Origin: an uncultured Blautia sp.
GTDB lineage: Bacteria > Bacillota > Clostridia > Lachnospirales > Lachnospiraceae
DNA: 37,930 nt
Direction of reading: 5' to 3'
Assembly (NCBI GenBank): GCA_946545475.1
Contig: CAMNNO010000007.1
Location: 1 to 37,930, forward strand
The translations under genes were made by a program, and so were the position numbers. Of the stretch, positions 1-37,930 are shown one piece after another (the stretch's first letter is position 1; the number at the start of each line of letters is the position of its first letter). The notes under the pieces are model-generated. The model was not told where the DNA came from. It saw nothing but the letters and a program-made list of their open reading frames with translations, and did not search any database.

Positions 1-150
1 AGGAAAATAAAGCGCAATAAGAGACATAGCGCACGCTAATACCCTACCGGCAGGTGAGAGGAAAATAAAGCGCAATAAGAGACATAGCGCACGCTAATAC
101 CCTACCGGCAGGTAAGAGGAAAATAAAGCGCAATAAGAGACATAGCGCAC
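1..150. repeat. 58-bp tandem direct repeat, about 2.6 copies
   Basis: Copies begin at 1, 59 and 117. The first two are complete and differ at about one base (CAGGTGAG versus CAGGTAAG). The third stops at 150 after 34 bases, then the sequence diverges. The period of 58 is not a multiple of three, so this is not a coding repeat. Each unit carries AGCGCA twice and a short TACC/GGTA inverted repeat. The array continues off the left edge, so the true copy number is unknown. Function is not recognised. Confidence 0.9.
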
Positions 151-191
151 CCCAAACCAACTGTCAGGCAATTGTAAAATAAAAGGGGATT

Positions 192-220
192 AACAGGGAA
201 AATGTCCCTGTTTTTCTTTT
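192..220 (+). terminator. Intrinsic terminator of an off-window upstream gene
   Basis: A perfect 8-bp stem (AACAGGGA with TCCCTGTT) encloses a 5-nt loop, and a T-rich tract follows directly. No gene lies between this hairpin and the left edge, so it probably ends a transcript entering the window. Bases 151-191 hold nothing recognisable. Confidence 0.7.
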
Positions 221-253
221 TGAAAAAAAAATAAAAAAAATTTAAAAAAGTAC

Positions 254-282
254 TTGCATTTTTTTTGAATCTGTTATATACT
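254..282 (+). promoter_or_regulatory. SigA-type promoter for the tRNA gene
   Basis: TTGCAT at 254-259 and TATACT at 277-282 are separated by exactly 17 bp, with an A/T-rich tract upstream. The -10 ends about 20 bp before the tRNA 5' end. The TACTTGC context of the -35 recurs at the rpsJ promoter. Confidence 0.75.
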
Positions 283-302
283 GGCAAAGTCGAAAGAGAC
301 AA

Positions 303-374
303 GGCCAGTTGGTCAAGGGGTTAAGACGCCGCCCTCTCACGGCGGAAACACGGGTTCGATTCCCGTACTGGCTA
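303..374 (+). tRNA. tRNA-Glu (anticodon CUC)
   Basis: A full cloverleaf can be folded. The 7-bp acceptor stem pairs 303-309 with 367-373, with a G-U first pair. The anticodon stem is CCGCC/GGCGG with loop CTCTCAC, giving anticodon CUC, which reads GAG. The T arm is ACGGG/CCCGT around TTCGATT. The discriminator is A374 and CCA is not encoded. Glutamate is assigned from the anticodon. A promoter and a terminator bracket it as a single-gene transcript. Confidence 0.93.
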
Positions 375-385
375 TTAGACAAGTT

Positions 386-421
386 AAGCCCAGATACTAA
401 AGATAGTATCCGGGCTTTTTT
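386..421 (+). terminator. Intrinsic terminator after tRNA-Glu
   Basis: A long stem (AAGCCC plus GATACTA pairing with TAGTATC plus GGGCTT, one A/C mismatch, loop AAGA) is followed by a run of six T. It lies 12 bp after the tRNA 3' end. The bases just downstream (421-447) resemble those after the hairpin in the rimP leader (5074-5100). Confidence 0.88.
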
Positions 422-482
422 GTTGTATAGCCGGCCTGCGCATGCGGAGGTTAGCAATACTTATGATAGAAAGGAAAGTATT

Positions 483-549
483 TTTAAAGAAAGTGTTCTT
501 TAAAGAAAGCATTCTTTAAAGAAAGCATTCTATAGAAAGGGAAGCATTC
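483..549 (+). repeat. 16-bp tandem repeats in the parE leader
   Basis: Three 16-bp units, TTTAAAGAAAGTGTTC then two of TTTAAAGAAAGCATTC, lie at 483-498, 499-514 and 515-530. A variant fourth copy at 531-549 contains AGAAAGGGAAG, the only plausible ribosome binding site for parE. An earlier related stretch, ATAGAAAGGAAAGTATT, starts near 466. No clear promoter was found between the tRNA terminator and parE. Confidence 0.85.
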
Positions 550-550
550 T

Positions 551-2476
551 ATGGCAGGAAATACAAATTATGATGCGGCCAGCATATCCGTCCTGGAGGG
601 CCTTGAGGCTGTTCGGAAGCGGCCGGGGATGTATATTGGTAGCACATCGCAGAAAGGACTGAATCACCTGATCTATGAGATCGTTGACAATTCTGTTGAC
701 GAGCATCTGGCAGGTTTTTGTACGCATATCCGTGTTACTCTGGAGAGTGACGGCTCCTGTACTGTGGAGGATGACGGGCGAGGGATTCCTGTAGACATGC
801 ACGAGAAGGGCATGCCCGCGGAGCGCCTGGTGTTTACCACGCTCCACGCCGGCGGCAAATTCGACCAGTCTGTTTATAAGACCAGCGGCGGCCTTCACGG
901 TGTCGGCTCGTCGGTCGTCAATGCCCTTTCGGTCTACATGGATGTCTATATCAGCCGCGACGGCTTTATCCACCATGATCGCTACGAGCGGGGAGTTCCC
1001 TCGCTGGAGCTTGAAAACGGCCTCCTTCCCAAGGTGGGGAAGACGAGAAAAACGGGAACGCGGGTCAATTTCCTCCCGGATCCCGAAATCTTTGAGCGGA
1101 CCCGCTTCTCGGCAACGGAGATCAAAAGTCGCCTCCATGAGACGGCTTATCTTAACCCCGCCCTGACCATCCAATTCCAGGACCTGCGGGGAGAGGAGCC
1201 GGCGGAGGAAGTCTATCACGAGCCGGAGGGGCTGGTGGGATACATCCGCGACCTCAATCAGAACAGCCAGGCCCTGTGCGATCCCATCTACCTGAAAGGC
1301 GAGGCCGAGGGCATCCAGGTGGAGGTGGCCTTCCAGTATGTGGATGAGTTCCGGGAGAATGTCCTGGGCTTCTGCAACAATATCTTCAACGCCGAGGGCG
1401 GCACCCATCTGACCGGCTTTAAGGGCACCTTTACGACCGTCATGAATACCTATGCCCGGGAGATCGGCATTCTTAAGGATAAGGACGCCAACTTTACCGG
1501 GGCGGATATCCGCAACGGCATGACCGCCGTCGTTTCCATCAAGCATCCAGACCCCCGGTTTGAGGGCCAGACAAAGACCAAGCTTGATAACCCGGATGCC
1601 TCCCGGGCCGTGGGCAAGGTTGTCGGCGAGCAGATGGTCCTCTACTTTGACCGGAACCTTGAGACCCTAAAGGCCATCCTGGGGTGTGCCGAGAAGGCGG
1701 CCAAGATCCGAAAAGCCGAGGAAAAGGCCAGGACCAACCTTCTGACCAAACAGAAGTATTCCTTTGACTCCAACGGAAAGCTTGCCAACTGCGAAAAGAA
1801 GGACCCCTCCCAGTGCGAGATCTTCATTGTGGAGGGCGATTCCGCCGGCGGCTCGGCAAAGATGGCCAGAAACCGCAATTATCAGGCTATCATGCCCATC
1901 CGCGGCAAGATCCTGAACGTGGAGAAAGCCACCATAGACAAGATCCTGGCCAACGCGGAGATCAAAACCATGATCAATGCCTTTGGCTGCGGCTTTTCGG
2001 AAGGCTACGGGAACGATTTTGACATCAGCAAGCTCCGCTACGACAAGATCGTCATCATGGCGGATGCGGATGTGGACGGCGCCCACATATCGACGCTACT
2101 TCTGACACTCTTCTACCGCTTTATGCCGGAGCTTATCTATAAAGGGCATGTCTATATCGCCATGCCGCCCCTTTACAAGGTCATGCCCAAAAAGGGCAAG
2201 GAGGAATACCTCTACGACGACCGCGCCCTGGAGCAGTACCGAAAAAGCCACAAAAGCGGTTCCTTCACCCTGCAGCGCTATAAGGGCCTGGGTGAGATGG
2301 ACGCGGAGCAGCTGTGGGAGACGACCCTGAACCCCGAGACACGCCGCATGAAAAAAGTGGAGATCGAGGACGCACGCCTGGCCTCCAATGTCACGGAGAT
2401 CCTCATGGGAAGCGACGTGCCCCCGCGCCGCGCCTTCATCTATGAGCATGCCAGGGATGCGGAGCTGGATATTTAA
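551..2476 (+). CDS. parE: DNA topoisomerase IV subunit B (type IIA, ATPase subunit)
   Basis: Predicted 641-aa ATPase subunit of a type IIA topoisomerase, which works with the adjacent ParC to decatenate or relax DNA by ATP-driven strand passage. The GHKL ATPase has the N box EIVDNSVDE near residues 43-51, DDGRGIP near 73-80 and the ATP lid [15 protein letters not shown] near 113. A transducer domain follows. The Toprim domain has EGDSAGGSA near 428 and DADVDGAHI near 504, which supply the metal-binding acidic residues. The length fits both ParE and GyrB, which cannot be separated on these motifs. The ParE call rests on the partner, whose C-terminal domain lacks a GyrA box. The ATG at 551 follows the weak AGAAAGGG site inside a leader repeat. 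A 218-bp gap with a mosaic repeat separates it from parC. Confidence 0.9.
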
Positions 2477-2518
2477 CCCAACAAAGATAGGAGCAAGCGA
2501 CAGACTTTCGCTATGGCA

Positions 2519-2656
2519 CTTTATAGTATGCACACGGATTTTCAGCGGAATAATGCCGCTAAAGCGGCGAAAATTCGGCGCAGGAAACGAATGAAAACGC
2601 AAGCGTTTTATCCGTTTCCTATATATCCCGCGTTTTGTGTGTTCGTGAGCATAGAG
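2519..2656 (+). repeat. Mosaic intergenic repeat, copy 1 (upstream of parC)
   Basis: Hairpin-rich element in the parE-parC gap. It carries TATAGTATGCACACGGATTT, an AGCGG/CCGCT inner hairpin, GCGAAAATTCGGCGCAGG, then the palindrome GGAAACGAAT...CGTTTCC around AAAACGCAAGCGTTTT. It ends with GTGTTCGTGAGCATAGAG, a module shared with copies 2, 3 and 6. Other copies are at 7501, 11486, 27514, 35303 and 36071 (inverted). Confidence 0.85.
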
Positions 2657-2694
2657 AAGGGGCTGTGGCTTTTGAGAAGGATAAAGACGATACT

Positions 2695-4941
2695 ATGGAG
2701 ACGAAACAGGAAAATCTGATAACCACGGACTATTCCGAGGTTATGCAAAAATCTTATATTGACTACGCCATGAGCGTGATCATCGCCCGCGCCCTGCCGG
2801 ATGTGCGGGACGGGCTTAAGCCGGTGCAGCGGCGCACACTATACGACATGTATGAGCTGGGCATCCGCTATGACAGCCCCTACCGGAAATGCGCCCGCAT
2901 TGTCGGCGATACCATGGGCAAGTACCATCCCCACGGGGACAGCTCCATCTATGAAGCCCTGGTGGTCCTGGCCCAGGATTTCAAAAAAGGCCAGACCCTT
3001 GTGGACGGCCACGGCAACTTCGGCTCCATCGAGGGAGACGGGGCCGCCGCCATGCGTTATACCGAAGCGAGGCTTCAAAAGATCACCCAGGAGGTCTTTC
3101 TGCAGGATCTGGATAAGGACGTGGTGGATTTCGTCCCCAACTTTGATGAAACGGAAAAAGAGCCCACGGTCCTTCCGGTCCGGATACCAAACCTCCTGGT
3201 CAACGGGTCCGAGGGCATAGCCGTAGGCATGGCCACCAGCATTCCCACCCATAACCTGGGGGAAGTGGTGGACGCGGTCAAGGCCTACATAAAGAACAAT
3301 GACATCACCATAAAGGGCCTTATGCGGTACTTAAAGGGCCCGGATTTCCCCACAGGCGGGATCGTGGTCAATCAGGACGACCTCTTAAACATCTATGAGA
3401 CCGGCACCGGCAAGATCCGCCTCCGGGGCAAGGTGGAGGTGGAAGCCTTGAAGGGCGGGCGCTCCCAGCTTGTGGTGACCGAGATCCCCTATACCATGCT
3501 GGGCCTTAACATAGGAAAATTCCTGAATGACGTGGCGGGCCTTGTGGAGAGCAAAAAGACCAATGACATTCTGGACATCTCCAACCAGTCCTCAAAGGAA
3601 GGCATCCGCATCGTCCTGGAGCTCCGAAAGGGCGCGGATATCGAAAACCTGAAAAACCTTCTCTACAAAAAGACAAAGCTTGAGGATACCTTCGGCGTCA
3701 ATATGCTGGCGGTATCCGGGGGAAGGCCCGAGACGCTTAACTTAAAACAGATCATCGAGAGCCATGTGGACTTTGTTTTCGAGGTGACCACCCGTAAGTA
3801 CCAGACGCTTCTTTTGCGGGAGCAGGAGAAGAAGGAGATACAGGAGGGCCTTATCAAGGCCTGTGATGTGATCGACCTCATTATTGAGATCCTCCGGGGC
3901 AGCAAAAGCCGCGAGCAGGTGAAAAAATGCCTGACAGAGGGCGTTACGGAGGGCATTCATTTTAAGACAAAGACCAGCGAAAAAGCGGCCTCACGCCTGT
4001 CCTTCACCGAGCGCCAGGCGGACGCCATCCTGGATATGCGCCTCCACCGCCTCATCGGCCTGGAGATCATGGCCCTCCAGCAGGAATACGCGGAGACCCT
4101 GGAAAGGATCCGCACCTATGAGGATATCCTGGAAAACTACGATTCCATGGCGGCCGTCATTATCAAGGATCTTGACGCGATCAAAAAGGCCTATGCCGTT
4201 CCCCGCCGGACAGCCCTCGAAAACGCCGAAGAAGCCGTCTTTGAGGAGAAGAAGCCCGAGGAGATGCCGGTAACTTTCCTCATGGACCGCTTTGGGTACA
4301 TGAAGCTTATGGACCCGGCGGCGGCCGAGCGCGCGAGAGAGACCATCTATGCCGAAAACCGCTATGTGTTCACGCTGATGAATACGGATAAGGTCTGCCT
4401 GTTTACCGATACCGGCCGCATGCATGCCATCAAGGCGGCGGATATCCCCCTGGTGCGCCTCAGAGATAAGGGAACCCCGGCGGATAATATCAGCAATTAC
4501 GACAGCCAGACCGAGCGCATCCTCTATGCCGCACCCCTCTCCCGGGTGCTGGAGGAAACATACCTTTTTGTGACCCGGACCGGCATGTGCAAGCTGGTGG
4601 CCGGGAGCGAGCTAAATTCCTCAAAGCGGACGATGGCCTCCACAAAGCTTATGCCGGATGACGCCCTGGTCTTTGTCGGCGAAGCCGGGGAGATGGAGCA
4701 GGTGGTTCTGGAAACGGAGAAGGGCCTGTTCCTGCGCTTCCCCTTGAAGGAGATCCCCGAAGCCAAAAAAGTCGCCGTAGGCGCCCGCGGCATGAAGCTC
4801 AAAGAGAGCGATGGCATCAAAGCCGTATATCTGACCGATGCCCTGGCAGCCTTTACCATCGAGGTTAACGGAAAACCCTTCACCCTTTCCCAGGTGCGCC
4901 TCTCCAAGACCAGAGGAGGCGCCGGAACACGGCTGCATTAA
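2695..4941 (+). CDS. parC: DNA topoisomerase IV subunit A (type IIA, cleavage subunit)
   Basis: Breakage-reunion subunit that partners ParE. From the ATG at 2695 the protein is 748 aa. [20 protein letters not shown] and QRRTLYDM mark the winged-helix DNA-binding region, and [12 protein letters not shown] is the quinolone-region helix. The active-site tyrosine lies in AMRYTEARL at residue 122. The tower and coiled coil cover about 330-490, followed by a beta-pinwheel C-terminal domain. No GyrA box (QRRGGKG type) is present; the equivalent stretch reads [10 protein letters not shown], which favours ParC over GyrA. An in-frame upstream ATG at 2635 would add 20 unconserved residues inside the repeat region, so the start before METKQEN is preferred. 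Its SD-like AGAAGG is rather distant. A palindrome follows the stop codon. Confidence 0.9.
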
Positions 4942-4945
4942 AGGA

Positions 4946-4971
4946 GAGGAAAAGGGAGGGTTCTTTTCCTC
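4946..4971. repeat. GGGGACGG-family palindrome, copy 1 (after parC)
   Basis: A 9-bp perfect stem (GAGGAAAAG with CTTTTCCTC) encloses GGAGGGTT and starts five bases after the parC stop. It resembles the hairpins at 14542 and 17410 in layout (purine-rich arm, G-rich loop, pyrimidine arm). It may act as a weak terminator, but no clean T-run follows. Confidence 0.6.
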
Positions 4972-4987
4972 AAATTAAAAAAAAGCC

Positions 4988-5016
4988 TTGCAATTAAAGG
5001 ATTTTAGTGATAAAAT
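4988..5016 (+). promoter_or_regulatory. SigA-type promoter of the rimP-nusA-infB operon
   Basis: TTGCAA at 4988-4993 and TAAAAT at 5011-5016 are 17 bp apart. It lies just after the parC palindrome and 120 bp upstream of rimP, leaving a leader of about 110 nt. Confidence 0.7.
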
Positions 5017-5047
5017 CCCAATTGAATACAAAAGACAGACGCAAAAG

Positions 5048-5069
5048 GGAGTGGGTGAAAGCCCACTCC
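5048..5069 (+). promoter_or_regulatory. Leader hairpin upstream of rimP, possible attenuator
   Basis: A 9-bp stem (GGAGTGGGT with GCCCACTCC, U-G closing pair) is capped by a GAAA tetraloop and followed by TATTTGTTGTATGG. The weak T-tract makes termination uncertain. The bases at 5074-5100 resemble 421-447 after the tRNA terminator, sharing TGTTGTAT, GCCGG and TGCGG. Confidence 0.55.
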
Positions 5070-5136
5070 TATTTGTTGTATGGCCGGGGCGCGTGTGCGG
5101 CGCTGCCTGGCTGATGGGAAAGGCAGATTCTGATTT

Positions 5137-5601
5137 ATGTCAAGACGCGAAACCTATGAAAAACGTTCCGAGGAGCTCCTTCTTCCTATTGTAGAAGCGC
5201 AGGGCTTTGAGCTGGTGGATGTGGAGTATGTGAAAGAGGGCGGCACCTGGTACCTTCGCGGGTACATAGACAAGCCCGGCGGCATTACTGTCAACGACTG
5301 CGAGGCGGTCAGCCGCATTTTCAGCGACAGGCTGGACGAGACGGACTTTATCGAGGACAGCTACATTATGGAGATCAGCTCTCCGGGCCTGGACAGGCCG
5401 CTGAAAAAGGAAAAGGACTTTAAGCGTAGCCTTGGGAAGTCCATAGATGTGCGCACCTACAAGAGTGTGGACGGGCAAAAAGAATTCACAGGAGTCCTGG
5501 CCTCCTATGATGATAAGACTGTTACTATTGAAGAAAATGGCATAGCGCATACTTTCGACCGAAAAGATATTGCCCTGGCCCGGCTGTCTATTGATTTTTA
5601 A
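5137..5601 (+). CDS. rimP: Ribosome maturation factor RimP
   Basis: 154 aa, the usual length for RimP, which binds the free 30S subunit and assists its assembly. The N-terminal alpha/beta domain contains GFELVDVEYVKEGG and LRGYIDKPGGI. The signature YIMEISSPGLDRPL lies near residues 77-90. A C-terminal SH3-like barrel follows (GVLASYDDKTVTIEENG). It sits first in the conserved rimP-nusA-infB order and ends 36 bp before nusA. The ATG at 5137 follows a GAAAGG site. It is probably transcribed from the promoter at 4988 and passes the leader hairpin at 5048. Confidence 0.95.
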   Translation: MSRRETYEKRSEELLLPIVEAQGFELVDVEYVKEGGTWYLRGYIDKPGGITVNDCEAVSRIFSDRLDETDFIEDSYIMEISSPGLDRPLKKEKDFKRSLGKSIDVRTYKSVDGQKEFTGVLASYDDKTVTIEENGIAHTFDRKDIALARLSIDF

Positions 5602-5637
5602 TCACAGCCATCCGATACTAGGAGGAAATGAAAAAAA

Positions 5638-6876
5638 ATGAACAGAGAGTTAATAGAGGCGATGGATGTTCTGGAAAAGGAGAAGAGCATCAGCAAAAAG
5701 ACTCTGTTGGAAGCCATTCAACAATCTCTGATCCAGGCCTGCAAAAATCATTTTGGCAAGGCCGACAACATTGAAGTCAACATTAATGAGGAAACCGGCG
5801 ATTTTAAGGTCTTTGCCGACCGGACGGTGGTGGAGATGGTGGAAGATCCGGCTCTCCAGGTTTCCCTTGAGGACGCTCAGAAGATCAACACAAACGCGAA
5901 CATCGGCGACATCGTCAAGGTAGAGATAAAGTCCCGGGAATTTGGCCGCATCGCCACCCAGAATGCCAAAAACGTCATCCTGCAGAAGATAAGGGAAGAG
6001 GAGAGAAAAGCCCTCTTTGAGCAGTATTACAGCATCGAAAAGCAGGTGGTGACAGGCATCGTCCAGCGCGTGGTGGGCAAGACCATCAGCATAGACCTGG
6101 GCAATGTGGACGCCGTCCTCAACGAAAACGAGCAGGTCAAGGGCGAAGTCTTCAAGCCCACGGACCGCATCAAGATCTACATCCTGGAAGTCAAGGATAC
6201 GCCCAAAGGCCCCCGCATCCAGGTTTCCCGTACCCATCCCGGCCTTGTCAAGCGCCTGTTTGAATCGGAGGTCGCCGAGGTGCGGGACGGGACCGTGGAG
6301 ATCAAATGTATCGCCAGGGAGGCCGGTTCCCGGACCAAGATCGCCGTTTACAGCAACGACCCGAATGTCGACGCGGTCGGCGCCTGCGTAGGCGTTAACG
6401 GCATCCGCGTCAACACCATCGTCAACGAGCTGAAAGGCGAGAAAATCGACATCATCAACTGGGACGAGAACCCCGCCCTGCTCATCGAAAATGCCTTAAG
6501 CCCGGCCAAGGTCATTGCTGTCCTGGCCGATCCGGATGAAAAAACGGCCCTTGTGGTCGTGCCGGATTATCAGCTGTCTCTGGCTATCGGCAAGGAAGGA
6601 CAGAACGCCCGTCTGGCTGCCAGGCTGACCGGCTTCAAGATCGATATCAAGAGCGAGAGCCAGGCCAAGGCCGCCGGCGATGATTACGATTACTACGACG
6701 ACGAATACGACGAGGAGGACGAGTTCGCCGGGGCCGGCGAAAACGATCCGGAAAGCTCTTCGCAAGGTGAGCCTGCGGAAGAGCCCTCAGAGCCTTTAGA
6801 TCAGGAAGAGCCTTTAGATCAGGAAGAGCCTTTAGATCAGGAAGAAGTTTCGGAACAGGAAGAACCTTTGGAATGA
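5638..6876 (+). CDS. nusA: Transcription elongation/termination factor NusA
   Basis: 412 aa. NusA binds RNA polymerase and nascent RNA and modulates pausing, intrinsic termination and antitermination. The N-terminal RNAP-binding domain covers about residues 1-125. An S1 domain follows ([19 protein letters not shown], about 137-200). Two KH domains follow, with [20 protein letters not shown] near 263 and [18 protein letters not shown] near 318. After about residue 345 comes an acidic low-complexity tail, including [14 protein letters not shown] and three EPLDQE units. The ATG at 5638 follows GGAGG at 5621; an ATG at 5628 is out of frame. The stop overlaps the ylxR start by 4 nt (ATGA), suggesting translational coupling. 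Confidence 0.96.
6793..6846 (+). repeat. 18-bp tandem repeat in the nusA 3' end
   Basis: Three consecutive 18-bp units (CCTTTAGATCAGGAAGAG, the last ending GAA) encode PLDQEE three times in the acidic tail of NusA. Two copies are identical at the DNA level, which suggests recent expansion by slippage. The repeat is in frame, so copy number can vary without breaking the gene. Confidence 0.92.
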
Positions 6877-7172
6877 GTACGAACATAAATGCCGTTAAAA
6901 AAAATAAGGTTCCTCTCCGCCAATGCGTCGGCTGCAAGGAGATGCGCAGCAAGAAAGAGCTCCTTCGCATTGTCCGGACCGAGGAGGGACATGTCATGCT
7001 GGACCCCACCGGAAGGAAAAACGGAAGGGGCGCCTACATCTGCCCTTCCAGGGACTGCCTGAAGCTGGCCATAAAAAACCATGGCCTTAACCGGACGCTG
7101 AAATGCGAGGTGGGCGAGAGCGTGTACGAGGAACTGGAAAAGGAGCTGGAAGCACTTGAAAAACCAGAATAA
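6873..7172 (+). CDS. ylxR: YlxR family (DUF448) RNA-binding protein
   Basis: 99 aa, DUF448/YlxR family, a small basic nucleic-acid-binding protein almost always found between nusA and infB in Bacillota. Visible signatures are LRQCVGCKEMRSKKELLRIV near residues 15-34 and GRKNGRGAYICPSRDCL near 47-63, the latter being the family hallmark. In other bacteria YlxR has been linked to RNase P and to regulation of gene expression; nothing here shows its exact role. It starts inside the last codons of nusA (ATGA overlap) and its end overlaps ylxQ by 17 nt, so the three are probably translationally coupled. Confidence 0.92.
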   Translation: MSTNINAVKKNKVPLRQCVGCKEMRSKKELLRIVRTEEGHVMLDPTGRKNGRGAYICPSRDCLKLAIKNHGLNRTLKCEVGESVYEELEKELEALEKPE

Positions 7173-7491
7173 GGTCCTGTCATATCTTGGACTGGCGGCC
7201 AGGGCCGGAAAAGTCCAGAGCGGCAACTTTTCTACGGAAAAAGCGGTTAAAGCCGGCAAAGCCTTTGTCGTGATCGCCTCCGGCGACGCTTCGGATAACA
7301 CCAAAAAACAGTTCCGGAACATGTCCGCCTTTTATGAGGTCCCGTTTTTTACCTGCGGCGACAAGGAAAGCCTGGGAAAGGCTATCGGAAAGGAACTGCG
7401 CTCAAGCCTGGCCGTTACCGATGAAAACCTTGCCGCGGCCATAATCCGGGAGCTGGAAAAAGACGGGGAACCTGCATGCGAGAGAACGTAA
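7156..7491 (+). CDS. ylxQ: L7Ae/L30e-type RNA-binding protein YlxQ (TTG start)
   Basis: 111 aa, ribosomal L7Ae/L30e/S12e/Gadd45 fold, the YlxQ protein of the nusA-infB operon, which is presumed to bind kink-turn-like RNA. LSYLGLAARAGKVQSGNFS near residues 8-26 is the family signature, followed by AVKAGKAFVVIASGDASDNT and a C-terminal helix. The only conserved-position start is TTG at 7156, preceded by AAGGAG at 7140. The next in-frame ATG would delete half of the fold. The 5' end overlaps ylxR by 17 nt. A 146-bp spacer filled by a mosaic repeat separates it from infB. Confidence 0.9.
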   Translation: MKNQNKVLSYLGLAARAGKVQSGNFSTEKAVKAGKAFVVIASGDASDNTKKQFRNMSAFYEVPFFTCGDKESLGKAIGKELRSSLAVTDENLAAAIIRELEKDGEPACERT

Positions 7492-7500
7492 GTATAGATA

Positions 7501-7608
7501 TATACTAAAAGTACTTGAAAATTACCACCGGTAATTTTCTTAGTACTTCTGCATATACCGCGGCACAGAATTAAAAAGTGTATTTTATTGTGTTCGCGAG
7601 TATAGAAA
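7501..7608 (+). repeat. Mosaic intergenic repeat, copy 2 (upstream of infB)
   Basis: Begins with a strong hairpin (AAGTACT, GAAAATTACC paired with GGTAATTTTC, AGTACTT). Next come the shared module CTGCATATACCGCGGCAC and AGAATT, and the end module GTGTTCGCGAGTATAG. The hairpin and following module are nearly identical, over about 70 bp, to the inverted copy at 36071-36280. The GCGCACG and GGAAACGAAT palindromes of other copies are absent here. Confidence 0.88.
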
Positions 7609-7637
7609 ATGGCAAATGAAAGGAGAAGAGGGATATT

Positions 7638-10600
7638 TTGGATACTCCAAACAATGAAATAAATACATCAGCCGCGTCCGAAAACAAGGACGATTCCCAG
7701 AAGAAAAAGAAGAATATCATCCGCATCTATCACGCCCAGAATGCCAGCGACACCGGCCGCGGCAGGGGAAACGCGGATAGCCAGAGGTCCAGGCGCCAGC
7801 GCCCGGCCGCAGCGGCAAAGCCCGCGGCGGAAGCCGAAAAGAAAGCGCCGGCCGAAGACGCGGCAGCGGCCCCTGCGCCCAAGGCAGCGCCGGCCGCCGA
7901 GGAGAAGAAAGAGACGGCAGCAGCTGCCGCAAAGAAAACCGCAGCGGTAACGGAAAAGAAACCGGCCGCCTCCGAGACGGAAAAGAAGGCTTCTCCTGCC
8001 GAAACCGAAAAGAAAGCCGCTGCCCCTGAGACCGAAAAGAAAGCCGCTGCCTCTGAAATAGAAAAGAAAGCCGCTGCCCCTGAGATAGAAAAGAAAGCCG
8101 CTGCCCCTGAGATAGAAAAGAAAGTCGCTGCCCCTGAGATAGAAAAGAAAGTCGCTGCCCCTGAGATGGAAAAGAAAGCTGCTGCCCACGAGATAGAAAA
8201 GAAAGCTGCTGCTCATGAGATAGAAAAGAAAGCTGTTGCCCATGAGATAGAAAAGAAACCGGCCGCCTCCGAGGCGGAAAAGAAACCGGCTCCTGCCGAG
8301 ACCGAGAAGAAAGCCGCGGCAGCAGAAAAGAAAGCGGCTGCCCCCGAGACGGAAAAGAAACCGGCTCCTGCGGAAACCGAAAAGAAGCCCGCTGCTGCCG
8401 AGAAAAAGCCCGCTGCCGCGGAGCCCGAGAAAAAGGCAGCGCCCGCGGAAGAGGTGAAGCCCTCAGCCGCTCCCGAAGGGGAAAAGAAGGCCTCCGAGGC
8501 TAAGGGCGCTCCCCGCAGGGATGACCGCCGCCCGCAGGGCGACAGGCGCGAAAACAAGCCCGCCGCCGGCGGCCGGGATGACAGAGCCGGAAGGCCATAT
8601 GACGCCCGCGCCCAGAGAACGGACGGAGCGGCCGGAAGGCGCGATGGCAGTACCAGAACCGATGGCCGCACCGGCACAAGGAGCGACGGCTCCCAGGGAA
8701 ATCGCGCCGGCGTAAGGAGCGACGGCTCCCAGCAGGGCCGCCAGGGCAGGACCGACGGGGGTGAGCGCCGGGGCGACATGGGCGGACGCCGCGACGGCCA
8801 GGGCCAGGGAAGGCCCGCCTCCCAGACACGCCCGCCCCGCGATGGCGCCGGCATGTCCGCGCGTCCGTATGGCGATGGCACCGGCGCCCAGAGAGGCACC
8901 GGCCGTCCCGGCGGCAGTACAGGCAGTCCCCGCTTTGGGCAGGGCGGCCGTCCCACGGGAGGCCAGGGCAGCTTTGGAGGCGATGGCGCTGGCAGGTCCT
9001 TCGGCCAGGGACAGGGCCGTCCCTCCGGCCAGGGAAGAGGTGGCCAGGGCGGCCGCCGTCAGGATGCCGGCGCAGCCTTCGCGCCCGAGATGTCCAAGAA
9101 CCAGAAGGACAGCAAGCGCGAGCGCGACAGGGAAAACAAGAACAAAAACAACCGCAAGGATTACGACCAGGCTCCGGCAAACCAGGGCAAGAGGCCGGGC
9201 CAGGGCGGAGTGAAGGGCGGTCCGAAAACAACCGTCAAGCCGGTGACCGCACCCAAGATCGAGGAAAAGAAGCCCGAGGTCAAGGAGATCACCCTTCCCG
9301 AGAAGCTGACCATAAGGGAGCTGGCCGAAGCCATGAAGGTGCAGCCCTCCGTTATCGTGAAGAAGCTCTTCCTCCAGGGCGTCATGGTGACCGTCAACCA
9401 GGAGATCGACTTTGAAAAAGCCCAGGAGATTGCCCTGGAATACGATATCATCGCCGAAAAGGAAGAGAAGGTCAACGTCATCGAAGAGCTCCTCAAGGAA
9501 GCCGACGAGGACGAGGCGACCATGGTGAGCCGTCCGCCCGTCGTGTGCGTCATGGGCCATGTTGACCACGGCAAGACATCCCTCCTGGATGCCATCCGGA
9601 ACACCAATGTCACCCGCGGCGAGGCCGGCGGCATCACCCAGCACATCGGCGCTTATGTTGTGGAGATCAACGGCCAGAAGATCACCTTCCTGGATACGCC
9701 GGGACATGAAGCCTTTACCGCCATGCGTATGCGCGGGGCGAATGCCACGGATATCGCGGTGCTCGTGGTCGCCGCCGACGACGGTGTCATGCCTCAGACC
9801 ATAGAGGCCATCAGCCATGCCAAGGCGGCTGGCGTCACCATCATCGTGGCTATCAACAAGATCGACAAGCCCGGCGCCAACATCGACAGGGTCAAGCAGG
9901 GCCTGGCCGAGCAGGGCCTGGTTCCCGAGGACTGGGGCGGCGACACGGTATTCGCCGAGGTTTCCGCCAAGACCGGCGAGGGCATCGATAACCTCCTGGA
10001 GATGATCCTGCTCACCGCCGAAATGGCCGAGCTCAAGGCCAATCCCAACCGGGATGCCAGGGGCCTTGTCATCGAGGCCGAGCTGGATAAGGGCAAGGGC
10101 CCCGTGGCCACCATCCTGGTCCAGAAGGGCACCCTGCATGTGGGCGATTTCATCGCCGCCGGTGCCTGCAGCGGCAAGGTCCGCGCCATGATGGACGATA
10201 AGGGACGCCGGGTTAAGGAAGCCGGTCCCTCCACGCCTGTGGAGATCCTGGGCCTTAACGACGTGCCCAACGCCGGCGAGGTGCTCATGGCCTTCGACAG
10301 CGACAAGGAAGCCAAGAACTTTGCGGGCGCCTTTGTCTCGGAAAACAAGAACCGCCTGCTGGAGGAGACCAAGGGCAAGCTCTCCCTGGATAACCTCTTT
10401 GACCAGATGCATGTCAACGATCTCAAGGAGCTGCCCATCATCGTCAAGGCCGATGTGCAGGGCTCCGTGGAGGCTGTGCGCCAGAGCCTTGTCAAGCTCT
10501 CCAACGATGAAGTCATCGTCAAGGTCATCCACGGCGGCGTCGGCGCCATCAACGAGTCCGATGTCAGCCTGGCGGCCACCTCAAACGCCATCATCATCGG

Positions 10601-11030
10601 CTTTAACGTGCGCCCGGATGCCACGGCCAAGTCGCTCGCCGAACAGGAGAAGGTGGACATGCGCCTCTACAAGGTCATCTACCAGGCCATCGAGGATGTG
10701 GAAAATGCCATGAAGGGCATGCTGGATCCCATCTTTGAGGAGAAGATCATCGGCCATGCCGAGATCCGCCAGATCTTCAAGGCCTCCGGCATCGGCAATA
10801 TCGCCGGCAGCTATGTGCTGGACGGCGTCTTCCAGAGAAACTGCAAGGTCCGCATCACCCGCGAGGGCGACAAGATCTTCGAGGGCGACCTCGCCTCCTT
10901 AAAGCGCTTCAAGGACGATGTTAAGGAAGTCAGGGCCGGCTACGAGTGCGGCCTGGTGTTTGACGGCTTCAACGATATCAAGGAAGAGGATAAGGTCGAA
11001 GCCTACATTATGGTGGAAGTGCCCAGATGA
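7638..11030 (+). CDS. infB: Translation initiation factor IF-2 (TTG start, long repetitive N-terminus)
   Basis: 1130 aa, long for IF-2. The GTPase delivers initiator fMet-tRNA to the 30S subunit and promotes 50S joining. Residues 1-100 are charged. About 106-270 is an E-K-K/Ala repeat region of 9-residue units such as EKKAAAPEI. About 285-500 is Gly/Arg/Asp/Gln-rich. A conserved IF2-N domain follows ([20 protein letters not shown], about 556-575). The G domain has GHVDHGKT near 640, [27 protein letters not shown] and SAKTGEG. Two beta-barrel domains and the C-terminal fMet-tRNA-binding domain complete it. The TTG at 7638 is preceded by AAAGGAGAAGAGGG and no nearby ATG fits. The stop overlaps rbfA by 4 nt (ATGA). 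Confidence 0.96.
7953..8440 (+). repeat. 27-bp coding repeats in infB (EKK-Ala units)
   Basis: About thirteen imperfect 27-bp units of the form GAAAAGAAAGCCGCTGCCCC plus GAGATA encode 9-residue E-K-K-A-A-A-P-E-I type repeats; shorter units follow toward 8440. Several adjacent units between about 8045 and 8260 are nearly identical in DNA, pointing to recent expansion. The lysine/alanine/glutamate content predicts a charged, possibly helical or extended linker before the Gly/Arg-rich part of IF-2. Confidence 0.9.
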
Positions 11031-11485
11031 GAAAAAACAGCAAGAAAAATTCACGCATCAATTCCGAGGTGATGCGGGAGCTTTCCCGCATCATCCGAAA
11101 TGAGATAAAGGACCCCAGGATCAGCCCGATGGTGTCCGTCACGGACGCCGTCGTGGCCCCGGACCTCAAGACCTGCAAGGCCTACATCAGCGTCCTGGGA
11201 ACCGACGAGGAGAAGAAAAAGACGCTGGAAGGCCTTAAGGCCGCCGGGGGATTTATCCGCCGGGAGCTGGCAAACGGCGTGAACCTCAGGAACACGCCGG
11301 AGATCCGCTTTATCCTGGACGAATCCATTGAGATCGGCGTGCATATGTCGAAGATCATCGACGATGTGGCCGAGCAGGACCAGAGGAGCCGGGATGTGCG
11401 CGCGGATGAGGAGCCAGAAAGCGGCGACTTTGAAGACGATGATGTTGACGATGACGATTTCGGCGACGACGGTTCCGACATGTGA
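11027..11485 (+). CDS. rbfA: 30S ribosome-binding factor RbfA
   Basis: 152 aa. RbfA binds the 30S subunit near helix 1 of 16S rRNA and acts late in its maturation. The KH-like core includes [20 protein letters not shown] (residues 11-30), which leads into [18 protein letters not shown], then AYISVLG and [15 protein letters not shown] near 90-104. After about residue 120 an acidic tail ([13 protein letters not shown]) extends past the usual domain. Its ATG overlaps the infB stop by 4 nt. A mosaic repeat separates it from the next gene. Confidence 0.95.
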
Positions 11486-11640
11486 GATGCGCACGGATTT
11501 TCGAAGCAAAAGTGGCGAAAATCCGGCGCAGGAAATATACCAGTTACACTTAATAGTTGCTGAAAGTAACTATTCTAGTGTAACTGCATATACCGCGGCA
11601 CGGAATTTAAAACGGCAGTCAGATTCGTTCGCGAGTATAA
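11486..11640 (+). repeat. Mosaic intergenic repeat, copy 3 (upstream of nrnA)
   Basis: Starts with ATGCGCACGGATTTTCG and GGCGAAAATCCGGCGCAGGA, as in copies 1 and 5. In place of the GGAAACGAAT palindrome it carries a different hairpin (AGTTACACT...ATAGTT with AACTAT...AGTGTAACT). The shared CTGCATATACCGCGGCAC and the end module TTCGTTCGCGAGTATA follow. This copy shows that hairpin modules are exchangeable while the linking sequence is kept. Confidence 0.85.
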
Positions 11641-11681
11641 AACAGTGACCGCGGGGCTTGCTCCCGCGACAGGAGACAAGG

Positions 11682-12644
11682 ATGAATACTATCGCCACGA
11701 TCATAGGAGATGCCAGGAGCATAGGGATCGGCGGCCATGTCCGGCCCGACGGGGATGCCGTCGGGTCCTGCATGGGGCTGTACCTCTATCTCAAAACCTG
11801 GTATCCGGACCGGGACGTGCAGGTGTACCTGGAAAGCCCCGGCGAGATCTTCTCCTATATATCCCGCTTTGACGAGATCCGGACAGCGCCCCTTGCGGAT
11901 AAGGTATATGACCTTTTCATCACCCTGGACGTGAGTTCCAGGGACCGCCTTGGCGTAGCCGGGCCGTGTTACGATAAGGCCCTCAGGACAGCCTGCATCG
12001 ATCACCACATCAGCAATCCCCTCTTCGCGGATATCAACGTCGTCGAGGGGGAGGCAAGCTCGGCCTGCGAGGTTCTCTATACCCTCCTGGAGCCGGAAAA
12101 GGTGACGAGGGAGATCGCCATCCCCCTCTATACCGGCATTGTCCACGACACGGGCGTTTTCATGTACACCTCGACATCCCCCAGGACCATGCGCATAGCG
12201 GCGGCCCTTATGGAGACCGGCTTCAACTTTAACAGGATCATCGACGAGTCCTTCTACCAGAAGACCTATGTGCAGAACCAGATCATAGGCCGGGTGCTGA
12301 CCGAGAGCATCCTCCTCATGAACGAGAAGGTGATCGTGGGGACACTGCGCTATAAGGACTTCGACTTTTACGGCATCACCCCCGGGGATCTTGACGGCGT
12401 GGTCAGCCAGCTTAGGCAGACGGCCGGGACGGAAGTGGCCGTTTTCGCCTATGAGATTTCGCCCATGTATTATAAGGTGTCGCTCCGCTGCAACGGGGAT
12501 GTGGACGCCGCCAGGGCAGCCGTCTTTTTCGGGGGAGGCGGCCATAAAAAAGCCGCGGGCTTTGAAATGCCCGGAACCTTCCACGATGTCATCAACAACC
12601 TGACCGCTCAGCTGGAGATCCAGTTTAACGAGCTGGGATTGTGA
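11682..12644 (+). CDS. nrnA: DHH-family phosphoesterase, NrnA-type nanoRNase / pAp phosphatase
   Basis: 320 aa. NrnA-type DHH/DHHA1 proteins degrade short RNA oligonucleotides and in several Bacillota dephosphorylate 3'-phosphoadenosine 5'-phosphate. Metal-binding motifs are visible: HVRPDGDAVGS (H19, D23, D25), TLDVSSRD (D83) and IDHHISNP (D107, H108, H109), with TGIVHDTG further on. The C-terminal DHHA1 substrate-binding motif is GGGGHKKAAGF near 290. The ATG at 11682 has AGGAG seven bases upstream, making it better than the in-frame TTG at 11658. A CGCGGG/CCCGCG hairpin (11650-11668) lies just before that site. The position between rbfA and truB is the classic Bacillota order. Confidence 0.93.
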   Translation: MNTIATIIGDARSIGIGGHVRPDGDAVGSCMGLYLYLKTWYPDRDVQVYLESPGEIFSYISRFDEIRTAPLADKVYDLFITLDVSSRDRLGVAGPCYDKALRTACIDHHISNPLFADINVVEGEASSACEVLYTLLEPEKVTREIAIPLYTGIVHDTGVFMYTSTSPRTMRIAAALMETGFNFNRIIDESFYQKTYVQNQIIGRVLTESILLMNEKVIVGTLRYKDFDFYGITPGDLDGVVSQLRQTAGTEVAVFAYEISPMYYKVSLRCNGDVDAARAAVFFGGGGHKKAAGFEMPGTFHDVINNLTAQLEIQFNELGL

Positions 12645-12649
12645 GTGCC

Positions 12650-13600
12650 ATGGCAAAAAAGAAAGACGAAAATCTGTATTCCGGAATCCTGGTCATCGAC
12701 AAGGAGCCCGGCTTTACCTCCCACGATGTGGTCGGGGTGCTGCGCCGCATCCTCGGCATGAAGCGGATCGGCCACACGGGAACGCTGGACCCCAATGCCA
12801 CGGGCGTGCTGCCCGTGGCGCTGGGGCATGCCACCCGCCTGTCGGAGTACCTGACCGACAAGAAAAAAACCTATGAAGCCGTCCTGCGGCTTGGCGTCAC
12901 AACGGATACCCAGGACCGGTGGGGAAATGTTATAGAAGAACAGGAAGTTCTCTGCACCGAGGAAGAGGTGCGGCGCGCCGCAGCCTCCTTCGTGGGAGAG
13001 AAGATGCAGGTGCCGCCCATGTACTCGGCCCTTAAGGTGTCCGGCCAGCGCCTTTATGACCTGGCCCGCCAGGGAATAAGCCTCGAGCGCGCGGCCCGGC
13101 CGGTGACCTTTTACGAGATCGGCATCCGGTCGGTTTCCCTTCCGGATGTCGCCCTGACCGTCACCTGCAGCAAGGGCACCTACATCCGCACCCTCTGCCA
13201 CGATATCGGGCAGGCCTTAGGGTGCGGGGCGGCCATGCAGGAGCTTCGCCGGACCGCTTCCGGGGATTTTACGATAGAGAAGAGCTATACGCTCTCCCAG
13301 GTGGAGCAGGCGGCAGCAGAAGGCCGGGCTTCATCCCTCATCATTCCCCTGGAAGACGTGCTTGCCAGGTATCCGAGGGTGAGCTGCCGTCCGGAAGGGG
13401 ACAGGCTGCTGCTGAACGGAAACCCGATGGATGTGTGCCTCCTGGACGAGGACGCATTTTCGGGTGACGGCTCCGCTTTTCCGGCAGAAGGCCGAATCCG
13501 CCTGTGTACCAGCGATGGCGTGTTTATCGGCCTATACCGCTACCGGGAGGATAGGGGACAGTTCTTCCCCGAAAAAATGTTTTACAGCAGAGACCTCTAA
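12650..13600 (+). CDS. truB: tRNA pseudouridine(55) synthase TruB
   Basis: 316 aa from ATG 12650. TruB converts U55 in the T-loop of tRNAs to pseudouridine. The N-terminal signature is GILVIDKEPGFTSHDVV. The catalytic motif is RIGHTGTLDPNATGVLPVALG, in which the aspartate of GTLDP is the nucleophile. KTYEAVLRLGVTTDTQD and TCSKGTYIRTLCHDIG are further family blocks. A C-terminal PUA-like region follows. An in-frame GTG at 12641 would overlap the nrnA stop by 4 nt and add three residues; neither start has a strong ribosome site, so the start is uncertain by 9 bp. A terminator-like hairpin follows the stop by 4 nt. Confidence 0.93.
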   Translation: MAKKKDENLYSGILVIDKEPGFTSHDVVGVLRRILGMKRIGHTGTLDPNATGVLPVALGHATRLSEYLTDKKKTYEAVLRLGVTTDTQDRWGNVIEEQEVLCTEEEVRRAAASFVGEKMQVPPMYSALKVSGQRLYDLARQGISLERAARPVTFYEIGIRSVSLPDVALTVTCSKGTYIRTLCHDIGQALGCGAAMQELRRTASGDFTIEKSYTLSQVEQAAAEGRASSLIIPLEDVLARYPRVSCRPEGDRLLLNGNPMDVCLLDEDAFSGDGSAFPAEGRIRLCTSDGVFIGLYRYREDRGQFFPEKMFYSRDL

Positions 13601-13604
13601 CCGC

Positions 13605-13630
13605 GCCGCCCTTATGGCGGCTGCTTTTTT
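13605..13630 (+). terminator. Intrinsic terminator between truB and ribF
   Basis: GCCGCC and GGCGGC pair around CTTAT, followed by TGC and a run of six T. It sits in a 49-bp gap inside an otherwise continuous operon, so it probably lowers rather than abolishes ribF transcription. No new promoter is evident before ribF. Confidence 0.75.
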
Positions 13631-13649
13631 GCAAAGACCGAGGAAATAT

Positions 13650-14543
13650 ATGGAGCATATCCTGATCAGCGGAGATTTTCCGCGCCTGGAACAAAGCGCA
13701 GTGGCCCTTGGAAAGTTTGACGGCCTCCACAGGGGACACCGGAAACTTATGGAGGCTGCCATACGGGGCAAAGAGGAGGGAGAGCCTTTTGTCCTCCTTT
13801 CCTTTATCATGTCGGGAAACATGATATTTTCGCGGGAAGAGCGCGCGCATCTGGCTGAAAGCCTGGGCGTGGACATCCTGATCGAATGCCCCCTGGAAGA
13901 GACCATCCGCCTTATGGAGCCGGAGACCTTTGTCAGCCGGATATTAAAGGACGCCCTTAACGCCAGCCTGGTCGTTGTGGGCGCGGATTACCGCTTTGGC
14001 CGGAACCGGAAAGGCGACACGGACCTCCTTACGGCCCTGGGCCGGGAGAAGGGCTTTCGGACAGTCATTGTCCCAAAGGAGACAGACCGCGGCATAAAGA
14101 TCAGCAGCACGGGCATCCGCAAGGCCCTGTTTGAAGGCGACATGGAGCGCGTATCCTTTCTTCTCGGCACGCCCTATTTTATAGAAGGGACCGTTGTGCA
14201 CGGACGCGGCCTCGGCCACAAGGCCCTGCTGCCCACCATAAATATCATTCCCGGGCCCAATAAGTATCTTCCCCCGGCCGGCGTCTATGCCTCGCGGGTC
14301 TTTGCCGGAGAGCGCGTCTACCGGGCTATGACAAACATCGGCACGAATCCCACGGTCCATGGCGATCACATAACCGTCGAGACCCACATCCTGGATTTTT
14401 CGGGAGACCTTTACGGCGCCTTCTGCCGGATAGAGCTCCTCTCCCACCTGCGCCCCGAAAAGGCGTTTCCCGGCCTGGAAGAGCTGAAACGGCAGCTTGC
14501 GAAAGACAGAGAGGCTGTAGAAAATTATTTTGAGAAGAAATGA
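13650..14543 (+). CDS. ribF: Bifunctional riboflavin kinase / FMN adenylyltransferase
   Basis: 297 aa. It phosphorylates riboflavin to FMN and adenylates FMN to FAD. The N-terminal nucleotidyltransferase domain has GKFDGLHRGHRKLM near residues 22-35, VVGADYRFGRNRKGD near 110 and ISSTGIRKAL near 153. The C-terminal riboflavin kinase domain has GTVVHGRGLGHKALLPTINI; the usual PTAN motif reads PTIN. NIGTNPTV and the ETHILDF stretch complete it. The open frame extends upstream, but the conserved start is ATG 13650, with AGGAAA a few bases before it. It follows a terminator-like hairpin after truB, and its stop codon overlaps a GGGGACGG-type hairpin. Confidence 0.93.
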   Translation: MEHILISGDFPRLEQSAVALGKFDGLHRGHRKLMEAAIRGKEEGEPFVLLSFIMSGNMIFSREERAHLAESLGVDILIECPLEETIRLMEPETFVSRILKDALNASLVVVGADYRFGRNRKGDTDLLTALGREKGFRTVIVPKETDRGIKISSTGIRKALFEGDMERVSFLLGTPYFIEGTVVHGRGLGHKALLPTINIIPGPNKYLPPAGVYASRVFAGERVYRAMTNIGTNPTVHGDHITVETHILDFSGDLYGAFCRIELLSHLRPEKAFPGLEELKRQLAKDREAVENYFEKK

Positions 14544-14566
14544 AGAAAAAGGGGACGGTTTTCTTC
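14542..14566. repeat. GGGGACGG-family palindrome, copy 2 (after ribF)
   Basis: GAAGAAAA and TTTTCTTC form an 8-bp perfect stem around AGGGGACGG. It begins inside the ribF stop codon. No T-run follows, so it is not a standard terminator. The G-rich core GGGGACGGTT is identical to that of the longer palindrome at 17410. Confidence 0.75.
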
Positions 14567-14600
14567 CGAAAAAAAATATTTATCTAAGATAAAAAAGCTG

Positions 14601-14629
14601 TTTACATCACTTAACCGGTATGCTATACT
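14601..14629 (+). promoter_or_regulatory. SigA-type promoter of rpsO
   Basis: TTTACA at 14601-14606 and TATACT at 14624-14629 are separated by 17 bp. The predicted transcript begins near 14636, just before the folded leader. Confidence 0.75.
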
Positions 14630-14645
14630 ACTACTCGTTGTGAAA

Positions 14646-14692
14646 GCCCTTATTCAGAGCCAGGAAACTCCGACCAGCTCCTAATAAGCGGC
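14646..14692 (+). promoter_or_regulatory. Probable S15 autoregulatory leader of rpsO
   Basis: The leader folds into stacked helices: GCC plus CTTATT pair with AATAAG plus GGC, then GAGC with GCTC, then GGA with TCC. The internal loops contain GGAAACTCCGACC. Autoregulatory S15 leaders are known in Bacillota and other bacteria, and this position just upstream of the ribosome binding site fits. Assignment is from position and fold, not alignment. Confidence 0.6.
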
Positions 14693-14720
14693 GATAGTAA
14701 AATAGAGGAGGAACATATCC

Positions 14721-14987
14721 ATGATCACCAAAGAGAAAAAAGCAGCCATTATGCAGGAATACGCCCGCAGCGAGGGCGACACCGGTTCACCCGAGGTTCA
14801 GATCGCAGTCCTTACCGCCAGGATCCAGGAGCTTACCGAGCACCTTAAGACCCATCACAAAGACCATCATTCCCGCCGCGGCCTTCTGAAAATGGTCGGC
14901 CAGAGGCGTGGCCTCCTGGCATATCTCCGCAAGACCGACATCGAGAGATATCGTGCCCTGATCGAAAAGCTTGGCCTCAGAAAATAA
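14721..14987 (+). CDS. rpsO: 30S ribosomal protein S15
   Basis: 88 aa, the standard length. S15 binds the three-way junction of helices 20-22 of 16S rRNA early in 30S assembly. Signatures are [20 protein letters not shown] (residues 19-38) and [19 protein letters not shown] (about 45-63). It starts at ATG 14721 after GAGGAGG. It has its own promoter and folded leader, and a strong hairpin follows, so rpsO looks like a separate transcript, with pnp downstream by partial read-through or from an unseen promoter. Confidence 0.97.
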
Positions 14988-15010
14988 CATATATATTATA
15001 TCTGCAATGC

Positions 15011-15044
15011 AAAGGAAGGGCGGATTTACCTCCGCCCTTCCTTT
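15011..15044. terminator. Long hairpin after rpsO, probable terminator
   Basis: A perfect 14-bp stem (AAAGGAAGGGCGGA with TCCGCCCTTCCTTT) has a 6-nt loop. The T-tract is only the CTTT end of the stem plus GTAT, so efficiency is uncertain. It could also stabilise the rpsO mRNA 3' end. Confidence 0.65.
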
Positions 15045-15061
15045 GTATCGCTTATATCGCA

Positions 15062-15144
15062 GGGGCTGCGTAAAGAAATTATCGCCTTACGGCGAACACA
15101 GCCCCGCGGTAGGGTAGAGGGAGAATACGACTCCCTCTACCCTA
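15062..15144 (+). promoter_or_regulatory. Two leader hairpins upstream of pnp
   Basis: Hairpin A pairs GGGGCTG (15062-15068) with CAGCCCC (15099-15105) and encloses CGCC/GGCG. Hairpin B is a perfect 14-bp stem, TAGGGTAGAGGGAG (15110-15123) with CTCCCTCTACCCTA. In some bacteria a 5' hairpin in the pnp leader is the site where RNase III and PNPase control pnp mRNA. The same logic is plausible here but unproven. The remaining 160 bp to pnp contain no gene I can support. Confidence 0.55.
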
Positions 15145-15303
15145 TTTAGTAGATAACCTACGCATCCGGAAACCGTGATACTTTTGGGTGCGCAGCCCCC
15201 GGCCGTTTTTTCGGCAGACAGTGGGGCGAAGAAGAAGAGAGGAGGCAGCAGGCATTCTGCCTTCTCGATAGAAGTGAAGAGAGAAATAAAAGGAGAGCCA
15301 GAT

Positions 15304-17400
15304 ATGTACAAAAGTTATTCCATAGAACTTGCCGGAAGGACACTGACCGTAGATGTGGACCGCGTGGCAAAGCAGGCTAACGGCGCGGCACTGATGCACT
15401 ACGGGGATACCACCGTCCTTTCCACGGCTACGGCTTCCAAGGAGCCGAGGGAGGGAGTTGATTTCTTCCCGCTCAGTGTGGAATATGAAGAAAAAATGTA
15501 TGCCGTAGGAAAGATCCCCGGCGGTTTCAATAAAAGGGAAGGCAAGGCCAGCGAGCATGCCATACTGACATCCCGCGTCATCGACAGGCCCATGCGCCCC
15601 CTCTTCCCCAAGGATTACCGGAACGACGTGACCCTGGTCAACATGGTCATGTCCGTGGATCCCGAGTGCAACCCGGAAGTGGTAGCTATGCTGGGCTCCT
15701 CCATCGCCACCTGTATTTCCGACATTCCCTTTGACGGCCCCTGCGCCATGACCCAGGTGGGTATGATCAACGGGGAATTTATCATCAACCCCACTCTTGC
15801 CCAGAAGGATGTCTCCGACCTCGCCCTGACGGTCGCCTCCACCAGGGAAAAAGTCATCATGATCGAAGCCGGCGCCAACGAGCTGCCGGAGGACAAGATG
15901 GTGGAAGCCATCTACCTGGCCCACGATGTCAACCAGGAGCTTATCCGCTTCATTGACAGGATCGTGGCCGAGTGCGGCAAGGAAAAGCATTCCTATGCTT
16001 CCTGCGCGGTTCCGCAGGAGCTGTTTGACGCGATCAAAGAAATCGTTCCCCCCGAAGAGATGGAAGACGCCGTCTTCACCGACGACAAGCAGACCCGCGA
16101 GGAAAACATCCGCCAGATCACGCAGCGCCTCACCGAAGCCTTTGAGGGCAAGGACGAGTGGCTTGCTATCCTGGGCGAGGCTGTTTACCAGTACCAGAAG
16201 AAGACTGTCCGCAAGATGATCCTGAAGGACCACAAGCGTCCCGACGGCCGCGCCATCACCCAGATCCGCCCGCTTGCCGCCGAGGTGGACATCATCCCCA
16301 GGGTTCACGGCTCCGCCATGTTCACCAGAGGCCAGACCCAGATCTGCACCATCACGACCCTGGCGCCGCTGGCCGATGCCCAGAAGCTGGACGGCCTGGA
16401 TGAGTTCGAGACATCCAAGCGCTATATGCACCACTATAACTTCCCGTCCTACTCGGTAGGCGAGACCAAGCCCTCCAGAGGCCCGGGACGCCGCGAAATC
16501 GGCCATGGCGCCCTGGCTGAGCGCGCCCTCATCCCGGTCCTTCCCTCCGAGGAAGAGTTCCCCTATGCCATCCGCACGGTGTCCGAGACCTTCGAGTCCA
16601 ACGGCTCCACCTCCCAGGCCAGCGTCTGCGCCTCCACCATGTCCCTCATGGCTGCGGGCGTTCCCATCAAAAAGGCTGTGGCCGGTATCTCCTGCGGCCT
16701 GGTGACCGGGGAAACGGATGACGATTACATTGTGCTCACCGATATCCAGGGCCTTGAGGACTTCTTCGGCGATATGGACTTTAAGGTGGCCGGCACTCAT
16801 GACGGCATCACCGCCATCCAGATGGATATCAAGATCCACGGCCTGACCCGCTCGATCGTTGAGGAGGCCATCCGCCGCACCAAGGAAGCCCGCGAGTATA
16901 TCCTCAACGAGGTTATGGAGAAGTGCATCCCGGCTCCGCGTCCCGAGGTGGGCAAGTATGCGCCGAAGATCATCCAGATCACCATCGATCCCCAGAAGAT
17001 CGGCGATGTGGTCGGCCAGAGAGGCAAGACCATCAACACCATCATTGAGCGCACCGGCGTGAAGATCGATATCACCGACGACGGCAACGTGTCCATCTGC
17101 GGCACTGACCTCAGAAACATGGAAGAAGCCCGCCGCATGGTGGAGATCATCGCCACCGATTTTGAAAAGGACCAGATCCTGACCGGCCGCGTGGTCAGCA
17201 TTAAGGAGTTCGGCGCCTTTATCGAGTTTGCCCCCGGCAAGGAGGGCATGGTCCATATCTCCAAGATCGCCAAAGAGCGGATCAACCGCGTGGAGGATGT
17301 CCTGACCCTTGGCGACAAGGTGACGGTCATCTGCCTTGGCAAGGATAAGATGGGCCGCATCAGCTTCAGCATCAAGGATGTGCCGAAGAATATAAGATAA
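15304..17400 (+). CDS. pnp: Polyribonucleotide nucleotidyltransferase (PNPase)
   Basis: 698 aa from ATG 15304, preceded by AAAAGGAGAG. PNPase is a trimeric 3'-to-5' phosphorolytic exoribonuclease that releases nucleoside diphosphates. Two RNase PH-like domains flank a helical linker. The second contains RPDGRAITQIRPL, HGSAMFTRGQTQ, PRSGPGRREIGHG-like residues (here SRGPGRREIGHGALAERAL) and the catalytic-site region GDMDFKVAGT. The KH domain carries VGQRGKTINTIIERTG near residue 569. The S1 domain spans about 620-690 (TGRVVSIKEFGAFIEF, then HISKIAKERI). The open frame extends upstream to 15175, but those residues are not PNPase-like. A 29-bp perfect palindrome follows. Confidence 0.96.
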   Translation: MYKSYSIELAGRTLTVDVDRVAKQANGAALMHYGDTTVLSTATASKEPREGVDFFPLSVEYEEKMYAVGKIPGGFNKREGKASEHAILTSRVIDRPMRPLFPKDYRNDVTLVNMVMSVDPECNPEVVAMLGSSIATCISDIPFDGPCAMTQVGMINGEFIINPTLAQKDVSDLALTVASTREKVIMIEAGANELPEDKMVEAIYLAHDVNQELIRFIDRIVAECGKEKHSYASCAVPQELFDAIKEIVPPEEMEDAVFTDDKQTREENIRQITQRLTEAFEGKDEWLAILGEAVYQYQKKTVRKMILKDHKRPDGRAITQIRPLAAEVDIIPRVHGSAMFTRGQTQICTITTLAPLADAQKLDGLDEFETSKRYMHHYNFPSYSVGETKPSRGPGRREIGHGALAERALIPVLPSEEEFPYAIRTVSETFESNGSTSQASVCASTMSLMAAGVPIKKAVAGISCGLVTGETDDDYIVLTDIQGLEDFFGDMDFKVAGTHDGITAIQMDIKIHGLTRSIVEEAIRRTKEAREYILNEVMEKCIPAPRPEVGKYAPKIIQITIDPQKIGDVVGQRGKTINTIIERTGVKIDITDDGNVSICGTDLRNMEEARRMVEIIATDFEKDQILTGRVVSIKEFGAFIEFAPGKEGMVHISKIAKERINRVEDVLTLGDKVTVICLGKDKMGRISFSIKDVPKNIR

Positions 17401-17409
17401 TATACACCA

Positions 17410-17476
17410 GGAAGAAATGGGGACGGTTCTTTTTTCTTACGAATCACAAGAAAAAAGAACCGTCCCCATTTCTTCC
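17410..17476. repeat. GGGGACGG-family palindrome, copy 3: 29-bp perfect inverted repeat
   Basis: Bases 17410-17438 pair perfectly with 17448-17476 around a 9-nt loop. Each arm contains GAAATGGGGACGGTTC and a T6/A6 run, so the hairpin has T-tracts on both strands. It lies between pnp and dut. It could act as a terminator, but it also matches the smaller hairpins at 4946 and 14542 and is best seen as a REP-like element. No transposase gene is in the window. Confidence 0.9.
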
Positions 17477-17502
17477 CCGCAGCGAAGGATGAAAGGCAAA
17501 GC

Positions 17503-18015
17503 ATGGAAAGAATAGCAAAGTTTTTCAAGGTCAGCGAGAAAAGGTTCCTGGAAGATTATCTGACGCACTTCCCGGAGGAAGGCGAAGAGAGGGCAAGGGA
17601 GATCTATGCGTCCCTTATCCTGCCAAGGCGCGCCACGTCCGGCAGCGCGGGGTATGACTTTTTCATCCCCAAAAGCCTTACGCTGGCGCCGCATGAGACG
17701 GTCATGATCCCGACGGGGATGTCGGTCCGCATGAGCGAGGGCTGGGTGCTCTTCCTCTATCCCCGGAGCGGCCTCGGGTTTAAATACCGCTTCCAGCTCA
17801 ATAATACTGTGGGCGTCATAGACAGCGACTACTTTTACTCGGACAACGAAGGCCACATTTTTGCCAGGATGACGAACGATTCCAACGAAGGGAAAACCCT
17901 CTGCCTGGAGGCGGGAACCGCATTTATGCAGGGCGTGTTTGTCCCCTATGGCATCACAGAGGACGATACCTGCGCGGCCGTCCGGAATGGCGGGTTGGGG
18001 AGCACAAGCTTGTGA
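17503..18015 (+). CDS. dut: dUTP diphosphatase, trimeric family
   Basis: 170 aa. It hydrolyses dUTP to dUMP and pyrophosphate, keeping uracil out of DNA and supplying dTMP synthesis. All five motifs of the trimeric family are visible: SAGYD (48-52), PRSGLG (87-92), GVIDSDY (104-110, with the catalytic aspartate), FMQGVFVPY (141-149) and NGGLGSTSL (162-170). Motif 3 is unusual: the normal DYRGEI reads DY-FYSDNEGHI, an insertion of a few residues. About 35 N-terminal residues precede the usual domain. The ATG at 17503 has GAAAGG upstream. It faces the dehydrogenase gene convergently. Confidence 0.88.
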   Translation: MERIAKFFKVSEKRFLEDYLTHFPEEGEERAREIYASLILPRRATSGSAGYDFFIPKSLTLAPHETVMIPTGMSVRMSEGWVLFLYPRSGLGFKYRFQLNNTVGVIDSDYFYSDNEGHIFARMTNDSNEGKTLCLEAGTAFMQGVFVPYGITEDDTCAAVRNGGLGSTSL

Positions 18016-18045
18016 AGGATGGGCTGAGGCGCTGTCATAAGCATG

Positions 18046-18086
18046 AAAAAGATCGAGCAGGAGGGGATCCTCCCCTCCTACTCGAT
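18046..18086 (-). terminator. Intrinsic terminator of the D-2-hydroxyacid dehydrogenase gene
   Basis: ATCGAG and AGGAGGGGA pair with their complements at 18070-18086 with one mismatch. On the minus strand the stem is followed by CTTTTTC. The stem begins within the stop codon of the minus-strand gene. It may also stop transcription coming from dut, but the plus strand lacks a T-run. Confidence 0.82.
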
Positions 18087-19081
18087 TACCAGGGGTTGAC
18101 GATGCGCTTGGGGACGCGGCCTTCGGCAGCGGCTTTTATATCCTCCCAGATCATGGCGTAGCTGCGGCGGAAGCTGGAGGCTGTGATGCCGCCGATGTGG
18201 GGGCTCAGGATGAGCTTTTGCGAGAGCTCTTCCGGCAGGAGCAGGAGAGGATGGTCCTTTTTAACGGGCTCGTTATCCAGGGTATCCAGCCCGGCCATGG
18301 CAAGCTTTCCGGTTTTCAGGGCATCGATAAGGGCGCTGTCATCCACCAGCTCGCCCCGGGAGGTATTGACAAAGTAGCTGCCATCCTTCATAAGGGAGAA
18401 GAAGCGGGCGTTTGCCATGCCCTTTGTCGAAGCGTTGACCGGCAGGTGCAGGCTTACGATATCCGAATTTTTCAGAAGCTCCTCCAGGGGAAGGTACTGG
18501 ACATGATAAGAGGCTTCTTCTTCCGCGGTGAGGCGGTTCCTCTTATTATAGTAGATCGTTTCCACGCCGTAAGCGGCAAGGAGACGCGCAACGGCCCTGG
18601 CGATGTCGCCGAAGCCCACCAGGCCTATGCGGCAGTCCGCAAGCTCCTTAAGGTCGCCCCGCTTCATATAGCCTTCCTTGACTTGGATCTGTGCCCCCGT
18701 CCGGACGGCCAGGTCGTTCTGGATGACATTTTTAAGCATCCCGCTCATCAAAAGGATGGTCTGCTCCGCCACGGCGGAAGCATTCATGCCCTGGCTGTTG
18801 CAGACATAAACCTTTCTTTCCCGGGCAGCCTCGATGTCGAAGCAATTGAAGGCGACGCCCTCCGAGTGGATGAGCTTAAGCTTATCCATTCCCCGGATGA
18901 GCTCCCCGGGGACAGAGGCAATGGCATCCGCGACGATAAAGTCCGCATCGCCTGCCTTTGCGAGATATTCCGAAACCGGAAGGCCTTTCGGCATATCGAC
19001 GCGTTCGAGCTCGTACAGAAAGCTGTCAGGCGCCGAGTAGGTTTCCATGTTTCCTTCTTTTCCGATGTGAAGAACCTTCAT
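18086..19081 (-). CDS. NAD(P)-dependent D-2-hydroxyacid dehydrogenase family protein
   Basis: 331 aa. The family interconverts 2-keto and D-2-hydroxy acids. The Rossmann motif is GFGDIA (156-161). The catalytic residues are R242 (NTSRGELVD), E271 (LDNEPV) and H295 (SPHIGG), an intact triad. After the second strand of the Rossmann fold the residues read YYNKR rather than the acidic residue usual for NAD, which hints at NADP(H) use. The substrate cannot be deduced. The start has two tandem GGAGACAGAATATA copies upstream, each offering a ribosome site. It lies 49 bp downstream of the DUF1292 gene on the same strand, so the two may share the promoter at 19571. Confidence 0.9.
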   Translation of the reverse strand: MKVLHIGKEGNMETYSAPDSFLYELERVDMPKGLPVSEYLAKAGDADFIVADAIASVPGELIRGMDKLKLIHSEGVAFNCFDIEAARERKVYVCNSQGMNASAVAEQTILLMSGMLKNVIQNDLAVRTGAQIQVKEGYMKRGDLKELADCRIGLVGFGDIARAVARLLAAYGVETIYYNKRNRLTAEEEASYHVQYLPLEELLKNSDIVSLHLPVNASTKGMANARFFSLMKDGSYFVNTSRGELVDDSALIDALKTGKLAMAGLDTLDNEPVKKDHPLLLLPEELSQKLILSPHIGGITASSFRRSYAMIWEDIKAAAEGRVPKRIVNPW

Positions 19082-19082
19082 A

Positions 19083-19110
19083 TATATTCTGTCTCCTATA
19101 TTCTGTCTCC
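19083..19110 (-). repeat. 14-bp tandem duplication of the ribosome binding site
   Basis: Two exact copies of GGAGACAGAATATA (minus strand) lie directly before the dehydrogenase start codon. Each carries a GGAG core, but only the proximal one is at usable distance. It looks like a slippage duplication of the translation start region. Confidence 0.9.
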
Positions 19111-19130
19111 TCTACACACGTAGTTTCCTG

Positions 19131-19511
19131 TCAGCCCTCTGCGTTCTCGGGGTCAGCCGCGGCCGCAAGGGAAGAGCTCCGCAGCATATCGCGGAAGGTA
19201 TCCGCGCAGGCTTCGTACTCCACTTCGTCCTCGATATTGGAAAGAAGCGGATCTCCGTTTTCGGTCAGGGCAAAAATGAAAAGGTAAATGTCGTCCTTGG
19301 CCTCGCCATTCTCGCCCAGGGGCAGAAGGGCGATGTACTGCTTGCCGGCATAGGCCGGGTCGTCAAGAGAGAAAACCGTCAGCACATCACAGGTAACGGT
19401 GGAATCGTCCTGGAGAGTCAGCTCGATCTGGTTGTGAAGGATAGAAGGAGAAGGCCCGCACCCGCTGCACCCGTCACAGGAGCCGCTGCAATTCGTTGCA
19501 TTATTAGACAT
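19131..19511 (-). CDS. DUF1292 family protein (YrzB-like) with Cys-rich N-terminus
   Basis: 126 aa. The central region (about residues 28-95) fits DUF1292, with the pattern IELTLQDDSTVTCDVLTVF, then YIALLPLGENGE and DIYLFIF. These small proteins are common in Bacillota and have no established function. The first 20 residues include CSGSCDGCSGCG, which could bind a metal, though this is inference from composition. An alanine-rich tail ends the protein. AAGGATTA before the ATG serves as ribosome site. A consensus sigma-A promoter lies about 60 bp upstream. It is divergent from rpsJ. Confidence 0.82.
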   Translation of the reverse strand: MSNNATNCSGSCDGCSGCGPSPSILHNQIELTLQDDSTVTCDVLTVFSLDDPAYAGKQYIALLPLGENGEAKDDIYLFIFALTENGDPLLSNIEDEVEYEACADTFRDMLRSSSLAAAADPENAEG

Positions 19512-19570
19512 AAGATAATCCTTTCATATATAGTAGCGTTTCTTAATAATAGCGTTTCTGTCGCACTCAG

Positions 19571-19599
19571 ATTATAATTATTTGTCATCAATCTGTCAA
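19571..19599 (-). promoter_or_regulatory. Consensus SigA promoter for the DUF1292 gene
   Basis: On the minus strand TTGACA (19599-19594) and TATAAT (19576-19571) match the consensus exactly with a 17-bp spacer. It is the strongest-looking promoter in the window, driving a gene of unknown function. Confidence 0.88.
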
Positions 19600-19693
19600 C
19601 TCCGGGGCTATAGGTATCTTTTTCCCTCCGGTGACGTGAGCCTTGTATTGTCATATTTCACAAAATAAAATACAAAATCCCTTAAAAATATAC

Positions 19694-19722
19694 TTGCCAA
19701 AATAAAAAAATAAGGTTATACT
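19694..19722 (+). promoter_or_regulatory. SigA-type promoter of the S10-spc superoperon
   Basis: TTGCCA at 19694-19699 and TATACT at 19717-19722 have a 17-bp A-rich spacer. It points toward rpsJ and would give a leader of about 310 nt. Confidence 0.8.
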
Positions 19723-19724
19723 AC

Positions 19725-20037
19725 CTATTGCTGTGACATTGATAGCTGTGAAGCGCGAGGTTGCTGCCCTTTGGGGTACATTCCATTGAGGCAGGTTTTT
19801 CCGTGGAGCGAATGTCAAGTTAGAAAAACTGACGACAAGTCACTGTACAAAGTTCAATAAACCATCATGAGGGATGGCGTGCATGGTTCCTGAAAAAAGC
19901 CCCCGCATCCGGCTGAGAATGGCCGGACAGATCATTGCGGCCTTTGGGCAGATAAGTGTTGGGACACGCACGGTGATGTGTACAGTCGCCGCTTGTCGTA
20001 CTGCTTAAAAGAGTACGAATAGGAGGAGACTTTTTTT
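19725..20037 (+). ncRNA. Long structured 5' leader of rpsJ, candidate r-protein-responsive RNA
   Basis: About 310 nt without a gene between promoter and rpsJ. It holds several hairpins: CCGGC/GCCGG (19909-19926), an ACCAT/ATGGT pair (19861-19888) and TCGTACT/AGTACGA (19996-20018) just before the AGGAGGAG ribosome site. A conserved leader upstream of rpsJ has been reported in Clostridia as a putative ribosomal-protein-responsive RNA, and position and length fit. I could not align it. Confidence 0.55.
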
Positions 20038-20355
20038 ATGGCAAATCAGATACTCAGAATTACCCTTAAAGCCTATGATCATCAGCTTGTAGACGCGTCC
20101 GCCGCCAAGATCGTGGATACCGTCAAGAAGAACGGCTCCGCCGTCAGCGGTCCGGTTCCGCTTCCCACCAAGAAGGAAGTTGTGACCATTCTCCGCGCCG
20201 TCCACAAATATAAAGATTCCCGTGAGCAGTTCGAGCAGAGGACCCACAAGAGGCTCATCGACATTCTTGAGCCCACCGACAAGCTCCTCGAGGCCCTTTC
20301 CCGCCTGGAAATGCCTGCCGGCGTCAACATTGAGATCAAGACCAAGGCCCGCTAA
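20038..20355 (+). CDS. rpsJ: 30S ribosomal protein S10
   Basis: 105 aa, near the usual 102-103. S10 is a late-assembling protein of the 30S head and also forms the NusB-S10 (NusE) antitermination complex. Recognisable blocks are [20 protein letters not shown] near residues 6-25, [17 protein letters not shown] near 37 and [12 protein letters not shown] near 70. It starts at ATG 20038 after AGGAGGAG plus a T-run. It leads the operon; no fusA or tuf lies upstream. A 245-bp structured spacer separates it from rplC. Confidence 0.97.
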
Positions 20356-20367
20356 ATCCGGCTTCGG

Positions 20368-20575
20368 GCATTTGCCGAAAAGCAAATGCTTCTATATAAA
20401 TAAGTAGAGAACGGAAGGATAGCAGCAAGCCATATCCCTCCCTCTTCTGAAGCAAAAGGGACGAATCGTCCCCGTCAAAGTTATATGATTGCTCAAAAAG
20501 GGCAGTCCGCTGTAAATCCATATGACCGCCTGCCGGTGAAGATGAATGCAGCCTTCACCAAAAAACAGACAGGCG
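20368..20575 (+). promoter_or_regulatory. Structured spacer upstream of rplC
   Basis: Three hairpins occur in the 245-bp rpsJ-rplC gap. They are GCATTTGC/GCAAATGC (20368-20389), GGGACG/CGTCCC near 20457, and a nested structure at 20527-20575 (CGCCTG/CAGGCG enclosing GGTGAAG/CTTCACC). TCCGCTGTAA occurs twice, at about 20507 and just before the ribosome site. No T-runs are present, so mRNA processing or translational control is likelier than termination. Confidence 0.5.
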
Positions 20576-20600
20576 ATCCGCTGTAAGGAGGAAACAAACC

Positions 20601-21233
20601 ATGCAAAAAGCAATTCTCGCCACAAAGATCGGCATGACCCAGATCTTCAACGATGATGGCGTCCTTGTGCCGGTTACCGTCATGCAGGCTGGTCCCTGCA
20701 CCGTGACCCAGGTCAAGACGGTTGAAAACGACGGCTACGCAGCCGTACAGGTAGGCTTCGGCGACATCCGCGAAAAGCTTGTCAACAAGCCCAAGACCGG
20801 CCACTTCAAAAAAGCCGGTGTGACCATCAAGAGATTCCTGCGTGAGTTCCGTCTGGACAACGCAGCCGAATATACAGTAGGACAGGAAATCAAGGCAGAC
20901 GTCTTCGCCGCAGGTGATCACGTAGACGCGACAGCTATTTCCAAGGGCAAGGGATTCCAGGGTGCCATCAAGAGGCACAACCAGTCCCGCGGACCCATGG
21001 CCCACGGCTCCAAATATCACCGCCACGCCGGTTCCAACGGTTCTTCTTCCGATCCCAGCCGCGTATATCCCGGCAAGAGGATGGCCGGACAGATGGGCCA
21101 CGTACAGGTCACTGTACAGAACCTCGAGATCGTGCGTGTAGATGCTGAAAACAATTTACTGCTGATCAAAGGCGCCGTTCCCGGACCCAAGAAGTCCCTG
21201 GTGACCATCAAGTCTTCAGTAAAGTCCTTATAA
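20601..21233 (+). CDS. rplC: 50S ribosomal protein L3
   Basis: 210 aa. L3 is an early 23S rRNA binder whose loop reaches the peptidyl transferase centre. It begins with the signature [37 protein letters not shown] near residues 117-136 and [17 protein letters not shown] near 150-166 form the central extension, which includes the conserved glutamine region modified in some bacteria. The ATG at 20601 follows AAGGAGG. It is separated from rplD by 24 bp. Confidence 0.97.
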
Positions 21234-21257
21234 TTCGAGAAAGGAGGAGCTAAGGAG

Positions 21258-21878
21258 ATGGCAAACGTAAAAGTCTTTAATATGGAAGGAAATGAAGTTG
21301 GCACGATGGAGCTTTCCGATGCCGTGTTTGGCGTTACAGTGAACGAAAATCTGGTTCACTTCGCAGTCGTCCGCCAGCTTGCCAATAAACGCCAGGGAAC
21401 CCAGAAGGCCAAGGGCCGCTCGGAAGTCAGCGGCGGCGGCCGCAAGCCGTGGAGGCAGAAGGGAACCGGCCATGCCCGCCAGGGTTCCATCCGCGCCGCA
21501 CAGTGGAAGGGCGGCGGTATGATCTGGGCCCCCGTTCCCAGGGATTACAGCTTCAAGATGAACAAGAAAGAGCGCAGGGCTGCCCTGAAGAGCGCCCTCA
21601 CCCTTAAGGCTCAGGATGAGAAGCTCATCGTTGTCGATAACCTTGCTCTTAACGAGATCAAGACAAAAGAAATGGCCCGCGTGCTGAAGAACCTGAAAGC
21701 TGACAAGGCCCTGGTCGTCACCGCCGGCGAAAACAAGAACGTCTATCTTTCCGCCAGGAACATTGAAGGCGTGCAGACCGCACCCGCCAATGGCATCAAT
21801 GTCTACGACATCATGAGGCATCAGACCCTGGTGCTGACCAAGGATGCGGTGGCATCCATCGAGGAGGTGTACGCATAA
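21258..21878 (+). CDS. rplD: 50S ribosomal protein L4
   Basis: 206 aa. L4 lines the nascent peptide exit tunnel; in Escherichia coli it also regulates the S10 operon. RQGTQKAKGRSEVSGGGRKP leads into the tunnel loop PWRQKGTGHARQGSIRAAQW near residues 66-86. A C-terminal domain contains NIEGVQTAPANGINVYDIM. The start follows AGGAGGAGC. The stop codon overlaps the rplW start by one base (TAATG), which implies coupled translation. Confidence 0.97.
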   Translation: MANVKVFNMEGNEVGTMELSDAVFGVTVNENLVHFAVVRQLANKRQGTQKAKGRSEVSGGGRKPWRQKGTGHARQGSIRAAQWKGGGMIWAPVPRDYSFKMNKKERRAALKSALTLKAQDEKLIVVDNLALNEIKTKEMARVLKNLKADKALVVTAGENKNVYLSARNIEGVQTAPANGINVYDIMRHQTLVLTKDAVASIEEVYA

Positions 21879-22177
21879 TGGCAGATATCAAATATTACGA
21901 CGTTATTCTGAAACCGGTCATCAGCGAGAAGTCCATGAACATCATGGGCGACAAGAAGTATACATTCCTGGTACATCCGGATGCCAACAAGTCCATGATC
22001 AAGGAAGCCGTCGAGAAGATGTTTACCGGCACGAAGGTCAAGAAGGTCAACACCATGAACCTTCCCGGCAAGAAAAGGCGCCGCGGCATGACGATCGGCT
22101 ACACCGCGAAATCCAAAAAAGCCATTGTCTCCCTTACCGAAGACAGCAAAGAGATCGAGATCTTCCAGGGACTTTAA
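21878..22177 (+). CDS. rplW: 50S ribosomal protein L23
   Basis: 99 aa. L23 sits at the tunnel exit and docks trigger factor and SRP. Family blocks are YYDVILKPVISEKSMNIMG near residues 5-23, KYTFLVHPDANKSMIKEAVE near 26-45 and KKVNTMNLPGKKRRRGMTIG. Its ATG overlaps the rplD stop. A 14-bp sequence including the stop codon is duplicated immediately after the gene (22171-22198). Confidence 0.97.
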   Translation: MADIKYYDVILKPVISEKSMNIMGDKKYTFLVHPDANKSMIKEAVEKMFTGTKVKKVNTMNLPGKKRRRGMTIGYTAKSKKAIVSLTEDSKEIEIFQGL

Positions 22178-22198
22178 TTAAAAGACTTTAATTAAAAG
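22171..22198 (+). repeat. 14-bp tandem duplication at the rplW stop codon
   Basis: Two exact copies of ACTTTAATTAAAAG. The first contains the rplW stop codon and the second carries an extra, out-of-use copy. It has the same length as the duplications before rpsK and the dehydrogenase gene. Confidence 0.9.
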
Positions 22199-22257
22199 GC
22201 TGCCTGATGCCGCAGATCGGCATAGCGATTCACGCAGCCGGAGGGGCCTCCCCCTCC
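22198..22257 (+). promoter_or_regulatory. Nested hairpins in the rplW-rplB spacer
   Basis: GGCTGC (22198-22203) pairs with GCAGCC (22234-22239) and encloses ATGCCG/CGGCAT. A second stem GGAGGGG/CCCCTCC (22240-22257) stacks on it. It lies 50 bp before the rplB start and has no T-run. Possible r-protein binding or processing site; function unknown. Confidence 0.5.
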
Positions 22258-22307
22258 CCATATGTGCACGGAAGCACGAGATCAAATTCGAAAGGAGTAC
22301 CCAAGTT

Positions 22308-23156
22308 ATGGGAATTAAAACCTATAAGCCTTATACCCCGTCCAGAAGACATATGACGGGTTCTGACTTTTCAGAGATCACGGCCACAACGCCGGAGAAG
22401 TCCCTGACCGTTTCCCTTAAGAAAAATTCCGGCCGCAACAACCAGGGCAAGATCACGGTCCGCCATCGTGGAGGCGGCAACCGCAGGAAATACAGGATCA
22501 TCGATTTCAAGCGCAACAGCAAGGACGGCATCCCGGCAAAGGTTGCCACCATCGAGTACGATCCGAACCGCACCGCCAACATCGCGCTGATCAACTATGT
22601 GGATGGCGCTAAGGCTTACATCATCGCTCCCGAAGGCCTGAAAGTAGGCCAGACGGTCATGAGCGGCCCCGAAGCTGAGGTTCGCCTTGGCAACTGCCTG
22701 CCGCTGGAGCTTATCCCCGTTGGTACCATGATCCACAACATCGAGCTTCATCCCGGAAAAGGCGGCCAGATGGCCCGTTCCGCCGGCAACGGAGCTCAGA
22801 TGATGGCTAAGGAAGGCAAGTATGCCACCCTCCGCCTTCCCTCCGGTGAAATGAGAATGGTTCCCATCAACTGCCGCGCAACCATCGGCATTGTCGGGAA
22901 CGGCGACCACAACCTGATTAACATCGGTAAAGCTGGACGCAAGCGCAACATGGGCATCCGTCCCACCGTCCGCGGTTCTGTCATGAACCCGAATGACCAT
23001 CCGCACGGCGGCGGCGAGGGCAAGACCGGTATCGGTCGCCCCGGTCCCAGCACTCCCTGGGGCAAGCCCGCTCTCGGCCTGAAGACCAGGAAGAAGAATA
23101 AGGCGTCCAATAAGCTGATCGTGAGAAGACGCGACGGCAAAGCTTTAACGAAATAA
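22308..23156 (+). CDS. rplB: 50S ribosomal protein L2
   Basis: 282 aa, slightly above the common 273-277. L2 binds 23S rRNA near the peptidyl transferase centre and bridges to the 30S subunit. It starts [40 protein letters not shown] near residues 43-62 and [20 protein letters not shown] near 225-244 are the conserved RNA-binding blocks; the latter includes the functionally important histidine. The ATG at 22308 follows AAAGGAG. It is preceded by a structured 130-bp spacer. Confidence 0.97.
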
Positions 23157-23171
23157 TAAGGAGGATTACGC

Positions 23172-23453
23172 ATGTCTCGTTCACTGAAAAAAGGCCCCTT
23201 CGCTGATGAGAGCCTTCTGAAGAAAATCGATGCACTGAATGCTGCCAATGACAAGTCGGTTATCAAGACCTGGTCGCGCCGTTCTACTATCTTCCCGTCC
23301 TTCGTGGGGCACACGATTGCCGTACACGATGGCCGGAAGCATGTCCCGGTATATGTGACAGAGGATATGGTCGGACATAAGCTTGGCGAGTTTGTTGTCA
23401 CCAGAACCTATCGCGGACATGGCAAGGACGAAAAGAAGTCCGGCGTCCGCTGA
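23172..23453 (+). CDS. rpsS: 30S ribosomal protein S19
   Basis: 93 aa, standard length. S19 lies in the 30S head with S13 and contacts the A-site side of the subunit interface. [20 protein letters not shown] begins the protein. [20 protein letters not shown] and [20 protein letters not shown] are diagnostic. The start follows AAGGAGG, 15 bp after rplB. A 125-bp hairpin-rich spacer follows. Confidence 0.97.
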
Positions 23454-23461
23454 ATATATGA

Positions 23462-23539
23462 GCAGCCCCGGCGGCGCAGCGCGCGTCCGCCGGCTGCATA
23501 AAGCCGAACACAGGCCGGAGAGAGACACATCTCCTCCGG
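23462..23539 (+). promoter_or_regulatory. Hairpins in the rpsS-rplV spacer
   Basis: GCAGC/GCTGC and GGCGG/CCGCC form one bipartite hairpin at 23462-23497. CCGGAG/CTCCGG forms a second at 23515-23539. The ribosome site AAAGGAGG for rplV lies beyond them. No T-run and no promoter were seen. Confidence 0.5.
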
Positions 23540-23578
23540 GGACCAGATATTGATTAAGACGAAAGGAGGCACTTTAAA

Positions 23579-23968
23579 ATGGCAAAGGGACACAGAAGCC
23601 AGATTAAAAGAGCCAGAAATGAGAGTAATAAAGAGACCAGGCCGTATGCCAAGTTATCTTATGCCCGGATTTCCGTTACGAAGGCCTGCTTCGTACTGGA
23701 TGCGATCCGCGGCAAAGATGTTCAGACGGCTCTTGGCATCCTTACCTATAATCCCCGTTACGCGTCCAGCGTCTTTAAGAAGCTCCTTGAATCCGCCATT
23801 GCCAATGCGGAGAACAACAAGGGCCTTAACGCTGCCAACCTTTACATCGCCGCGTGCTATGCCGACAAGGGACCGACGATGAAGAGGATCCAGCCCCGCG
23901 CTCAGGGCCGCGCCTATCGGATCGAGAAGAGGACGAGCCATATTACCATCGTCCTGGATGAAAGATAA
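23579..23968 (+). CDS. rplV: 50S ribosomal protein L22
   Basis: 129 aa, with about 17 N-terminal residues beyond the typical protein (basic, [16 protein letters not shown]). L22 has a globular domain on the surface and a beta-hairpin lining the exit tunnel near the macrolide site. [20 protein letters not shown] near residue 24 and the hairpin block [20 protein letters not shown] near 88-107 are clear. It starts at ATG 23579 after AAAGGAGG and ends 11 bp before rpsC. Confidence 0.96.
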
Positions 23969-23979
23969 GGAGGAAAAAT

Positions 23980-24636
23980 ATGGGACAGAAAGTTAATCCG
24001 CATGGCCTTAGGATCGGCGTTATCAAGGATTGGGATTCCAGATGGTATGCGGAGTCTGATTTTGCCGATAACCTGGTTGAAGACTATAACCTCCGCAAGT
24101 TTCTGAAGAAGAAACTCTACAGCGCCGGTGTTTCCAGGATTGAGATCGAGAGAGCATCCGAACGCGTTAAGCTTGTCATTTCCACCGCAAAGCCCGGCAT
24201 CATCATCGGCAAGGGCGGCGCTGAGATCGAGAAGCTGAAAGCCGAACTCTCCCAGTTTACCAATAAGAAAGTTATCCTCGACATCAAAGAGATCAAGAGG
24301 CCGGACAGGGATGCTCAGCTTGTGGCCGAAAACATTGCCCAGCAGCTTGAGAACCGTATTTCCTTCCGCCGCGCCATGAAGTCCACCATGCAGAGGACCA
24401 TGAAGGCTGGCGCCCTTGGCATCAAGACCGCCGTTTCCGGTCGTCTTGGCGGTGCTGATATGGCCCGCAGCGAGTTCTACAGCGAAGGCACCATCCCGCT
24501 GCAGACGCTTCGCGCTGACATTGACTACGGATTCGCTGAAGCAGACACCACCTACGGCAAGGTAGGCGTAAAAGCATGGGTCTACAATGGCGAAGTACTT
24601 CCTGGAAAAGGAAACAAGGAAGGGAGCGATAAATAA
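23980..24636 (+). CDS. rpsC: 30S ribosomal protein S3
   Basis: 218 aa, standard length. S3 lines the mRNA entry channel. [20 protein letters not shown] begins the protein. The KH domain carries [19 protein letters not shown] near residues 68-86. The C-terminal domain includes [20 protein letters not shown]. The start follows AAGGAGG. The stop overlaps the rplP start by one base, implying coupled translation. Confidence 0.97.
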
Positions 24637-25073
24637 TGTTAATGCCCAAGAGAGTAAAACGTCGTAAGCAGTTCCGCGGCACCATGAGGGGCAAAGCCCA
24701 GAGGGGCAACGTCATCAACTATGGTGATTTTGGCCTTGTGGCAACGGAACCCTGCTGGATCAAGTCCAACCAGATCGAGGCGGCCCGTGTTGCCATGACC
24801 CGTTACATCAAGCGTGGTGGTAAGGTCTGGATCAAGATCTTCCCGGATAAGCCCGTTACCGCGAAACCGGCTGAAACCCGTATGGGTTCCGGCAAGGGCA
24901 CCCTGGAATACTGGGTAGCCGTTGTCAAGCCCGGCCGCGTCATGTTCGAGATCGCAGGCGTTACCGATGATATCGCTCACGAAGCATTGCGTCTTGCCAT
25001 GCACAAGTTACCTTGCAAATGTAAAATCGTTTCTCGTGCAGACTTAGAAGGCGGTGATAACAGTGAAGAGTAA
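24636..25073 (+). CDS. rplP: 50S ribosomal protein L16
   Basis: 145 aa. L16 contacts the A-site tRNA elbow and is needed for the peptidyl transferase region to mature. [20 protein letters not shown] is the classic start. [20 protein letters not shown] near residues 47-66, then [19 protein letters not shown] near 87 complete the signature. The ATG at 24636 overlaps the rpsC stop. The gene's end overlaps rpmC by 11 nt if rpmC starts at the GTG at 25063. Confidence 0.97.
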
Positions 25074-25272
25074 TAAATTCGTAGAAGAATTGAGAGCCAA
25101 GACGGCGGATGAGCTTAACCAGGATCTGGTGGCTGCCAAGAAAGAACTGTTTAACCTTAGATTCCAGAATGCCACCAATCAGATCGAGAATACCGTGCGC
25201 ATCCGGGAAGTCCGCAGAAATATCGCCAGGATTCAGACAGTGATCACTGAAAAGGCAAGTGCTTCCAGATAA
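25063..25272 (+). CDS. rpmC: 50S ribosomal protein L29 (GTG start)
   Basis: 69 aa from GTG 25063. L29 is a two-helix protein near the tunnel exit beside L23. [20 protein letters not shown] and [18 protein letters not shown] near residues 27-44 are diagnostic, followed by [17 protein letters not shown]. An in-frame GTG at 25054 would add three residues. The 25063 start is preferred because AAGGCGG is well placed and the family begins M-K-x-N-K/x. It overlaps the rplP end by 11 nt. Confidence 0.93.
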
Positions 25273-25287
25273 TAGGAGGAATTAGTC

Positions 25288-25542
25288 GTGGAAAGAAACC
25301 TTAGAAAGACCCGCGTGGGGAAGGTTGTCAGCAATAAGATGGATAAGACCATCGTTGTTGCCATTGAGGACCATATCAAGCATCCCCTTTATAAAAAGAT
25401 CGTTAAGAGAACCTATAAGCTGAAAGCCCATGACGCTAACAACGAGTGCAGCATCGGCGATACTGTCAAGGTCATGGAGACCAGGCCGCTGTCCAAGGAC
25501 AAGAGATGGAGACTGGTAGAGATCGTCGAAAAAGTGAAATAA
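25288..25542 (+). CDS. rpsQ: 30S ribosomal protein S17 (GTG start)
   Basis: 84 aa, OB-fold primary binder of the 16S 5' domain. [20 protein letters not shown] opens the protein. [20 protein letters not shown] and [20 protein letters not shown] near residues 51-70 are the S17 signature. The start is GTG 25288, eight bases after AGGAGG. It lies 15 bp after rpmC and 13 bp before rplN. Confidence 0.96.
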
Positions 25543-25555
25543 GGAGGATACCAGT

Positions 25556-25924
25556 ATGATTCAGCAGGAAACAAGACTGAAGGTTGCGGATAACACTGGT
25601 GCAAAAGAAATCCTTTGTATTCGTGTTATGGGCGGCTCCACCAGAAGATATGCCAACATCGGTGATGTGATCGTTGCCACTGTCAAAGACGCAACGCCAG
25701 GCGGCGTTGTCAAGAAGGGCGATGTGGTCAAGGCTGTCGTGGTCCGTTCCGTGAAGGGTGCCCATCGCCATGATGGCTCCTATATCCGCTTTGATGAGAA
25801 CGCAGCAGTTATTATCAAGGATGACCTGACTCCCAGAGGAACCCGTATCTTTGGGCCGGTTGCCAGAGAGCTTCGTGAGAAGAAGTTTATGAAGATCGTT
25901 TCCCTGGCTCCGGAAGTATTATAA
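25556..25924 (+). CDS. rplN: 50S ribosomal protein L14
   Basis: 122 aa, exact family length. L14 forms inter-subunit bridges with 16S rRNA and, with L19, part of the subunit interface. [20 protein letters not shown] opens the protein. The signature [20 protein letters not shown] near residues 39-58 and [18 protein letters not shown] near 97-114 are intact. The ATG at 25556 follows AAGGAGG. Confidence 0.97.
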
Positions 25925-25937
25925 TGGAGGATGCCCT

Positions 25938-26249
25938 ATGTCGATGATGAAGATTAAAAAAGGCGATACCGTTACGGTCATCGCCGGTAAAGATAAAGGC
26001 AAAGAAGGCAAGGTCCTCTCTGTCGTTAAGAAGGACAACAAAGTCATTGTCCAGAACATCAATATGGTAAACAAGCATTCCAAACCCTCCGCAGCCAATC
26101 CCAACGGCGGTATCGTCAGCATGGAAGCTCCCATTGACATCTCCAATGTCATGATCCTGGACGGCGGCAAGAAGACCCGCGTCGGCTTCCGCGTTGAGAA
26201 CGGCAAGAAGGTTCGCGTGGCCAAGGCTACCGGCCACGTGCTGGACTAA
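25938..26249 (+). CDS. rplX: 50S ribosomal protein L24
   Basis: 103 aa. L24 is one of the two assembly-initiator proteins of the 50S subunit. The KOW motif lies in [20 protein letters not shown] with GKVLSVV (residues 4-30). [20 protein letters not shown] near 46-65 follows. Three in-frame ATG codons (25938, 25944, 25947) are possible; 25938 is given because it is best spaced from TGGAGG. The gap to rplE is 22 bp. Confidence 0.95.
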
Positions 26250-26271
26250 AGAGGAAGGGAGGCGTAAATAA

Positions 26272-26814
26272 ATGAGCAGCAGATTAAAAGAACAGTATAA
26301 GAACGAGATCATGGATGCCATGACCAAGAAGTTTGGTTATAAGAACGTCATGCAGATCCCGAAGCTTGAGAAGATCGTTGTCAACATGGGTGTTGGTGAA
26401 GCCAAGGAGAACGCCAAGCTCCTGGATTCCGCCATGGCTGACATGGAGCTGATCACCGGCCAGAAGGCTATTGCCACCAAGGCCAAGAAATCCGTCGCTA
26501 ACTTCAAGATCCGTGAAGGCATGACCATCGGCTGCAAGACCACCCTGCGCGGCGACAAGATGTATGAATTTGCCGATCGCCTGATCAACCTGGCTCTTCC
26601 CCGTGTCCGTGACTTCCGCGGCGTTAACCCCAATGCCTTCGACGGCAGAGGCAACTATGCCCTGGGCATCAAGGAACAGCTGATCTTCCCGGAAGTGGAA
26701 TATGACAAGGTGGACAAGGTCCGCGGCATGGACATCATCTTCGTGACCAGCGCCAAGACCGATGAAGAGGCCCGCGAACTGTTAAGGCTCTTCAATATGC
26801 CCTTTGCTAAATAA
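26272..26814 (+). CDS. rplE: 50S ribosomal protein L5
   Basis: 180 aa, standard length. L5 binds 5S rRNA and contacts P-site tRNA and S13. [20 protein letters not shown] opens the protein. [20 protein letters not shown] near residues 27-46 and [19 protein letters not shown] are diagnostic. [13 protein letters not shown] near 130 follows. It starts at ATG 26272, eleven bases after a GGGAGG site. It ends 15 bp before rpsN. Confidence 0.97.
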
Positions 26815-26829
26815 TAGGAGGAAACATTC

Positions 26830-27015
26830 ATGGCTAAGACAGCAATGAAAATCAAACAGCAGCGCGGCTCCAAGTTCTCCACAAGAGAATATACCCGCTG
26901 CAGGATCTGCGGCCGTCCTCATGCTTATCTGCGCAAATACGGCATCTGCAGGATCTGCTTCCGCGAACTGGCTTACAAGGGCCAGATCCCGGGCGTAAAA
27001 AAAGCTTCCTGGTAA
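26830..27015 (+). CDS. rpsN: 30S ribosomal protein S14, zinc-binding type
   Basis: 61 aa, the short C+ (type Z) form used by many Bacillota. Two CxxC pairs, CRIC near residues 24-27 and CRIC near 40-43, enclose [12 protein letters not shown] and coordinate zinc. S14 lies in the 30S head near the decoding site. The N-terminus is [26 protein letters not shown] precedes the ATG. Because this form needs zinc, many relatives keep a zinc-free paralogue elsewhere; none is in the window. Confidence 0.97.
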
Positions 27016-27091
27016 TTTATAGATCAATATACAGATAACAAAACACATATTTTTTATAACTGGCATGTCAAGTCTAAAGGAGGATACTAAC

Positions 27092-27493
27092 ATGACAATG
27101 AGCGATCCCATTGCGGATATGCTGACCCGCATCCGCAACGCAAACACCGCAAAACATGATACTGTTGACGTTCCCGCTTCCAAGATGAAGATCGCTATCG
27201 CGAACATTCTTCTTGATGAAGGCTATATTACCAAGTACGATCTGATTGAAGAGGGCGTTGTGCGCACGATCCGCATCACCCTTAAGTATGGCGAAGACAA
27301 GAACGAGAAGATCATCACCGGCCTTAAGCGCATCAGCAAGCCCGGTCTTCGGCAGTACGCCGGCAAGGATGCCCTTCCCAGGGTTCTGGGCGGTCTTGGC
27401 GTAGCCATCATTTCGACCAACAAGGGCGTTATCACCGACCGCGAAGCCAGGAAGCTTCATGTGGGCGGCGAAGTCCTCGCCTATGTATGGTAA
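27092..27493 (+). CDS. rpsH: 30S ribosomal protein S8
   Basis: 133 aa from ATG 27092. S8 binds helix 21 of 16S rRNA and in Escherichia coli represses the spc operon. [20 protein letters not shown] opens the protein. [20 protein letters not shown] near residues 80-99 and [20 protein letters not shown] near 105-124 are diagnostic. An in-frame ATG at 27065 lies upstream, but AAAGGAGG at 27077-27084 fits only the 27092 start. It is followed by a mosaic repeat. Confidence 0.97.
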
Positions 27494-27513
27494 TTTTGAG
27501 GATCCGTCCATTT

Positions 27514-27590
27514 TATAGTATGCGCGCGAGCTAAAGATTCGGCGCAGCAGGCGAACAGAACGAGAGATGTTCTGAGCGCTTACTATATAT
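27514..27590 (+). repeat. Mosaic intergenic repeat, copy 4, degenerate (upstream of rplF)
   Basis: Contains TTATAGTATGCGCGCGAG and ATTCGGCGCAGCAGGCGAAC, matching the start of copies 1 and 5. A different small hairpin follows (CAGAAC with GTTCTG), then TACTATATATAC. The middle of the module is deleted, and about 70 bp of unremarkable spacer remains before rplF. Confidence 0.7.
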
Positions 27591-27663
27591 ACTGCCTGAA
27601 AGGCTGAAAACAGAGGGGCCGCAGGCGCCTCTCCGACAATTTAAGTATTAGGAGGACAAATAA

Positions 27664-28203
27664 ATGTCACGAATTGGCAGACTTCCGGTTCCTGTTCCCG
27701 CTGGCGTAGACGTAAAGATCGCTGAGGGAAATGTGGTGACCGTTAAGGGACCCAAGGGAACTCTGGAAAGGACGCTTCCCACTGAGATGGAAATCAAGCT
27801 CGAAGATGGTCATGTGCTGGTCGCAAGGCCCAATGACCTCAAGAGAATGAAAGCACTCCATGGTCTGACCAGGAGCCTTATCCACAACATGGTGGTCGGT
27901 GTCAGCGAAGGCTACACCAAGACCCTGGAGATTAATGGTGTTGGCTATAGAGCAGCTAAGGCTGGCAACAAGCTTACCCTGAACCTTGGTTATTCTCACC
28001 CGATCGAGATGACGGATCCCGAAGGGATCTCTTCCGCCGTTGACGGAAATAAGATCGTTGTAACCGGAATCGACAAAGAAAAGGTTGGCCAGTATGCCGC
28101 AGACATCCGTGAGAAGAGAGGTCCGGAACCCTACAAGGGCAAGGGCATCAAGTATTCGGATGAGGTTATCCGCCGCAAGGTTGGTAAGACTGGCAAGAAA
28201 TAA
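27664..28203 (+). CDS. rplF: 50S ribosomal protein L6
   Basis: 179 aa, standard length. L6 lies near the sarcin-ricin loop and the factor-binding stalk base. [20 protein letters not shown] opens the protein. [14 protein letters not shown] is near residues 22-35. The C-terminal signature [20 protein letters not shown] near 152-171 is complete. The ATG at 27664 follows AGGAGG. The upstream 170-bp spacer contains a degenerate mosaic repeat. Confidence 0.97.
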
Positions 28204-28222
28204 TTAAAGGGAGAGTGAGAAT

Positions 28223-28591
28223 ATGATTAGCAAAGCATCCAGGGCGGAAATTCGTCAGAATAAGCATAGAAGATTACGTCACCATTTAAATGGGACCGGA
28301 GAGACTCCCCGCCTTGCAGTCTTCCGCTCCAATAAGCATATGTACGCCCAGATTATCGATGATACCGTAGGCCGCACGCTTGTATCTGCCTCTACAGTCC
28401 AGAAGGATGTCCGCGCTGACCTTCAGTATACCGATGACACAAAGGCAGCTGCCCATCTTGGAACCGTTATTGCAAAGAAGGCACTGGAAGCCGGTATTAC
28501 GAGCGTCGTTTTTGACCGTGGCGGCTATATCTACCATGGAAAGGTCAAAGCACTCGCTGAAGCAGCCAGGGAAGCTGGCCTTCTGTTCTAA
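28223..28591 (+). CDS. rplR: 50S ribosomal protein L18
   Basis: 122 aa, standard length. L18 binds 5S rRNA with L5. [20 protein letters not shown] near residues 13-32, [20 protein letters not shown] near 35-54 and the C-terminal [20 protein letters not shown] are diagnostic. It starts at ATG 28223 after AAGGGAGAG, 19 bp after rplF, and ends 21 bp before rpsE. Confidence 0.97.
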
Positions 28592-28612
28592 GAGAGGGAG
28601 GAAATTACAAAG

Positions 28613-29119
28613 ATGAAGCGCAATCTTATTGATGCCAGCCAGTTAGAACTGGAAGATAAAGTAGTAGCCATCAAGCGCGTTACGAAGGTCGTTAAGGGCG
28701 GTCGTAACTTCCGCTTTACGGCCCTGGTCGTTGTCGGCGACAAGAACGGCCACGTAGGCGCCGGCCTTGGCAAAGCTGCTGAAATTCCTGAAGCTATCCG
28801 TAAGGGCAAAGAAGATGCCATGAAGAAGATGGTTACGGTAGCCAGGGATGACAACAACTCCATCACCCACGATTTCATCGGCAAGTTCGGCAGCGCCTCC
28901 ATGCTTCTCAAGAGAGCTCCCGAAGGTACCGGTATCATCGCCGGCGGCCCGGCTCGTGCAGTCGTTGAGCTTGCAGGTATCACCAACATCCGTGCCAAGT
29001 GCATGGGTTCCAGGAACAAGCAGAATGTCGTTCTTGCTACCATTCAAGGCCTCAGCCAGCTGAAGACTCCTGAAGAAGTGGCCAGGAAGCGCGGCAAAGC
29101 CGTCGACGAGATCATCTGA
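28613..29119 (+). CDS. rpsE: 30S ribosomal protein S5
   Basis: 168 aa. S5 contributes to mRNA unwinding at the entry channel and to decoding fidelity. [20 protein letters not shown] near residues 12-31 and [20 protein letters not shown] near 32-51 form the N-terminal dsRNA-binding-like domain. [20 protein letters not shown] near 102-121 is the second signature. The ATG follows GAGGGAGG. The 103-bp spacer after it holds a large hairpin and a mosaic-repeat fragment. Confidence 0.97.
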
Positions 29120-29122
29120 TCG

Positions 29123-29141
29123 TACTCGCGAAGGCAGAAAA
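29123..29141 (-). repeat. Fragment of the mosaic repeat end module
   Basis: TACTCGCGAAGGCAGAAAA matches TACTCGCGCACGCAGAAAA in the inverted copy at 36079 with two or three differences. It is the reverse complement of the GTTCGCGAGTATA end module of copies 2 and 3. Only this end is recognisable in the rpsE-rpmD gap. Confidence 0.5.
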
Positions 29142-29150
29142 ACAGCTTCT

Positions 29151-29189
29151 GGTATAAGAGCTTCTGCCATAAGGCAGACAGCTCTTACC
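29151..29189 (+). promoter_or_regulatory. Large hairpin upstream of rpmD
   Basis: TAAGAGCT (29155-29162) pairs with AGCTCTTA (29180-29187), and inside it TCTGCC pairs with GGCAGA around ATAA, giving 14 bp with a single bulge. It sits 34 bp before the rpmD start and lacks a T-run, so termination is unlikely. Confidence 0.6.
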
Positions 29190-29222
29190 GTGAGAATATC
29201 TGGTTAATTAAGGAGAAACAAA

Positions 29223-29405
29223 ATGGCAGATAAATTAAAAATTACATTGGTCAAATCTCCGATCGGCGCCGTACCCAAGCACAGGAAGACCTGTGAAGCC
29301 ATGGGACTTACCAAGATGCACAAGACCGTGATCTTACCGGACAACGCATCCACCAGGGGCCAGATTCAGCAGATTTCCTACATGTTAAAGGTTGAGGAAG
29401 CATAA
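29223..29405 (+). CDS. rpmD: 50S ribosomal protein L30
   Basis: 60 aa, standard length. L30 is a small 50S protein with a ferredoxin-like fold. LKITLVKSPIGAVPKHRKTC near residues 5-24 and EAMGLTKMHKTVILPDNAST near 25-44 match the family. RGQIQQISYMLKVEE closes it. The ATG at 29223 follows AAGGAGA. It lies 20 bp before rplO. Confidence 0.96.
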   Translation: MADKLKITLVKSPIGAVPKHRKTCEAMGLTKMHKTVILPDNASTRGQIQQISYMLKVEEA

Positions 29406-29425
29406 ATAAATAAGGAGGTGCCAAT

Positions 29426-29860
29426 ATGGATTTATCAAACCTGAGACCTGCCGAAGGGTCCAAGCATAATGATAATTTCAGAAGAGGCCGTGGACATGGT
29501 TCCGGCAATGGCAAGACCGCCGGCAAGGGCCATAAGGGCCAGCTGGCTCGTTCGGGCCACAAGAAAGCCGGTTTCGAAGGCGGCCAGATGCCGTTATACA
29601 GGCGTCTGCCCAAGAGAGGCTTTACCAATATCAACTCTAAAGAGATCATTGCAATTAACGTCGATGTTCTGAATCGTTTTGAGGACGGCGCAGAGATTAC
29701 CGTCGACAGCTTACTTGCCTCCCGCGCTATTTCCAAGGCCGGCGATGGTGTCAAGATCCTTGGGAACGGCGAGCTGAATAAGAAGCTCAACCTCAAAGGC
29801 ATTCTTGTCAGCGGGACAGCAAAAGAAAAGATTGAAGCGGCAGGCGGTACAGTAAATTGA
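29426..29860 (+). CDS. rplO: 50S ribosomal protein L15
   Basis: 144 aa, standard length. L15 is a late-assembling 50S protein with a long unstructured N-terminal arm threading through 23S r[23 protein letters not shown] opens the protein. [20 protein letters not shown] near residues 21-40 is the glycine-rich arm. [20 protein letters not shown] and the C-terminal [11 protein letters not shown] complete it. The start follows AAGGAGGTG. The stop is 10 bp before the secY ATG. Confidence 0.97.
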
Positions 29861-29870
29861 GGTGATCCTG

Positions 29871-31187
29871 ATGTTAGAGACTGTTAAAAACCTATTCCGA
29901 GTCAAAGAGATGCGGAGAAAGCTCCTCTATGTCCTTGGGATGATCTTTGTCATCCGCTTGGGCTGCCAGCTTCCGGTCCCGGGCGTTAACCGGGCGGTTT
30001 TGCAGGAGGTCTTCAGCTCCTTCAGCGGCGAGGCCTTCAATTTCTTTGATTCCTTTACCGGTGGTTCGTTTACTCAGATGTCAATATTCGCTCTGAATAT
30101 CACACCGTACATTACATCATCCATTATCATGCAGCTCCTTACCATCGCCATTCCGGCACTGGAAGAGATGCAGAGAGATGGCGAGGAAGGCAGAAAGAAG
30201 ATCACGGCCATCACCCGTTACCTGACGGTCGGCCTGGCTGCCTTCGAGTCCATCGCCATGGCTATCGGTTTTGGCCGCCAGGGCGTTATCCCGAACATGA
30301 ACTTCCTTAAGGGAGTCGTGGTTGTGGTATGCCTGACCGCCGGTTCCGCCATGCTGATGTGGATCGGTGAGCGTATCACGGTCAAAGGCATTGGAAATGG
30401 TATTTCCATCGTCCTTGTTGTCAACATTGTATCCCGTATCCCGGCTGACTTCGTTACGCTGTATTCCCGCTTTATCGCGGGCAAGCCTGTGGCCATCGGC
30501 ATTCTGGCAGCTATCATCATCATTGCCATTATCCTTGTCGTGGTGGTCCTGGTCCTGCTGCTTAACGGCGCCGAGAGAAGGATCCCGGTTCAGTATTCCA
30601 AGAAGATGGCCGGCCGGAAAATGTACGGCGGACAGTCGTCGCATATTCCGCTCAAGGTTAACACCGCCGGTGTTATCCCCGTCATCTTTGCTTCCTCTAT
30701 CATGTCCTTCCCGAGCATTATCGCTCAGCTGCTCGGCAAGGGCAACGGCACAGGCATTGGCAGCGAGATCCTCAGGGGCCTCTCTTCCAACAACTGGTGT
30801 AATCCCGCTCAGCTGAAATACAGCTGGGGACTTATCGTATATATTGTCCTTTGCGTATTCTTCGCATACTTCTATACTTCCATTACCTTCAATCCTCTGG
30901 AAGTTGCGGACAATATTAAGAAGCAGGGCGGCTTCATCCCGGGCATCCGCCCCGGCAAGCCCACCTCCGATTACCTGACAGGCATCCTTAACTACATCAT
31001 TTTCATCGGTGCTGTTGGCCTTATCATTGTAGCGGTAATCCCCTTCTTCTTTAACGGTATCTTCGGGGCTAATGTCTCCTTCGGCGGCACCTCCATCATC
31101 ATTATCGTGGGTGTTATCCTTGAGACCATTAAGCAGATCGAGTCCCAGATGCTTGTGCGTAATTATAAGGGATTCCTTGCAAAATAA
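29871..31187 (+). CDS. secY: Preprotein translocase subunit SecY
   Basis: 438 aa integral membrane protein with ten predicted transmembrane segments, forming the protein-conducting channel with SecE and SecG. MIFVIRLGCQLPVPGVNRAV near residues 23-42 is transmembrane 1. SFTQMSIFALNITPYITSSI near 67-86 includes the plug and transmembrane 2. The cytoplasmic loops carry RRIPVQYSKKMAGRKMYGGQ and NIKKQGGFIPGIRPGKPT. The ATG at 29871 is chosen over the in-frame GTG at 29862 because GAGGTG itself is the ribosome site. Unlike many Bacillota, a terminator and a new promoter separate it from adk. Confidence 0.97.
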   Translation: MLETVKNLFRVKEMRRKLLYVLGMIFVIRLGCQLPVPGVNRAVLQEVFSSFSGEAFNFFDSFTGGSFTQMSIFALNITPYITSSIIMQLLTIAIPALEEMQRDGEEGRKKITAITRYLTVGLAAFESIAMAIGFGRQGVIPNMNFLKGVVVVVCLTAGSAMLMWIGERITVKGIGNGISIVLVVNIVSRIPADFVTLYSRFIAGKPVAIGILAAIIIIAIILVVVVLVLLLNGAERRIPVQYSKKMAGRKMYGGQSSHIPLKVNTAGVIPVIFASSIMSFPSIIAQLLGKGNGTGIGSEILRGLSSNNWCNPAQLKYSWGLIVYIVLCVFFAYFYTSITFNPLEVADNIKKQGGFIPGIRPGKPTSDYLTGILNYIIFIGAVGLIIVAVIPFFFNGIFGANVSFGGTSIIIIVGVILETIKQIESQMLVRNYKGFLAK

Positions 31188-31231
31188 CAGCAAAAGCGGC
31201 CGCCCCGCAGGGACGCGCTTCTTTTGCGGAC

Positions 31232-31261
31232 AGGGCTGCGATTATCTATCGCAGCCCTTTT
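31232..31261 (+). terminator. Intrinsic terminator after secY
   Basis: AGGGCTGCGAT and ATCGCAGCCCT form an 11-bp perfect stem with loop TATCT and a T-run. A second weaker pairing (GCAAAAG with CTTTTGC, about 31192-31228) lies just before it. Together they probably end the S10-spc transcript. Confidence 0.85.
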
Positions 31262-31291
31262 ACAATCCCAAAAAGATTTGTCAACATAAGC

Positions 31292-31321
31292 TTTTCACCA
31301 TCCGGCGAAATGTGCTATAAT
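31292..31321 (+). promoter_or_regulatory. Promoter of the adk-map-infA operon (extended -10)
   Basis: TATAAT at 31316-31321 is preceded by TGC, an extended -10. TTTTCA at 31292-31297 is the likely -35 with an 18-bp spacer. It lies 60 bp before adk and after the secY terminator. Confidence 0.75.
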
Positions 31322-31382
31322 ATCTGTCAGAAAACTGTACACGCTATATTTTTTTCTGAATAAATAAAAGGAGGGCATCATT

Positions 31383-32027
31383 ATGAAGATTATCATGCTT
31401 GGCGCACCGGGAGCAGGCAAAGGCACCCAGGCTAAGAAGATTGCCGAGAAGTATGGCATTCCGCATATTTCCACCGGCGATATCTTCCGCGCGAATATCA
31501 AAAACGGAACCGAGCTGGGCAAAAAAGCCAAAACCTTTATGGATCAGGGCCTCCTGGTTCCGGATGAGCTGACGTGCGACCTCGTGGTCGACCGCATCCA
31601 GCAGCCGGATGCCGCGCGCGGGTACGTGCTGGACGGCTTCCCCCGCACGATCCCCCAGGCCGAATGCCTTAAGGATGCCCTGGATAAGCTGGGCAGCCGG
31701 ATCGACTATGCCATTGATGTCGATGTTCCGGATGAGAACATTGTCAACCGCATGGGCGGCCGCCGGGCCTGCCTTAAGTGCGGCGCCACCTATCATATTG
31801 TCTACGCGGCTCCGAAGCAGGAAGGCATCTGCGATTCCTGCGGGGAAGCCCTTGTCCTCAGAGATGACGACAAGCCCGAGACCGTACAGAAAAGACTGAA
31901 TGTCTATCATGAGCAGACCCAGCCCCTTATCGACTATTACAACGGCCAGAACGTGCTCAGAACCGTAGACGGCACCCAGGATCTGGAGGATGTTTTCAAG
32001 CAGATCGTCCAGATCCTCGGAGAGTAA
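31383..32027 (+). CDS. adk: Adenylate kinase
   Basis: 214 aa. It catalyses ATP + AMP to 2 ADP. The P-loop is GAPGAGKGT (residues 7-15). [10 protein letters not shown] near 30-39 and [11 protein letters not shown] near 84-94 form the AMP-binding region. The LID domain is the long zinc-binding form with C130, C133, C150 and C153 (CLKC and CDSC). [13 protein letters not shown] follows. The start follows AAAGGAGG. It heads a separate transcript with map and infA, ending 9 bp before map. Confidence 0.97.
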
Positions 32028-32036
32028 GGAGCCCCC

Positions 32037-32831
32037 ATGTCCGTATCCATTAAAACAGAGCATGAAATTGAGTTAATGCGGGAATCCTGCCATCTGCTGG
32101 AAAAAGTCCACAATGGCCTGATCCCCTATATCAAACCCGGCATCAGCACCAAGGAGCTGGACAGGATCGGCGAAGAGATGATAAGATCCATGGGCTGTGT
32201 GCCGAATTTCCTGAACTATGGCGGGTTTCCAGGCTCCTTTTGCATGAGCCTTAACGACGAGGTGGTCCACGGCATTCCCTCGGAGGAGAAGATCCTTCAG
32301 GAGGGCGACCTTCTCAAGGTCGATGCCGGACTGATCTACAAAGGCTATCACTCCGATGCCGCCAGGACATATGCCGTCGGCGAGGTATCACCGGAAGCCC
32401 AGGCCCTTATCCTGGCCACGCAGAAATGCTTTTTTGAGGGGATAAAGATGGCCAGGGCCGGAAACTTCCTGAATGATATCTGCAAGGCCATAGGCGCGTG
32501 CGCGGCCAAATACCGGCTTGGCATTGTCAGGGATCTTGTGGGCCATGGTATCGGCACTCATCTTCATGAGGACCCGGAGATACCCAACTTCCCGATGAAG
32601 AAAAGGGGCATCCGGCTGCAGCCGGGCATGACCCTGGCGATCGAGCCCATGATGAACCTGGGCCGGGGCGATGTGTGCTGGCTGGACGATGAGTGGACTG
32701 TAGTGACCGACGACGGTTCCCTGTCCGCGCACTATGAGAACACGATCCTCATCACGGAAGGCGACCCGGAGATACTGACGCTGACCACGGACTGGAAAAA
32801 AGAGTTCTGGGAAGACCCGATAAAAGTTTAA
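32037..32831 (+). CDS. map: Type I methionine aminopeptidase
   Basis: 264 aa. It removes the N-terminal methionine from nascent proteins. The five metal ligands are present: D96 (KVDAG), D107 (HSDAAR), H170 (GHGIGTHLHE), E203 (AIEPMM) and E234 (HYENTI). The substrate histidine lies in VVHGIP near 79. The length is slightly above the usual 250 because of a C-terminal extension (LTTDWKKEFWEDPIKV). The ATG at 32037 has AAGGAG overlapping the end of adk, typical of a coupled operon. Confidence 0.96.
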   Translation: MSVSIKTEHEIELMRESCHLLEKVHNGLIPYIKPGISTKELDRIGEEMIRSMGCVPNFLNYGGFPGSFCMSLNDEVVHGIPSEEKILQEGDLLKVDAGLIYKGYHSDAARTYAVGEVSPEAQALILATQKCFFEGIKMARAGNFLNDICKAIGACAAKYRLGIVRDLVGHGIGTHLHEDPEIPNFPMKKRGIRLQPGMTLAIEPMMNLGRGDVCWLDDEWTVVTDDGSLSAHYENTILITEGDPEILTLTTDWKKEFWEDPIKV

Positions 32832-32858
32832 AAAAGGTTTGATAATAAGGAGATCATT

Positions 32859-33077
32859 ATGTCGAAAACAGACGTTATTGAAGTAGAAGGAACGGTTCTC
32901 GAAAAACTGCCCAATGCTATGTTTAAGGTGGAACTGGAAAACAAGCATGTGGTCCTGGCCCATATCAGCGGACGGCTGCGCATGAATTTCATCCGCATCC
33001 TTCCCGGGGATAAGGTGACGCTGGAGCTTTCCCCCTATGACCTGTCCAAGGGCCGGATCATCTGGAGAGATAAGTAA
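32859..33077 (+). CDS. infA: Translation initiation factor IF-1
   Basis: 72 aa, exact family length. IF-1 is an OB-fold protein that binds the 30S A site during initiation. [20 protein letters not shown] opens the protein. [20 protein letters not shown] near residues 22-41 and [20 protein letters not shown] near 42-61 match the family, ending [11 protein letters not shown]. The start follows AAGGAGA. A gene for a small membrane protein follows 29 bp later, in place of the usual rpmJ. Confidence 0.97.
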
Positions 33078-33106
33078 CCCCCCTCTGCCCCAGAAAAGAG
33101 GACTTT

Positions 33107-33571
33107 ATGAGACAGCTCATCAGTTTTCTTGACAGACTTGCCATTTGGGTGCTGGCTGTGGCCGCCATCCTGCTGTTTGTGCCGCAAAGGCTCGGAATAC
33201 AGCAGGTCGTCATCGACACACCGGACAGCCAGTCGAACCTGCCCTTTGCCAGTGCGACTTACGCTTTGAAGACAGATCCGTATGACGCCTTTGTCGGCGA
33301 TAAGATCCTTGTTCGCGACGGAGACTATTACAGCCGTTTTGTCCTGGTTGACCTGGATGTCTCGAACGGCACGGGGACCGTAAAAAATCCCTATGATGCG
33401 AATGAAACCTACCAGATCTCCGTGTCGGAATATGTGCCCAAGATCCTGGTCACTATCCCCTATATCGGATATCTCGCCATTATCGTTAAGAGCACGCAGG
33501 GGATCTATACGCTGGCCGGCGTGGTCTTTGCTCTTCTGATTCTGTATCTGCTGACCAGAAAGAGAAAATAA
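33107..33571 (+). CDS. Small membrane protein resembling a degenerate SipW-type (S26B) signal peptidase
   Basis: 154 aa, function not established. An N-terminal transmembrane helix (about 8-26) is followed by an extracytoplasmic domain and a second helix (about 131-149) with a basic tail (TRKRK). Alignment by eye to the SipW/ER-type signal peptidase fold: SQSNLP (41-46) sits where SGSMEP would be, VGDKILV (63-69) at VGDIITF, SRFVLVDLD (76-84) at the THRVVEI strand, NPYDANE (94-100) at KGDAN, and VTIPYIGYL (115-123) at the typical IPYLGYL. The catalytic histidine position is arginine and the serine motif is poor, so it is probably inactive or altered. It lies between infA and rpmJ, probably in the adk operon, followed by a terminator. 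Its ribosome site is weak (AGAGGA). Confidence 0.8.
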   Translation: MRQLISFLDRLAIWVLAVAAILLFVPQRLGIQQVVIDTPDSQSNLPFASATYALKTDPYDAFVGDKILVRDGDYYSRFVLVDLDVSNGTGTVKNPYDANETYQISVSEYVPKILVTIPYIGYLAIIVKSTQGIYTLAGVVFALLILYLLTRKRK

Positions 33572-33605
33572 GGCGCGCATCGGGCCAGGCATATGCTGTT
33601 ATACA

Positions 33606-33640
33606 AAAAGGTCGGACCTTATATAAAGGTCCGACTTTTT
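33606..33640 (+). terminator. Intrinsic terminator after the SipW-like gene
   Basis: GTCGGACCTT and AAGGTCCGAC form a perfect 10-bp stem around ATATA, extended by an A-run and a T5 run. It ends the adk-map-infA transcript. Confidence 0.9.
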
Positions 33641-33788
33641 ATTATGGCAGGGCCACCCATAAGAAATTTGTCACCTGACGGTGACGGGCGGCCCGCCGGG
33701 GAGGTTTTCCTCCTGCCCGATTGTGCGAGATGACGAAACCAGGCGGAACAAAAACGTATAATTTTGTTGCGTATTTTCGAAAAAAAAC

Positions 33789-33817
33789 TTGCAATCGGGC
33801 ATATCCGATGATATTAT
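33789..33817 (+). promoter_or_regulatory. SigA-type promoter for rpmJ and the alpha operon
   Basis: TTGCAA at 33789-33794 and TATTAT at 33812-33817 are 17 bp apart; the -10 region is A/T-rich and offers alternative registers. It lies 80 bp before rpmJ. The stretch 33641-33788 before it holds no gene I can support. Confidence 0.75.
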
Positions 33818-33833
33818 ATAGGACAGGCGCGTT

Positions 33834-33861
33834 CACTCCCAAAGAGGAGTGTTTTGTTTTT
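33834..33861 (+). promoter_or_regulatory. Attenuator-like hairpin in the rpmJ leader
   Basis: CACTCC and GGAGTG pair around CCAAAG-type loop bases and are followed by TTTTGTTTTT. An alternative outer pairing, GGCGC (about 33826) with GCGCC (33862-33866), spans the T-tract and could compete with termination. This suggests regulated read-through into rpmJ. Confidence 0.55.
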
Positions 33862-33897
33862 GCGCCGCAATAACGAAACCGGAAAGGAGGATTCCAG

Positions 33898-34011
33898 GTG
33901 AAAGTAAGATCTTCTGTCAAACCGATCTGCGAAAAGTGCAAGGTCATTAAGAGAAAGGGAGCTATCCGCATTATCTGCGAGAATCCCAAGCACAAACAGC
34001 GTCAGGGGTAA
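33898..34011 (+). CDS. rpmJ: 50S ribosomal protein L36 (GTG start)
   Basis: 37 aa, exact family length, easily missed because it is short and starts with GTG. The protein begins [20 protein letters not shown]. The zinc ligands C11 and C14 are followed by C27 ([15 protein letters not shown]) and the conserved histidine, giving the zinc-ribbon form. AAAGGAGG lies 9 bases before the GTG. It is transcribed from the promoter at 33789 through a possible attenuator. A 379-bp gap follows before rpsM. Confidence 0.96.
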
Positions 34012-34270
34012 TTTTAGCCGTTGCTCCTCGCGATGCGTGTATTGCCTAATACCGACAGGCAAACGGGGGGAGAAGCATAAGATGTCCCCTCTAAGGGCAA
34101 AGCTGGCCCAGTCGGAAAGGCTGCCATATTTCGCCATCCGGCAGCTGGGTGCATACCGAGACACCCCAATTAGGAGCGAAAAGAGATGAGCAGATTCTGA
34201 TGCATCCCATTTCACCTTGCAGGTCCTGCAAGTGATGTACATGAATACCGGCTCGTTTCACACATGATTT
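34012..34270 (+). ncRNA. Structured RNA candidate between rpmJ and rpsM
   Basis: About 260 nt with no credible gene. Successive hairpins can be drawn: TTGCCT/AGGCAA (34042-34062), GGGGA/TCCCC (34067-34089), GGGC/GCCC (34095-34109), GCTGCC/GGCAGC (34120-34145) with an outer CCCA/TGGG pair, and CTTGCA/TGCAAG (34216-34232). Position before rpsM matches where ribosomal protein S4 controls the alpha operon in Escherichia coli. Whether this RNA does the same is inference. No known riboswitch consensus was recognised. Confidence 0.45.
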
Positions 34271-34375
34271 AAGAATCCCTACAGAGAGGGAGTATTAAGG
34301 ATCCCCGCAGAGGGATAGTATTAAGGATCCCCGTAGAGGGACAGCATTAAGAATCCCCTGTAGAGGGACAGTAAT
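34271..34375 (+). repeat. 26-bp tandem repeats in the rpsM leader, four copies
   Basis: Units at 34271, 34297, 34323 and 34349 of the form AAGGATCCCCGTAGAGGG plus ACAGTATT, imperfect at a few positions. Each unit can form a short ATCCC/GGGAT-like hairpin. The last copy runs directly into the GGAGG ribosome site of rpsM. Confidence 0.92.
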
Positions 34376-34390
34376 GGAGGAAAACAGTAC

Positions 34391-34759
34391 ATGGCTCGTA
34401 TTGCAGGTATTGACTTACCGAGAGAAAAACGCATAGAGATCGGTCTTACTTACATTTATGGAATCGGCCGTTCCAGCTCCAACAAGATCCTTGCCCAGGC
34501 AGGCGTAAATCCTGATATCCGCGTCCGCGACCTTTCGGATGATGATGTCCGCAAGATCAGCACCGTCATCGAGGAGACCATGATGGTCGAAGGTGATCTT
34601 CGCCGTGAAGTGGCCCTGAACATCAAGCGCCTTCAGGAAATCGGCTGCTACAGAGGCATCCGTCATCGTAAAGGCCTTCCGGTCCGCGGCCAGAACACCA
34701 AGAACAACGCCAGGACCCGCAAGGGACCGAAGAGGACTGTCGCTAACAAGAAAAAATAA
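34391..34759 (+). CDS. rpsM: 30S ribosomal protein S13
   Basis: 122 aa, standard length. S13 in the 30S head contacts P-site tRNA and L5. [20 protein letters not shown] opens the protein. [20 protein letters not shown] near residues 23-42 is the helix-hairpin-helix block. [20 protein letters not shown] near 87-106 and a basic tail complete it. The ATG at 34391 follows GGAGG. It is preceded by the four-copy repeat and the structured spacer. Confidence 0.97.
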
Positions 34760-34815
34760 GCTGAAATAAGAGTAAGCTGCGGCAGACTCGTTAATGATAA
34801 AATATAGCGAAATTT

Positions 34816-34824
34816 TGATATAAT
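34816..34824 (+). promoter_or_regulatory. Possible extended -10 promoter upstream of rpsK
   Basis: TGATATAAT (34816-34824) gives an extended -10 (TGN plus TATAAT) in an A/T-rich stretch between rpsM and rpsK. No good -35 is at the right distance, so an internal promoter is only possible. Confidence 0.4.
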
Positions 34825-34826
34825 AT

Positions 34827-34868
34827 ATATAAGATCAATTATATAAGATCAATTATATAAGATCAATT
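34827..34868 (+). repeat. 14-bp tandem repeat, three exact copies, in the rpsK leader
   Basis: ATATAAGATCAATT occurs three times head to tail (34827, 34841, 34855). It ends at AAGGAAAG, the only ribosome-site-like sequence before rpsK, which is about 17 bp from the ATG, further than usual. Confidence 0.95.
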
Positions 34869-34893
34869 AAGGAAAGTGTAGGTTAGTTTTAAC

Positions 34894-35289
34894 ATGGCAA
34901 AAACGACGAGAAAAGCGACGACAAAGCGTCGTGTCAAGAAAAACGTTGAACACGGGCAGGCACATATCCAGTCTTCCTTCAATAATACTATTGTCACCCT
35001 GACAGATAACGAAGGAAACGCCCTTTCTTGGGCAAGTGCCGGTGGCCTGGGCTTTAGAGGTTCAAGGAAATCTACTCCTTATGCAGCTCAGATGGCAGCC
35101 GAAACCGCTACCAAAGCTGCCCTGATCCATGGTCTTAAAACGGTTGATGTTATGGTTAAAGGTCCGGGAAGCGGCCGTGAAGCTGCTATCCGTGCCCTCC
35201 AGGCCTGCGGCCTCGAAGTGACCAGCATCCGTGACGTGACCCCGGTTCCGCACAATGGATGCCGTCCTCCCAAGCGCAGGAGAGTATGA
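34894..35289 (+). CDS. rpsK: 30S ribosomal protein S11
   Basis: 131 aa. S11 sits on the 30S platform near the Shine-Dalgarno helix. [20 protein letters not shown] is the basic start. [20 protein letters not shown] near residues 23-42, [20 protein letters not shown] and [20 protein letters not shown] near 88-107 are diagnostic, ending in [11 protein letters not shown]. The ATG at 34894 has no strong ribosome site close by. A 167-bp spacer with a mosaic repeat precedes rpsD. Confidence 0.97.
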
Positions 35290-35302
35290 CCCCTGGTTTT
35301 AC

Positions 35303-35412
35303 TTATAGTATGCGCACGAATTTTTTGTGAAATTATGCCGCTTACGCGGCGAAAATTCGGCGCAGGAAACGAATCAAAACGCAAGCGCTTTATTCGTTTT
35401 CTATATTCGTTT
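35303..35412 (+). repeat. Mosaic intergenic repeat, copy 5 (upstream of rpsD)
   Basis: TTATAGTATGCGCACGAATT, then a CCGC/GCGG hairpin and GCGAAAATTCGGCGCAGG, then the GGAAACGAAT palindrome around AAAACGCAAGCGCTTT, ending CGTTTTCTATAT. It is close to copy 1 over about 90 bp. The CTGCATATACCGCGGCAC and GTTCGCGAGTATA modules are absent. Confidence 0.87.
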
Positions 35413-35456
35413 ACCATAACCGATATAGCCGTTTCTTTATAAGGAGAATCTGAAAA

Positions 35457-36050
35457 ATGGCAGTAAATAGAGTACCTGTCCTGAAAAGATGCCGGTCCCT
35501 TGGCCTGGACCCCATCTATCTTGGAATTGATAAAAAATCGACCAGGCAGCTTAAGAGAGCCAACCGCAAGGTTTCTGAATATGGCACCCAGCTTCGCGAA
35601 AAGCAGAAAGCCAAATTCATCTATGGCGTTCTTGAAAAGCCCTTCCGCAACTACTATGAGAAAGCCGACCGCATGCCCGGACAGACCGGTGAAAACATGA
35701 TGGTCATGCTGGAGCGCCGTCTTGACAACGTTATCTTCCGCCTTGGCTTTGCCAGGACCAGAAGAGAAGCCCGCCAGATCGTTGACCATCGCCATGTGCT
35801 GGTCAACGGCAAGATCGTCAACATCCCCTCCTACCTTGTAAAGGCCGGGGATACCGTTGAGATCAAGGAGAGAGCCAAAGGGTCCGAGCGCTACAAACAG
35901 GTCCTGGAGATCACCGGCGGCAGGCTTGTGCCGTCCTGGCTGGATTCCGATCAGGAAAACCTTAAGGGCGCCGTCAAGGAGCTTCCGAGAAGAGAGGAAA
36001 TCGACGTACCCGTCAATGAGATGCTTATCGTCGAGTTGTATTCTAAGTAA
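35457..36050 (+). CDS. rpsD: 30S ribosomal protein S4
   Basis: 197 aa. S4 initiates 30S assembly and in several bacteria represses its own operon. This is the zinc-free form: the N-terminal region has only one cysteine (PVLKRCRSLGLDP). YGVLEKPFRNYYEKADRMPG near residues 56-75 is a conserved block. The S4 RNA-binding domain lies near 90-150 (RLDNVIFRLGFARTRREARQ, then VDHRHVLVNGKIVNIPSYLV). The ATG at 35457 follows AAGGAGA. Inclusion in the rpsM-rpoA cluster makes it a candidate regulator of the rpsM leader. Confidence 0.97.
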   Translation: MAVNRVPVLKRCRSLGLDPIYLGIDKKSTRQLKRANRKVSEYGTQLREKQKAKFIYGVLEKPFRNYYEKADRMPGQTGENMMVMLERRLDNVIFRLGFARTRREARQIVDHRHVLVNGKIVNIPSYLVKAGDTVEIKERAKGSERYKQVLEITGGRLVPSWLDSDQENLKGAVKELPRREEIDVPVNEMLIVELYSK

Positions 36051-36070
36051 TCCCTGAGACTAAGTCCAAA

Positions 36071-36280
36071 CGCTTTTATACTCGCGCACGCAGAAAACGA
36101 CACTTTATAGGAAACGAATAAAACGCTTGCGTTTTCATTCGTTTCCCGCGCACGAATTTTCGCCGCTGTAAGCGGCATCATTCCGCTGAAAATTCGTGCG
36201 CCTACTATAATTCTGTGCCGCGGTATATGCAGAAGGACTAAGAAAATTACCGTTGGTAATTTTCAAGTACTTCTAGTATA
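36071..36280 (-). repeat. Mosaic intergenic repeat, copy 6, inverted and most complete (upstream of rpoA)
   Basis: Read on the minus strand it contains every module in order: the AAGTACTTGAAAATTACC hairpin, CTGCATATACCGCGGCAC, the 14-bp-arm palindrome GCGCACGAATTTTC...GAAAATTCGTGCGC with inner AGCGG/CCGCT, the GGAAACGAAT/ATTCGTTTCC palindrome, and GCGCGAGTATA. It fills almost the whole 252-bp rpsD-rpoA gap and is the only clear full copy in reverse orientation. Confidence 0.9.
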
Positions 36281-36302
36281 ACCCGAAGAGGAGGGAATCT
36301 AC

Positions 36303-37262
36303 GTGTTCGATTTCAATAAACCGAAGATTGAAATTACAGAGATATCCGAGGATGGAAAATTTGGGAGATTCGTAGTAGAGCCTCTGGAAAGAGGGTATGG
36401 TACGACACTTGGAAATTCGCTCAGGAGAATTATGCTTTCTTCTCTGCCGGGAGCAGCCGTGAGCCAGGTAAAGATTGAAGGTGTCCTTCATGAATTCAGC
36501 TCCATTCCCGGCGTAAAAGAAGATGTCACCGAGATCATTATGAACCTGAAAAGTCTCGCCATCAAAAACAGCAGCCCTGATAATGAGCCGAAAACCGCTT
36601 ATATCGAGTGTGAGGGCAAAGGCCAGGTGACTGCGGCGGACATTCAGGCAGACCCAGATATTGAGATCATGAATCCGGATCAGGTCATTGCCACCCTGAA
36701 TGGCGGAAATGACTGCCATCTTTCCATGCAGCTGACCATCACCAAGGGCCGCGGCTACATCAGCGCCGATAAGGGCAAGACTGAGGATATGCCGATCGGG
36801 ACCCTGGCGGTGGATGCCATTTATACCCCGGTCGAGCGCGTCAACATGATCGTGGAAAACACACGTGTCGGCCAGGTGACCGATTATGACAAGCTGACAC
36901 TGGATGTCTATACAAATGGGACGCTGAATCCGGATGAGGCTGTCAGCCTGGCAGCCAAGGTTTTAAGCGAACACCTGAGCCTCTTCATTGACCTTTCCGA
37001 GAATGCCAAGACAGCAGAGGTTATGATCGAGAAAGAAGACAATGAGAAGGAGAAGGTCCTGGAGATGAGCATCGATGAGCTCGAACTTTCGGTGCGTTCT
37101 TACAACTGCCTGAAGAGGGCCGGCATCAACACGGTCCAGGAGCTGTGCAGCAAAACTCCGGATGATATGATGAAAGTGCGTAACCTTGGCCGCAAGTCTC
37201 TTGAAGAGGTTCTTGCCAAGCTGAAAGAGCTGGGACTCCAGCTCCAGCAGGTAGACGAATAA
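36303..37262 (+). CDS. rpoA: DNA-directed RNA polymerase subunit alpha (GTG start)
   Basis: 319 aa. The alpha dimer scaffolds RNA polymerase assembly, and its C-terminal domain binds UP elements and activators. [20 protein letters not shown] near residues 23-42 is the dimerisation signature. The N-terminal domain runs to about 235. The linker is acidic. The C-terminal domain (about 258-315) has [20 protein letters not shown] and [20 protein letters not shown]. The start is GTG 36303, seven bases after GAGGAGGG. It is preceded by the large inverted mosaic repeat. Confidence 0.97.
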
Positions 37263-37340
37263 TTACCGTGGGGAGCCAAGCAGCCATACAGTAAGACCGA
37301 ACCAGCATGTATGGCTGTCCCACAGATGGAGGATATGATT

Positions 37341-37877
37341 ATGGCTAAATACAGAAAATTAAGCAGGACTTCTGACCAGAGGAAGGCTCTGCTTCGCAAC
37401 CAGGTTACTATGCTCCTGTATCACGGACGCATCATCACGACCGAAGCCAAGGCCAAGGAAGTGAAGAAGATCGCCGAAGGCCTCATTGCTATGGCCGTTC
37501 GTGAGAAGGACAACTTCGAGACCGTTACCGTGACGGCCAAGGTTCCCCAGAAGGATTCCAACGGCAAGCGCGTGAAACAGGTCGTTGACGGCAAGAAGAA
37601 GACCGTTTACACCGAGACCAAGAAGGAGATCAAGAAGGATTCTCCCACAAGGCTCCATGCCCGTCGCCAGATGCTTAAGGTTTTCTATCCGGTCAAGGAA
37701 GTTCCCCAGGAAGGCACCGGCAGGAAGAAAAACACCAAGCAGATCGATATGGTCGACAAGATGTTCTCCGAGATCGCTCCGAAGTACGTAAACCGCAACG
37801 GCGGTTATACCCGTATCATCAAGATCGGACCTCGCAAGGGCGATGCCGCCATGGAAGTTGTTCTTGAGCTGGTATAG
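37341..37877 (+). CDS. rplQ: 50S ribosomal protein L17 with internal insertion
   Basis: 178 aa from ATG 37341, well above the usual 112-127. L17 lies near the tunnel exit. KYRKLSRTSDQRKALLRNQV and HGRIITTEAKAKEVKKIAEG are the N-terminal family blocks. The C-terminal RLHARRQMLKVFYP, then NRNGGYTRIIKIGPRKGDAA, is also intact. Between them lies an insertion of about 40 residues (roughly 64-103) rich in Lys, Thr and Val, including GKRVKQVVDGKKKTVYTETK. A further stretch, QEGTGRKKNTKQ, lies between FYPVKEV and MVDKMFSE. The in-frame ATG at 37311 is rejected because TGGAGG fits only 37341. Confidence 0.95.
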   Translation: MAKYRKLSRTSDQRKALLRNQVTMLLYHGRIITTEAKAKEVKKIAEGLIAMAVREKDNFETVTVTAKVPQKDSNGKRVKQVVDGKKKTVYTETKKEIKKDSPTRLHARRQMLKVFYPVKEVPQEGTGRKKNTKQIDMVDKMFSEIAPKYVNRNGGYTRIIKIGPRKGDAAMEVVLELV

Positions 37878-37926
37878 TGAACTACCACAGACCATAAAGG
37901 TCTGTGGCTTCTGTTAAATGGTTCAC
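37877..37926 (+). ncRNA. Nested hairpin immediately after rplQ, candidate L17 downstream element
   Basis: GTGAACTA (37877-37884) pairs with TGGTTCAC (37919-37926), and CCACAGACC (37885-37893) pairs with GGTCTGTGG (37899-37907) around ATAAA. An 11-nt asymmetric bulge (CTTCTGTTAAA) lies on the 3' side. It begins at the last base of the stop codon. A conserved RNA called the L17 downstream element has been described right after rplQ in Bacillota. Position and two-stem layout fit, but the consensus was not checked. No T-run follows within the window. Confidence 0.55.
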
Positions 37927-37930
37927 CAGA

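Follow-up and report, generated by a model that had tools for sequence, protein, structure and literature searches.

A probable catalytically dead homolog of archaeal-type signal peptidases, encoded behind infA in an uncultured Blautia species

Introduction

The DNA analyzed here, referred to as the window, is a stretch of 37,930 nucleotides from an uncultured Blautia sp. Between infA and rpmJ, it carries a short gene for a putative membrane protein, which raises the questions of what this gene encodes, how it came to this site, and whether the nearby secY and translation genes indicate its role. A preliminary description had proposed a degenerate SipW-like signal peptidase whose product could act as a chaperone or regulator of protein export coupled to translation. 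A literature search on whiA-crh-rpsJ synteny or inactive SipW proteins returned nothing useful.

Results

The short gene (33107–33571, plus strand) is an intact open reading frame of 154 codons encoding 154 amino acids according to ORF calling. It starts 29 nt downstream of the infA stop codon and is preceded by the ribosome-binding-like sequence AGAGGA (33097–33102). Its GC3 value (0.645) resembles those of infA (0.63) and rpsM (0.61), and its composition is that of its neighbors. These features, together with a paralog in the same genome and relatives throughout the genus, support the earlier view of a real gene between infA and rpmJ. Its annotation as a tail-less pseudo-signal-peptidase is based on the reading frame, the paralog, an S26B profile match, and the AlphaFold and Foldseek results.

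Upstream on the same strand and in the same gene cluster are located secY (29862–31187, identified by sequence), adk (31383–32027), and map (32037–32831), the latter two taken from the ORF list, as well as infA (32859–33077, ORF list and search). Downstream, an intrinsic terminator with a 15-bp stem including the U tract (33606–33640, plus strand; fold z = −5.54) marks the end of the spc operon. The gene rpmJ (33898–34011, plus strand, ORF list) has a leader of its own and a promoter-like site (33789–33817) ahead of it, so that it appears to start the next transcript. Because of this terminator and the separate leader and promoter-like site of rpmJ, the short gene is predicted from gene order to close the spc cluster secY-adk-map-infA. 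Two Rfam leaders, S10-Clostridia (19740–19838) and S4-Clostridia (34115–34174), were found elsewhere in the window ahead of rpsJ and rpsM, respectively, and low-complexity repeats are present in the regions encoding the N-terminus of IF2 (7638–8500, EIEKKAAAP-like units) and the C-terminus of NusA (6800–6876, EEPLDQ units).

The assumption that infA and rpmJ are normally adjacent in Bacillota does not hold for Blautia, in which rpmJ follows infA within 1.5 kb in only 6 of the 27 loci with 1.5 kb of readable sequence at this point. The other post-infA loci of the genus harbor unrelated genes, among them those for MATE, HflK/C-like, NUDIX, LysR, and two-component system proteins. Since the site behind infA is variable, the position of the short gene says little about a connection with SecY or translation.

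For the homology analysis, 24 genuine S26B peptidases, mostly of the same genus, were drawn from the organism's own and related genomes. In hhalign comparisons with this set, the profile of the protein family described below was collinear over 149 columns (98.8% probability), and the window protein alone reached 98.1%. The family HMM also retrieved reading frames with intact SGSMEP and THR motifs (E about 1e-13 to 1e-16), and a long family member from Lactonifactor matched the NCBIfam SipW model (E 1.3e-6, model positions 14–183 of 189). The window protein itself gave no match to Pfam and nothing above the cut-off in NCBIfam, where NF046067 scored 12.5 bits versus the required 190; hmmsearch of PDB sequences with the family profile yielded chance matches only.

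The AlphaFold model of the window protein (mean pLDDT 87) displays two helices, residues 2–28 (33110–33190) and 130–152 (33494–33562), flanking a beta domain, which agrees with the two-helix membrane protein described before. Foldseek matched this model to LexA, SEC11C, SipA (PDB 4n31), and SpsB, whereas LexA and SpsB ranked at the top for the model of the long form; SEC11A was also among the signal peptidase matches of the two models. The E-values are modest (0.0016–0.1 across both models) and none is below 0.001. A different fold was considered, as small Tudor-type barrels appeared in the Foldseek lists, but these covered only about 55 residues. Taken together, the profile, SipW model, and Foldseek evidence makes S26 ancestry very likely. 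We regard it as highly probable that the short gene encodes a remote, catalytically dead homolog of archaeal-type (S26B/SipW) signal peptidases.

The window protein shares with Bacillus SipW and archaeal-type signal peptidase I (TIGR02228, NF046067) the two helices around a beta domain and is collinear with them over its whole length. Active members, however, contain SGSMEP and THR, and SipW cleaves TasA and TapA, whereas the window protein lacks both motifs. The peptidase domain of LexA and UmuD (S24) has the same beta fold in the Foldseek comparison, but these proteins lack membrane helices, and LexA possesses a Ser-Lys dyad, which has no counterpart here.

The positions of the catalytic residues were assigned by hhalign and MAFFT, which agree in aligning S-G-S-M to T38-P39-D40-S41 and T-H-R to R77-F78-V79. 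According to these alignments and the column compositions, the catalytic serine of SGSMxP is replaced by Asp40 (codon 33224–33226) and the catalytic histidine of THR by Phe78 (codon 33338–33340). The window protein is therefore predicted to have lost both catalytic residues, the serine as well as the histidine. This shifts the register proposed earlier, although homology and topology of the S26B layout were borne out. The sequence SQSNLP, taken as the serine site, falls just past Asp40, and the arginine thought to replace the histidine, Arg77, is located one residue before that site.

Of 59 relatives, 58 have Tyr in the histidine column and the remaining one has Trp, and various residues occur in the serine column (Ser 14, Asp 12, Gly 10, and others). 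Judged by this alignment, only the loss of the histidine would be uniform in the long family, the serine position being variable. No histidine occupies its column in any of the 60 sequences. Any histidine within residues 60–112 occurs in only 9 of 60 aligned rows; hence, none is conserved there. Residues N44, L45, S49, T51, and Y52 are invariant across the family alignment. They belong to the signature NLPxGSVTY just past the dead serine site, which reads NLPFASATY in the window protein (33236–33262), Gly48 and Val50 both being changed to Ala. The invariant Ser49 aligns with the GS following IP in active enzymes, away from the nucleophile.

The paralog in the same genome, a protein of 388–404 amino acids encoded on contig C36, is 39% identical over the whole length of the short protein (E 1.6e-28). 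Matches were found in 62 of 64 Blautia genomes, including the genome studied here, which has both forms; the two genomes without a match are only 66% and 72% complete. A profile scan of named genomes with the family alignment gave 77 loci, mostly from Blautia and other Lachnospiraceae. Across the order, an even sampling of 392 genomes yielded only 20 with matches at E 1e-5, several of these being ordinary peptidases, which indicates that the family is restricted. No Pfam family was found for the long form, and the family is unnamed. Of the 77 fetched loci, 65 have HPr upstream and 63 rpsJ downstream, and several of those lacking these neighbors are cut by contig ends.

The long proteins comprise about 310–640 amino acids. 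Their N-terminal 155 residues are homologous to the window protein (23%–39% identity), and both forms have the NLPxxSxTY and GY signatures in common as well as an aromatic residue in place of the histidine. They differ in a charged cytosolic tail of roughly 150–480 residues, which is confined to the long form and in most cases ends in a TLFDYSDII-like sequence (consensus GDaPdiv.D.iT.VTLfDYSDIi; Asp335 invariant, Tyr336 and Ser337 conserved in more than 90%). In the AlphaFold model of the long form, the N-terminal domain is mostly modeled with pLDDT 90–98 and is followed by a disordered middle part and a small, ordered C-terminal element (approximately residues 301–345, pLDDT 78–88). The short reading frame stops after helix 2, ending in RKRK, and lacks the cytosolic tail and its DYSD motif; it is located after infA, in contrast to the usual position of the long form between HPr and rpsJ. 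As the main new point, the window gene is predicted to encode a short, divergent, tail-less version of a protein family that is conserved but catalytically dead. Of the earlier proposal of a degenerate, catalytically altered homolog, the lost catalysis stands, but not the picture of a lone degenerate gene.

At the sensitivity used, a second, short copy was detected only in the organism's own genome among the 64 Blautia genomes, and it is known from one draft assembly of 318 contigs (91% complete). The other short frames listed were one S26B-like enzyme locus and one partial match. The phylogenetic tree placed the window protein inside the Blautia clade, where its terminal branch measures 2.08 changes per site, compared to a median of 0.2; because of this branch length, its exact place is unsure. 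Of the conserved family positions, it keeps 12 of 17 in the ectodomain, 2 of 8 in the N-terminus and helix 1, and 5 of 12 in helix 2. The best explanation of these sequence comparisons is that the short copy is a duplicate of the long pseudo-signal-peptidase gene that has been truncated and has diverged fast. A horizontal origin was rejected, since GC and GC3 match the neighboring genes and the protein falls within Blautia, albeit on a long branch of unsure placement.

The long gene also has different neighbors in this genome. On contig C36 it is no longer beside rpsJ, and HPr is found at the end of contig C193. The synteny of HPr, the long gene, and rpsJ known from other Blautia is thus broken, and the region ahead of the S10 operon is occupied by other genes (window positions 18086–20038, compared with loci L064–L069 of other Blautia). 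Directly after the terminator of the short gene, a dispersed repeat of 62 nt was identified (33640–33701, plus strand; 42 matches in the same genome), which occurs at three places of interest: after the short gene, at the end of C193, and near the end of C36. A repeat-mediated rearrangement would be a reasonable guess. Among the repeat copies with a readable flank, 33 of 34 follow a strong hairpin; of 45-mers drawn at random from the window, 25% reach the same fold energy. The repeat has the look of a mobile or repeat element targeting or traveling with terminators.

Discussion

Two known proteins bear on the possible function. SipA of Streptococcus pyogenes, in which the catalytic serine is changed to aspartate, has no peptidase activity and keeps a peptide cleft; it is needed for pilus assembly and polymerization (PMC4049620). 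SipW is described as having a regulatory function for matrix genes besides cleavage (PMC9486643). In light of these precedents, the most fitting reading of the family is that its members bind peptides but do not cleave them. SipA (PDB 4n31) and the window protein have in common a signal peptidase fold without a dyad and an aspartate at the serine site, the fold of the window protein being modeled and supported by modest Foldseek E-values. However, SipA is of Ser-Lys (S26A) type origin with an N-terminal membrane helix ahead of the outside domain and is encoded in a pilus locus with a sortase, whereas the window protein is of the S26B type and its gene has ribosomal and spc operon genes as neighbors. 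No pilin, sortase, or TasA-like client is encoded near the short gene at this locus. Elsewhere in the same genome (contig C82), a genuine SipW-type peptidase gene with SGSMEP and THR adjoins a gene whose secreted product looks like TasA/camelysin, and proteins of 403–420 amino acids in which an S26B signal peptidase, its motifs intact, is fused to a class B sortase were noted in several genomes of one related genus.

According to the proposed mechanism, the protein would consist of an extracytoplasmic beta domain with one membrane helix on either side, Asp replacing the nucleophilic Ser and Phe the His that serves as the base. The extracytoplasmic domain might still bind an extended peptide, for example, an export signal or the membrane-proximal segment of a surface protein. 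As the bound peptide would remain uncleaved, the protein could serve as a holding factor or adaptor, as proposed for SipA and pili. The long form would relay binding to the cytosol, or tether it there, via its conserved tail. Lacking this tail, the short copy would act outside the membrane only, either with a client of its own or in competition with the long form. The preferential retention of conserved ectodomain residues, with most of those in the N-terminus and the helices lost, fits such a role confined to the outer face.

Taken as a whole, the reading of the window protein as a dead S26B homolog, derived from a truncated duplicate and acting as a SipA-like holder, is given a probability of roughly 0.6. 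Its parts differ in strength. The non-cleaving peptide binder, which draws on the analogy to SipA, is a tentative assignment at somewhat below even odds, and the details of client and partner are doubtful. The chaperone or regulator suggested in the preliminary description is possible on the same analogy.

Alternatively, the gene could be a truncated copy of the long gene that landed in a tolerant spot behind infA and is drifting to loss without a function. Its presence in a single genome, the long terminal branch, the many different inserts at the infA-rpmJ junction, and the missing cytosolic part would all be expected of such decay. Yet the reading frame is intact, with a ribosome site and no premature stop at about 39% identity to the paralog, the conserved ectodomain positions have been preferentially kept, and the base composition is not foreign, which leaves a functionless remnant rather unlikely. 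A dominant-negative or regulatory partner, pairing with the long form or its client via the ectodomain and thereby blocking or tuning signaling, would be a special case of the preferred explanation. The occurrence of both forms in one genome and the lack of the entire tail including the DYSD motif are in line with it, but conservation is lowest in the N-terminus and helix 1, through which the proteins might pair; we consider it possible, though still improbable.

A function in export together with SecY or translation, through cotranscription with secY, adk, map, and infA, was suggested by the position of the gene at the end of the spc cluster ahead of the terminator. The position beside adk, map, and infA near secY is as described earlier, but the tie read from it is not sustained: among the genomes searched, only this species has the gene there, other Blautia carry unrelated genes at the junction, and the conserved long form adjoins rpsJ and HPr, not secY. 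Such an export factor is very unlikely. Hardly credible is an active peptidase with a shifted dyad, in which Ser41, Ser43, or Ser49 would cooperate with another base. Serines do occur near the old site and Ser49 is invariant in the family; however, it does not align with the nucleophile of active enzymes, and neither the histidine column nor residues 60–112 offer a conserved histidine.

The preferred reading of a dead, peptide-holding S26B homolog can be extended to the family. In this speculative and rather improbable form, Blautia and some other Lachnospiraceae would possess an unnamed core family of transmembrane pseudo-signal-peptidases, encoded next to HPr and the S10 operon, that sense exported peptides outside the cell and signal to the cytosol via the conserved tail, and the window gene would be the tail-less competitor or specialized holder that one species derived from this family. 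Inactive signal peptidase homologs are known from a few pilus loci. An inactive S26B family that carries a cytosolic tail and is conserved throughout a common genus of the gut would show this fold in a new setting. It would also allow one to test how a protease can become a protein for binding or signaling, and the short copy may be regarded as a natural separation of the outside domain from the inside tail.
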